A DNA stretch of 64,000 bases. Source: Grifola frondosa (lineage: Eukaryota; Basidiomycota; Agaricomycetes; Polyporales; Grifolaceae). Made by a program: the position numbers and the translations under genes. The first letter of the stretch is position 1; the number at the start of each line of letters is the position of its first letter. The stretch covers positions 62,001-126,000 of the forward strand of contig LUGG01000020.1 in NCBI GenBank assembly GCA_001683735.1. The letters run 5' to 3'. The notes beneath the pieces were generated by a model. That model saw nothing but the letters and a program-made list of their open reading frames with translations, was not told the DNA's origin and made no database searches. Positions 1-64,000 of the stretch are shown piece after piece.

Positions 1-904
1 TGAACACATTTGCTATCTGTGGGATCTCGTCTTGCAATACAAAGGTCATGCAGGCTTGGAATTCTGCTGGAGAGTTTGTGAATCCCATTGGCATTGATGT
101 GATTCGCAACAATCCCAGTGGTGAGAGAAATGCTGTCATATCTCTGCTTGTTACATCAACTTTTCTGGCATCGAAGGCCCAGAACAAGTCAAACACGGAG
201 TAGCACTGTCTTCCTGCAAATGGTTCTACGAATGCATCCAGAATCGGGGGTACTCCTGCATCTCGAATTGTAATGGCATTAAGTGGTTGAAGATCATGGA
301 CAATTCTTAAATTGCCATTTTTCTTTAGAACACAAAACCATTTTGATCTGTATGAGGACTGGCATCGCTCATATACTCCTGCTTCAATCTTCTCTCGTAG
401 TAGGTCGACCACCTTATCTCGGATACCTGGTGCTATGGGGATGTTTTTATCAACCCATGGGACATGCGGTATTACCGGAATTATATAAGGGGAAAAGTAA
501 TCCTCTCGGAATGTTCCTCGTTCAGTCTCGTCAAAGGCAAGAACTCTTTCGTTCAACTGGATTATATGCCTGAATAACTTCTCTTCTTCAGGCCATAAAA
601 ATCCTGCCTCATTGATCTTCATCTCCTTCATTCGCTCCATGGTAAGCTTCCTCGTGGGTACAAAGTCAGGTGGGTTGAAGGGTAATTGGGATAACGAGTC
701 CAGTGGATTCTCTGGAAAACATCGTCTTACACGTGCATCCTCTGGAAAAACACCGGGAACTGGCTTCACCCTTCAGTCCACTGGCTTGTATACATATACT
801 GCGTCATTCGCACAATCCATAGATTGTGCTACCTCATGGTCTCCTAGGTAATTCTTTTGCTGCATTGTACTACTTGTGGAAAGTGGCATACTGATAAATG
901 GCAT
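1..904 (-). pseudogene. Ty3/gypsy pol fragment with reverse transcriptase N-terminal half (partial)
   Basis: The minus strand reads a long open frame that runs off the left edge. It contains the usual basidiomycete gypsy segment upstream of RT (KPVPGVFPEDARV, then FREDYFSPYIIPV) and the start of RT: SKWFCVLKKNG, IVHDLQPLNAITI, and VFDLFWAFDA, which carries the first catalytic Asp. It ends in MGFTNSPAEFQ and DEIPQIANVF; the YxDD box would lie outside the window. One in-frame TGA at 775-773 breaks the frame just before KPVPG. The first ATG of the open frame is at 904. RNase H and integrase are not visible. The family call is firm; whether this is the same family as the element at 21.8-26.5 kb cannot be tested because the two pieces do not overlap. 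Confidence 0.9.
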
Positions 905-1041
905 ATAGCTCATTTCAGTATTCTCGGCTCACTTCGTGGCTCTTGTTGAGTGCTGGTTGGTTGTGATAACAATAAAGGGCTCCAAAACTGGGGGTGGGAA
1001 TACACCAAACTACAATCCAGGTATGTCTAGTTTAACGTCAT

Positions 1042-1712
1042 TTACGGACGATTGTCCTGATTCGTTACTGTGGTCAAGTCCCTTTTTGTCCCTTTCCAAT
1101 CCCTAGTTTCTTGGCATAAGCTTTCTTTTGCATCGTCACTCGCAAGGACTCCTTGTCTCTTTCCCTCTGTTTCTGCGTCAGTTTTCTTCGGCCTCCTTCC
1201 TTCTTCTGCCATGCCCTCTTGCCCTTTGGACTCGGTCTTCAGGCTTAGGAGGTGGCGCATATAGCCCATCCTCCAGTTCCTCTCCCTTTTCCATGCTCAC
1301 ATCCACACTCATCTCGACCTCCTGTTCCTCGGCCTCTATGTCGTCATTCGTGAATGATTGGGAGTGGATGTTCATATAGGAAACAGTCCATGATTGCGTC
1401 TCTAAGATAAGTCTTGCTTATCCTCAATAGTATCGGTAATGAATATGGATCGGGTCGAAGGAACTTTGGTAGGGATAACTCTGTTTGGTAATTTGTCCGC
1501 TGCCTTTCCTTATTGGCCTTCTGCCGATTATGCTGACACTTCCGTCCTATATCCTCCATAGTCTGTTTCCTGGTGCGAAATTGGGAAGACTGTCTCTTCT
1601 CCCTATAGGCCTTTCGCTTCTCTTTCTTTTCCATTTCTTTCAGTAACTTGGCTACGTATCTCTTCCTGAACTCGGGGTCCTCCAATTTCTCTTCCAAAGA
1701 CAGTGATGTCAT
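1042..1712 (-). pseudogene. Frameshifted charged ORF upstream of the gypsy RT fragment
   Basis: Three minus-strand open stretches (1712-1344, 1375-1178, 1269-1042) join into one Lys/Glu/Arg-rich protein if two single-base shifts are allowed. The first stretch begins MTSLSLEEKLEDPEFRKR and is coiled-coil-like; the later parts are acidic (EAEEQEVEMSVDV) and then basic. It lies directly upstream of the RT fragment in the same orientation, so it may be part of the same retroelement, but I recognise no gag or protease motif. The function is unknown. Confidence 0.4.
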
Positions 1713-2040
1713 TTGAAAGGTCTTCTGAGGATATGCTCAGTTTCATGGCCTGTAGGTTCCTTTATATATGTCTCCTCTGGGCCTAGGCTCTGGAATGAGT
1801 CATCAAACTTGTTCCTGAAACTTCTAGGTCCTTCCAGCTGGTTCTGAGTGACCCAGGATTATAACTTGTCTTTCTTATGCACTGTTTACATTAGAAAGAT
1901 AGTCAAATCCTTGAATACTGACTTGTTTCCTCCATATACTGCATAACATCAGTTCTCAGAGTGTGCAATGAATTAATTTCAACATATTTTGACCTGCACA
2001 AGGTCAAGATGTCAAAAGTTTCCACTCCTGGTACTGTAAT
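1713..2040. other. Gene-free stretch, probable retroelement remainder
   Basis: No open frame of note. It is AT-richer than the DNA that follows. Composition changes sharply near 2040, where C/T-rich, intron-signal-rich DNA begins, so an insertion boundary may lie near there. Confidence 0.3.
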
Positions 2041-3330
2041 TATCAGTACCGTCCGCATTTGGGTCTTGGTTGCGCAAGTGACGCTCAGGCGTCAGTCACT
2101 GGCCGAGGTGACACCGAAGTCACCGTTGTGACTTGTGTCTCTGGAACCTTTGAGCGCGCGTTTCTCTTCGAGCGCGCGCTTCTGACTTCCGCGTCTGGTT
2201 TCGCCGTCAGGTGAATTCGACACGCGACGCGTCTCTCTATCGGTGCCTCCTCAGCGCTCGTTCCTTATTATCTCGTCTGGCTTCTCTTCCCTTCCTGCTG
2301 GCATCCTAGTCTCGTTCCTGGCCTGCCCTTGGGCGCCGGATGATTCCTTCGTGTATCTTCTCTGCTTCCCGTTATCCCCTCAGCCCTATCTCCGTGGTTC
2401 TTCCATGCGTTCCCTTCTCTGCCTGTCTCTCGCGCTCTCCACACTCTCTCGCTGGCACTGCTACAATGGCCGCTACGCGTTGGCTGACTCCTGCGCTGAT
2501 GCCAACACGTCTTACTGCATTCCTCGACGTTTTCCCAGCATGCTTGGACCATTCGCTTGACGGTCGTCAACGTTCGCGTGTCTCTCGCGCCACGCGTTGA
2601 TCGCCAACGCTGGTATATCAAACGGTGAGCGTACATGCTTTACTGTTCCAAAGGCGTTCTGAACGTAGCACATTCACTAGTGCTTCCTTCATTCCCAACG
2701 GTTTCTCCCTCACTTCCTTCACCATCTCTTCCTGCATCTCGAGTTTTCTTCAACGCGGCGTACACTCGCCATTCCTCCCTTGCTTCACGGCTGACTCGGA
2801 GCGCATGCTCTGGGTTCCAACTCGGGCTAGCTACTCTGGCCCACCAACTTCGCGGTCGGCACGGCGCGAACGAGCTGCTGCAGGAACGGGAACGCGTCCT
2901 TTCGCGTTCTACAGTGCGTCCCCTTGCAGGTTCCTCGGTACGTGCTTCTTCTTCGATACTCTGTGTGCATAGTATCAGCTGACTCCTGTCCTATCAGGCC
3001 GCGTCTACCTCAACAGATTCTTCTAGCGACAACACGGCGAAGCGTCGGGCGAGCTCGTCCATGGCTGGATTCGGTGACGGGCGCATCGGTGAGTTTGACT
3101 ATTCAAACTCTTCGCATGCATCTGACTTATATCCTTTTCCTCTCTCTCTAGATCCTCTCGGCGCATCCATACGAGACGCGTCCGCTCGTTCTCGACGGTC
3201 CATTTCTTTTTCGATCGGGATCGGTTGCTTCAGCACGGCGAGATCCTGAATTTCTTCTAGAAATTATCTCGCATTTTTCTCCCTCCGGCATAGTACGTAT
3301 CGTTACAGGCTGCATACTGATCCTTTACAG
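2041..3330 (+). other. C/T-rich DNA with plus-strand intron signals, no recognisable protein
   Basis: Plus-strand splice-like signals occur repeatedly: donors GTGAGC near 2622 and GTGAGT near 3089, and acceptors with branch points (CTGACTCCTGTCCTATCAG ending near 2998; a CTGAC followed by a long pyrimidine run ending in CTAG near 3151). Short open frames exist on both strands but none resembles a known protein. It may be a spliced untranslated transcript or a decayed gene. On the minus strand this is the downstream side of the gene that the foldback element seems to split. Confidence 0.35.
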
Positions 3331-3401
3331 ATCTTTTGTCATCTCTCGGGCTTCGGCTACTGGTCGCGCTTCGTGCGCGTTTTCGTCATCTCCCTGGCCT
3401 C

Positions 3402-3852
3402 TCAAGCTTGGCATCCTACCTCCCTGGATTCAACGAGCAGACCCGGATGGCCACCGTCTCCACCTCCGAGTGCCTTGAGCGCGAGCGTGATGGCTGCGAT
3501 CACGTCACTCAGGAAGGTGCAGTCCGTGTTGTTCCAGTCCTTGGCGGGCACGCTGAGGACGGAGTCAAGCGTTTGACGGTCGTTCCCTTCGAGAACCACC
3601 ACCCTGGTGACAGGTATGTCCCTGATCAGTCTCTCGGTTGACCGGTCCGCTGCTAATTTGACGAGCTTCCTCAGCCTGCGCCTCCTCCCAATAAAGGGTA
3701 CGTACGGCGCGGTTCCTTGTAGCTTCGGACTTCTCCAACGCGCGGAGTCTCTTGCGCGGGTCAGCAGGCTCTTCGGGTGCACGACGCGGGACTACGGCGG
3801 TCTCCATCGGGACGTCCTGGACGTAGGTGAGGCACTACTGGCTACCTGTATT
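3402..3852 (-). pseudogene. C-terminal half of a gene apparently split by the foldback element
   Basis: Minus-strand reading just outside the left end of the palindrome gives an open frame (METAVVPRRAPEEPADPRKR, rich in Arg/Glu) that passes, with one base shift, into a second frame (RDIPVTRVVVLEGNDRQTL and onward) ending at 3402. G+C and codon use match the open frame at 8762-9621 on the other side of the palindrome, in the same orientation. I infer that the two were one gene. No family is recognised. The alternative is two unrelated ORFs that happen to flank the element. Confidence 0.4.
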
Positions 3853-4030
3853 GTAATACAATATAGCATCAACCTGCTACAACCGTTGTGAGTTAGCTGG
3901 TGGGGTTGTCAAAAATGCCGTAGTACAATACTGGGCAGATTGTAATATATATTGTATTACAATAGGAGCATTGTAATACAGCTAGGCCGCATTTTTTTAC
4001 AATTAGGGCTGCTTGTAATATTTCTATAGT

Positions 4031-5424
4031 ACAATCTGACCTGATTGTAATACTAGATAATACAATCAGGCCAGGTTGTAATTTTCGATAAAACAATCTG
4101 GTCAGATTGTAATATTCAATAGTACAATCTGACCTGGTTGTAATACCAGATAATACAATCAGGCCAGGTTGTAATTTTCGATAAAACAATCTGGTCAGAT
4201 TGTAATATTCAATAGTACAATCTGACCTGATTGTAATACTAGATAATACAATCAGGCCAGGTTGTAATTTTTCGATAAAACAATCTGGTCAGATTGTAAT
4301 ATTCAGTAGTACAATCTGACCTGGTCGTAATTTTTGATAAAACAATCTGGTCAGATTGTAATATTCAATAGTACAATCAGGCCAAATTGTAATACTAGAT
4401 AAAACAACCTGGTCAAATTGTAATATTCAATAGTACAATCAGGTCAGATTGTAATATTCAATAGTACAATCAGGTCAGGTTGTAATACTAGATAAAACAA
4501 CCTGGTCAAATTGTAATATTCAATAGTACAATCAGGTCAGGTTGTAATACTGGATAATACAATCAGGCCAGGTTGTAATTTTCGATAAAACAATCAGGCC
4601 AGATTGTAATACTACTGGTAATACAATCTGACCTGATTGTAATACTAGATAATACAATCAGGTCAGATTGTAATTTTCGATAAAACAATCTGGTCAGATT
4701 GTAATATTGAATAGTACAATCAGGTCAGGTTGTAATACTAGATAATACAATCAGCCCAGATTGTAATACTACTGGTAATACAATCTGACCTGATTGTAAT
4801 TTTCAATAAAACAACCTGGTCAGATTGTAATATTCAGTAGTACAATCTGACCTGGTTGTAATACTAGATAATACAATCAGGTCAGATTGTAATTTTTGAT
4901 AATACAATCAGGCCAGATTGTAATACTACTGGTAATACAATCTGACCTGATTGTAATACTAGATAAAACAACCTGGTCAGATTGTAATATTCAGTAGTAC
5001 AATCTGACCTGATTGTAATACTAGATAATACAATCAGGTCAGATTGTAATTTTCGATAAAACAATCTGGTCAGATTGTAATATTGAATAGTACAATCAGG
5101 TCAGGTTGTAATACTAGATAATACAATCAGCCCAGATTGTAATACTACTGGTAATACAATCTGACCTGATTGTAATTTTCAATAAAACAACCTGGTCAGA
5201 TTGTAATATTCAGTAGTACAATCTGACCTGGTTGTAATACTAGATAATACAATCAGGTCAGATTGTAATTTTTGATAATACAATCAGGCCAGATTGTAAT
5301 TTTCGATAAAACAACCAGGTCAGATTGTAATACTACTGGTAATACAATCTGGCCTGATTGTAATATTCAGTAGTACAATCAGGTCAGGTTGTAATACTTC
5401 ATTATTACAATCCCACCTGCTTGT
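4031..5424. repeat. Left dyad array, 31-bp period, about 45 units
   Basis: An 18-bp near-palindrome alternates among forms such as ACAATCTGACCTGATTGT, ACAATCAGGCCAGGTTGT and ACAATCTGGTCAGATTGT (the last has 8-bp perfect arms around a 2-bp centre). Each is followed by a 13-bp AT-rich spacer of a few types (AATACTAGATAAT, AATTTTCGATAAA, AATATTCAATAGT). A 15-bp spacer variant (AATACTACTGGTAAT) gives some 33-bp steps. Units near the inner edge decay into ACAATCCCACCTGCTTGT. Confidence 0.93.
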
Positions 5425-6107
5425 ATTATCCATATCAGGATAATAGAGCTCGGGGTAAATACAGGATTTGCCACATGTTGCGGAAACATACCACATTTGG
5501 TATGTTTTAAACATAGCCACCATATGTTTTCTCCTCCACTACTCCCTCAATTCTGCACAGATATTCTTCATTTTAGGTTCGTCTGAAAGCGGTCGTCGAG
5601 TATAATTAGATTATGTACATATCTTTGTATGATATCAAAATAAAAACATACCATTCTGGGCAACCACCCCAGAATGTTCTGCTGCATTGCTCCTTCAAAT
5701 CTTCACCAAATTTCTTAATTCCTTCATCCCCTTGGTCGCCTTAGTGTCCCATTTTATGTTCTACATTTATTTTGGCAGAATATGTGACGGAAAACATACC
5801 ATTTCTGGTGGGTGCAGGCTCAGCCACACCAGAATTCCTCCCCTCCTCCTCCCTCAATACTTCATGGATTCTCTTTATTTAACATTCCCCGTAGTCCTAC
5901 ATATGTATACTTTAATTTTATGTATAGTAGACAGCCCCAAACAATGATAATATTTCGTCTCCTCCTGCTTTGCTGGCAGGGATCCATCCTAATTTGGGAC
6001 ATGAATATTGGACGGAATCTGAAACGAAGGGCACAATATAAAAGGTGTATTTTATCCTAATAAGGCGATGTTCACGCCAAAATATTCTGTCCGGTACTCG
6101 CTTCAGA
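5425..6107. repeat. Left inner inverted-repeat arm
   Basis: This segment is the reverse complement of 6823-7505, with only a few differences seen by eye (for example GGCACAATATAAAAGG against GGCACCATATAAAAGG, and one C in a C-run). The very high identity implies recent formation or ongoing correction between arms. Confidence 0.9.
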
Positions 6108-6822
6108 AAACACAAAACAGTATTCAGGGGTGGCTGAAACATTTCCTCCATCCTTCCTGAATGGGATTTGCCCCTAATTTCAAGCGGACTTTTGTGGTGT
6201 ATTCCTTTATATTGGGGTATCATTATGAGCTATACATTACGCTTATCAGAGACGATCCCATATGGTGAAATCCTTATCAGCTTCCCCTATAGATTATACA
6301 ATTGTCCTACTACACGAAATATAATAACAGATCGGATTGCAGGAGAGGATAAAGGAATATAACAGCTTCCAAACAAGTCCAAGATCATAAAAATTAATGA
6401 GGAATTGAGGGAGTAATTCAGGAATCAGTGTCCTTGCCCCTGATTCACTTGTACAGGTGACTTGAGCCCGGTACAGCAGTATTGAGGTTTCAGCCACAAT
6501 TAGGTATTTTCCTCATATCTCCCTCCCTTCCTCATGTATTCTTGTGATCTTTGTTGTATATTGTAGAGCTATATGAGTGTTATATATATGGAAGTGTTTG
6601 TGATTTTAAAGCTGCCAGAAAAATCCCTATCAGGGGGATATTACATTTCAGTGTTTGGGATTCAGCATTATCAAATATGCATCAAACAGTGAAATAGAAG
6701 GAGAATCTGAGAGATATATACAATGGTAGATGGATACAAACGAGACGATAAAAAATAGCAACTGGGTGGAAGGATATTGGGTGATCAGTGTGGCAACTGC
6801 CACCCAATGTTGTTGTGTGTGT
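6108..6822. other. Unique centre of the foldback element
   Basis: About 0.7 kb between the arms. It is AT-rich with only short open frames on either strand and no recognisable domain. It would be the loop if a transcript of the whole element folded back. Confidence 0.7.
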
Positions 6823-7505
6823 CCTGAAGCGAGTACCGGACGTAATATTTCGGCGTGAACATCGCCTTATTAGGATAAAATACACCTTTTATATGGTGCC
6901 CTTCGTTTCAGATTCCGTCCAATATTCATGTCCCAAATTAGGATGGATCCCTGCCAGCAAAGCAGGAGGAGACGAAATATTATCATTGTTTGGGGCTGTC
7001 TACTATACATAAAATTAAAGTATACATATGTAGGACTACGGGGAATGTTAAATAAAGAGAATCCATGAAGTATTGAGGGAGGAGGAGGGGGAGGAATTCT
7101 GGTGTGGCTGAGCCTGCACCCACCAGAAATGGTATGTTTTCCGTCACATATTCTGCCAAAATAAATGTAGAACATAAAATGGGACACTAAGGCGACCAAG
7201 GGATGAAGGAATTAAGAAATTTGGTGAAGATTTGAAGGAGCAATGCAGCAGAACATTCTGGGGTGGTTGCCCAGAATGGTATGTTTTTATTTTGATATCA
7301 TACAAAGATATGTACATAATCTAATTATACTCGACGACCGCTTTCAGACGAACCTAAAATGAAGAATATCTGTGCAGAATTGAGGGAGTAGTGGAGGAGA
7401 AAACATATGGTGGCTATGTTTAAAACATACCAAATGTGGTATGTTTCCGCAACATGTGGCAAATCCTGTATTTACCCCGAGCTCTATTATCCTGATATGG
7501 ATAAT
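6823..7505. repeat. Right inner inverted-repeat arm
   Basis: Mirror copy of 5425-6107. Paired positions near the centre add up to 12930 (for example CCGG at 6091-6094 with 6836-6839), while the outer ends add up to 12614; the difference reflects the unequal array lengths. Confidence 0.9.
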
Positions 7506-8615
7506 ACAAGCAGGTGGGATTGTAATAATGAAGTATTACAACCTGACCTGATTGTACTACTGAATATTACAATCAGGCCAGATTGTATTACCAGTAGTAT
7601 TACAATCTGACCTGGTTGTTTTATCGAAAATTACAATCTGGCCTGATTGTATTATCAAAAATTACAATCTGACCTGATTGTATTATCTAGTATTACAACC
7701 AGGTCAGATTGTACTACTGAATATTACAATCTGACCAGGTTGTTTTATTGAAAATTACAATCAGGTCAGATTGTATTACCAGTAGTATTACAATCTGGGC
7801 TGATTGTATTATCTAGTATTACAACCTGACCTGATTGTACTATTCAATATTACAATCTGACCAGATTGTTTTATCGAAAATTACAATCTGACCTGATTGT
7901 ATTATCTAGTATTACAACCAGGTCAGATTGTACTACTGAATATTACAATCTGACCAGGTTGTTTTATCTAGTATTACAATCAGGTCAGATTGTATTACCA
8001 GTAGTATTACAATCTGGCCTGATTGTTTTATCGAAAATTACAACCTGGTCTGATTGTATTATCCAGTATTACAACCTGACCTGATTGTACTATTGAATAT
8101 TACAATTTGACCAGGTTGTTTTATCTAGTATTACAACCTGGCCTGATTGTATTATCCAGTATTACAACCTGACCTGATTGTACTATTGAATATTACAATC
8201 TGACCTGATTGTACTATTGAATATTACAATTTGACCAGGTTGTTTTATCTAGTATTACAATTTGGCCTGATTGTACTATTGAATATTACAATCTGACCAG
8301 ATTGTTTTATCAAAAATTACGACCAGGTCAGATTGTACTACTGAATATTACAATCTGACCAGATTGTTTTATCGAAAATTACAACCTGGCCTGGTTGTTT
8401 TATTGAATATTACAACCAGGTCAGATTGTACTACTGAATATTACAATCTGACCAGATTGTTTTATCGAAAATTACAACCTGGCCTGATTGTATTATCTGG
8501 TATTACAACCAGGTCAGATTGTACTATTGAATATTACAATCTGACCAGATTGTTTTATCTAGTATTACAACCTGGCCTGATTGTATTATCTAGTATTACA
8601 ATCAGGTCAAATTGT
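7506..8615. repeat. Right dyad array, 31-bp period, about 36 units
   Basis: Same 18-bp dyads and 13-bp spacers as the left array, in inverted order. It is roughly 280 bp shorter than the left array, which is about nine units. The outer 8616-8761 is the terminal segment that mirrors 3853-4030. Confidence 0.93.
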
Positions 8616-8761
8616 AAAAAAATGTGGCCTAGCTGTATTACAATGCTCCTATTGTAATACAATATATATTACAATCTGCCCAGTATTGTACTACGGCATT
8701 TTTGACAACCTGACCAGCTAACTCACAACGGTTGTAGCAGGTTGATGCTATATTGTATTAC

Positions 8762-9621
8762 CAAAATGGTGACCACAGCTGGGTGAGGGAGCTCGAGTCG
8801 TCCGAGGTCGCGCGGTCGAACACGGCGCGTCGGTCGCGCAGCCGTTCGGTAAGTGCGCACCAACCATTAACTTGCTCTTCTGTCATTCTAACCTCTCCTT
8901 CTTCCGTTTGTTCTTCAGCTTCGTGGGCTCCTTCTTCCCCTACTTGGACATAGTCTTCCATTGCCTCATCTTTCCTCAACCTCTCGGCAGCGCGTCCAGC
9001 ATTCAAGGCGGCCACTGCGACGTCGACGAGGGACTGGAATCGTTCCTGCGCTGCTAATTCGTGTGCGGGCGTGGTCTTCAAAGGCGGCGTGCACGGAGGT
9101 GAGTACGAGGGCGAACGCGGGCTGTACGACGGCGTGCGTGGTGAAGGTGAACGGACCACATACGGAGGCGAATCGACCGCGCGGTCGATTGTTACTGAGC
9201 CGACAAGGGGTCCAGCTGTTGTCGTCCCTTCGTAGGATCCCTCCGGGTTGCTGGGTTCGATGGCGGGCCTGCATCGTGGGTTCCCGTCGTCCAAGCTGGT
9301 GTCGAAGATGATCACGGCGTCGCCGCGGACCGTGCTGAGGCTACTTCGGAGGCACGCGTCCTTCACGAGGAATGTCATTGTCGGATCCGGGCACTGCGAG
9401 CTTCTCGACCATGGCGCAATTCCTCTTGGGCAATGGTGCACTTCGGACGCCGTCAAGATCGGATCGTCCGAGGATGGAAGGGCAGGTAAGCCGTGAATCT
9501 TTTGATGGAACTGATATAGTCGATCCCAGCGCGGACTCGGCCGCGAAGCAGTCGACGCATTAGTGCGAAATAGGAAGGGGTTCGCCATTCGTAAGAGAAG
9601 GCGGGTCCGTCTTTCTTCCAT
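8762..9621 (-). pseudogene. N-terminal part of a gene apparently split by the foldback element
   Basis: A minus-strand open frame of about 285 codons starts at 9621 and runs without a stop into the right end of the palindrome, where it ends within a few codons. The protein is Pro/Ser-rich in the middle, with YSPRSPSYSPP resembling RNA polymerase II CTD heptads, then a Glu-rich segment (YVQVGEEGAHEAEEQTEEGE). I do not recognise a family. The same-strand frame at 3852-3402 is the likely continuation. ATG 9621 is the first in-frame Met; the true start may be upstream at 9653 in another frame or in an upstream exon. Confidence 0.45.
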
Positions 9622-10414
9622 GATTTCGTGCTCTTATTTATACCTTTTCCCAACAGGTCTCCTCTCGCCTTTGTTCAATATCCCTGTCCTCCTTGCTTGC
9701 CTCCAAACGACTCTGCACGGCGCGCGCATTCCCAACTGCCTCTCTTGTCGATCACTCTGCTCAAAATCTCCATTTCCTAGATCTCTCTATGAACTGTCCA
9801 GCTGACTGGCCTCGAATCCGCCGGTCTCCTACACTTCGCGGACGCATCTCTACGCCTCTGCCCGATCTGTCGTCGATCGGCGCTGCGGACTTCTCGACTC
9901 GGCCCCTGATTTCAGGTGAGCGCCACCTGACACTATCTTCCCCTGTTTCATATACTTGAATTTGTCCGGTATTTCGATCTCTTGCTGATCTCTCTTTCGC
10001 TAGATTCGTCCGCGCTTGATTCTTGCAGCACGCGCATCGCGCTTTGCAAATCTGGCGGTCCCGACGAGGCTTGCGGCCTCTTCCATTCTCGATATTTCAT
10101 ATCCTGGACAGGTCATGGGCACACTCGGCCTCTTCTATCTCAAATTCCTATTTCATCTAGCTGTTCTTCGGCCTTGGCATTGACTCCTTTCGTCTGCTCG
10201 AGGCCTCTTCCTTCCGCTACCAACGCGTCGCGTTTGTGGCGTCCTCGCGCTGCCTCCTCAGTATGTCTCCTAGTTCCCTGTCTTCCAGACTCTCTCCGCT
10301 AACTCTGGACTTGGCACAGGTCGTCTGACCTTCTCCCATGACCTCCCTTCCTATGACTCGCACTGAGTCCCTGTGACTCGTGCTGAATCATCCTAACTCG
10401 AACATTCCTTCGAG

Positions 10415-10464
10415 TTCTCGTACGTTCTCGTATCGTTTCTCGTACGTTCTCGTATCGTTTCTCG
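10415..10464 (+). repeat. Tandem 22-bp repeat just upstream of a TATA box
   Basis: TTCTCGTACGTTCTCGTATC followed by GT is present twice in direct tandem (10415-10436, 10437-10458), plus the first six bases of a third copy. Each unit itself holds two TTCTCGTAyCGT-like half units. Its position 6 bp before TATAAAA suggests a promoter element. Confidence 0.8.
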
Positions 10465-10470
10465 CGCGGC

Positions 10471-10477
10471 TATAAAA
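10471..10477 (+). promoter_or_regulatory. Putative TATA box
   Basis: TATAAAA follows the 22-bp tandem repeat. The first clear intron acceptor of the plus-strand unit (ending near 10505) lies about 30 bp downstream, so the transcription start would fall near that acceptor or the upstream exon would have to come from another promoter. Confidence 0.4.
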
Positions 10478-11570
10478 ATGCGCCGCTGACTTCCTTTTTA
10501 TGCAGATCGAGGCTACTACGGTCTCGTCGCGTCATCGCTAGCCGTCCAATGACTGCATCCCTAGCTCAAATCCCAGCGGACGCACTTGCTTTACGGGTGA
10601 GCGTACTCGACGTTCGCGTGCCGCTGTCCCGACGCTGGACGGTCTCTCTCCTCTTCACAATCCTGGTAAGTCTCGGACTCCTTCTCCAGTTCCTTCGGTC
10701 CTCGCTGCTGTTTCTTTACCAGGTGGTGTCGCGCTTCTATGTATTTCTGCACCGGTGCTTCACTCACCTGTGCGGGCGCACACCTCGACGACCGCTCCTC
10801 CCTCTCTACAGTTCGTACGTCCCAGGGCTTGGTGGGCATACGGCCTTCTAGGCTCGTCTCTCTCGACATCTCATGCTCGCCGCTGACTTCATCTTTCTAT
10901 AGGTTGGACGCGCTGCAAGTGCACGAACACTCGGCCACACACGCTTTCAACACCGGGCCATTCCTACGATGATCGCACCGTGGGGCATCCGAATGCTCAG
11001 CTATGCTGGTGTGCACACGTCTTTCGTCGCGCTGTACATTCGCATTCAGAGCTCATGGCACGTAGCATCTGATCCTACCCTTGGTGAGTCCTCTTCCGTT
11101 AGTTCTCTGCATTCTCTATGGGCTATGCTGATGTCTCGGCTTATCAGCAACACCCATCGACCTTCCTTGGTGCTGTCCGCCGCCCCACAGTTCACTCAGA
11201 ACTGCCGGTGTCTTCGCGGTACGTTCTTGGCTTCGTCTTTTCATATATCCCGCTGATAACTTCGGGCTTCTGTCACTAGGTCCCTCGTACTCGACACATG
11301 TTGGGTACTCGTTCGTCGGCCATATTCATGCCGTCTCGGACCTTATCCTGGTACGTCTCTTGCCTGCTTCATCTCTGTCGGCCTCATTAACCTTGCACTT
11401 TCCTAGGTTGCTTTTCTTCTTCCTGTATCTCCTTTCCATATATCTTTACTGCGACCCGGTCGCACTTCTCGTTTGTATGCCTGGCGTAGACACATTTCTT
11501 CTTTCAGAATATTGTGTCGCCCCACAGTTCACATTAAACCGTGGCTAGCATTACCTCATACATTCCTCTT

Positions 11571-12300
11571 GTCCTGTACTTCCTGGCTTCGGCACCGAAC
11601 ATCTCGCATCACATTCAAATGTGTGATAAGTGTCCGATGACTCCTCAACTTTACTTGACCCAAAACTGATGGGTATCCTGTTCAACATCATCTCGAAGGA
11701 GTTCGCGGCCTGATCAGCTCAGCTGACAGTGCTCTCCGCACCAAACTCCTTACTCATGGCTTGGTCGTGACTGTTGCATGATTGCCTTTGTTTTGAATAC
11801 TTGAATTTGTATTCAAAAACAGATGACAATCAAGCAATATTCATGGATCTCCACTTGGTAGGTATAGCTTCCTGTAATCATGCTTGTCCTTGGTAACTCT
11901 TCTGGTGGCTTCATGCCCATTCCTGTTCCTGTGTCCTGTGTCCTGTCTTGTCCTACTGCTACCTGTACCAAATGGGTCCTATTCGTTACTAACTTGGGTT
12001 CTTTTCTTTCCGCTTGCCAAATAACTAGGCTTCGATCCGCCACTGGGTTCAGTACAATGCGAGCTTGATTTTATCCTCGAATTCCAATAAGGCAAGCAAA
12101 CTGAATTGCTTCTCGAGCTTGGCTAATGAGTCTTGTGGAAAAGTTAATTTCTTCTTTTACCGGAGTTCCTTTCCCTGTTAATCCTGTGAATGGGTGCTTT
12201 TTTAATTTGAATATACATTGACCTCGACGCCTTCCTGCTTTACCACTGGGGTCTTCAAGAGTCCAGGCACAATACTGACTACCTGAATTGACTGTATGCA
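11571..12300 (-). other. Decayed repeat DNA with short minus-strand frames
   Basis: Two short minus-strand frames (12301-12071 and 12043-11813) look like pieces of one coding sequence broken by frame changes; the first contains LKKHPFTGLTGKGTPVKEE. No domain is recognised. Orientation agrees with the gypsy fragment at 1-904, so both could belong to one old element interrupted by 2.04-11.8 kb, but this is only a possibility. Confidence 0.25.
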
Positions 12301-12652
12301 TTGCCCATAGCTCTCATGGCTTATGCCGCAACCTGCATATTCCTAGTCCGAAATTCACGGAGTAGTCCTAGGTACGTCCTGCAGACAAACTTGCCCCATC
12401 GGGTACTTGTCATCAATTTCCTGTTGCGCCCCTGGTTTATACATCAAACCCGATTCCTTGTCCTAATGCTTGGTTCCTTGTTTCCTAATCTGGTCCGGTA
12501 ATATTAACTTGTTTGTCGCCACCTTAACGACTCATCGGTTAGCGATGCTGCGCCCATCAAATTCTGTGAGGTAAGTGATGTCAAGTCTTGGCCTATATAA
12601 TGGCAATGGAATTTCCTTTTGGTTCAATCCCTTCTTGAACTCCTACTTCCAC

Positions 12653-13012
12653 ATGCCGTCCTACGAAGTAAGTCCCCTTTGGCTCTATTCGATCTCGATC
12701 GATCTGGAATGCTAATCTGAGTTTCAGATTGATTCTTCTGTCCGCTTCTTCGAAGGTGGAACTGTCCGGACCGGTAAGATTGTTGCCATTGAGACTATCG
12801 ACGTAAGTCCATCTCTATTATTTTCTGAATGCAATTTTCCTAATGCAGATTCTTGGTTGACTAGGGAGTTGGTACTGTCACCATTCAAGCTGGTGGTACC
12901 GACACATCCCCAATCAAGCTGCCGTAAGTCATTTTGCATCCTTTTTCTTCATTCGCTTAACTTGATTCCCTGATATTCTAGGATGGCTGGGGTGTTCCCT
13001 GCTAGTGCCTAG
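12653..13012 (+). CDS. Small intact four-exon gene, 59-residue protein of unknown function
   Basis: Four exons join in frame: 12653-12667, 12728-12802, 12865-12923 and 12982-13012. Introns start GTAAGT or GTAAGTC and end CAG/TAG. The first exon is only 15 nt (MPSYE). The product contains VRFFEGGTVRTGKIVAI, then GTVTIQAGGTDTSPIKLP and ends in MAGVFPASA. The alternation of short beta-strand-like segments and Gly turns suggests a small SH3/Tudor-like barrel, but that is a guess. Clean splice sites and an unbroken frame in the middle of repeat debris argue that it is a real gene. An upstream exon cannot be excluded. Confidence 0.6.
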
Positions 13013-13228
13013 AATGGTTCGCATGTGGATATTGGATCTGTAGACATGTACTGTTTCTTCTGTAACTTTTGAGATCCAATATCAATCTGGCCTGGTCAAT
13101 GCTCATGCTGCTTCTGTCGATAACCTGCTTCAAATTATCTTCTTGGTCTTCAATCTTGGTACCTTGTTTTTCTTTCTGTTTTCCTGGGGGGTATCCATGG
13201 GTATCATCGTGCTTCTTGGGTTCGCATC

Positions 13229-13774
13229 CTAGAAACTTCCCTCTAGCTGTATATTGTCCAATTCCCATCCGCCTGCTTCAAGATCCTGTTTCCATTTATT
13301 ATAATGGTCTTCCTCCAGGCTCATTATCGGACTATGAATATTCTGATTATGAACTTGGGGTTCCTGGTTTATCACGGGATTGTCAATATCCGGTGTTATG
13401 AAGCTTGGGTCCATGATACCATCCGGAGGCTTCCGTAAGTTCTCCTGAGTATATACCATATGGAGAATTGCATGTCCTTCACGCTGTCTTCCATCAATAG
13501 TCATTTTAACGTCTTGCAACAGATACTGTTGGTCTTTGATACTTGACGGTTCTACATTCGGCTCATCTCGAACTGATCGGGCATTCTTAACTGTTATGTC
13601 CGTTATTGGGAAAGCAGTGTCATCCATAGGCTGTCCCAATTGGAATTGGTAGGTTGCCTTTATAGTGTCATACAGACGGTTATGGTACGCCGGAACTTCA
13701 CGGTTCAAATCTGGCTGAGACTGAGCGCTTACTGTGACACCGGGCGCTTTTGTGACCTCTATTGTTACATGCAA
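13229..13774 (-). CDS. Hypothetical 181-residue ORF, possibly retroelement-derived
   Basis: Single minus-strand open frame from ATG 13774. It is hydrophilic, with TKAPGVTVSAQSQPDLNREV near the N-terminus and an acidic C-terminus (MSLEEDHYNKWKQDLEAGGW). No known domain is recognised. A further minus-strand frame (13268-13002) continues downstream with basic composition. The setting among transposon remains suggests mobile-element origin, but no gag, protease or RT motif supports this. Confidence 0.3.
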   Translation of the reverse strand: MHVTIEVTKAPGVTVSAQSQPDLNREVPAYHNRLYDTIKATYQFQLGQPMDDTAFPITDITVKNARSVRDEPNVEPSSIKDQQYLLQDVKMTIDGRQREGHAILHMVYTQENLRKPPDGIMDPSFITPDIDNPVINQEPQVHNQNIHSPIMSLEEDHYNKWKQDLEAGGWELDNIQLEGSF

Positions 13775-13799
13775 TTGCGAGCCCTAGTTTGTCATTTGT

Positions 13800-14280
13800 A
13801 TGGCTCGAAAAATATTTTTGCATGTAAACGACACTCTCATAAGTTTACCTACACCCGATTCCGCACGAATCGGCTTAAGATACCACGAATACAGACCGTT
13901 GGCACGTGACCCATCTAATTATATGAGATGTAACCATGCTCTTCAGCATGGTATAACTCTTCCCACATCGAGTGTAACAGCACTACGGCCGTCACGTCAC
14001 ATGCGTCACCAAACGATGCAAAGGTTGGACTTGTTCAGACCAGATTGGGAAGAGCATGTGAAGCGACTGCAAGGCCACTTGTATCTACTACGCTTTGTGA
14101 ATAAAACAGGCTTTCATTGTTTCAAAACTTGCCACCATAAGAACAATAATGAAGATATTATGTGTAGGCTCTGTGCTTTGATTGATTTGCTTTAATGATG
14201 TGCTTTGACAATATGCTCAGTATTTATAGTGTATTGATCTCATGTTAACGAGTCATCTCTATTCTCTTCGCTTCCATCCG
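13800..14280. other. Gene-free stretch before the alpha-kinase gene
   Basis: Contains only short open frames. The last 100 bp precede the alpha-kinase ATG and would hold its promoter; no clear TATA or other motif stands out. Confidence 0.3.
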
Positions 14281-16794
14281 ATGTCTGACGATACCACCAT
14301 ATGTGCTCTTTCTGACAAGCCTGGTGAAGGCTGTCAGAAAATATTTCCGAACAAGAAATCTATTGGTCTATGTGGCCAATGCACAGTTCTGTCTAATGCG
14401 AAACCAGGAAGTGGTGATTATGAGGAGAAATTGGTGCGTAATCAATCTCATTGCATATTAGTTTAACTGATAACTATATTAAATTATTTAGAAGTGGAAA
14501 CAGTGCACCGACTGTGGTGTTTGTGGTCGCCGAATGGATTCCAGTCGCTGTGGCCGCTGTGAGAAGGAAGGTATGTTATGTGCTTTGCATCCTCCATTAA
14601 TTTATCTGAGCCTGTTTGTAGTTGACAAGCTGCAAGGCTGTGTGAACGAAGTGGTCATCACTGCTCAACAGCAACGATCCGAAGCCCTGTCACACCGCAT
14701 GAAGCGAGATTCAAATGGAGCACTTAGAAGTAATGCGATTCCTATGCAACTAAATCCTCTTGCTTCTATTGCAGCTCAGCCACAGCTCCCGTTGACAACT
14801 CAAGCCTTGAATCAAGCTCGCCATATTGTCAATGGTACCTCCGTGCATGGTAACTCAACTCATGCACGTCAAATCAATGTACATATGGAGGTACGTATTG
14901 ATGGCAAGATCAGCTCATGGCTTGGGCCAAGGACAGCACAATTTGATGAAGGGATCACTATGGATGGTGCGTAGAATTGTTATTTCCGAGGATAGCGCTG
15001 ACAAAGATTGCAGAGCTTATTGTTGCCAATTTATGTGGTTGGAATGCGAAATGGACGAAGAAATATTCTAGAAGCCTTACAATGTAGGTTTATATATTTT
15101 TGCACTGGTGATAACTGGAACTAATGTTTCTTAAGTGAGGATACAGACCTTCGCTTTCACAGCAATCGGAATGTAATTCTCGGAACAGAGCATCTTACAC
15201 TCGGTGATTTCTATGATACTCATGCAAAGTCAAAACTGCATGAGGTTTACTTCACGAGGCTTCCGAAAAGTGTTCCTGTCCTGAAAGGGAGTAAGATTCC
15301 TCTTTTAGCCTTAGAAGTGTGGATTGATACATCTTCGGTATGCTCACATTTTATTTAATCCCGGTTTCATGACTGAAACCACTTATTTACGATTAGTATC
15401 ATGATCGTGGACTTGATATGGACACGACTATAAGTGCAATGGTGCCCAAAAGGGTCGGCATCGATACACGGCTTCAGGGCAAGAGGCGGAATGTGGGTGA
15501 TCTGGCATCCAGTGCTAATGTTCCGGACCCGAAGAGGATTCGTCGTAAGTGTCAATAAATCTCTATATCAAGTTTTGCTTACTTACATTAACAGTTGGTT
15601 CTCACGTGTTACAATCTGCATATCAGCATCGAAGTTCCTTCAACGCACCTATTGAGAACACCTCAGCTATTAAACTGCTGTACACATCTTGCAAGACACT
15701 GGATCTTACTGGTGAAGTAGAGGTGCACTTCGGAAGGCAAGCCAGACAGAGGTTGTGGCTGCTCAGCTCGGTGATGAGAGCTACCATCAAGGCAAGACAA
15801 AATTAGTATACAAAGTTTGTGTTTGTCATGTGCTCGAACATGACAGATGATTGACTGATGTACTTTTCTAGCTTACAGTTGATGGTCAGGATAAGCCCTA
15901 CATTGCAAAGCGCTTTTTCGACATTGGAGCAGGCTCTAAGGAACAGGTCAACCCTAACGAGAACAGGAACAATCTTCACGCTGAGCTTAGATGTCTCAAA
16001 TTGGGGCAATGGTTCCTGAGCAAATTCTATGATCATGCACGAGAGCTCGGTGCAGAGGTTTTTGAAGGTGAGTGAACTCTTGCACCAATAGCATCAAGAA
16101 TATCACTGAATGTGCGTGACTTAGAATTCGAATTTGCCAGTGCATCATTGCTCGCGAGGTCATTGAAGGCTCGGAGAAGCCATCACAAGCATCTGGGTAC
16201 CATGTCGACAAGATCAATACTATCGACATTGATGATCCCGAAGATGGTGTCTATTGGCTAATCGAGGAGCGTCGCTCACCAATTGTCACTAGATTCACTG
16301 GCACTATGGTGCATCCTTGGGCTCAAGGAAAACAGGCCATCACAATCAGTGCATTTGCTCACTTCGTGTATGTGTACAGTGGGGAAATGTGGTCATTGCG
16401 ATATTCAAGGTAATGCTACAACTGTTACTATTTGCTCGACATTTTCTAATTGCTATATAGCATCTCCGCATTATCGCATGACCCACGTCGTCCCAATGTC
16501 CAGGTTCTGTTTGATATTATGACGCACACACCGGAAGGGTAAGTATCTACTCTAGACCAGTATCTACAATAAATTAATCTTTATTCAGATCGAGTGGTGT
16601 AGGTGACCACGGTCAGGCCTGGTATCGACGCGTTCGTACATCAGCATAAGTGTCAAGAGATTTGTACGGCACTACAGCTAAATCTGGGCCTTAGCGGTGT
16701 AAGCTTTGTCGGTGATATAGCCTCGCATGGACAGGAAGGTGATGATGATGAGGGTTCTCAAGGCGAGAATGAGAAGGGTGATGAAGAGGAGTAA
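14281..16794 (+). CDS. Alpha-kinase (MHCK/EF2K family) with N-terminal Cys-rich region; several apparent 1-nt frame breaks
   Basis: About 12 exons follow from consensus introns: 14281-14433, 14492-14570, 14622-14966, 15014-15083, 15136-15337, 15397-15544, 15595-15814, 15872-16067, 16125-16409, 16461-16538 and 16589-16794, the first few joining in frame. The N-terminus has paired Cys motifs (CTDCGVCGRR, CGRCEKE), probably zinc-binding. The catalytic domain shows KLTVDGQDKPYIAKRFFD, NLHAELRCL, EERRSPIVTRFTGT, and VGDHG near the end, as in alpha-type atypical protein kinases, which phosphorylate Ser/Thr on protein targets. The tail is acidic (EGDDDEGSQGENEKGDEEE). The frame is lost and regained near 15751, 16141, 16381, 16399 and 16617; each is healed by one extra base. 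Either a young pseudogene or consensus error; splice sites are intact, which favours the latter. Confidence 0.8.
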
Positions 16795-17090
16795 TTTCGC
16801 TCATGTATAAACAGAATGCCTAAGTTTTCTCAGTTCATCGAGCTCGATGTAGTCGCAATCATATTTTGTAATTGATTGTTTGTGCTTGCATTATCCTGGC
16901 TTGCCGCTTAGCTCTATGTCAACTTTCTCCTCCACACTCACTGCCTATCAATCTTTCGTACCCAGCACTGAGTCGCATTGCGGACGATGGCCTAGCGTTA
17001 GGCTGGTTGTTATACGCCGCGAGAAGCTGACACATACCCTCTTATCTAGTCTTACCACTGGGTTTCTCTGAAGTTTGCCAGTGGTCATGC
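16795..17090 (+). other. Gene-free stretch between alpha-kinase and galactokinase remnant
   Basis: Holds the presumed 3' end of the alpha-kinase gene and short open frames only. No feature recognised. Confidence 0.3.
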
Positions 17091-18205
17091 CTGCTGTCGG
17101 CTGTTGCATGTGTGCGGCGCTGTTAATTGTCAGTACTTACTGTATTGCCATGTGATATGAACCCCAGATATTTGCTCCAATGCTCAAGTCTGCCTCGATT
17201 CCGTCCGCACAGGAGGAACATGATGCTGCCGACGCGGTACATACTGCAGCATCAGTGATATCTATGCCTCATTCAGCTCTGTACATCACATTCTTTCCTA
17301 CCATTTCTGCCGAGCTCATTCCACTGCCGACCCCATGCACGCTACCGCGAGCTGTCTTCGTATGCTCAAATGTCCTCGTTGTCAGTGACAAGGTTGTTGG
17401 TGAGCAGTACAATATGTTTCTTTATTCCGTGTACCCTCTGACGCTGGTGTATCAAGGCGCGAAGATTCATTACAACCTGCGTGTCATTGAAACTCTTGTC
17501 AGCGTATGGGTGCTGGCTCTTCGGCTTTGCCTGACGCTTGCCCCCTCTGATCGGCAAACCTTCCATGAGGTTCTCGGACGGTGGCTGGAAGTCCCTGAGG
17601 AGAAGGGCGAACCGACTCTCATCGACCCTGATATGCTGTGCTTGGGGCTGGAGCGAATTCTAGTCGAGACTGAGGAGCTCAGGCTGAGCGATGTTGTTGA
17701 CGGGCAAGAGGGCATGACTATGGCAGAGATGGTGCAGTGGAGCGGGCTCACAGAAGTGCAGTCCACGAGCTGTATCTCTCCTGGGTTGACGGTGCGTATT
17801 TCTTGTCCTCTCTGCTGAGGGTGGCTGTCGGACATGATACTTCATAGTTATACAAATGTGTGAAACATGTCTTCTCCGAGGCACTGCACGTGCTCCAGTT
17901 TCGCGATGTCTGCTTACATGCGGAGGACACGAAGGGGGCGCTGCCGGAGCGCACGCTTGCGGAGCTCGGTGCGCTGATGAATGCGTCCCATGAAAGCTGC
18001 TCGAAGCTGTTTGAGTGCTCTTGTCCAGAGCTGGACGAGCTGACGCAACTTGTGTGTGACGCGGGTGCCTACCTACGGCAGCCGAGTGACAGGTGGGTAT
18101 TTAAGCTGCCGCTTCTTGCATGTCGCTCATTGTTCAATTAATTAATTCTCTGTGTATGAAGGTGCGGGGTGGGGCGGCTGCATGGTGTCGCTTGTGACAG
18201 AAGAT
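17090..18205 (+). pseudogene. Galactokinase (GHMP kinase) remnant, N-terminus missing
   Basis: Plus-strand exons spell the C-terminal two thirds of a fungal galactokinase, which phosphorylates galactose in the Leloir pathway. Visible are a degraded Gly/Ser-rich region near 17100, AASVISMPHSALYITFFP, VFVCSNVLVVSDKVV, then after an intron at about 17400-17457 NLRVIETLV, HEVLGRWL, and after another intron HVFSEALHVLQFRDV, HESCSKLFECSCPELDELT and GAGWGGCMVSLV, the last being the conserved C-terminal GHMP motif. The GLSSSAA ATP-binding loop and the GGMDQ motif are altered (DAVHTAASV in place of the latter), and the N-terminal substrate-binding part is not found upstream. One base appears missing at about 17762. 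It runs straight into a NAD-kinase fragment. Not expected to be active. Confidence 0.8.
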
Positions 18206-18209
18206 ATGG

Positions 18210-18475
18210 TGGATGTCTCATCGCCTGTGCGCCTTCTGCATTTCAAGCACAAACGCCAGCATTTTGTCGTCACAGTACGTCATCATTCATACATCACTCA
18301 TGGTGCTGCTGCTAACTCAGACACAGCTCGGTGGGGACGGAACTGTGTTGTTCACATCATGGCTCTTCCAACGGATTGTTCCACCCGTGCTCCCCTTCGC
18401 GCTGGGCTCATTAGGCTTCCTCACGAACTTCGACTTTGCAGACCACCAAGTGGTGGAGAACCTGCTCAAGGTCAC
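18210..18475 (+). pseudogene. NAD kinase fragment fused behind the galactokinase remnant
   Basis: Two exon pieces separated by a consensus intron (18275-18326) give HFVVT followed by LGGDGTVLFTSW, then VPPVLPFALGSLGFLTNFDF. This is the GGDG signature and following strand of ATP-NAD kinases, which make NADP from NAD. Only about 80 residues remain; the rest of the domain is missing on both sides. The junction with the galactokinase C-terminus lies near 18205-18215, in the same orientation. Confidence 0.8.
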
Positions 18476-18554
18476 AGCATGCCGAGAGTCACCCAAGAAG
18501 TCTCGGCACGGCCAGCCCACGCCGACGATGTGACAGCATCGGCTGGAGAAGCCT

Positions 18555-19196
18555 TTGCGTAATGTGGAGGATGACGAAGAGGAGGACGAAGTGTCCGACG
18601 AGGAGGAGGAGAAATATGACATCGACGACCTGTTGTTGAACAAGTCCACCTCCACAGCCGCAGAGTCAACAAAAGTCAGCCCCATAGAGGCGGAAATGAA
18701 AGTCATGGTAGAAGATGGTGCGCCCAAGAGCCGCGAGCAGGCGAATGCCGAGAATGCTGCGCATGTACTTGCACAGGGCAACCCGTTCATGCAGACCATG
18801 CGCGGGTGCAGGCGGTTGCACTCGGGCCTGTGCTCGGGCCTGGACACCCCAGACCACTTCGCGGGGCCGCACCCGCACCCGCCGAAGCTGTCCCCGCACC
18901 ATGTGCAATTCGCGCCGCTGTTGGGCTCGTCATCGTCGTCCTCACTGACCGAGCAGCACAAGATACAGCATGGGGACCACAGGTCGAGAGACATCCACTT
19001 GCCATGCTCGGCGCACTTGAGCACATGCGTGTGGATCCCGCGCGACCACGACGTGGAGGGCGAGAGCTTGAAGACGCCGACGCCGACCGAGCAGCCCCAC
19101 CGAACGAGTCCACCTCCACAGCTGCAGAGTCGACAAAAGTCAGCCCTGTAGAGACGGAGATGAAAGTGATGGCAGAAACCGGTGCACCGATATAGC
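18555..19196 (+). other. Acidic and GC-rich stretch with an 87-bp direct repeat
   Basis: An open frame from 18555 begins with an acidic run (EDDEEEDEVSDEEEEKYD) and then reads GC-rich DNA with no domain. The sequence encoding STSTAAESTKVSP and about 15 further residues occurs at 18639-18725 and again at 19103-19189 with roughly 85-90% identity, in two different plus-strand frames. The long minus-strand frame over this region looks like a by-product of composition. Confidence 0.4.
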
Positions 19197-19496
19197 ACGG
19201 GGGCATTGACCCTATGCAGGGGACAAGGTATGTCTTGCTAGAGATATCTGCTGCCCGATTAACACAAAATATTTAGGACTTTCTCAGTCCCGCACCCTGC
19301 ACGCCGGAGGGCGGGTGCACGCTCCTATGATTATAGTTTATTTTCGTGTTCAATATACTCTTACAATATATTTTCCGTTGCTTGCTTTTTTTGAAGGCCT
19401 TGGCATGTGCTGTGCTTTGATTTTCGCCACTCCGCCACTTTGTCTCAAACTTTCGCCTCAACCTCACCTTGATCTGCTGCCTTCATCATTAACATA

Positions 19497-21131
19497 ATGC
19501 CTGGTAATCCTCTTCGAGCCGGTGCTGATAACAGAAGTAATAATGCTGCGGGAAAGAATGGTGTCGACAACGGCTCTTGTGTGTTATTTGATTTTCTTCG
19601 TGGTTATGTTTCATTCATAGAATCATGGCGGTTAGGGCCTGTTGAAGAAGTTCTGAAGTCGGCTCTGATGGACTTCTCGAAGCAAAGACTGCCAGTTAAA
19701 TTGCAGCTTGCAAGCCTGAAATCTATGTTCGGACTGGATATCAAGTAAGTTCAGTGGTTTGAACTATCCGGGATTTTACCTGATATGAGGCAGACTGACA
19801 ACTTTGCATAATCTCAACAAGAAATTCAATGTTCCATCTTCTCGCTGCAAGATGCCACAGGATGTTGCGGATCAGCTTGTCTTGAACAAGATGAGTGACC
19901 TTAATGATCAAGCTGGTCGCTGGGGTGTTCAACGGACCATGGATGCACTTGCCAAGGATGGTACACCGGTGCCTCGGTATGCTTGAACTTCTGCTATACT
20001 CGTTCTGTTTCTATTGAGACTGACTTCTCTTAGACGTATCATCCGTGAGGTAATGCATGACAATGAACCTGATGCAGTCAATGCTCGCTTTCCAGGCAAG
20101 AAGAAGATTCCATGTGCCAAACTCTCATCCATTGGGCCATTTCATGAGGTAAATTGTGATGGTCATGACAAGCTCGGAATATTTGCTCTGCAAATGGGTC
20201 CTGTCACCCTACCCATCTATGGCATGAAGGACAAGTGGAGTGATGTGATGCTCCACTTGGTTGTGATTCCAAACAACCGCAATGCAGTTGTTGTTGGACA
20301 TGTATTCCTGGACTTTGTGGAAATTTTTGGCTGTAAGTTCTGTCTCTATGTCTGCTTGGCTTTAGCTAATCAATCATTCACAGCTGTTCCTATTCAAATT
20401 ACTGTGGATAAGGGGTCGGAGACAGGCAATATGTTTGCATTTCAGACTGCCCTCAGGTTTGAAGTGCTTCTAGTATATCCCTGATTGTATCAATTAACAT
20501 AGACCTCTGGCCTTACAGACAGATATTTGCCCCAGAGCTGGATGTTGATGCAGTCCCTAGTTTTGTTGCATTACCGAGTACTCGCAATATCCCTATTGAA
20601 GGTGCCTGGCATTGGTTCCGCGAGCAAACTGGTCGAACCCTATTCCATCACGTTACACAGGGAAAGATGCTTAATATATTCAATCCCAATAACGAGGTCC
20701 ACATGTGCGTCTCATTTTGGTGTTAATTGGAACTTATTATTGATATTCTATCTAGTAAGTTATTCAACTGGATTTGGCCACCTATCATTCAGCAAGAGCT
20801 CGATAAGTTCCGTGACTCCTGGAACATGCACACAGTCCGAAAGCAACGCAACAAGGTCATGCCATCAGGGTCCACACCCACCATGTTTTTCACATCACCC
20901 GAAATGTGGGGAGGTAAACGAGTTTCCGTGCCGGTTCCAAAGATTGCTGTGAATGCGCTCCGGGAAACTTTGCCCATCACACGGGAGGAAGCTTTTCGTT
21001 TTGTTGATGACGAGTTTGCAGCCTTCGCCAATGGAGTATTCGAGGAACTCGGTAAACCTATTATTGATGTCGGGACAGCTTGGTTGGTTTTCGAAAGGAT
21101 GGCTTTGATCTTATGCGAACAGCTACTGTAG
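19497..21131 (+). CDS. Integrase-core (DDE/RNase H-fold) protein of the Agaricomycete type, intact
   Basis: Six exons join in frame to a 454-residue protein: 19497-19744, 19794-19976, 20034-20332, 20384-20456, 20519-20704 and 20756-21131. A helix-turn-helix-like N-terminal part (GRWGVQRTMDALAKDGTPVP, then IIREVMHDNEPDAVNARFPG) precedes a catalytic core with three expected acidic residues: HEVNCDGHDKLGIF, ITVDKGSET and NIPIEGAWHWF. C-terminal to it are WIWPPIIQQELDKFRDSWN and TPTMFFTSPEMWGG. This matches the integrase-core proteins multiplied in mushroom genomes, thought to be domesticated or mobile DDE recombinases. All splice sites are canonical and no stop interrupts it, unlike its neighbours, so it may be expressed. 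Terminal repeats of an element around it were not found. Confidence 0.8.
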
Positions 21132-21233
21132 TGCTAAATAATATCTGTATTTCAACATTTTTCTCGTGATACAACAAACTTCAGTCTCACATAGAAATCG
21201 GAGTGTACAGTACATATCGTGCAGGGTGCTCAG

Positions 21234-21750
21234 TCACTCTGCATCGATGGGCTTCCAGGGGGACTGCTCCAGTTTTGCCTTGATCTAGTGCATCCAGCTT
21301 CGCCATGTCTGCTGCGTCGACCGCGAAGTCGAATACCTCCGCATTGGAGACAACTCACGCAGGCTGCGGCACAAAGCAAGTCAATTCCGACAATCCTCCT
21401 GGCCTTTGGCAGGATGCGACTTACCCGTGCTGCAGAGACCAGTGGAAGGCCACCTGTGCTGGGGTTTTCTTGTACTGCATTATGTATACGTTAGCTTGAG
21501 CAGTCTGCAAAATAAAAAGGAAGAAGAGCTTACCGTTTCGGCAAGCTCAAGTAGGATGGGGTTGTCGAGCTTCCCACGCACGAGCGGCGTGTATGCCTGC
21601 ACGATGATCCCGTTCCTCTTGCAGTACTCAGCATTGCGGCAGGACGGAGAAGTACTCACCGAATCCAAATTTATCAAGGGAGTCCTGCGCGGCCGCGAGC
21701 GTGCTCCCGTACCCGCGCTCTGGATGGTGTATCTTCGATGCTTGCGTTGA
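21234..21750 (-). pseudogene. Aldo-keto reductase remnant (C-terminal part)
   Basis: Minus-strand pieces match an aldo-keto reductase: GSTLAAAQDSLDKFGF, NGIIVQAYTPLVRG, TPAQVAFHWSLQHG, then NAEVFDFAVDAADMAKLDAL and a C-terminal PWKPIDAE followed by TGA at 21236-21234. Introns at about 21533-21505 and 21427 separate them. Most of the central barrel between the first two pieces is missing. An in-frame TGA before VVSNAEV fits CGA to TGA change, and a C-run near the end holds one base too many. The gypsy element at 21.84 kb ends directly upstream. The N-terminal AKR part (catalytic Tyr) is not seen, so this is not functional. Confidence 0.75.
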
Positions 21751-21839
21751 TCAGAACCATCAGTCAGAGTTTCGAGTCCATGCACAAAGGCAAGAGAGCG
21801 GATACATACTGACATGAGAGTCAGAACAATGGCAGTGGC

Positions 21840-24800
21840 ACTGTGGCGCGGAGGTTCGGCAAGCTGCGACGCGATTTTGAACCGTGAAGCTCCGGCGCAC
21901 CTTAGACGGTGGTTCTCCATTTCAACCCATCTATCATATTCGGTAAGTCCTTTTGGATTCTTGGATTCCGTTAGAGGCTTGCCATCATCTTGCCAACATT
22001 CTGGGTCATTAAGCAATATTGGTCCGACCAATTGTGCTCCATCTGTAGCTTCCCAATGATATGAGGGTACATCTTCCGTGGGTCGCTTCAGGAATTCTGA
22101 TAGCTGGTTCTCGAGCTTCTGGGTTTTCGCTGCATTCATCTCTCCAGTCTCCTGTTCGGCTGTTAACATTGCACATAATCGTAAGGTCCTATCCAGTACT
22201 GCCTTCTGGATTCCTGGGCTGGTAATGAGCATTTCATAGGTGTTTACCCCATGAAAGTCTCGAATCCCTACAAACACTCCTTCCGGCTTGTGGCTTAGAC
22301 TGAATTCATTCCTCCATTGCCATGGTCAGCCAAGAAGTCCAGGTACTGCTAAACCTTCTATGATATACAAGGTTGTCTGGGTCTCTACGTGACCTATGGA
22401 TAGGGCCACATCCCAGGCTCCAATGCATGGCATAGGTTTACCCGATACATCCCTGATGGTAACTTCTTTTCCTATTTCCCGGTTTGTTCCATTTGCTGAC
22501 TTCCATACATTGGCATTTATACAGTCGATCTGGGATCCTGTATCAACTACAAATGGAATGGTGGTGCTTCCAGCATGCATGTGAATTACAATCATTGGAT
22601 CGAGGTACGACCATGGTCCAAGTGCTAGTCCATCATAGCAGGTGGGTCCAAACTGGGCTACTTGGGGAACAACATCGGGCTTCAATCCTTCAGCAGTTAA
22701 CATCATAAGATGAGTATCAACAGGTCGTCTGAGTAAACGACCAAGCTTCTCCATGTTCTTTTTGGAATATGGATATAACTGCACAATCGCATGTCCATTG
22801 CAGTGAGAGTCTTCAAAGAAGAATTGCGCATCCCGAATAAGAAAAATCTGGGGTCCAAAATTTCCTGGATCATTCTTCAAAAACTCTATCCCACTATCGG
22901 CTACCAAGGTATTTGCACCAATCTTCCGGGTTAGGCTTGCTCGGTAATCCTCCATCTGAGCTGTCAATAGAGATTGGTACAGGGCCATCTCTCGGGTCTT
23001 GTGATCATACATGGTGTCCAATCGACTAGTTCCTGTTTTTCTCTTTATCGTAATTCTCCTGAATTCTGAGGCTAGACCTTCCATGTCTGAATCTTCATCT
23101 GGGTCTATGTCATCCTTGTCTGAGTCTGAGTCCACATCTTCTGAATCTGGGTCATATTCTTCGTCATCAATGCTCTCTTCACCACATTCACCAGGGTCAT
23201 CATCGACAGACTCAATTCTAGCTGATGTCTGTGGCTGATTACTGTCCGTGGCTTTCTCATCAATGATAGTCGTGAATGATGCTGCACTTCCGATGTCTTC
23301 ATGTGATGATATAAAGACTTCTGAATTGGGATGGCCTGGAGGCCCTCTAAAAGTAAGGAAGGTTCCTTCATCCCTTTCTCGTATTCCTACACCATGGGTT
23401 CGCTGCCAGGGTCTCCCTAATAATCCTTCAAATGGAGGGTTAGGTGCGACATATGCATTAAACTTGGTGCTTATGTGACCAAATTTAAGAGGCACATCAC
23501 TGACAAGCCCTAATAAGTCTCCTGTCCCGCCATTTGCATCATTAATGCTAATGGCTCGTGACTTATCCATCGGTCTTTGCACAATGGATTTCCAGATCTT
23601 CTCGCTGATTATATTCAATTGGGATCCTGTGTCAATGATAAAATTTACTGGTTTATCATTGCAATCCATGGTCAATCGAATGAGGGGTGACCGTGTCTCA
23701 TTTATTCCTGAGACTAGATCTGCTGAAAATCCGGATACTAGGTTTGCTGCTGGTCCTGGTGCTGCTTCTACTTTCTTGACCTTCAAGACATTTTGCAATT
23801 GCTGTGACACTTCCTTGGACACTCCAAACAGCTCTCCAACTGATATTGTGAAAGGAATATTCAAGATCCTGTTCATAATACCTGCTGGGTCCACTTCTTT
23901 GCTAATTGCTGATGTCCTATTTGGTCCACGATTCTTCTCCACATTCTTGAGACTGTCTGGCTGACTCCTAAGCATTCTTGATATGGCTGGATCATCAACC
24001 ATATCTGCATCATTATCTGGGTCAAATGATCTCTGCTGTGCTTCGAATGGCTGTTCCTTGAAATGGGGATATGAACTTGATGCTGCTGGCTGGGGACTAT
24101 AAGCAGGTGTATGGGGAGGGGCTTCCCTCTGCCTTCCTTTGCTAGGCATGGAAGGCTTTGCACTTTCATAAGGCTGCTTCCGGTAAGTTCTCGTCTCTTT
24201 TTGAGTCCTTTCTGCAGGCAAGACCATGACATTTGCATTGTCTTCATCTTCTGATTCCATGAGAGGCTCCCCACAGGTTATGAAATGAACATGTGGCACT
24301 GCATCTTTAATTGCTTGTACCCAATTTCCTGCTCCATTTCGATTGAGAGGTATTCCATCTTTATTGGTCAATCGTCCCCGATAATCCTTGAGGAGATGTC
24401 CCTTAGATAGTAAATCCTCAACCTTTGGGCAATTTCCCATGATGTGTCCTTGTTCTCCGCATCCGTAACACCCTATTCCTGATAGTGGTGTATATCTTCC
24501 TGGTAAGAATCGATTAGGATCTGGCCTCTCGAATCTTGGTGGTCCTGCTGCTTGAACTGGTCTTCCAAAGGCTGGTGCCTGATTAACATTGGGAAGTGGT
24601 AGGCATTTTGTAACCAATGGGTTTATGCTGGATGCCTTTAAGAACAAAATCCCATATTGTGGATCATTAACAGACAACTTAGTCATCTGCTTGACCAGTT
24701 TGTCTATTTCTGACTCCTCTGGCTCCTTTGGGGACTCTTTCACCACTCTCCCTATACTCTTCTTCAGCTTGGGCACAGGCTCTGCTGGTCGTGATACTTC

Positions 24801-25598
24801 ATCATCATCCTCTGAGTCACTGTCATCATATGCTCTTGATGACTTAACTCGTGATCTCCTTGCCGATCGCCTCTTGGATTTCTTGACTGGTGATATCCTA
24901 TCATCGTCGCTCTCTTCATAATCTGAATCCTCTATCCTGCTATCTCCCTTGAATATATCCTCAGATCCGAGCCTTTCTGTATCGAATCGGTCTGCTCCTA
25001 ACAATCCTTCAGCTGCCTGCTGAATCATTGTTGGCTGGAATGGTTCCGACATATCATGCATCGGATGAAGGGCTAGGATTCTGGCTTCTAACCTCTTCCT
25101 GAATGAAGGAGGTAAGCCTATCCATAGATAGTATGCGTAATCATCCTCGGTAAGTTTCCCTTGACCTTGAAGCCATCCTGCAATCCGGATGAACTTTCTA
25201 AGGTAACGTCTCCAATCCTTCAATTCGTGAATCGCTTCTTGCCTATACTCGCCTGCGAATGCTTGGAGGTCCTTGAGCCTAAATCTCTTTGACTCCAGGT
25301 CTGCATTGAAGTATACGATAACATTGGCTCATAGTTCATCCCAATTTCCTCCTCTATGACTAGAGAAGCCTTCAATCGTCTCCCTGACTCGCCTGGAGCA
25401 GTAGTCTGTGACAAATTCACATTTCTCTGCTGCGGTCAAGTGATGAAGGGCTGCCAACTTCTCAAAGTGGCGCAGAAATGGACGAACATCTGCTGCATTT
25501 CCCCTAAATAACTTTGGGGCATTCTTGGTTCCTTCGACTGGCATATCCATTGCGGACCGGTTGCTGAATCCGCTCATGGAAAACTGGGTGTCCGACAA
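21840..25598 (-). pseudogene. Ty3/gypsy gag-protease region with two retropepsin domains; 3' half lost
   Basis: Reading from ATG 25598 downward, one frame runs for more than 1200 codons with stops only at about 25331 (after NWDEL) and 22326 (after VPGLLG). In order it has a capsid-like helical region (DYAYYLWIGLPPSFRKRL), acidic/basic linkers, a CCHC knuckle (CYGCGEQGHIMGNCP), a first aspartic protease (FIIDTGSQLNIIS, then LLGRPWQRTHGV), an acidic linker, and a second protease-like domain (FVVDTGSQIDCIN, then VPGLLG). Two DTGS domains in one polyprotein are unusual. Homology stops near 21840 at the AKR remnant, so RT, RNase H, integrase and the 3' LTR are absent. Both nonsense codons are TGA. 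Confidence 0.85.
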
Positions 25599-25759
25599 TG
25601 ACTGTGATTATCCTGTGGATCTCGATGATCCGTAAACATGCTGCTTGCTCTTGCTAATAAGGCCTTGCTTGGGTGATAGTGTGGATCAGTAAAGATCAAA
25701 ACTGCCTCCAAATTTCGGTCCTATGGACTTCAGGGTTCTTGTAAAGATCGCTTTCAACT

Positions 25760-25781
25760 CCCCCTCGCGGTGGGCTCCAAC
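25760..25781 (-). other. Candidate primer binding site
   Basis: On the minus strand TTGGAGCCCACCGCGAGGGG follows the proposed LTR end by about five bases. It starts TGG, as expected for pairing with a tRNA 3' CCA end. The cognate tRNA was not identified. Confidence 0.4.
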
Positions 25782-25785
25782 TCTT

Positions 25786-26534
25786 TGTAAGGTATGGGGT
25801 AGATGAAAATCAAGTTTTACGTCAAGAGTTCCAATGTGAGAAATAAATTCCAAGACCAGAATTTATCACAAAGGATTAATTGTGTGCGAGGGTTTCAGTG
25901 AAAACTGAAATGTGGGGTGATGTGAAATTAAAACCTTCAAATACTCCAATTGCACCAAGCGTGACGGGGTTTCCTACTTTTCCGGTCAGAGGCTCAGTCG
26001 AGTTCGGAAATCAGAGGGTTTCTGATCTTTGAAGATCCAGATTATGGGGTTCCAAGTGGCCGTTATCTTCCTATGCTATCGCCTTGAATCCTGATTCCTG
26101 TGGGTGCTCAACCTAGTCTACTTCGTCGTAGAGTCCTTGAGACTTCTTGCTTGGATTTGCACTTCCAGAGCTCGTGTCTGGACAGTCAAGTGGTCCAAGA
26201 TACAATCTTGCTGATACTGAGGCTTGTACTTCTTTGGTATCGCGATCCGCTTCTTTGCCACTGAGAATATTTCACTGCAGAGTACTCAACCTAGCCTATC
26301 TCCTTGTAGGGTCCTTGAGATGCTCTTCTTGGACTTGTGCTTCCAGATCACAGTCTGGACAGTTGACAATCCAAGGAAATATCCGCACAGAGGGGTCAGT
26401 CAGATCTTCTGGGGGCTCTGAGAGCTCACTAAATTGATTGCTCCTCAGGGCCAGCTTGAGCTGCTTTTATACCCTGAGGGAATTCTAGAATGTTCCATTC
26501 CACTTGGTTCTGGAACCTTCTAGGGTATGTTACA
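25786..26534 (-). repeat. Probable 5' LTR of the gypsy element
   Basis: On the minus strand it would run from TGTAACATACC (26534) to CCTTACA (about 25786), roughly 750 bp. A TATA box (GGGTATAAAAGC, near 26470) lies about 60 bp in. Inside are two imperfect copies, offset by about 178 bp, of a roughly 100-bp segment (starting 26101 and 26280 on the plus strand; both hold CTCAACCTAG and GTCTGGACAGT). No second LTR exists in the window for comparison, so the ends are tentative. Confidence 0.5.
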
Positions 26535-26656
26535 AAAGTACGAAAAACTACATAATTAGTACAAGATTTCCTTTCTTAGCTCATTTCTGCACCAAATCCT
26601 TCTGTTCTATTTATATCTGCTACTTTCCTCCTGATCTTCATATCTGGGCCTTGTCT

Positions 26657-27010
26657 AGATGGTCTGGGCTTGTGGTCCAGGTGGTCATGGAACTGGCCTG
26701 GGTTCATCTGGGCTTGCAAATTGGGGTCTTTAACTGTCAACACCCCAGATTTGAGGGTACTTTTGATAAACCTAGGTCACTCTGGGCTTTCTGAGAAAGG
26801 GCCAGATTATTCTGGAACTTTCTGGTGTCCTATATATTGGTCTAGGCTTATTGTCCAGGTGGTCCTGGGACTTGCCTGGGCTTGTCTTGGCCTCCAAAAT
26901 GGTGTCCTAACCTAGTATGCCCTGAATTTGAGGGTCTCTTCCAATAAGCCTAGGTTGTGCTGGACTTTTGAAAAGAGCTGGTGTGTTCTGGACATTCTTA
27001 GAGTCTGTAG
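26657..27010. repeat. Tandem duplication of about 180 bp
   Basis: Two imperfect copies lie side by side (about 26657-26835 and 26841-27010). Both contain TGTCCAGGTGGTC/TGGTCCAGGTGGTC, AATTTGAGGGT and a CCTAGGT block in the same order. Divergence of perhaps 20-25% indicates an old duplication. Confidence 0.6.
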
Positions 27011-27187
27011 GCTTGCCTAGGCCTCATCTGGGTCCTTCCACAATTAGTCTTCTTCAGGCCAACTAGATCCTTCTGCTAATCCTTCTTATGTAACTCCCTT
27101 CACATAAGCATACATCTTGACTTTTGGAGTAATGCAGACTGAGTGCTGATCATGGGAGAGGGAAGAATGTGTACATCATCATGTAAC

Positions 27188-27631
27188 CTAGTTTTTCCAT
27201 CCATGTCCTATGTAGATCAGCAGGAATTCGTCCATCAGCCTCGCGTCTCCTGCTCGTAGCATCTTCTTCGGCAACTGGACTATGCCATCATTCGGCTTCA
27301 ACATTCCTCTGCGATGAGCAATGTTCCAAATGATCCATGCCTCTAACCACTCAAACATGGCCAACCTGGAATAGGGAATCCCAACTGCAACCTCCTGGCT
27401 GCCTGTATAATGCTCCACTGCGACAATGAGCTGGGTCTCCTGGAATTGAAGAGTACGGACGATTCGTCCAGTGAACTCGATGTTAGGTCCCATAAGACGA
27501 AGGGGGCTGGAGAAGTAGACTCGGGTGGGGTAATCCTGGTCCGGATCGAGGGTGAGAATATGTTTGCGAGATTGTCGCTGCACTAGGTAGTGAGGAATTT
27601 GAGTGTCATGGGCATAAGAAAGTGTTTGCAT
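27188..27631 (-). CDS. Hypothetical 147-residue ORF
   Basis: An unbroken minus-strand frame from ATG 27631. It contains YFSSPLRLMGPNIEFTGRIV, a Trp-rich segment (FEWLEAWIIWNIAHRRG) and ends IYIGHGWKN. No family recognised. It lies upstream of the proposed LTR in the same orientation, so it could be an independent small gene or an old element ORF. A promoter was not identified. Confidence 0.4.
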   Translation of the reverse strand: MQTLSYAHDTQIPHYLVQRQSRKHILTLDPDQDYPTRVYFSSPLRLMGPNIEFTGRIVRTLQFQETQLIVAVEHYTGSQEVAVGIPYSRLAMFEWLEAWIIWNIAHRRGMLKPNDGIVQLPKKMLRAGDARLMDEFLLIYIGHGWKN

Positions 27632-27699
27632 GGTTGTGACGGAGGGAAATAAGAATGCCTGGGAACGACTGAGTAGTATCGTGCTTTATTTATGAGTAT

Positions 27700-28300
27700 G
27701 AGCACGTGATCATGTCCCTAGTTGATGTCCCATGTCATGTGACTTGCTAATGATAGGATGCGCAAAATTGGTGTTATTTTGCCCTGTCCAGGTACCAAAC
27801 ACTTTTGGTGCGTGACAACGTAATTGTCAGAGCCCAGCGAGCTGACGCGCCTCGTGCAAGCCAAGCTGAACTCGACCGTACAGAGGACCTTCGAACGCTC
27901 CAAGCCATGGCCCGCATAGACATCCTCCATTGCGGCCCAGTCGAACTAGTGCTCTGCATCACACCCTCCTTCACGATGTCCGCGATCCACTCTGGCTGCT
28001 CCCCGATGCATGCAAGGGCGCTGCCGAACCACACACCAGCGAGTCGCGGTGCAGCCCGTGGGAGTTAGTGCATCCAGCAAGCGCGAGGGTCGCGAGCTGA
28101 CCGTGCACGTTGTTGTCATCGAGCGCAAGGAAGGGCGCTGAGGAGGCCGTGGAGCCCTGGCTCTGAGACTGCAGGGCGAGAAGCACGCGAGTATGCATGT
28201 ATGTGAGCGCGCGCCTGCATGAGATAGTCGGCTGTGGTTCTGAATGGACGTGTAAATATCCGGACTAAGAGCCAACCGAATGGAAGGGACTTACCCGTGC
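27700..28300 (-). other. Decayed coding-like stretch
   Basis: Several overlapping minus-strand frames with G/C-rich third positions, such as LDDNNVHGQLATLAL and ALACIGEQPEWIADIVKEG, look like pieces of one gene broken by frame changes. I could not assign a family. Confidence 0.25.
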
Positions 28301-29875
28301 AGTGGAATCACGTCTCGGGTAAGTGCGCATTCATCCCAAAGGAGCATCCAGTGCACGGCGAACACATATGCTAGCGGCACTCGACATGGCGTATGTGGCC
28401 ATCATCATGATGAACCGTAATACGGGGTACTAGGTCAACAGCATGATCAGCAGTTTTGAGTCCTTTACCGAGCAGCAGGTGAGAGTTGGCGAGTGCATAT
28501 AGTCACATCACCAACGAGAGTATAAGCTTATATATACAGATTATATATTTTAAGACAAACTTACCGAAGCAACTCCATATGCTGGCACAATTGTGTATAA
28601 AGTAGGCAAGTCCATCCTAGTCGCCTATGCATCGGGAGACGCACAGATAGCAGATACAGCCTGTCCAAGGGCAAGCGAATGTGACATACCTATGCAGTCC
28701 TCGCAAGCATGCACTGGGCAGATATCTGTTTGAAGTTCTGATGTAAGAGTATGTCATGTCCTCGCAGCATAGACCAAGTGCGCTCATGGTCTATGCTGCG
28801 TCCATGAAGGAAACAATACCGATCAAGTCTGACCGGCGCACCATAATCATGAAAGTGTTCAGTGGTTCCTCAAGTTGGAGCTGCACCTGCACATTGCTTC
28901 AAGATGGACCACACTGGTGGCAACAGGGTTGAGCACTGAGCACTGAGTGTTAACGAGCATGGCGGCGGTTGCCCGCACTGCTGCATACCGATGTGTTCAA
29001 ATCGTCGAAATATCGCGTGAAGGCTGACAGCACGTGCTGAGATGAGATTTCCTCGAAAGCAAATTTGCAGGAAAATGGCTCTAAGAGCAAATATGCAGGA
29101 AATTCAAATGAAATTCAAGTTATGCGGTGAATTTCCTAGCGGCAGAATTGACCCTTGATGTGCAGTGGTACAAGGCTCCGTTGGTTGTACTTACAGCCAC
29201 AAGTACGATTAGTAAGTAAAGCGCGCGGAGCAAGCGCTCATGCAAGCGCTCGGCACATTCGGCAAAGTTTAATGCCATATTATTGTTCGAACGCGTCCGT
29301 CATAAAATCCTGCCTGAATCACTGGTACGATTCGAACACGAATCGTGTTCGGAATTGAACACGATTCATGCCGTGAGATTCCTGTCACAGGTCACGAGCA
29401 GAAAACATTCAAAATGCTTTTGCGGAAAACATTGCAATACATTCCCGATGTTTTCCGAATAGTTTCCTAATTTTTCCGAAAGTAACATTTGAAATAATGT
29501 TTTAAACATTTTCAAAATTGTTCGTCGGCAAATTATAATGATTCCATTTTGAATGTGATCAAAAGGAACATTTAGTTGACATCAAAGATTTATTTCATGT
29601 GGTTATATCAAAACTATTCAGGATGTATACAGAATAAAATCAAAAAAATTCGCGTGGAAATATTGCATGATGTGGTTCAAAATAATTTCATATAGAAACA
29701 TTTAATGAACATATTCAATATTTTCAGTATGTTTCCTCCGTTCCCACTGTGAACCCATTTCCGAAAAAAAAACTATATTAAATGTTTGTATCGATTTCAT
29801 GTTGGTAACATTTAATCTAAGTTCACAATAATATCATAATGTTCCCAGGGGAAACATCGCTAGTTCCCCACAGTG
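28301..29875. other. Gene-free, increasingly AT-rich stretch
   Basis: No long open frame. Near 29335-29365 the words GAACACGAATCGTGTTC and GAACACGATTCATG make a small hairpin-like palindrome. 29400-29850 is AT-rich with many AACATT/AATGTT words in both orientations, as in an old MITE or other decayed repeat. No terminal inverted repeat was delimited. Confidence 0.35.
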
Positions 29876-29953
29876 ATTCCTCACTCGTTTGTAACCCTTT
29901 ACGTGTGGGCATCGGGCCCTATTCGATTGCTCGCCGGCTTGTTCTCTACACAA
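29876..29953 (+). repeat. 78-bp direct repeat, copy 1
   Basis: Begins ATTCCTCACTCGTTTGTAAC and ends CTCTACACAA. It is the same as 30557-30634 except for one base (ACGTGTGG against ACGTGCGG). Confidence 0.9.
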
Positions 29954-30124
29954 ACGAGTCATCTTTGCTGGTTGGGTCATCAATCAGTGGTGGTGGGCCT
30001 GGTCTTGGCTCACTGGCTGTCTTCTTATCACTCTTGGGATCGATGGGGTGCGGTTACCGGCACTCATCTATTCTCATGGCAGAATCATTCCTCTCTGCTT
30101 AAATCCCGACCTCTCTCCGTTCGG

Positions 30125-30670
30125 CTATCGCTTGTGATTGGGATGAAACTGGGTGCGGTGGATGCGGGGTGGTTGGCAGAGCTTTGGGTTAGCACTGATG
30201 GGCTGGATGTTCATTGGAGGCGATTCGGGCTGGACAGGAGTTGCGGCATAGGCTGGCTGCACTCTGGCAGGGGTGGTGCTGGGTTGAGCACTGGCTGGTT
30301 CAGGGATTCGGTTGAGGGCTGGCAAGGTTGAGGGGGTGCAGGCAGCAAGTCTTGGATGGTGCGCTTCGCTTTCGCTTTTCTCGCTGGTGGATCGGTCAGA
30401 TTGGACTGGATGCATATGGGAGGCTGGCGATGAGTGCGTGTGGCACTTCACTTGCTTGAGGGGGTGTGTTGGCTTTTGGATTGGTTGTGGCGAGCGGCGT
30501 GAAGTGCGTGACCGTGGGAAAGCTGGGAAGAGTTTGCAGCGGGCGTCATTGGTAGTATTCCTCACTCGTTTGTAACCCTTTACGTGCGGGCATCGGGCCC
30601 TATTCGATTGCTCGCCGGCTTGTTCTCTACACAAGATCGATGCTATGTGCCCTATCTTCGATGAGCTCAA
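30125..30670 (-). other. Pro/Gln/Ser-rich 181-codon ORF between the 78-bp repeats
   Basis: A minus-strand open frame of low complexity (PEPASAQPSTTPARVQPAYA) with a basic N-terminal part (CPHVKGYKRVRN, encoded within repeat copy 2). No domain recognised. It could be a gag-like remnant flanked by short direct repeats or a chance frame in G-rich DNA. Confidence 0.25.
30557..30634 (+). repeat. 78-bp direct repeat, copy 2
   Basis: Second copy of the 29876-29953 unit, 603 bp after the first. One mismatch. Confidence 0.9.
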
Positions 30671-30699
30671 GATCCATTACTATTGGTGGATCCTCGAGG

Positions 30700-31498
30700 T
30701 CATCCCAATCCGCCATCGCGTGCAGTGTGACGACAATGAGTGAAAGAGAGAGTAGACGTAAGCCGTTCTTGGGGTGCCGTTGTTGGCAGTCCCGCTGAGA
30801 AGACAATTTGTACAGGTTGAATTTGGGTGCCCCACGCCAGATCCCGCATCATCACAAGCCGATCCACGTCCACAAGAGTGTGAAGATGCGGATGGAAGCG
30901 CAGAACCTGCTGGGTGGGCCATATATGCCCGAGGCCAAGTTCAGGCACAAGGCCGAGTCCAAACACAAGACTGAGTTCAAGGAACCGCATGTTGTATGAG
31001 TCGAGTGAGCTGCCGGGTGTCTGTCGTATGAAGTTCTCGCATTGCATTAATTTTGTCCTCTTAATGGATGGAGAAATACTTGTACATTTCTGAATCGACA
31101 AGAACATTGCTTGGTGGGTAAGTAGCACCCTTGAAATTGTGGCACTCTTGTCATAGTAAAACAACTGGTCAGGCTTCCAAAAAGGAGATAATTATGTTGA
31201 AGTCGTGGTCAAATAGGCCATCTAGTACTGTAGAGTTACAGTCGGTGCCCGCTTCACGGGGTGACCTAGTACGTGACCCCGGACAGTTCTTTCCTAAAGG
31301 GGACACTTTCTCACGCACCTTGATATCCACCAAATATTGCCGTGGCACCGCACTCTCTAACTGAAATTCCTCTCCTCACAGCTCTGCGAGCAACGTTATC
31401 GTGTCGAGCAAGTTTGTTGGGTTGGCATGTTTTATACAACTTCGCTGACATGTTCTTATAATCCTATCTACTAGACCTATAAATCATCCGACGCGCTA
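30700..31498. other. No recognised gene; upstream region of COG8
   Basis: A 154-codon minus-strand frame (31164-30700) and short plus-strand frames overlap here, none recognised. A short internal plus-strand repeat (AAGTTCAGGCACAAGGCCGA, then related words) lies near 30937-30980. The last 100-150 bp should hold the COG8 promoter. Confidence 0.3.
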
Positions 31499-33196
31499 AT
31501 GTCTGTTCTTGACGAGATACCCACTTTGACGACCATTCTTGCGTCTGACAATACCCTCTCTCCATCTGTGTTCGCGTCCGAAGATGTTTCAGCTTATATT
31601 GCTCACCTCACCTCCCTTCCACTATCCGAACTTGAGTCAGAGCCTACGGTACTTGCGTCTTCCTCTGCGCAACTCACAAATGCTCTAACCACGCTCTGCT
31701 ATACATCCTACCCGACGTTTCTCTCTCTTCATTCGACGACAGCCACTCTGACATCATCACTATCATCCTTATCCTCATCTTTAGATTCTCTTATGGAATC
31801 GCTACCTGCGCTCGAGATGTCGACGCGTAAATTCGCGCAGGAAACTCGCGACATCCAGAAGGACCGCCGGAAAGCATCTCTTGTCCTCGAGCACCACGAC
31901 AAACTCTACGATGTTCTGTCGCTTCCGCTGCTTCTGGATTCCTGCGTGCGGAACCACAATTACACAGATGCACTGCTTCTCTCTAACCATGCCGCCTCCC
32001 TTGCCCGCCGATTTCCTTCCAACCCAGTAATTCAATCCGTGAAAGCCGAGTGCGATGCTCGAGTGCAGTCTATGCTTGCTCAATTGCTACATGTTCTGAG
32101 CGAGCAAGCGAAACTCCCTGCTCTCTTCCGTGCTGTGGGATTTCTCAGGAAGATGGACGTCTTGACCGAGGATGAGCTCGCTCTTGCATTCCTCACCGGC
32201 AGAGCAACATATCTGGATGGCGCGCTCCGTACAGTTGAGGGTGAAAAGAAGGGCCTCGATGTAGATGGGAGTGTGGAGAGGGAACGTGAGGCCCAGGCGC
32301 GATTCCTCAAACGCTACATCGATGCTTGGCGTGAAGGCGTGTACGACGTAGTCACACAATATGCGGCCATCTTCCTCGACCGTCCCGCGCCCGGGTGCAT
32401 GCCGTCACAGCTGCACATCCTGCTGACGGCGTTCACTACGCTCCGCGTGCACACGCTGCTGACGCTCCTCCGCGAGACGCTCCCGCTCGTGGCCGACCCG
32501 GCGTTGCTGAATTCGCTTCTCACCCAACTTACGTACTGCGCGAACTCGTTCGCACGTGTAGGCATGGACTTCAAGGCGCTGCTTTCCCCAGTTTTTGTTG
32601 ACGCGGTTCAGATCGGCATCTCGAAAGAGCTGGACGCGGCCACTGACAGCTGGTGCGCCGTGCTGACGAGCAGCAGAGATAAGTCGCGTTCACGCGGGAG
32701 CATCTCAGCGCGCGCAAAACCGTCGCAGTTCCTCCTCGCACCTTCGGCAGCCACATCACCCCCAGTCCCCTCCTCTGCACAGCTCGTAGCTCTTGTCTCC
32801 GCTCCCGCACATGTGCCGCCCCCTGTGCTCGCATCTTACCCGCCCCTCGCGATATATACAAATGCAGTCCTATCCACATTCAACAGCCTGCGTATGCTTG
32901 CACCTGTCGAACTCCTGCCCACGCTGCTCACCACGCTGGACGCGTCGATTGCCCGCGGAGCAGGGGCCCTCTTAGCTTTTGCTCGAACGAGGGAATGGGC
33001 ACGGAATGCGGGCGAGGAAGAGACAAGGAAGGAGGAGGAAGCGGTACGTGCAGCTGTTGCGGTGTTTGTGCAAGTGTTTGTGCCATTCGTGCGGCGTGCA
33101 TTAGTGGAAGGTGTATACGGCGCGCAGATGGAGGAGGCGGGCGCCACATCGGGAGTGGAAGTGAGTGAGTTAGAGGAGTGGCTGGATTTGAAGTGA
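31499..33196 (+). CDS. COG8: Conserved oligomeric Golgi complex subunit 8 (Dor1-like)
   Basis: Single uninterrupted 565-codon frame. COG8 is a lobe B subunit of the COG tethering complex, which handles retrograde vesicle traffic within the Golgi. The N-terminal half fits the Dor1 family: YIAHLTSLPLSELESEP, a Ser-rich helical stretch, ALEMSTRKFAQETRDIQKDR, LVLEHHDKLYDVLSLPLL, DSCVRNHNYTDALLLSNHA and VGFLRKMDVL. The C-terminal half is more divergent, with an Ala/Pro/Ser-rich linker near residues 400-440, and the length is normal. No intron is needed. The start at 31499 is the first Met and gives a plausible beginning (MSVLDEIPTLTTIL). Well conserved and intact. Confidence 0.9.
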   Translation: MSVLDEIPTLTTILASDNTLSPSVFASEDVSAYIAHLTSLPLSELESEPTVLASSSAQLTNALTTLCYTSYPTFLSLHSTTATLTSSLSSLSSSLDSLMESLPALEMSTRKFAQETRDIQKDRRKASLVLEHHDKLYDVLSLPLLLDSCVRNHNYTDALLLSNHAASLARRFPSNPVIQSVKAECDARVQSMLAQLLHVLSEQAKLPALFRAVGFLRKMDVLTEDELALAFLTGRATYLDGALRTVEGEKKGLDVDGSVEREREAQARFLKRYIDAWREGVYDVVTQYAAIFLDRPAPGCMPSQLHILLTAFTTLRVHTLLTLLRETLPLVADPALLNSLLTQLTYCANSFARVGMDFKALLSPVFVDAVQIGISKELDAATDSWCAVLTSSRDKSRSRGSISARAKPSQFLLAPSAATSPPVPSSAQLVALVSAPAHVPPPVLASYPPLAIYTNAVLSTFNSLRMLAPVELLPTLLTTLDASIARGAGALLAFARTREWARNAGEEETRKEEEAVRAAVAVFVQVFVPFVRRALVEGVYGAQMEEAGATSGVEVSELEEWLDLK

Positions 33197-33519
33197 TGTT
33201 CTTCTGCGTGTATCATTTTGTCCGCATTTATTCATCATGTGCTGACTTCGCGTGATTGGCCGATTGAAGATTAAATCGGATTTTCCTTCGTGCTGGAGCG
33301 CAAGAATGACATGCAATTACTATGAATGAAGGATAATCTTGTCATCATTGTGCATGCTCTATAGATGACATCTCGAGGTATAGTCGTGGTCACAAATGAA
33401 GTGATCACCCGAATGTCATTCAATATTTCTCAGACCTTCACAACGAGATCATTATGCATTACTACTGGTACTATCATATCGAATATATAGGCGACAATAT
33501 GGTTCGCTCAGTTGCCAAC

Positions 33520-35180
33520 CTACAACCTAATCTTCCTGCACCGGCGCCCGATTTCCAACCATGGATCCAGCGACGGACCATAGTGGCAGACTCTCATGCA
33601 AGTCTTCTGGCTGTAAACGCCACACACGCTCGTGAGCGAAGGGAACAAGTGCGCGATGAATTTCGCGACCGGCTCGTAGTTGCTCGTGTACGTGTTGCTG
33701 ACGGTAAGTCGTGTGCACCGTACATGCGGCTTTGGGGAGGATTGTGGAACGTCCTTGACGTTCAAAGGTATAGTAAGGCTCTCTAGGTTGGGGCATCGTT
33801 GTACGAGAGACGGGAGCTGGTTGATGGGCAGATGGTACATCTCCATCTGCTCGTAATCGCCCCACAGAGGTGAGGAAATGGAGAGCGAACGGAGATTCGG
33901 GAGCTTGAAATCCGGACGGTCCCAAATAGCGGGCCCCAAGCACAGCCGAGCGGCATTGATGACGAACTCGTTAAGTTGAACGAGCCTTGGCAGAGATCGG
34001 AACGTATGTGCGGTGATGATATGCTCGTCAGTAGCGCTATTGGGCAGCGTTTCGAAGATGAGACGGAGTTTTCGAAGGACCCGATTATGTTCGTCTTCGT
34101 TTACTAGATCCTCAAGCAGATGTTCGATATCTTGTGCAGGAGGTTGCTCGGTTACCACTAATTCGAGTTCGGTCATCCGCGGCGACCCGATTACTCGGAG
34201 GAACGTCCTAGTATCATCGTTGAGTGTCGGGACTCGAATATGAGGCGCTCCAGGCGATGGGAATGCTGAGCGCGGAGAAAAGCGTCGGATGACAGCGTCC
34301 AGTTGGCTGGTCGTGACATCTAGGCGAAGGAAAGTGATGTGGCTCATTTCCGCGAGCGGGATGATGTTATCCACTCGAAGGTGAAAGCATGGCTCCGCTG
34401 CGAATTCCCGTAGTAGTGGATAGCGGCTGATCATGTTCATCACCTCGTGGTTCGCCTCGGTGCCTGCGCGATAGTCATCGACACATTTGTAATGGAAATC
34501 GGGCCAAGGCATACGTGCCACGGAAATTAAGCGGGGTGCTACGACATTGACTTCGCGAAGGGTTTGACAGGTGATTCTTTCCGTGCTGGAGCCAATGAAC
34601 ATGGTGAGAAAGGGGCTGTCGAAGAAGTTAATATCGTTTGGATCCCATGAGATGGACTCCAACCGAGGGAACATTTTTCTCTGGAGGAGTCCGAGAGATA
34701 CGAGGTTCCGAAGCGTCCTACGTGAAATATGACCACGGGGCAGTCCGCCATTCAGCACCTTGATATGTTTCGCATAGAAGGCGTAACGTGCATAATTCAC
34801 ATCATGGACCAAGGGCCGCCTGAAATTCTACGACAGAAGTTAGCGAAGCCCATAGAAACCTGAGCTTGTTTGACATACCACGTTTACAACTCTTCCGTCC
34901 GAGTCCTTGATCTCTTTGGCATCGGGGAGGGTGCATATGAGAGGGATGAGGGAGGGGAGAGTTCTCCAGGTGAACGACACGGATGCCTTATATAACGCTC
35001 GAGAGGTGCTTCCGAGAGAAGTGAGCAGCTGCGACTGCTTGGAGGCATGTTCGCCGCTGATTAATTCTGCGATAATACACTGTAACACTTTCACAACACG
35101 AAGGCAGCGCCGCGCACCGACTCTTGCTCCTGGATTCGGCCCAGTTGTTTGAAAATCTGGTCTGATTGCTTCAACGTCTC
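33520..35180 (-). CDS. F-box protein with leucine-rich C-terminal region
   Basis: Two minus-strand exons are clear. The upstream exon, ending at 34879, has an F-box-like segment (VLQCIIAELISG, then SRALYKASVSFTWRTLPSLI). After an intron (34878-34828, GTATGT...TAG) the second exon 34827-33520 codes about 435 residues with the irregular leucine-rich pattern of the large mushroom F-box family (FPRLESISWDP, TFLRLDVTTSQLDAVI, LPNLRSLSISSPLW). Such proteins are taken to be substrate receptors of SCF ubiquitin ligases. The start is uncertain: the F-box frame is open far upstream but no convincing Met lies just before it, and an overlapping frame starts with MPITVHISFLQAKLHHL. A base may be missing near 35100. 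Confidence 0.75.
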
Positions 35181-35646
35181 GTCGTGCCCGTGTGATATGG
35201 TTTCCTGCAGGTGGTGGAGTTTGGCTTGGAGGAAACTGATGTGTACTGTTATTGGCATTGTGGGGTAATAGACGATTATATGTGATGGAAGAAGAGGTAA
35301 CGAGTAGAATAAGGGCAGTGGCCAACCTTCCGTGTTGTCGAATATATACTGAGGAATTCTGTCGCCACCGCTTTGTGTCTCGGTCATTGGGGCCACGGAT
35401 CATATGTGGCGGACAAAGCAACACACCTGTAAGACATACAACGATCGGGCAATTGTCACTATTGCGACAAAGACTACGTGCAAAGCGCAGGCCATAATGT
35501 GATATCTCCCACTGATATACGGCTGGATTTGGAAAGTCGTAATAACCTGTATTAAGGAAGATATATGGCTGGCTCGAGCTAGAGAATGGTCCAAATGTTT
35601 GCTTTGAAGACGGCGCCGGACCATGGCATCGGAACATGAAGTTCAC

Positions 35647-36031
35647 ATGATGGTGGCTCAGTGGCGCACTTCGACTCTTTATAAATTATTGCGAAATTCA
35701 GTAAGTAGCACTTGATATCACATACCTAGTCCCCAGACCGTCGGGGCCTCCCGTCACGGTGCGGCAGAGATAGACGGAGTGTCCACAATGACTTCAAAAG
35801 CTAATTGAGAGTTACATGAAAGTCTGACATGTGGTTGCCGGAAAATTTCGCTGGGAAACTTGGACTTTGCATGCAATACGACGGCGTGCATTGGTAAAAG
35901 ACGAGTGCGTTGACGTATTAACGATGGAGGCTCTTGACGCGATGTCTGTGGTATAGGCGTTAGTCGCGAACGTGCGTCACGTCGTGTCCACGGGCGGCCG
36001 CCCGCCCGCCACAAACCTCTTTCTTACTGTC
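35647..36031. other. Intergenic region between the F-box gene and IMPase
   Basis: Short frames only. It should contain both divergent promoters. A GC-rich palindromic stretch GGGCGGCCGCCCGCCC occurs near 35994-36008, close to the IMPase start. Confidence 0.4.
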
Positions 36032-37462
36032 ATGTCGACCTCACTTTCCCCCTCCGACCTGCAGTCCATTCTTGACTTTACCACGGCTCTCGCGCGGTCG
36101 GCAGGCGAACTCATTTTGCAAGGCTCCGAGGCCATCCGCGCATCGGGGTCTGTGGACGAAAAGAAGAACTCGGTCGACCTCGTCACGGAGTACGATGTTC
36201 GCGTCGAAGAGCTCGTCAAGCGCGAATTGAGCGCGGAGTACCCCACCTTCAAATTGTAAGTGGTCCTAGACTCTGCTCTTGCGTTCCAAAGTTTGTGGCG
36301 CAACCCGGATGGAGTGAGGATTCAGAGGGCGGCTTCGACTTCGTGGACATATATTGACCATATTCGAAAGCATAGGTGAAGAGTCCTACGCAGCAGGCTC
36401 TCGCCAGGTACTCACAGATGAGCCCACGTTTTGTGTGGATCCCATTGGTCAGTACTCTCCCTTATGACCCTCTTCATTCGCGCCTTGACACCCTCCCAGA
36501 CGGCACTACCAACTTCGTGCATGGCTTCCCACACGTAGCCATCTCCATCGGGCTCATCGCGCAGCAGCACCCTGTTCTCGGAGTCATATACAACCCCTTC
36601 CTCGAGCAGCTCTACACAGCTGCAAAGGGCCTTGGCGCATTCCTCGCACAGGGTGCCCGTCCGCCAGTCCGTCTTCCCCTTGCCAAGCCGCCCATTGCCT
36701 TCACTTTCGCAAGCACTTATCGGTACGTGCCCCTCGCTTTACTTCTTTCCATGCTAATTCCTCACTGTGCAGGGATCGAATGGGGCTCTGATCGCTCAGC
36801 AAACATTATGCGCGCGAAAGGTGATTCCTTCAAGCGCCTCGCAGGCAATCCTGCAGAGGGTGTCGTTGGCGGGCGCATGGCGCACTCGCTTCGCTCCCTC
36901 GGAAGTGCGGCGTGCAACTACGGTATGGTGGCGCAAGGCGGGATGGATTTCTACTGGTGCGTGGAGTTGTGCTGTGTACCTGTCGGGACCTGACATCTGC
37001 CTATTAGGGAGATCGGTTGCTGGTACGTCTGAATCAGGCTAGAATGCTACCGGAAGCTACGTTCTGGCGATGTTCAAATCGTTGTACAGGCCATGGGACA
37101 TCTGCGCAGGTGCAATCATCGCACAGGAAGCAGGTTGTCTCGTAGCAGGCTCGCACATTGCCCCACTGGACAACGACGTGAACAAGTCCGTACTAACTGG
37201 TCGCAAGTATATCGTCATCCGCGCGATTGGAGACACTGAGGTGCGTCTGCCTGATTCTTTCTCTGCCCACCTGTATATGCGGGCAGCGTGGGTCGTTGCT
37301 TGCTGTTGTGTGTGGCTGACTTGTTTATTCCTTCGTCTGCCTATCCGCGGTGGGACTATTCTACTCGCTGTGTGTACGATGCAGACCGAAAGGGGCGTCG
37401 ATGCGCAGAAACGGCTGATAAAGGAGTTGTACGAGACGGTGGATGATTTCGAGCCGATATAG
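36032..37462 (+). CDS. Inositol-1-monophosphatase
   Basis: Seven exons: 36032-36255, 36371-36447, 36500-36722, 36773-36956, 37008-37022, 37090-37240 and 37385-37462, giving about 317 residues. The enzyme removes phosphate from inositol monophosphate. Metal-site motifs are all present: the early [32 protein letters not shown], and [16 protein letters not shown]. Exon 5 is a 15-nt micro-exon (EIGC plus split codons). The conserved PSLSQALIG before the third intron is in another frame from the residues upstream, so one base is extra or two are missing at the C-run near 36676-36679; all else is intact. Probably a functional gene with a consensus error. Confidence 0.9.
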
Positions 37463-39082
37463 ACCAGCGAAGCGTCGAGCAAAGTGAGCGGAAGAGATTG
37501 TCGTGGCTGCGACTCTAGAATGCTCACTGCTTTAAAAAGTGTATGATTCTCTTGTGATACGGAAAGGACTTCGTTGAACCGGACTGCAATGCATTACCAA
37601 AACGCGAAAATGATGCTCAGATCTTCTCGGATCTCACAGTAGCCCATAATTATAATGACCTGATCGAGGCGAATTAGGTGGTGTGGTTCCCCGACTTATC
37701 ACTCAATGCGGGCTTCCTTGATATCTCGTGTTCTTGAGCTGAGATCGTCAGTGAGTAGCGACTTCCTGCTGTTGTCCATTTCACTGCTTTGGGTTGGTTC
37801 TCTCCCCGTGCATACTCTTCTACTGCCGCTCCCCCTATCCCTACATGAGGACCCGGTAGGAAGATGCGTTCTGAATGCATGGTGAGTGCGCTGCTCGAGC
37901 GTGTCAATCGCGGGTTTCATTAAATAAAAAAGTGTTGCCCAGCAGTGACGAAGGAGTATAAGCGGCTGCTTTAAAGTCTTTTTGATGATTCCAGAGAAAT
38001 ATGGTATACCCCGGCGGAACGTTGCCTAGGATGGTGCGTTGTGCCGAATCACTTAAATATTCGTCATCGTAAATCAATCTCAAATCAGACAGGATCATAT
38101 GCATTATATCAGTGTGCACTGATCGGTGCGCGGAGCTCAGTACATACTTGCGGAATGAGCTGCCATTCTCCGGCAGGCAATGATTCCGATTGCCAGCTTT
38201 TGACTTGTTTGCAAGCTCCGCTCGGACTGGATGCAGCTCGAAGTGATATCGTTCACTCAGATGCCCGGTCGCTTGTAACAGTGCGAAACAAGTACCATTC
38301 GGGTTTGTTGCAACGCGTGTGAGCCGATTCGCTAGTGAGGGGCATCAGGGAGCATGTTATGCCCCGTAGCTGATTGTCTTCCACCGTTCAGTCTGTGATG
38401 GATTCTGCGAGTTGTTCTTTCTTTATCACCAACAGGCGCTGAATGCTCGCACCCTGAGGCCTGATTGGTTGAAGTCACTCTCACTCTCTCTGACAAGTCC
38501 ACGTCCCACATTCTCCGTCGTACCTTCGCACCGTGCAGCAGTCATGATATAACTTCTTCACATGGTCAGAGCTCTCGACCCATTTTCTTGCAGCGCTAAA
38601 CCCTGCATCGAGCCAACAGAGCAACATGTCTCGACGACTTGGTGCGTGATTCTCATACACCCCATCGCGCACCGCGCTAATTCTGCTTAGTGCCACGATG
38701 ATTCGAGATGTGCCGCTTGCGCCAACTTTGTGCCGACATATGGCCGTTAAGACGGGGCGCAATAGGATCCCTTCACATGCGACAGCTTTGGGTTGCTACA
38801 TGTGGTCGGCATGCTGTCACAGGCCATGAACACGACTTAAATGTATACAACGTGTTGCGACTTATAAGAATCCTTGTGCCGGCCTCGACATTGCTCGCCT
38901 TTACATTGGGATACCCCGCACCCACATTATCATGGTCAAATCTTATATGGTAGAGGTGACGAGAAACGTTCAGTCCAATTGAGCTCCACTCATTTAAAAT
39001 GGTCCTTGCGCTGTAGCCATTCCTTGTCTCGCCGCCTTCGAGCCTGAGGTCCGTCCAGACGTGTCAAGACTCAGAGCCAAAG
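37463..39082. other. Long stretch without a recognisable gene
   Basis: Only short frames. A minus-strand 71-codon frame (38119-37904; PPGYTIFLWNHQKDFKAAAY) is the most protein-like but is unrecognised. No repeat structure was noticed. Confidence 0.35.
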
Positions 39083-39858
39083 ATGATGGAAGAAGGCAGA
39101 GTATGTCTCATTGCTTGACTATACAATGGTCTGTCGGATTGACTTCGACAACATCTAGCAGACACATGAACAGTTGAATGATATTGCAGAGCAGTTGAGA
39201 CAAGAAGACGACGCAGTGATCAAACCGTGGATGGACCAAATGGACAATCTCCTCGTATTCGTGAGTCTTTGAGGTCACATTTTTGACATCTGGAAAATTA
39301 ATGTGATTTTCCGGCCTGTTAGGCAGGTCTTTTCTCTGCGGTACTCACTACCTTTCTGGTGCAAACTTATTCGCCTCTCCAAAACTAAACCCTCCAGCTT
39401 CTGCTGTCGTACTCAACGTGCTCTGGTTCGCCAGCCTTACGTGCAGTCTTCTCTCTGCCGCAATTTGCATTCTGGCCAAAGAATGGCTGCGAGAATATGC
39501 AATCGAATACCCGTCGGAGCTCGGAGAGCGCGTCCGCATAATGAAGTTTCGCAGGAATGCGCTCCGCCGCTGGCATGTCAGCGAGGTGGTCGGCTCCAGC
39601 TCCTTGCTTTTGCAGTTTGCCGTCGGCTTTTTCAAAGCGGGCACTCTGTGTTTTGTCTGGAAGCTCAACACTGCTGTCGCAATCGTCGTGACCATCGTCA
39701 TCGGCATCTGGACACTGTTATGGCTCGTCGTTGCCATCATTCCGACCTTCCGTGCGGACTGCCCGTACAAATCCCCATCGCACGCCTCTTTTTCATGCTC
39801 TTCAACCGCGGACCCCGCCTGCTGCTACGGGTTTGCGGGAGAGAGTATGACGACGTGA
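39083..39858 (+). CDS. DUF6535-type membrane protein, short and with one frame break
   Basis: Exons 39083-39100, 39159-39260 and 39323-39858. The DUF6535 signature of mushroom fungi is clear: EDDAVIKPWMDQMDNLLVF, AGLFSAVLTTFLVQTY, then VLWFASLTCSLLSAAICILA, KEWLREYAIEYP and the hydrophobic segments LLLQFAVGFF and IVVTIVIGIWTLLWLVVAII. About four membrane helices are expected. The frame changes near 39381, between SPLQ and PPASAVVLNVLWF; one base is probably missing or a short piece was lost. Typical members continue for several hundred residues; here the frame stops after the membrane region. Function of the family is unknown. Confidence 0.8.
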
Positions 39859-40758
39859 CTTGGACTCAGCGCGAAATTCGTGCCGCAGGAGGCACTGCAT
39901 GAGTTCGAAGAAGCGATTACATATGTTGCTACAACTTCTCACCCAACGCCCCGGACTCACATGCACGCTTATGGGTAATATAGAATATGCTTCAAGGTGT
40001 TGCACATCGGACATTTGCGTTTAACATTATCAATCCGACTATGACGCGCTGGAAGAACTCTTATGAGCCTCATGCAAGACTCAATTCTACATCTAAAAAC
40101 TCAGTTGTCACCCCATCGACGGGAGTTTACTTTCCAACTACCAAGCAAATCGTACGTCGCTGATACACCACAATATCGTCCGGAACTTCAATGGGAATGG
40201 GAATTACGGACAGGAATAGCAACGGATGGTTTCGACCATCGCATCCTTGTGGGATATAGGCAACACTCCTGCACAGTGGTATATCTCCACCAAGAAGTGC
40301 ACAGCTGGACTACTGCCGCACTGCGGGGCGTGATGGAGTTGATTCACCTCCAATAAACCGGGGATTTTGTCGAGGGACAATGATAACATATTCGTGTTCT
40401 AGTTATGCGCTATGAGCAGGCATATATTGCAATGCTTTCGCACGGACACAATTGCACGGTGAACACATCTCAGCTTGACCTTGGCATATCATGCCTTAGA
40501 CGTCTTTCGCGACCTGGCGGATCACAACAAGGAGCCAGCGTCGTGAATAATGGTGAACGAGATACTACTCACATTTATGGCGAAGGACGAATGGGTATAG
40601 ACTGGTGAAACGAGAACTAAGTCCTAAAACATAATGGGAACAACGAGTTGATGGTTATCCTGTTTTTCCATAAAAGCGCTCACAAAAACAACAGCAATAT
40701 ACAGTGAGCCAAATGAAATGGGAAATGACAGCGTGAACAGAGTTGCAGTCCGAATGTA
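39859..40758. other. Intergenic stretch
   Basis: No recognised gene or repeat. Short plus-strand frames at 40063-40356 and 40405-40608 show no conserved motif. Confidence 0.35.
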
Positions 40759-41839
40759 CTACATGGATCAATAACTTCTTTTAGTCTCACTTCGTCTAGA
40801 ATCTCGAAGCCCTTCTGTGGTGTCACCTATGCCACAGGACGTTAGCGCACGTTAAATGCATCCGAGTGCAGAACGACCTGTGCTATCTGTACATTGTGGT
40901 GATCGAGCTTCTCCTCCATCACCTGCTTCAGCACTCGCAGAACAAGAACTGTGCCTCGTGAAGAGTCATTTGCTACGATCGGCGTGTCAAAAACGGGGAA
41001 GCAGGTGAAATTGGTAGGACACACCTTGTGCCATTTGTCCTGCAGTTCACTTTGCGCAGCTTCGGACCCGGACCCAATAGCTTTGGCATCATACCGCACG
41101 AATGTACCCGAAGGGTCCGTGTGGAACCTGACCGCATGCGCTTGAACATGAGAAAGTAATTGATAGCATACAGCGCTCACAGTTGTGGTCCAAGCTCGTC
41201 AATCCCACCAATTAGCAACGCGACACCAAATGGCCGACTCATCATGGCGTCTTGTCGTGCACGCTCTCTCCGAAGCGCAGCGCGAGGTCGCACACGGCCT
41301 GCGTGACACTCTCAACTTTGATACGTTCATATATGTGAAGGCATGATTCTGTGACGTTACGCGCGCGTGGTCGATCATCGTGCGTGCGTCCGCCGTGAGT
41401 CCTGACATCGCGCAGCCGAGGTGCGTGTCGATCTCCATAATCTTCTCGATGGAGGAGGATTCGAGAGTGGGACTGGACGCGCATCTCTACTCCGAGGACG
41501 ACGCCCTCGGGCGTGCGTACGCCGACCGTTGTGGAGCCTAGCTGGAAGGGCAGAGCGTAGTGAGGATGTCTAAGTTGTTGCAGGTTAGAAGCGACTTGTG
41601 TTACATACCTTGATCGCCTCGATGGCATATTCCACTGAATCACATTAGACAAATTTGAGCATCACGGACTTCACAAAATTCATGTCGAACGCAGCAGAGG
41701 TGCATACCTTGGAATAAGCGTCCCTCTGGTGAGAATGTATTGACACCTCGATCTAGCAGCAGTCGCGATGTTTCCGTTTAGCTTGCCTCCCTGCATAGAG
41801 ATAGTAGCACACACCGTATTCTGAACGAGTCAAGAACAT
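40759..41839 (-). CDS. PUP2: 20S proteasome subunit alpha type-5, with about six apparent single-base losses
   Basis: Seven minus-strand exons: 41839-41815, 41752-41708, 41634-41609, 41541-41181, 41127-41025, 40972-40878 and 40826-40759. They give [107 protein letters not shown] and [19 protein letters not shown], diagnostic of alpha-5, a structural ring subunit of the proteasome core. All six introns have consensus ends. Inside the exons the frame breaks near 41463-41471, 41330, 41251, 40949 and 40765; every break is cured by adding one or two bases. An essential gene with perfect splice sites but only deletions suggests consensus error rather than a true pseudogene. Confidence 0.88.
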
Positions 41840-43663
41840 TGTTTATCTGCGAAGCGAAGGAGATGGGAGGTGAAGGTAGGATTGCGAAGTTGAGTATTAC
41901 GCACGCGGCCGTCACCAGAACGCGCGTCGCGTCCAGATAATATTGTTCGGGTAACCCCATCCTCTCCTAACCAGGCGCGACTTATCGTCCAAGAATTATA
42001 CATGTGTTCTCTTGAAGTTGATTCCACCATCAGCACAGATGTTCCAATGGGTCTAGACATCTACACCGACTTCAGATCTCACAATACTCAGCTACTTCGA
42101 TAGAAATTGATTTAGCGATGATTGCAACTGGGTCAATATTTCTGTATGACCTCTGCTACATTATGATCTCACTCTGCTAAGTGCTTGTTGCGCTTGCTGC
42201 TACGGTGGACCTCCGAGTCGGGATGGTCAAGGTTCGCCACTGTGTCCATGTTCACTCAGTGCTGTTCACTGTGCAGTGCATTCCGTCAGATATGCTAAGG
42301 AGCTGTTGGTTTCAGGTGCGAATATGACTAGGACTTGGCTACCCGCATTGAAACCTTTGTCAATTAAAAAAAGGAACTTATTGCCTACAGATATAAGGAA
42401 AAGGCCTCAGCCGCACAAGACTAAAACCTGAGATTTGTCTCAGATCATTGATTTGGCCAAGTAACACCTTTGACTTTTGGTCTTTCGTGCTCCCTCCGTC
42501 ACCACCAAGTACTGCGTATTGAGTGGCACAGTCCATAGCTCGAGCGAACGATGGCCCAAAGACTGTTCTCTCCTCCCCCTGTGTTATCCCACCTAGAGTC
42601 TCCTCAACATGTGGCGCCGCAACGATGTTGATGTCGAGTTTCCGACGCTCGTAGGAGAATTTGGAGCAACTATCCTGACGTCTCGGACTCCGCCTTTGAT
42701 ATATTCATGGGGGCATTGAAAGGTCTGTCCTACTGTATCAAAGAGGGTATGAACACGACGCACTGTGCTATCAAACGATGTGAACGAGGACCCAAGCCAC
42801 GCCATGCCTGCGATACCTCAAGAGTACAATCCCGTGGATAACAGTCCTCGTCGTGCACTGTTTCACACGTCGAGCCGATATAAGGGCGGCCCCAACTCAT
42901 GTCGCGACTACATATGCTGTGGGGTTGTCCTTCATGGCGTGAGGATCGACCGCGCAATCCCCACGGCAGCGAACAATGTCATACCGGCCGCCATATCTAC
43001 GATGTTGAGATGTACTTGCTCTTACTAGTAAGATAAAAGTCCAAGACTGTAGCAAGCTCGGGTGTGCGGACGTGAGTTTAGACGTGGAGGATGAAGTCGG
43101 AGCTGTAACAGACATTCAACGTCTGTCAATGAACGTGTGGAGATGAGTATTTGACGTTCTGGGTTGCTGCATGAAATTATGGTAGGCTTACCGTTAGATC
43201 TGATGTCATTCTCTTTTTCATTGAAATCCATCGTTTATAGTTCCCTAGTTCTGCAAACTGCTCTATCAGAGGCTCATGAGCTTCATTATTTCTGTATATA
43301 CTATCGAATTAATCACGATACTGGGTCAGTATAAAGAGATGTAGAAGCGGAATCCATGGGAGTGTTGTTTGATACCGGAATTTGCCTATATATAGCAAGT
43401 GGAGTATAGACAATCTCAGGCTCATACAACAACGTACAACAAGTAATGGTCTCGCCGATGACAGACCTCCTGCTTCTTGCTTCCTCCACAATTTTCCTTT
43501 TCCTGTTGTATTGAATTTGCACCATTATATTGTCTCCAAACCGTCGTAACCCAGCCTCTGGTGATGGATTGAGCCGAAGGAATCTGCTTATTAAGGTGCG
43601 GGAGATTGTTGATCCGCTGTTACTGAAGAGTTTCATTACTATGATCATTTAATGCATTAGAAT
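41840..43663. other. Intergenic stretch between proteasome alpha-5 and the FMP27-like gene
   Basis: About 1.8 kb with only short frames on both strands and no recognised motif. It should hold the two divergent promoters. Confidence 0.35.
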
Positions 43664-44856
43664 ATGGCCGAGTTTATCTCGTTTGGATATCGAATTATAT
43701 GGATTTCTCTGCTGGCTCTCGTGTCGTACATCTTCCGCCGTCGCCTCGCAGGTCATCTTCTTTCCATTCAACGTATCTCCCTTGGCACACTCTCCCTCCA
43801 TGGCGTCGAATATTCGGGGACACTATATAGCAATGCGTACGCATTCACTTTCACAACGCCGATGGTGACTCTCCGGCTGCAGATCCCCTCGTCCTCCGAG
43901 CCGCTTTGGTTGACTCTCACGGTGTACTCCATCTTCTTCACCTCCACCACGTGCGACATTTCCACGGCAAAGCTCAAGGTCGTGCTCTGGTTCTTCCCGT
44001 TGCTCCAACGGCGGACTGCCGGTCCGTGGGCAGACGTTGCACTCGAGGACCTCGTCATCAAGGTTCATAGCAGCACGCAAACACCATACTGGATCCAGAA
44101 GCTACGGCAGAATGTTGTGGGCGCGGTCCTGGCAGGCGAGATTCTGCGCGTGGATGATTTCTGGACCAGCATACGGTTCGCTAACCTATCTGAGCCCATG
44201 GCGAATCCGCAGGATCAGTCCAGTGCATCCGACGACGAAAGGAGGAAGACCAGCTGGAGAGCGACGAGACTTCCAGCGAAGATGACTTTCCACCGGAGTC
44301 ATACGGCGGAGGCAAGGTCCAGCCATTCGAAACTCACGACACCGACGAGATGAGGTTCTCGATACTAGCGCGGCAGCTGCACATCAACAACACGGAGGGG
44401 CGCATCTACACCTTCGGAAGGGTCGACGCCCAACTCCGGCGGAACTGGAGTACCGACCAAGGCAGCTTCGTCATGGTGTCGGAAGAGAACCGCTGGACGC
44501 GTGTACACTGGCCGTACCAACGCGAACGGCCTCTGGGATGGTGGTCGTGCGTTGTTGTTTCGCTCCCATATTGATCCTGATGCTGATATCCCGCGTATGA
44601 TGCAGTCAGCTCGCGCTCTCGCTGTTCAACTTCCCGTCGGACTGCGTGCATTCCCTCAACTACCCGATGAGCAACATGAACCTCTATGTCACGAGGCTCG
44701 ACATTACATTCGACAGATTCCGCGTAAGTGCTCGCGCGCGGGGTACGTATGCGTGCGCTGAGATTTCCTGCGTGCAGATCCGCGACGCTGAGCTCCTGCG
44801 CCAATCGATATCGCTCATCCGGGAGAAGTCGATCACGTCGAAAGTTGATTGGGGAG
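43664..44856 (+). pseudogene. N-terminal part of an FMP27/BLTP2-like bridge lipid-transfer protein
   Basis: A hydrophobic N-terminal helix (IIWISLLALVSYIF) is followed by LLSIQRISLGTLSLHGVEY, LEDLVIKVHSS, EGRIYTFGRVDAQLRRNWS, ENRWTRVHW, NYPMSNMNLYVTRLDITFD and RDAELLRQSISLIREKS. This is the start of the very long fungal FMP27-type proteins, which form lipid-conducting grooves at ER contact sites. Introns near 44530-44611 and 44729-44778 are visible. The frame shifts near 44239 (A-run) and again around 44510. After KVDWGG (44856) a donor-like GTGTGT appears, but no further FMP27 sequence follows before the next gene, so more than 80% of the usual protein is absent. Truncated remnant or assembly break. 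Confidence 0.75.
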
Positions 44857-45314
44857 GTGTGTTCTTTGATACGCTTGCGGACATTTTTGCCTGCACGCGA
44901 TGATTATTGTTGTGTTGGTTACGCGCGAACTTTTTAGAACATGATATTGGTATAGATACACGACACATTGTAGCATACACTTGGTCTGGGGGCCCCGTCG
45001 ACATTAGTGCGATGCTAAAAGGTGACCCGAACAATCAATCAAGCATCAATCTTGATTTTTACCAGCAGGCAAGCCCGATATTAACATCATCTGGTGAGGG
45101 TATTAAGAAACAACATGTCCAGTTAAATAATCTCGCGGCAGCGATGACGTGCCGCGGACCATAATAGGTCCGAATCAGCATCCTAAAGTCCCAATCAAGC
45201 ATACGCTCATATTCGCATCCCGAATTCCGCACTGGCGATCACCATCTCAATCACATCGCGACACCAGGCTGTCCAAAGCATCAGCACGATCCCGATGCAG
45301 AAGACGGGGCACAC
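44857..45314. other. Short stretch after the FMP27-like truncation
   Basis: No recognised coding sequence. This is where the rest of the FMP27-like gene should have been, so it includes the break point. Confidence 0.35.
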
Positions 45315-47640
45315 TCACCTCCACGTCCGCATTAGAAGAGGCCACCGAGATCCGCTGCTGCTGCGATGCCGGATCCTTGAACGGATCGAGCGCACGGAGG
45401 AACGAGGGCGATACTGCGCCAGCCCGCGCACGCGCGCGACGGTCCCGAATGGGTCCGACACTTCATCGGGTGTGAGCGACGTGCGGGTGCCCGGCGCCGC
45501 GGAGACCAACCGCGGGCTCGCCACGGTCGACTCGAACATGCGCATGCGTGGCTCGGGGGTAAACGTGGGGCTCGAGAACGTGCTGGAAGATGGAGGTACG
45601 ATCATGCTGTCGACGGGGGACGCACGCGAGTCTGAGCTGTCAGAGACGCCGGTCATCCAGGTCACGTTGCGCGGGCGCGAGCGGCGCACGCGGAAAAGAA
45701 TGAACACGAGGGCTGCGAGGACGACGAGGCTTCCGATGACGCCGCCAACGATGGGGCCGGTCATCGAAACGGTTGATGACCTGGAGTAAACGAGCTAAGT
45801 CGTATGCAGAGCGTTCATTAAGCACAGATGGACTCACCTTGTGGAAGTACTCGTGTTGGGTATGCCGGGCAGCACAGTCGTGAGCACAACAGATGCACTG
45901 GTGGTCGCTGAGAACGACGTAATGGTGCTCCCACCGGATGTGATGGTCACAGGAACCGAAATAACCACGGAGGTAGTGAAGGATGATAACACAGCAGTTT
46001 CTGTCGGGTTATTATCTGCTAACTGAGTTCCCGGTGATGATGGTGGAGGAGTTGTGGCGGCATTAGACAGGGAGGTCGTCTCAGTCCCAGTCACAGACGC
46101 TGAAGCTGAAGCTGCATTGTTTGCAGCCGAAGACGTCGTGTCGATAACAGTTGCCGACGATGCATTGTTTGTGATGGTAGTATCCGTTTCGGCGGGAGCC
46201 ACAGACGTCGCATCGCTTGTGGTTGCTGCAGTCGTGTCGGTGGGAGCCAAGGACACAGACGGGCTGCCAGTTGGTGGAACCGTGGCGGAAATAGATACGG
46301 TAGCAGAAGCAATGACACTGGCGTCTGACGTGGCAGGTGACTGCGTTGCGTTGGACGATGTCCCACTTTGAGATTTCTTACCACCGCCTCCATTGGACGC
46401 CTTGGGCGGGTCAGACTTCTTCGGCGGGCTCGGAGAAGATGTGCCTTCAGGCTGTCCAACCCCCAATTTCCCCTGCCTGCAAGCATAGATGTCAGAGCAG
46501 CCAAATCATGGGTATCGACTTGGGAACATACGTGGTTACATTTTGGTCTATAGAAGACACGTTTGAAGCGACTGAGGAAGGGGGGAAGCAGCAGGTGCGG
46601 TTGGCGAGAATGACGGAGTGGACGTCGCGGCGTCAGATGTTTCCACCGCGATAGTCGATGTAGTAGCGGAGGAATCCGACACTGTAGATAACGGGTTGGC
46701 AGCCGTGGTAGATTCTGACACCGTGGGCGACGAGGCAGCCGCCGTAACCGAAGAAACCGAAGAAGAGGTAGAAAGGAACGAGCTCGACGATGTGGCAGCG
46801 GCAGTAGACGCTGTTAGTGAAGCGGACAAGGGAGAAGATGTCGCAGATAGCTGCGACACACTAGAAGATGCGGAGTCCGTGATTGGAGTAGACGAGGGGA
46901 GAGATGCCGATGAGGTCGCCGTGTTCGAAATCACAGACGTCGTGCCAGCAGAAGTCGGCACTGAAGCTGAGTCACTGGATTGTGGCTGAAAGGAAGTGCT
47001 TTCGCTCGCGACAGAGAGCGAAGTCGTGGGCAGCGGGACGGAAGAGACGATCGTAGTAGCCAATGCCGTGGCTGAAAGTGAAGCCTGCGATGATGTGATA
47101 GCTGAAGATGTTGCTGATGCCTGATCCAAGTTGGAAGATGTTGTCTCCCCAGATATTGTTGTTGCGTCCAGCGTAGAAGTAGAAGTCGATAGAGCTGACA
47201 GCAAAGAAGTACCTGAAATCACTTCAAACGATGACGAGACGGCTGTACCCTCAGATGATGTTGACGAGACAACATTTGAAACGGAACTTGAAACCAATGA
47301 TGTGATGGGCGACGTAGACGCGTCAGACGCAGAGCCGGTGAGGCTAGCCGTGGTAGTGGAGAGAACGGACACCGAAGGAGTCGAATCGAGCGAAGACGAA
47401 GAGGCCAAGAAAGTCGTCCCAGACGAAGAAACAGCAGTGCTAGCCTGCGCTATAGAAAGTCCTGCGCATGGATCAGGCGCTGGACGTCTTGGCTCGAACC
47501 GAGACAATGTTTAGGCTCTGAAGTGTCAAAAGGTTATGGGCATGACCGAGGTTATTAGCCAAGCCCAAGATACTCACCACCTGCTGTGCTACCAGGAAAA
47601 GACAGAGAATCTGTGCGATTCAACGCCAGACCCTGGATTA
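45315..47640 (-). CDS. Ser/Thr-rich single-pass membrane protein (cell-surface sensor-like)
   Basis: Three minus-strand exons carry it: about 47505-46532, 46476-45838 and 45780-45315; a further 5' exon probably lies near 47640-47570, where a hydrophobic stretch (IAQILCLFLVAQQ) could be a signal peptide. Exons 1 and 2 are almost entirely Ser/Thr/Ala/Val, mucin-like, so heavily O-glycosylated. Exon 3 has one membrane helix (GGVIGSLVVLAALVFILF) followed by RVRRSRPRN and a Ser/Arg-rich cytoplasmic tail. The layout matches WSC/Mid2/SKG6-like wall-stress sensors, but no WSC domain is visible. The frame breaks at a G6 run (46580-46585, plus strand), cured by one base. The start is unresolved. Confidence 0.65.
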
Positions 47641-50600
47641 AAGGAGGCATAACGTCCAAAAAACGTTAACGCCAGCGCGCAGCTTGTATAAGAAGAGGAC
47701 GAAGGGGCAAAGCACTTAATAGGGAACCATAGCTAGGTGATCTGGGGATGTGCGTTCCGTCGGTATCGTGATGGTCGCGACCACTGGTCGCTGTGGCGAA
47801 TGTCCAGATGTAGCGCTATTAGTAACATGGGACGAAATGGCAACATCTCAAACCATCTCTCAAAGGTATTTTGTTCGTCAAAGTTATCAGATTGCAGCAA
47901 GAATACATGTAGCTACATGGACGTGGATGAGAGGAGCTCGAGAGCGAGATGGACATGAAGTTCAGAGATTTATGCTGTTGCCGCTATAGGTTTGCCAGAT
48001 GTTGCCAGTTGTGAGTTGGAGATTGACAGTTGCTGTCCAATCATCAACTTTGTTCCCGTTGGGATCTGTGATCGGCCCCACGTGACAAACGCGCCCCAGT
48101 TGGTCTCCTTGGACGCAAAATTTTGTCCACGCTTAAACCACCATCGGTCTTTCTACACGACTTTCATGGCTTCAGCACAAGCTCTAAGCACTTTTTACGG
48201 CTAAATTGCGCAGAAGCCAGCGGTTACAGTGTGGTCATACGATCACGATATCGCACAGTCCCATTAAACTGCGCATATACCCTATGGGCTCCATAGTCTG
48301 CATGATACGACAGGTGCGTTGTTATATCATATTCATGACCATGCCAAATGAGCTGATTATGCTGGCAGTATCTAGTAGTGACTAGTGAACTGTTGTGCTG
48401 AATTGCGTTAGCGGAGAGTTGAGGGTTCCCCGCAGTCCAGGCGTTCTGACCGCTGTTCAAACCTTTTTGGTGGTAACCTGTCTTACATCTGTCATGCATC
48501 ACTGCCAGCATAATCACCCCAGGCACAAGGGGGAAAGGAGCATTGCGCCAGAAGATACCACCGGTCATCATTTTCTCCAACGTCCGTGGCCGACGGAATT
48601 ATGCACGCGCGCCCCGAGTGTGCCGTGGGGATGCATGAACAGCTCGAACGACAGTGAAGCTATTCTTTAACAAGTTGGTGATTCGAGCATCGCTGGTAAG
48701 AGTACTTCCTTGATTGCAGGCTCATCCCAAGTAGCACTTATTACGAACTTCCTCAATCCAGGGGCCCAAAGTACCGCAGCCGCTTTAGCGTCGAGGGGGC
48801 GTTCCGCTGTTCTGGAGCTCTGAAATGTCTATAGGCTGTGCTCCCTTGCTATAACGACTCAATTGCTGGCGGTCTTGCGGTTGTTCCATGGCTTTCGGAT
48901 ATGACTTTGGATGCGATCCTCGTTCCTGCCTAGCCGTTCGTCCGACAATCTCGGGGTTAGACTTCGCTCCGCTCCATCTCTGCTTCGGCGACTGGTCTGT
49001 ATACGTGAATACGCTTGTCTGCCTGGAGCCTGCAAACTAATTTCGCTTAGGAGCAGCTTGGTCGGGTCCTCGGGTTTAGAACCATTCGTCTGTTCTCTTT
49101 CGTGTCGACTAATTATCCTGGCCATGCGTCTACTCGGAATTGGAAGCCAGAGAATCACATGACACGCCACCATATGCTCGCACTCTCAGGGTCCCGGTAC
49201 TATATATGTACCGTTACCTTCTATCTGTCGCCCCGGCGCTGGTGGAGTCTTGTCTTTTCCTATTGAGTGTATCTGTTCCTGTCGCCGTGTCTCTTTCCAC
49301 CGGCGGTTCGATGGCACCCAAAGCCACTAGCTTCATTAGCTCCTATTATACGTCGCCCGGCCAGTGCCAGCTGTACGTCATTCGCCTGCGCGCGCTGCGA
49401 TCCTCCGATCCAGGCGAACGCTGCATGATATCAAGAACGTGTAGGCAAACTCTGACGAGGGAACCGCAGTGTAGAGTTGGGTCGCCACAAGCCACATCGA
49501 GCAAAACTCTCCCGCGGCATTTTCGGTCCTCACAGTGCGGGACGTTACGAAGCCTCCGTGGTTCCTGCGCAGCCTAGCAAGACGTTCGCCGCAACTCTCG
49601 GAGGGTCGCATCAGCATCTCAAAGTCTCCGTCGCACCACGCGCCAGCCCTTTTCCTCGAGGACCCTGCTACATGTGTCGGCCGTCCTCGGCCCCGTTGCC
49701 GCGTTCTCAGGCTCTGCAGACTACAGCTTCCGCGTTCTCGGAGACAATATGGCAGACGGTGCGCGCGCGGCGCGATTCAACGGCAGAACGATCTCCAAGT
49801 GCTTCTGCCCTTCGTTTCGCGCGGGCGCACACACGTGATGCCTACCGGCGTCCTAATGAGTGTGCGGGCGCGCACGCATGTCACTGTTCCCTGGACGCGC
49901 GCAGCTGCGGACGGACTTCGTGGGCGGGGTGCGGCGGCACGTCCTTCGACCCTGTGGCCCATGCGCTGGCCAGCTTCGCGACATTAGCTTTTCCAGTGGC
50001 GGCTGCCTAGTGCCCGGACGCATCTTGACTCATTCGTGACACCTCTGCGTCATCAATCACTCGCCTGAGCGCTGTCTTCTGCAGCTCGCGCCGCTGCGTC
50101 CGGAGACCGTGCCGTGTCCCGCTCAGGGCATTGTCACGGCTTGCAATTGTGCAAATGCGATCCCCATGGTGACGCTGGGGCCTGAGCTGCTTGCATTCGC
50201 ATGCGGCGGTGGACGCCGGTGGCTCTACTGATGTTCTGGGGACCGCCGGATCAGATGGCGACCTCGCGCTCACTGCAAGTATGTGCGTCTACTGGACAAC
50301 GTTTGTTGGAAGCCTAGCTTTATGTGCGTGATCGACTGATCGCACACGCTCAAAGTTTGTCTACAAGCCTCGCCAACACAAGACGGTCGTGGCGCTTGAG
50401 GCGTAACACTCGTTCGATAACTCCAAGGGCAGCCCGCCAGTTTCGGACGATGCGGCTAATCGCCACCCCTTTGTGGTTAGTTTGAACGATAAATGCGAAG
50501 ACGGAGGCTGCGGGATGCTTGGGCGCTGAGACCCATGATCGTCGCGGCCAGATGTGTCTGCCGATGGCTGAACATTGCACGCCTTCGACGCAGAAGTCGT

Positions 50601-51180
50601 GCGCCAGCTGCTGCGTGCAATGTGTATTGTGAAGACTAATCGACTGCGCGAGATGGTAATGCCGAGACATCGTCGGGATGGAAGAGGAGTGGAATGTTCT
50701 TCTATTAGATCCTTGGGTCTCGATTCCCATAAATCCTGGGCCGGGGCATTGTGTTGAGGTCGATGAAATGGCCGTCTGTGCCCGTCGAACGGTGTTTTGG
50801 CTGCTCACTTTCCGAAGGAACGCTTCCTTAAATATCTCATAGCGTCCCTCGCCGAGTAGCCTCAGGTATCTCACGCAGCGATACTTGGTTGGCACTAACC
50901 AATCGCGGAGCTCTAAGTATAGCAGTTCTGCGTTTTCCAGATAGCGCCGGGCATATACGCCGAGTCCGCCGCCCGTTGTGAGATACGAAGGGGACTGCTG
51001 TACCTGAAACCATATGTCGAGGAAAATGAAGGGCCGAGTATAATATGACCCGTTTTGATGACAGTGTGTCCGAGAATTGCGAAGAATGCTCGGTAGAAAC
51101 AAGGTATCGCTGGCGGTGGCTAGGCCGTGTGTCGGGTGTTCCGAGTCATATGCCATGGGTTTCTAGAAAAGTGCTATCGG
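47641..51180. other. 3.5 kb without a recognisable gene
   Basis: Several overlapping frames exist (for example minus 51156-50350, about 268 codons, and plus 49477-50010), but none shows a known domain. 49.4-50.2 kb is GC-rich and codes Arg/Ala-rich text in all frames, as expected from composition. Some may be decayed genes. Confidence 0.35.
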
Positions 51181-51429
51181 GAGCGGTTCTAGTGGTGGGT
51201 GGAGCGAAAGACGTGTCCGCCTGCGTCTGTTTTGAGAAGGTCCGGCCGAAGGATATAAGGCGCAAGTATTAACGGTGGTGCACTGGAATATTAAAGTAAG
51301 TTTGATCGATGGACGGCCGGAGAGAGCCGGTGATATGGGCGGGGTGATCTTAGGAGATTGTTCGCGGAGCCAAGTTGGGACATGCGAGGCCGGAAAAGGC
51401 AATTGTGGACGTCGAATATTCTATCGCGC

Positions 51430-51880
51430 TTGAGTGATGCACTTTTGGGTCAGAGAAGCGTTGGACGCTCTTGGACGTTTCCTGGTGCCTGTCTTTGTCC
51501 GCCCGTGCATGTGCCCTGTAGATCCCTCCCGGCCCTCTCGTCCTCCCTGCTTTCGCTGGGCGCGTCCCCCCGACAACTCACTATTGTTCCCGAGCCACCC
51601 ATCTCTTCTCTCTCTCCCATCCATCTCACCTTCATCCCGCCCTTCCCTCACCTAGTCTGACTATACTAGCCCAACTTGGACACAACATCTCAGACACGGC
51701 GGCACCGCGGTCGTCGCATTTGGTCGTCTCAAACGGCCCCTCTCGCCAAAGGTACTTACTTGGTTCTCCGCTTCTCACACTTGACTTTTCCGTAACCCGA
51801 GCGCCCAGGACATACTACCGCCCGCCCCACTTCTCTCTTCTTTCTAGTCTGCCGCGATCTCTCCGCGTTCCCCCTTGCCC
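51430..51880 (+). promoter_or_regulatory. Pyrimidine-rich leader of the G-alpha gene
   Basis: Strongly C/T-rich on the plus strand (for example TCTCTTCTCTCTCTCCCATC), which is common in promoters and leaders of highly expressed fungal genes. Donor GTACTT near 51751 and acceptor TTTCTAG ending at 51847 may mark a leader intron. No clear TATA box. Confidence 0.4.
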
Positions 51881-54690
51881 ATGGCCAGCAATACTCTACA
51901 GCAGCCCACCTCCTCTCGCCCCCGTACCCTCTCCGACCCTCTCGCTGCCGCCCTTCTCCCTCCTGCAAATGAGACGCCTGCACAACGCGAGCAGAGACTC
52001 CGCGCAGAGGAGGAGGCGAAGAGGCGCAGCGAGAATATCGACAAGATGCTCAGGGACGACGAGAAGGGCAAGCGCCGAAAGAAGACCGTCAAGGTCCTCC
52101 TGCTCGGCCAGAGCGAGAGCGGAAAGAGCACAACACTGAAGCGTGAGTTTCCATTCCATCATATATGCGGTGGACGAGGCAGTATCGGAGGCATCGTGTG
52201 CGCGGTGATTGCGTTGCATCGGTGCATTTGGCTGTGCACGGACGAACAGTTTCGGCGGGAGCACAGAGCAAGGATGCTGTGAGTGCGCGTCCCTTTTATA
52301 ATATCCCCGTCTTCGTATTCACATGTACCCTCGTCTTATATGTCAGATATATCCAGCCGGTGAACTATGATCGCTCAGACCTGTCTATTTTTCTCATGGT
52401 CGGGTGCTCAAACGCTACCGATACGTTTTTCTCAGCTTGCAGTTAGATATATGCGCATATAATCAGCTTTTGGTTGTGTTTCTGAGTCTGCAAGCCCATG
52501 CGCAGGCGTGCGGGGCTGGGGTGGGGGTCTTCCCAAAGGAAGTAATCTTCCTGGGATTTTATTTTCGGTCCCCCATACAATTTGCATCCTGCGCAGCCAC
52601 GTCTAGGGCAGACGTCACTATTTGTCTATCAAGTTTACCCTCACAGCAATCATCCCTCCGATCTTGCCTCGGACGTAACGTAACTTTGCACTATGTTACT
52701 CACCGTGTTTTGCAATTTCACAGAGTTCCAACTCTTGCATACCCCCGCTGCATTTCACGCAGAGCGAATAGCATGGCGCTTCGTCATCTACGTGAACCTT
52801 GTCCGCTCCATCCGCCGGTAAGTCGTGACATATGCCATCCCCACTTATAGGATGCGCTAATTTCTGACATACCACACAGCATCTTGGAGGCCATCGCCCC
52901 AGATGACACTCTCAATAATAGCTTGGATGAAATCGATGATTTCGAGTCAACTGAAACGGCCTCCATCATCATCACCGCTAACGGGCGTCCTTCCTCGTCG
53001 CTCTCTGGGACCTTCGTGCCTGCATACGACACCTACCGCAAGCGCCTCGCGCCGCTGCTCGACCTCGAGCAGCGCCTTATCCAGCAACTCTCAGATCCCG
53101 AAGGCAACGACGAGCACGAGGTGACGCACCTGCCTACCCAGAACTGGGATGCGCACGTGCATGCGTACTCCATGCACGCCGCGACCTCGACCGCCTCGTT
53201 CAACGGACGGCCTGCACCGCGGATCATGATCCCCGGTGCGAGCGTGTCAGCGGGGCCGCTCTCGCCCGCCTCGCCGACGTCGCCAGTGGCGTCGCTGAGC
53301 GGCGGGGGCGAGATCGCAGTGAGCACGACGTCGAACTGGAAGAAGGCGTTATCGCTGAGGCGGATCCAGAGCCCGAAGAGCGCACACTCGGGCGAGCTGC
53401 ATGGATGGTGGGAGGACCCGAGCGACCCCGTGCATGTGCTCAACCGCTGTGCCCCCGCGATGTCTGAACTTTGGCGCGACCCGAAGGTGCGCCAGCGGCT
53501 TGCAGAGAAGCGCTTGAGGCTCGAAGAGAGCAGTGGGTTGTGAGTGCCTCGGCGTCCGTTCGTCACATTGTAGTCGTCTCTGATAATGTCTGGCTTTGAT
53601 ATAGTTATCTGGACGAAATAGAGAGAATCACTGCGAAGATGTACTTTCCGACAGATGGTGAGTGGGCGCGCTGCGTTGTCTTGTCAACGACCGTGCTTAT
53701 CTTCATTATCCACGAAGATGATGTTCTCAAAGCCAGGCTCAAGACCACCGGCGTCATGGAGCACACGTTCTCCCTGACTAAAAGCAGCGAGTTTCGAGGG
53801 GTCGAATGGAAGATATACGATGTCGGGGGCTCGAGGAACCAGCGACAGGCTTGGGCACCGTACTTCGATGATGGTAGGTTGCGTGGTTCGCGGTCTACAT
53901 GTCGTGCTGTTCACATTTACGGGTCTAACTCTCACCGCTTTTCTTTATAGTCAACGCCATCATTTTTCTTGCACCGATCAGCGCGTTCGATCAGGTTTTG
54001 GCAGAGGTGTGTGTCGGATCTTTCTCTCGGAGTGTTGGGTGATCATCATAGTTCCGTTCATCTAGGACCCCGGAGTAAATCGTCTGGAGGACTCGCTCAT
54101 GCTGTGGAGGTCTGTCGTGTCCAACAAGCTCCTCGCGGATGTCAACATCATATTGTTCCTAAACAAATGTGACCTGCTCAAGGTGCGTTGAGCAAATTGT
54201 GTGGTTTATGGAGCTGGTTGATTTATATATCGGCGAGCAGGCGAAACTCGAGAGCGGTGTACGACTGAGCCACCACATGACGTCGTATGCGAACAGGCCA
54301 AACGACTATGAATCTGTGGCCAAATGTACGTGCTACTACATTCTCCGTCCGTGTTGGACTGTCCTCACCGCAACTTACTCCGTAATATTAGATTTCCGAA
54401 ACAAGTTCGGGATATTACATCAGTCGTTCTCGCCGAACAAGTCCAGGGAGCTATTCAGTACGTATTCTTCTCTCCACTCTATGCACGTCTCAACTGAAGA
54501 GCCGTCCGGTGTTAGTCCATCTGACGTCTGTGACGGATACTCGGAAAACACATACCATTATAACCAATGGTAAGTTCGGTAACTTCCTTCCCCCGAGTTT
54601 CGCCCTTTCCCAGGCTGACAGTGCCCTCCATCTCCCGCAGTCCGGGATATCATACTTACGGGGAACCTCAAATCTTCCTCTTTAATGTAA
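51881..54690 (+). CDS. Heterotrimeric G-protein alpha subunit with large insert and altered switch II
   Basis: Eleven exons join in frame to 550 residues: 51881-52142, 52724-52817, 52880-53539, 53605-53657, 53718-53873, 53951-54006, 54066-54182, 54241-54325, 54392-54457, 54516-54569 and 54641-54690. G1 is LLLGQSESGKST (residues about 73-84), switch I LKARLKTTG keeps the catalytic Arg, G3 is DVGGSRNQRQAW, G4 is LFLNKCDLL and G5 reads LTSVTDT where TCAT is usual. Exon 3 inserts roughly 150 Ser/Pro/Gly-rich residues in the helical domain. The usual switch II Gln is Ser, so GTP hydrolysis should be poor. There is no N-terminal MGC lipidation motif. Intron 1 is long (581 bp). Expanded G-alphas occur in many Agaricomycetes. 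Frame and splice sites are intact. Confidence 0.92.
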
Positions 54691-55191
54691 TTAGGCACGT
54701 CCTGCGTGCCTTTGTGCGCTGTGCAACGAGGTGAGCTGCGTCCTCACCTCTGTCCCACGTCGAGCCACTAACTGCTCTCACGCTGTGTCGTTCTCTTCTA
54801 TCCTATCACTGATAGAAGGTTCCGATGTAATGTATTTTGCATAGTTTATAGCTGTAATCTGGACTCTTATACGTGCGAATTCCCTCCTTGTTCTAAGAAG
54901 CGCGTGTTTTGATACTTCCCCGAACGTCTGATGATTTCCCATTGGCTGATACTTACAACCCTTGCTGGGACTGTCCCAGACTTACTTCTAGTGATGGTCG
55001 ATAATTGTACGGATGCGCGTGTGCTACTTAGTTGTTGCGTTGTTCATTGTGTGGCTTGCACCGGAGGTTACGTCGGTAAAACCCGAATAAGAACGCGTTA
55101 CGCGATGTTGACGCGACGCGGAGTTCCGCGTCGCGTACGTCACGTGCACGTATATTCTTGCTGCCTTCATCGAGAAGTGATCTAAAATCGA
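54691..55191. other. Intergenic region between G-alpha and RidA
   Basis: Holds the presumed G-alpha 3' UTR and the RidA promoter. Nothing else recognised. Confidence 0.4.
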
Positions 55192-55962
55192 ATGCAGTCT
55201 GCCCTCCGTGTCGCACCTCTTGTCTCTGCTCTCCGCACCAGTCGCCCCTTCCTCACAAAAAGTTTCCTTCTTGCGAGAAACTCTCCGACACCGAAACGCA
55301 CCATGAGCACCACCCATCTCTCTCTCTGGTTTCTACCCCCCGTAAGTCCGAATCGCAATGTTCGATCTCGCCGGGCTCGCTGACCATGCTGGCGATCATG
55401 TCGGCGAATCCAACATGCGGTACATGACGCACAGACGCGCCCGCCGCTGTGGCCCGTATACGCAGGCCGTGCGTGTCGGCGACCTGCTCTTCCTCTCCGG
55501 TTCCTCGGCTTGGACCCGTCGACTGGGAAACTGGTGCGCACAATCGCGATTCATGATGCGTCTCACAGTATGTCTAATATTGTAATATTGCGTACTCAGG
55601 TCCCAGCGGCGTCGAGGAACAGGCAAAGCAGGCGCTCAAAAACATGAAGGCGATCATCGAGCGGGCGGCAGCGAGCTCGGGAAGGTCGTCAAGACCACCG
55701 TGCGTCCGCCCTGCCCGCACGCCGCGAACAAGCCGAGAGCTGACCTCTGTTGCGCGGCAGGTGTTCTTGCAGTCGATGGACGACTTCGCCGTCGTGAACG
55801 GAATATACTCCGAGTTCTTCGAGCACACAAGCCGGCGCGCTCGGCCGTGCAGGTCGCGCGGCTGCCGCTGAACGCGCTGTTCGAGATCGAGAGCATCGTG
55901 AGGTGCGTCGCCCTTGTACGTGGTTTGCGGGATGCGCTGACGTCGTACATAGTGTAGCGTAG
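55192..55962 (+). CDS. RidA/YjgF/Mmf1-type imine deaminase, with about four apparent single-base losses
   Basis: The N-terminus (MQSALRVAPLVSALRTSRPF, basic and hydroxylated) looks like a mitochondrial targeting sequence. The domain follows in pieces: GPYTQAVRVGDLLFLSG, LDPSTGKL, PSGVEEQAKQALKNMKAII, VFLQSMDDFAVVNGIYSEFF and ARSAVQVARLPLNALFEIES, ending SVA. Such proteins hydrolyse reactive enamine/imine intermediates from amino-acid breakdown. Introns lie at about 55343-55433, 55534-55601, 55696-55760 and 55902-55952. The frame breaks near 55452, 55500, 55667 and 55825, each fixed by adding one base. TAG at 55960-55962 ends it. Likely a functional gene. Confidence 0.88.
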
Positions 55963-56292
55963 CTGGGTAACCCGGTGGAATGTATGGAATTGAAGACAAA
56001 GAAGTCGATTTGGAGCAGTGTATCTAGGACTTGCATAGCATCTTGCCACAGACTAATCACAGAAATGTTTCCTCGTTCGAGGAAGGTATTCTGGATAGTG
56101 TCGACTTGTCTTGACTAGCATTCTTGACTTGTACCCAGTTTCGAAATACATATTTTCCTGCAGAATCGCGTTTAGCCGGTGGTTTGACCTGTCCACAGGT
56201 CTGCTGCAAGGCTGCAAATGATTGGCATGATCAATGAAATTTGAAAGTTGGAGAACGCGCAAGTATTACAAAAATGTTGGATTATTCCCAAA

Positions 56293-56373
56293 TGGCCAAC
56301 GCCGGGGTCGAACCGACGACCTTGGCGTAACGGTATATTAGCACCACGCTCTAACCAACTGAGCTAGTCGGCC
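56293..56373 (-). tRNA. tRNA-Ile (AAU) with a short intron
   Basis: The minus strand folds as a full cloverleaf: acceptor GGCCGAC/GTTGGCC, D arm GCTC..GAGC, anticodon stem TGGTG/CGCCA, T arm GTCGG TTCGACC CCGGC, discriminator A. The anticodon loop is CTAATA...A with anticodon AAT. Seven extra bases (TACCGTT) just 3' of the anticodon fit a tiny intron at the canonical 37/38 position. Mature length would be 74 nt before CCA addition. Confidence 0.92.
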
Positions 56374-56761
56374 ACATTATTGTGATGTCATAGTCAACTA
56401 ATGATCTTGCAATGGGCAATACAAAGTGACCACCAGGGCTCGTTTCTGATCGTAGCGCGAATTGTATTAAACCACCACATGCACGCCGGGCTACTCAACC
56501 ACGACCATCAAATATCCGCGAACTCAACACAGTCGTCAACTTCAGGGGGAATGAAATAACGGTAAGGCGAGAAGTCTGCTGTGCTTGCGCAACCTAACCG
56601 ACATATTTATCACTCTCCAGTAGCAGACATTCCACACAAATTATGGTGATTGTTGATGATGTTTTCAAACTTTTGGGTTCGATAATCAGACGTCATGATT
56701 AATGAGTACACTAGTAGTGACAATACTCGTACACTAGATTCACCGAGACAATAAAATGGCA

Positions 56762-58291
56762 TCACCTCCGCCTGTATTTATGTAGCAAATCCGACACTTT
56801 GTCCCAGGCAATAGGCCTGTAGTAGCCAGTTCGACTGATATGTTTCAGCTTGGGGAACAAATACACCAGATATGCTGCGACATGCTCCGGAAAACCCATA
56901 TACGAGTCGTATACCGTGAGCTCCTCCAAATTAGAGGCAGAATTCAATCCCGTCGGGCATGTGTAAGGGCAATTTACAGCCCAGACAGTGACATGAAGAC
57001 GGACGAGGTGCGGGCAGTGCTCTGCGAAAGCCTGGAGTCCTTTGATCGGAAGGAACCAGTGCCTCGCAAACTCCAACTCGGTGTTGAGGTCGATGACCTC
57101 AGCTTCGGAGACGGCCCGCGCCAGATCGTGGAGCGCGGCGATGTCCCAGTGGAACCAGCAGATGTCGAGCTTCAGCGTCTCGATGTAGGGGGCGCGCACG
57201 CCTTGTAACGCACTGCCGTCGACCCAGTCCTGTTCTTCCTGGGGCCAGTCGTCGGCAATGACGGTAAGCGTGAATGCGAGCCGGGCGCGAGAAATCTGCG
57301 GACTATGCCTCAGAGGATCCAAGTGGGCGGCTATGATACTGAAATGTGGCCGCTGCGACGAGGTAACTGTGAGCCTGGTCAGTTCCGGAGACGTGATCGC
57401 CCTAAGAAATCTGCGCGTGTTTGCATTCAACAGGGAGAACCTGAAGCAAGCAGTCTTGAGACGCGAGAAAAAATCCCCCGTCTCCGAGGGGATGTCGAGA
57501 TGACCATCGTCAAGGTCAAGCGTGATATCAACCTCCGTGAGATTATAGAACCGCGAGAGCAGTGGGATGCCGCTAAATTCGCGCGTGTAAGGTCGGTCCT
57601 GCACGAGGGCCGAAATTGCAGAGAGCGAGGGTAACCCGTTGATCTCTAGGCGTTGGATTGAGCCACACGCCCTTCTAACGACGTCCAATACCCCCAAGAC
57701 GACTTCGGAATCGGGGCAGGTTGTCGTCACCGACAAATGCTCAAGGTTCGATCCAGGGAGAAAGCCGAGGAATTCAAAGTATGACGAATCATCCTCCACA
57801 AAATCCAGACGGCGCAAGTTCGGAAATATGATACCCCACTTCGATGCCACCATTGTAAGTATGGGGAAGTTCTCGTTTACCCATGTGAATTCTTTCACAA
57901 ACCCAGCGAAGTGCAAAAAATGCGTGGCGTCGACATCGTCTTGATCCGGGGGGAACTTCAGTGGTCTGGCTTTAACTCACGTAAGGATAAAACGGAGTAA
58001 CTGAAAACGTACAGAAAAAAATTCCGGACACGCAGCTCGGTTTTTGGCAGCACCGCCTGTGCCGTTCGAGCCATCTATCTCGGTTTCTTGCGGACTGTAG
58101 TTTTCCAGGAGTTTGATCAGAGGAACCAGAGAGTGCAGCGTCCTCCACAGCAGCAACTCTGACGTGTTGCGAAAGGCGCGGTGAGTCCCAGCGAGGCTAA
58201 TCACATCGCTACGAGCCGGGCGTGCCAGCAAAATCTCAATGATAACCACGAGAATCTCATCGATGCAGAGGCATCTCATGGCCGTTGACAT
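56762..58291 (-). CDS. F-box protein with leucine-rich C-terminal region
   Basis: Two exons join in frame to 490 residues: 58291-58013 and 57955-56762. The F-box is at the N-terminus (MRCLCIDEILVVIIEILL, then GTHRAFRNTSELLLWRTLHS). The rest has irregular leucine-rich repeats (IFPNLRRLDFVEDDSSYFEF, NLEHLSVTTTCPDSEVV, LTRLTVTSSQRPHFSIIAAH) and ends in YRRR. Built like the gene at 33.5-35.2 kb, with the intron in the same place just after the F-box region, so the two belong to one expanded family, though sequence identity is low. Probable SCF ubiquitin-ligase receptor. Confidence 0.85.
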
Positions 58292-59322
58292 TTCTTCGTT
58301 GGCATGCGCGTTTGGGACCAGCATGTCTACATGTCGGTCGATGAGGATGAAGTGCACACAATCACGCCGCATGAAGGCTCACCTTCGGGTACACGATGTA
58401 CAGCCATGATTAGGATGCAGAACAGAAGGAGTGAAGAGAGCGCTCTCGCAGGCAGGCATTATATACACGAGAAAGCGGCACAATTTTCTTAGCGCATGGT
58501 TTCAGATCATTAGTGGCGCGGCAAAGTTTTGAGACCTGTGGCGCGCAGCAGGTGTTCATTGGCACGATCTGTGTGAAAGAGTTCTGGTCCACATAGCGAT
58601 AAATGGATTAGAGCGTGGTAAATCCGCTCACGCGCTCAAATTGAAGATAGGACGTAGTGATTCGGGTGGGAAGAAGGTGGTTCAATGTAGACGTAAACCC
58701 TGTTAATGATCACCAACCACTATGTTCATATTCCGCATCGGGTCCACGAACAGACAAATTTGGATATTTTGGCTTTGACACCACGAGGCATCACGATTAC
58801 TTTGGTTCTGGCTTCCACCTCAGGAAATGAGCCACGCCGAATATACGCTAACGACGCGAGGCGACCGATCGGTCCTTACGCCCGGGTCTAGAAAAATACA
58901 AATATTTAGAATGCATCATGCAAATTAGCTCGTTGGGCTTCAAGGGCATGCTGGTTATCCGGCGGTGCCACACAATATCTGCATGAAAATTGCGCCGGTG
59001 AGTCACTGCTAGGATCCGCCACTGGGCCCGGGTCGTCAAAACAAACAAGACAGTCTGAGACAATTTAGATCAGCTGGACCACAAGTCCTCATGAAAAAGA
59101 CGTAGGGAGGTCCTTTAAGCATGACCGTCGCCGAGAAGGCAAACCTCAACTGTGACAAAGAATCACGGATTCGTGACAAAGAAAAATGATCGGGTCGGGT
59201 GCCATGGGATAAATTTGGCAAGCCCCAGCTTCCAGGCTCAGGCCATGGATTTGCGCCGAGTCCCTCACGGATTACCATAGTATGTAGTACAAGCTTTGAG
59301 TCCACGTATATTCCTTTAAGAA
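58292..59322. other. Intergenic stretch
   Basis: Only short frames. It separates the F-box promoter from the 3' end of BDP1. Nothing recognised. Confidence 0.4.
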
Positions 59323-61470
59323 TCATGCAATCACTGGTAGAAGTATTTCACCATTCTCCAGGGTCCTCGCGTCAAAGGTGTCTGCCGACTCTTCCTTGTC
59401 AACATCATCGATGTCGCCAAGAATCTCCTCATCAGGATGTACTGCAGGCGTCCTGCTCTTCTTTCTGATTGCCTGTGGTGTTTCCATGCTTCCAGGGTCC
59501 GCGTTAATTTCCAACTCAGTTGACCGTAGCGGGGTCGGAGCCCGGATAATGGGCGTAGGACCAGAAAAATCCTTCCCTGTCATGCGCGACAACGTCTGGA
59601 TGTCTGCAGTTATGCGTGAGAAGTATGAAGCATTTTACATTATAGATCGACCTACCGTAAGGTCGACGATTGTTCAGGCAGTAAGTGATCCTTGCAGGGT
59701 TCTTCTTGTCTTCGGTCTTGAATTTGTTCTTGCAAGCCTTTCGGTCTCGCCCGGGGAGTACATACGAGATTAGCTCATAATTCTCGCCGAACTGCGAGAG
59801 AGCCTGCTTAATAGATTAGAATGATATAGGTAAATTATTGCTGGAACCCACATCATAGAAGAGCTCAGTCTCCTCAGCGCTCCAGCGTGAGCCCCGCGAC
59901 TTCTTGCTGTACGTTGAGGAATTGACAAATTTGGACATGTCAGATTCTTCGACATGAGTATATTCCTCCGTGTGATGCTCCTCATCTCGATTGACGAAGA
60001 GCGACTCTTCATCGATGATAGTCTCCCCATTCGGGCCAATCCGCACCTGAACATTATAACGACTGATCGCCATATGTTCGGTGTAATCGAAGCCATCCAC
60101 ACCACCGGATGGAGCTCCCTCCTCAACTTGAATGTCCAAAGCGGATGAGCCAGGCACAGGCGCAGTGGCAGACGTACTAGGAACAGTTTCACTGGCTCCC
60201 CCATTCTGATCCACTTCTGAGTTTGCGTCGCTCGTCTTGTTGGGTCTCTCGTCTTCGTCCTCTAGATTCCTACCATACTTCTTCGCCTCTAGAATAGCCT
60301 TCATTCGAGCCCTCTTTTCTCTGTTCGTAGCACGCCATGCAGCATGATTGCTGACAATTGCAGCAGCTCGACTGCTAACTCTGCCGTGGCCAGTATCGTC
60401 ACATAGCGCGGCCATCGTGGTCACGGTTGGATCCAATTCTTCTCCAGGGTCCATGTCCGCATCGAAAGGAGGGGGAGACGGGGCACGTGTTCTACCACTA
60501 CGAGGGCGAGGGGTAGTGGACGATCTCACCCTGCGCCTCTTGGGACCACTCTCAGACCGTTCCTCTTCGTCAGTATTTTCTGCGATTCGTTTCCGGAAGC
60601 GCTTCTTCTTAGGAGCCGTACCACTTTCAGACTCCTGTACAGCTTCACGTGCTATCAGAAGAAACATAATGTAAGAATCAGCGACAGGATTGATCGACAA
60701 GTCAGTACTTACGCTCATAATTTCCTTCTTGGTCCGGATTAGAATCTACGGCTCCCTTCCGAGACGCCTTCCGACGAGGCCGAGGAACGTTCACAGAACT
60801 CGAGGAATCAGGCGCAACTCTGGGTCTATTCTCCACAGAAGCCCCAAACAATGCTCCTTGTTCAATGCCTTGTGATCGAGATCCTGTTACGTCTGTAGAA
60901 GGGAATAATTGAGGATCTATCTGGGAGGGGTCAAAGGAAGACGAGAAGTTTTGACTATTGGTAGGGTCGGGAACCAAAGTTTGCTCAGAGTGGGCAGAAT
61001 TAGAGAAGGCAGCCTTTCTAGCCTCTGTCGGTGGAAGTATAGGAGTCACTGCAAGTCTCGTAGGAGTGGCATTAGATGTAACTTGGCTCGATAGCGGGTG
61101 GATTGACACGCTCCTAGAGGGCACAACAATTACAATGCCAGAAGATGGCTGTGAAGATGCAATAGTAGGTGGTCCCCGAGATGGAGCAATCGGTGTCGGA
61201 GGCCGGACACTGTCTGCGACTTTCGACGGAATTGAAGAAGGCGGGGCATTGAAAGTGATGATGCCAACGACGGTCTGCCATTGAATTGGACGTTACCTGG
61301 TCCTACGGATTGCCCACTATCGGCTACAACGGAGGCCTGGCGGGATTCGCCCCCTGGACGCGCTCGCGCTCGAGCGACGGGTCTAAAGACGGTGTTGCCT
61401 TTCTCTGTAAGGACTCAGACATAGATATAAATAAAAATGGTTGAATGGACTCACGAACGCGAGTAGACAT
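59323..61470 (-). CDS. BDP1: TFIIIB subunit Bdp1 (B'')
   Basis: Bdp1 is the SANT-domain subunit of the RNA polymerase III initiation factor TFIIIB. Minus-strand exons give an N-terminal Ser/Pro-rich region (MSTRV, then TVFRPVARARARPGGESR), SVSIHPLSSQVTSNATPTRL, a basic KKKRFRKR segment, YNVQVRIGPNGETIIDEESL, and the SANT domain SRGSRWSAEETELFYD / ALSQFGENYELISYVLPGRD / RKACKNKFKTEDKKNP, then DIQTLSRMTGKDFSGPTP and an acidic tail. Introns are visible near 61454-61405, 60713-60656, 59850-59806 and 59655-59607. One base seems missing in a G-run at 61243-61246 (plus strand). ATG 61470 is the proposed start; a start nearer 61425 is also possible. Confidence 0.88.
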
Positions 61471-61477
61471 AAAGGAT

Positions 61478-63564
61478 ATGCGCTTTGCATGTACTATGCA
61501 CGTAGAATTCGAGCTCGAGCGACGAGCGTTGTTAGCGGTCGAATGTTTTGTGAGAGCAAGAACAGACGCCTGCGATCTCAGATCTCCTGCAAACGTTCCC
61601 GCCACCCGCCACCTTGGAGGACTCAGCTTGAATCTTTGCCCTTTGTTCTAGAGACGATCTACTTGAATATGCTACACACAGTGAAGCTTCCAGTGGGTCC
61701 GCGACCTGGTTGGGAATTGGAGGAAGAAGAGGAAGATGGAACTGAGTTGCACTCCGTGTCGGAGAGGTACCGTCAATAGTCTGACTTCTACATACTCTTG
61801 TTCAACCCCCCCCCCCCCCCCAGCCTTATCATATTGCAGTCATTAAGACAATGTGAGTCTTTCTTCTGGATCTGTTGACTCCACTCGCTGCCATAGACTG
61901 ATCCTGGCTGCCATAGCGCGGAACAAGTGGCTATCTTCGACATTTCCCAAGTTTTCCGCAAAAGCTCGAGGAGGGAAGCCTCCCGATGTAGTCCCTCCAC
62001 CACACACAATCAAAGCCTATGGGAAATTTGACTTACATGTCGGTCCTCACGTGTTCGCAAATACAGCTATATATGAAGTCCACTATCTACCGCATGTCGA
62101 CCCTTCCCAGACCGTCCCGCAGCAGCAAGGTGTGTCTTCACAAAGATCTATGACAGGTTCTTGGGTCTATGAAGTCACGAAGGCGCAGTCTCCATCCACT
62201 CATACCTATCCATCAGGCCAAGCTGCCAGTGCTCAGCCGGCATCTCCCTTCACATCTCTAGCATCGGACTCGTTTGTCACCCCCGCGCTGATAACTCAAG
62301 TCAATGCTGCTGCACTGTCTAACCCAATCCTGGCAAATCTATTGAGTTTGGCAGCTTCTGGTCGTGCGACTGCTGACCAGCTGAAAACCCTCGGTCTCCT
62401 TATCCAGTCCCTTGGGTCGGTGAGGCAACCGCTGTACGAGTCTGGTCCTTCTACACTTCCGGCTTCTCCTATGGTTGTACCTCCTCCTCCACCTCCGGCC
62501 CCACCAAAAGAGTTTGACATAGTAATCGAATTTCATGAAAGGCCGACCGACAGATGGGTAATCCCCGGGCAGATGTCTTCTGTGAATGCGTGGATTATTC
62601 TGAAGGTACACGCCAATTTTCGGATATGATATTGACTTCGTGCTTGCCAATCTCCAATGTCCTGAGACCGCCGAATAATGATGGGGGAGAGGCGCATGTT
62701 GATGCGCGTGAGGTCGTAACTTTCCGTTTCTCAAGGATCTCCCAGGCTATATGGGGTTTATTTACTGTGTGGTGTGGGGGAGAAAAGAAAATCGAAGAAT
62801 CCAGGCAGAGGCTTCTTACTATAGTGAGTACAATCTATCCAATGACGCTACATTGCAGTCGGCTACATGATGTCTCAGGCGCAGAAAGCCCCCAAGCGCT
62901 CTTTTCTGCGATATCAGCTTTCAGATGGTCCGCTTCTTACGGAATTGCAAAATGTTAGTTACTCTTTCTCCTACTGAACTGGTCAGAGTTACTCATACCT
63001 TCGCAGGCCGTTGCTCCTCCATACGCCACCAAGTCGATCAAGCCAATCAATGCGGATGGTGGTAGGACGAAGCGCAGGTCGGCGCCTCGTAAACCGGCAG
63101 TTGATGCTTCTTCGAACGTTCCCGGCAAGACCCCGCCCGCCAAACGACGACAGCTTGCTGCAAAACCAAAGATACCAACTGCGCCCCAATTGCGTGTCAT
63201 GCGTGTGGGCAGAAAGATGTTCCGTTGATGATGGGCGGACGTGAGCTCCCATCATCTGTGCTTACTCTGCACACACTCACGATCCTGCGCTGTTTCAGGG
63301 TATTGTAGGACATGTATTGAAGGTGGTAAGGCTGTCAACGATATTCCGCAGCCCAGTCCACCAGGCGGTCGAACTTCCCTTCCAAGTCAAGGAGTGTCTG
63401 GACCACCGTCTGTGGCACCGCAGGTTCAGTCAGTTTCTTACATAGCCCAACCCCAAACTTTCCACCCTTCTTCATTAGTTGCCCAGCCATTACCTGCGCA
63501 TTCTTCAGCGACGCAGCCGCTCTTTCCCGCTACAGCGGTCCATCCGCAACCACAGACTAGATAA
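61478..63564 (+). CDS. Conserved fungal protein with C-terminal CxxC...CxxC zinc motif
   Basis: Plus-strand exons give MRFACTMHVEFELERRALLA and VECFVRARTDACDLRSP, SLPFVLETIYLNMLHTVKLP, a proline-rich centre (PPPPPPAPPKEFDIVIEF, HERPTDRWVIP), VTFRFSRISQAIWGLF, a Lys/Arg/Ala-rich part, then CHACGQKDVPLMMGG and, after an intron ending at 63298, RYCRTCIEGG, a two-pair Cys zinc knuckle. The tail is Pro/Gln/Ser-rich. I recognise it as conserved in this class but cannot name a function; chromatin or transcription seems plausible. One base looks missing near 61590, 61960, 61983 and 62563. A 16-C run at 61806-61821 serves as pyrimidine tract of the first acceptor. It is head-to-head with BDP1. Confidence 0.7.
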
Positions 63565-63632
63565 TTATATATAGGCGTACGGAATGAAGAGTAATGAATA
63601 ATATATCGATACAGCATATCAGACGAGCAGTC

Positions 63633-64000
63633 CTAATCAAATAAGTTTACAGTCCATCCCATCCACCAAATTACGACACCCCACTGTGCGAGAACGATGC
63701 AACATTCTATGAGCACCGCGCACCACTGAATAAATAATCCCAAATAGAAAACAGGCATGAAGATCCACCACAACCCAATATTTGTGATCCATGGCAAGTT
63801 GAACAACGAGATGGCAGCGCGTGCTTGGAGGACCGCGACACACACACTGCAGAGCGACAAACACAGAAGGCCTACCCAATGACGAAAAGACCGCCGCGGC
63901 AGTCTTTGGATGGAATATCGCTTGGGTTCTCCAGTGAATTCGTTACGATACCATGGAATGATCAGGAAGTCTTGCACGTCTTCGCCGATAACCTTCCCGT
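63633..64000 (-). CDS. C-terminal part of a multi-pass membrane protein (partial)
   Basis: The minus-strand frame is open from the right edge to the stop at 63633. After DFLIIPWYRNEFTGEPKRYS come three hydrophobic stretches (WVGLLCLSLCSVCVAVL, NIGLWWIFMPVFYLGLFIQW, LIECCIVLAQWGVVIWWMGW) and a short tail NLFD. A membrane protein is certain; the family is not recognised. The N-terminal part lies outside the window. Confidence 0.6.
   Translation of the reverse strand, partial: GKVIGEDVQDFLIIPWYRNEFTGEPKRYSIQRLPRRSFRHWVGLLCLSLCSVCVAVLQARAAISLFNLPWITNIGLWWIFMPVFYLGLFIQWCAVLIECCIVLAQWGVVIWWMGWTVNLFD

Follow-up and report, generated by a model that had tools for sequence, protein, structure and literature searches.

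A gene-less foldback-armed transposon of probable Kyakuja (KDZ) type and its transposase-bearing relatives in Grifola frondosa

Foldback (FB) elements of Drosophila consist of a short middle between inverted arms of tandem repeats and are flanked by 9-bp target duplications. The published text consulted on Galileo, a Drosophila element of the P superfamily, describes inverted arms that are repetitive within and vary in length, target duplications of 7 bp, duplications exchanged between copies and a middle segment that is oppositely directed in two copies (PMC2775673, PMC3573991). In root-knot nematodes, the Mutator/Foldback family Tm1 is reported in the sections used here to have arms of short tandem repeats in variable number, transposase-bearing and gene-less groups, and short asymmetric motifs at the termini, external to the inverted repeat; one M. 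hapla copy has no duplication and ends in the same motif on either side (PMC3169594). Among fungi, the consulted part of a survey of Kyakuja transposons, which belong to the KDZ superfamily, gives 7-bp target duplications and 5'-CA..TG-3' termini as their characters and lists the Polyporales among the orders in which they occur; the Laccaria families Kyakuja-1_LB and -2_LB are described there without terminal inverted repeats, and the families of that study carry a TET/JBP gene (Kojima 2025, PMC12730594). Duplications of 8 bp are given, in the excerpts available, for a Dileera family and for Zisupton. The Cryptococcus elements KDZ1-KDZ3 are of ~9-11 kb, with inverted ends of 139-241 bp, a CxC1 domain and 4-8-bp duplications according to the portion of the report consulted (PMC12810828), the main text of which does not use the word foldback.

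In the window, by which we mean the whole 64,000-nucleotide stretch of Grifola frondosa DNA analyzed, positions 3833-8781 form a real palindrome and are a transposon, bounded by the 7-bp target site duplication ggtgagg at 3826-3832 and, in identical form, at 8782-8788. The termini read CACTAC...CAGCTG. The terminal 20 bp on the left, CACTACTGGCTACCTGTATT (3833-3852, forward strand), have no inverted repeat at the right end, CAAAATGGTGACCACAGCTG (8762-8781, reverse strand), the two matching at 10 of 20 positions, and positions 21-198 are inverted at 94% identity. An earlier note had set the ends at 3853 and 8761; these are correct for the inverted part, but the transposon is 20 bp longer on each side and has two different end sequences. 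The outer inverted ends (3853-4020 on the forward and 8594-8761 on the reverse strand; 95.8% over 168 bp) adjoin arrays of 31-bp units. The left array (4013-5396, forward strand) has 44.3 copies, or about 44 units with the core ACAA-N10-TTGT, and the right array (7518-8616, reverse strand) about 35 units, measured as 34.7 copies of 31 bp at 7534-8616 or alternatively as a period of 93 from 7518. Further in, the left inner arm (5411-6141, forward strand), which is devoid of the 31-bp array, is 98.1% identical to the inverted right inner arm (6799-7519, reverse strand), and between them lies a unique centre of ~0.65 kb (6142-6788, forward strand) that occurs in both orientations among copies. 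When the two halves were aligned, 2137 of 2474 bases were paired at 96.8% identity, the longest ungapped inverted pair being 955 nt at 98%. These values bear out the layout first read from the letters, with inverted ends, subterminal arrays, nearly identical inner arms and a unique centre. The window copy thus has the foldback layout, in which long inverted arms of tandem repeats enclose a unique middle; it resembles Drosophila FB by description in its arms and short middle but differs in the 7-bp length of its duplications. The inner region 5411-7518 is overlapped by 31 stop-to-stop frames with a minimum length of 45 codons; five of these were scanned against Pfam, and none had a match at E 0.1.

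The left 27 bp, comprising the terminal 20 bp and the next 7, occur without mismatch at 23 sites of the 39-Mb genome, compared with 0 for the reversed control; the right 27 bp (terminal 20 bp and adjoining 7) are exact at 20 places, and one further place has the right end only. The further copies that the earlier note had suggested looking for therefore exist, with one or both ends at 23 other places. Exact 7-bp duplications flank 17 of the 23 copies, including L031, L040 and two copies of about 14 kb on contig C7. The other six have no exact 7-bp duplication of their own: in L023 it is 6 bp long, in L046, a short form of 0.95 kb, 6 of the 7 positions agree, L025 and L026 have exchanged theirs, L035 has none and L037 has lost its right end. 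A centromere- or silencing-related structure confined to a single locus, one of the readings offered before, is at odds with 23 copies located at different sites, so many of them with exact duplications. The same two counts make it unlikely that the palindrome is a one-off artefact of assembly. More generally, long similar arms can mislead assemblers, and a copy of a sister family, L045, has arms 99.9% identical, two right-type ends and no duplication, as would suit an assembler that had inversely duplicated one arm. L045 resembles in this the M. hapla copy of Tm1 (PMC3169594). Against such duplication, 19 long copies carry both inner arms, the arms of the window copy differ (45 versus 35 units, and ~2% in the inner arms), and the two 20-bp ends are distinct and lie within exact duplications in most copies. 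We regard this explanation as extremely improbable.

Removal in silico of the element and one duplication restored a 370-codon stop-to-stop frame across the insertion site, the downstream part of which lies at 3568-3832 and the upstream part at 8789-9633, both on the reverse strand. The 287-aa ORF at 8758-9621 had no Pfam match. A preference for insertion into genes was considered and found no support: frames of at least 150 codons spanned the empty site at 9 of 15 sites (the 17 with exact duplications minus the two C7 copies), as compared with a fraction of 0.56 for random positions nearby.

The two C7 copies, of 14.1 and 14.2 kb, have 20-bp ends identical to those of the window copy. The identity of both to it is 97% on the left and 93% on the right across the outer 198 bp, but only 77-79% over the next 300 bp; their arrays are spaced as in the window copy. 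One frame of one 14-kb copy contains a KDZ domain (PF18758, E 4.6e-33), KDZ matches are present at both C7 loci, and the annotated protein P0001 matches KDZ with E 1.9e-60 and CxC2 with E 3.4e-16. Five of the six frames tried in the 14-kb copy gave no Pfam match, and a 140-aa frame on its far side had no homologue at E 0.001. We rejected a simple origin of the window copy by internal deletion of a 14-kb copy, because neither of the two contains a match at E 0.001 to its inner arms or centre, and this inner part must have another origin.

The 7-bp duplications, the CA..TG termini and the two KDZ-bearing relatives with the same ends together argue for a Kyakuja-type element, and all three characters, the transposase being that of the gene-bearing form, agree with the part of the Kyakuja description consulted. 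A point against the assignment is that, by the same partial account, the Laccaria families have no terminal inverted repeats, whereas here long inverted array arms start 20 bp in, inside terminal 20 bp that match at 10 of 20 positions. The TET-bearing families differ in that the commonest form here is gene-less. TET/JBP (PF12851) has 22 matches in the genome, none on C7 and hence none in the 14-kb copies. Cryptococcus KDZ1-KDZ3 likewise represent a KDZ transposase in a basidiomycete, although the sections consulted report CxC1 and 4-8-bp duplications (PMC12810828), as opposed to CxC2 and 7 bp. On sequence grounds we therefore think it very probable that the window element is a non-autonomous, foldback-armed transposon of Kyakuja type, mobilized by the transposase of its 14-kb relatives, with arrays that are bound and arms that recombine. 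It supplies no enzyme itself and most likely depends on that of a 14-kb relative; such mobilization in trans is suggested by the common ends, by the duplications and by the existence of the KDZ gene. The KDZ transposase would recognize the asymmetric 20-bp termini together with the shared outer ~180 bp, excise the element and insert it elsewhere with a 7-bp duplication.

The earlier proposal of a non-autonomous foldback-type element stands as a description of the layout. Kinship to insect FB is not supported, as the ends, the 7-bp duplications and the 14-kb relatives indicate KDZ. Membership of the insect FB or P-type groups was rejected on the identity of the transposase. In the published text consulted, Galileo shares the outward traits of repetitive inverted arms, 7-bp and exchanged duplications and oppositely directed middles, and also has its longest arms in copies without the transposase gene, which could suggest a Galileo-like or FB-type foldback that had arrived in a fungus; yet the transposase superfamily and host kingdom are different, the ends here read CACTAC..CAGCTG, no GTAGTAC target consensus was seen by eye among the duplications, and the unit is 31 bp rather than the ~210 bp of D. 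mojavensis subfamily F (PMC2775673, PMC3573991). An arrival of this kind is extremely improbable. Tm1 is similarly alike in its variable tandem-repeat arms, asymmetric terminal motifs and gene-bearing and gene-less forms, and differs, as far as the consulted sections go, in being related by title to Mutator, with 9-bp duplications, 7-bp terminal motifs and 13-15-bp units (PMC3169594). A limited search of published papers found no report of a foldback layout on a KDZ transposase.

A simple rule governs the arms, in which ACAA-10 bp-TTGT recurs at intervals that are mostly 31 bp. In the left array of the window copy, TTGT lies exactly 14 bp after ACAA for 43 of 45 ACAA words, and 200 shuffles of this array in two-base blocks yielded 0.09 such pairs on average and never more than 2, so that the spacing is far beyond chance. 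The same 14-bp rule is found in both arms of one 14-kb copy and in one sister-family copy; in a KDZ element that carries TET and lies next to the window (C18, ~43-56 kb), 0 of the 34 ACAA words in the 7.8 kb examined had it. Because the rule is common to gene-bearing and gene-less forms, a binding site is predicted, and because 31 bp is about three turns of DNA, the cores would fall on one face of the helix. Judged from these patterns, the arrays are most likely repeated binding sites, at which the transposase or a partner protein would bind many times over in helical phase. Unit number varies freely, from 15 to 88 per side among the 19 long copies, and a 301-bp array piece folds as single-stranded DNA far better than its own shuffles (z -13.9), features that would also be expected if the arrays held no binding sites and were a by-product of replication slippage or acted in silencing or chromatin, for instance by giving rise to double-stranded RNA. 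That the ACAA-14-TTGT spacing is kept between the window and 14-kb copies despite 77-79% identity, and recurs in the sister family, speaks against slippage or silencing, which we consider less likely than not.

Since the arms are nearly identical and inverted, they can be expected to recombine, and mirror-image arms do appear to shuffle the DNA between them. Of the 19 long copies, 12 have the centre in one orientation and 7 in the reverse; on a tree of the centres, which carries no support values, the reversed copies are dispersed, with a Fitch count of 7 changes, and two neighbours, L030 and L031, have matching inner arms 99.6-100% alike with centres in opposite orientation. In another pair of neighbours, L025 and L026 on C36, the target duplications have been swapped with one another. 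Flipped centres and exchanged duplications are, by analogy with Drosophila Galileo, signs of recombination, whose outcome is visible in the present arrangement and whose route we infer: recombination between the arms of one copy would flip the centre relative to the ends, and neighbouring copies could invert the DNA lying between them. An old split into two orientations is opposed by the scattered reversals and by L030/L031, which weigh less against exchange between different copies, a process that the C36 pair indicates does occur. Together these two sources of flipped centres seem rather unlikely.

A foldback layout with short asymmetric ends was already known from elements with a P-type (Galileo) or a Mutator-type (Tm1) transposase, and its appearance on KDZ makes it look like a repeated evolutionary solution. 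We tentatively propose, at a little less than even confidence, that a Galileo-like lifestyle arose independently on a mushroom KDZ transposase, with arrays serving as transposase sites and arms that repeatedly flip the centre and invert host DNA. Gene-bearing and gene-less forms coexist here in one genome, and through the flipped centres and the exchanged duplications the chromosomal effect of such arms can be measured in a mushroom that is grown as a crop.

Gene conversion as a process that homogenizes the inner arms within each copy is only partly supported by the arm sequences. Across 21 loci (the 19 copies with L049 and L050), the partner arm within the same copy was the closest relative of both arms in 3, and when arms were assigned by centre orientation most were nearest to same-side arms of other copies; L027, L039, L035, L037 and L040 are among the copies that pair their own two arms on the tree. 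In the centre, compared over 14 copies, C>T/G>A changes numbered 9 per 14 CpG bases and 79 per 233 other C/G bases, about a twofold difference per base that is a weak indication of methylation-type decay.

The palindrome is a transposon with further copies in the 39.06-Mb assembly (64 contigs) of Grifola frondosa, a member of the order Polyporales; in that assembly the window corresponds to C18:62001-126000. The anatomy described in the earlier note was borne out: we found outer inverted ends with 95.8% identity, 31-bp arrays at 4013-5396 (left) and about 7518-8616 (right), and near-identical inner arms (98.1%) around a roughly 0.65-kb centre. Open frames that overlap the inner part number 31; a Pfam scan of 5 of them gave no match. 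Lining up the flanks revealed an extra 20 bp per side common to nearly all copies, the two ends differing; the left terminal 20 bp are CACTACTGGCTACCTGTATT and the right CAAAATGGTGACCACAGCTG. The right-end 20 bp show 1-2 base differences in three copies (L022, L031 and L040) and are absent from a fourth, L037. With these termini the element spans 3833-8781 (4949 bp), and ggtgagg is present on each side.

A search with the terminal 178 bp yielded 40 scored places among 66 candidates, most of them in inverted pairs. The 27-bp left end occurs in the genome at 23 places with 0 mismatches (its reversed control at 0) and the 27-bp right end, with ≤3 mismatches allowed, at 31, of which 21 belong to the window element's family (20 match perfectly, L022 has a single mismatch), 8 carry a GTAATACC variant and 2 are more divergent. 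Among the left-end copies, 19 are long foldback elements of 4.1-6.6 kb, L036 (1.78 kb) and L046 (0.95 kb) are short, and another two measure 14.1 and 14.2 kb. A right end alone occurs at C3:2309572. Exact 7-bp duplications flank 17 of the 23 left-end copies, 13 of them found by a script; the other four copies are the 14-kb pair plus L031 and L040. The duplication is 6 bp in L023, matches at 6 of 7 positions in L046, and is exchanged between L025 and L026. L037 (C12:1488167-1495634) has lost its right terminus, and about 30 bp beginning GACTGGAGGGATTAGG flank it on both sides (around 1470-1500 and 5988-6020 of that locus), a repeat that exceeds the length of a target duplication and is perhaps a trace of repair following failed excision. 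L035 (C2:3398926-3403452) has no matching duplications, and a centre fragment 2.5 kb off (C2:3396143-3396473) suggests a rearrangement between neighbours.

The two 14-kb copies lie on one contig (C7:86242-100381 and 115027-129245) and are 99.3% identical over the 13,998 columns of their best alignment, with 36 mismatches and 58 gap openings. Both have matches to the KDZ transposase profile (PF18758), the superfamily that includes Kyakuja, Dileera and Zisupton. A protein search with one KDZ frame, which probably includes an intron, gave as the best of 38 the annotated G. frondosa protein P0001 (88% identity, 82% query coverage), in which KDZ is matched over the full profile (E 1.9e-60) together with CxC2 (E 3.4e-16). 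Judged by sequence, this is a putative transposase gene. The remaining frames tried had no known relative, and none of the matches in a genome search with the TET/JBP profile (PF12851) fell on C7. The 14-kb copies share their outer 198 bp with the window copy at 97% identity on the left and 93% on the right, and over the following 300 bp inward identity drops to 77-79%; in two foldback copies the fall over these 300 bp is less even (95-97% in L027, 81-91% in L033). Such a drop would be expected if the outer ~200 bp were what the transposase needs, a role this stretch may have.

Kojima 2025 (PMC12730594) records Kyakuja in Polyporales among other orders and describes two Laccaria Kyakuja families as lacking terminal inverted repeats, with 7-bp duplications and 5'-CA..TG-3' termini; 8-bp duplications are reported for Zisupton and a Dileera family. 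The window family resembles Kyakuja in duplications, termini and transposase superfamily, and its outermost 20 bp, matching at 10 of 20 positions, do not form inverted repeats, but unlike the Laccaria families it has huge inverted arms from base 21. By these features we identify it as a KDZ family of the Kyakuja type bearing foldback arms, and the earlier general reading of a non-autonomous foldback-type element was right. A search confined to the literature, with few subscription journals covered, found no paper on foldback arms with a KDZ transposase or on a foldback transposon in Basidiomycota.

The arrays obey a spacing rule around the core ACAA-N10-TTGT. Of the 45 ACAA words in the left window array, 43 have TTGT exactly 14 bp on, and 35 of 43 TTGT words have another 31 bp on (means <0.1 in 200 two-base-block shuffles); the right array gives 34/34 and 31/36. 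The 14-bp spacing recurs in both arms of c7a, one of the 14-kb copies (76/87 and 86/95), and in the one arm tested of L045, a sister-family copy (30/35), with shuffle maxima ≤2 for the right array, c7a and L045. The 31-bp step holds for about half of the c7a words (44/96 and 45/92), many units there being 32 bp. What stays constant is thus the 14-bp spacing; spacer letters vary, and so does unit number, which ranges from 15 to 88 on a side among the 19 long copies. As 31 bp is about three turns of DNA, the sites would face one side of it. Secondary binding of transposase has been proposed for tandem repeats in the ends of transposons, and PMC3573991 states it for one subfamily of Galileo, a Drosophila P-superfamily foldback; by analogy, the arrays may serve likewise.

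Neither 14-kb copy contains a match to the inner arms or the centre. These are 75-89% alike in three array-less loci read (L049, L050 and L051), and the centre of L045 resembles the element's at 69-73% along part of its length. The inner arms and centre seem to be an older repeat taken up by the element. The three array-less loci also hold a further diverged inverted copy of this repeat.

Relative to the ends, the centre lies one way in 12 of the 19 long copies and the other way in 7. In a tree of the centre sequences, which carries no support values, these 7 are scattered (a Fitch count of 7 changes). The neighbours L030 and L031 lie 0.9 kb from each other; their matching inner arms are 99.6-100% alike and their centres point in opposite directions. 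The scatter and the L030/L031 contrast suggest repeated exchange between arms. Misassembly could in principle also produce such centre orientations. Two copies on C36, in opposite orientation and separated by 3.05 kb, have the duplications CATTTTT/CTTCGGC and AAAAATG/GCCGAAG, the left ones being mutually reverse complement and the right ones likewise. PMC2775673 takes such an exchange as the mark of inversions made by Galileo; here, a hybrid element that inserted may also account for it.

L045 (C13:6500-11300) is a 4.27-kb palindrome (254-4518). Its 1777-bp arms are 99.9% identical, both of its ends are of the right type, and it has no clear 7-bp duplication. For the nematode Mutator/Foldback family Tm1, PMC3169594 describes arms of tandem short repeats in variable number, with asymmetric terminal motifs lying outside the inverted repeat; one Tm1 copy has an identical motif at either end, lacks a duplication and is explained by crossover between two elements. 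L045 resembles that copy. On this account the layout found here, L045 included, matches Tm1 and is already known on another transposase.

When the flanks of the window copy are joined, a minus-strand open frame of 370 codons spans the site, so this copy may break a gene. Such frames cross 9 of 15 insertion sites tested and 0.56 of random positions nearby, which is no excess.

The 39-Mb genome contains 128 matches to KDZ, counting exons separately, along with 22 to TET/JBP, and a number of these have internal stops; several KDZ families thus seem to coexist. One TET/JBP-bearing KDZ element lies just outside the window (C18, about 43.2-55.7 kb); its three copies (C18, C38 and C6) are 99-100% identical where compared, and their inverted stretches, at mirrored positions, are only weak (70-85%). 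The sole Rfam match in the window at gathering score is a tRNA gene at 56292-56374 on the minus strand.
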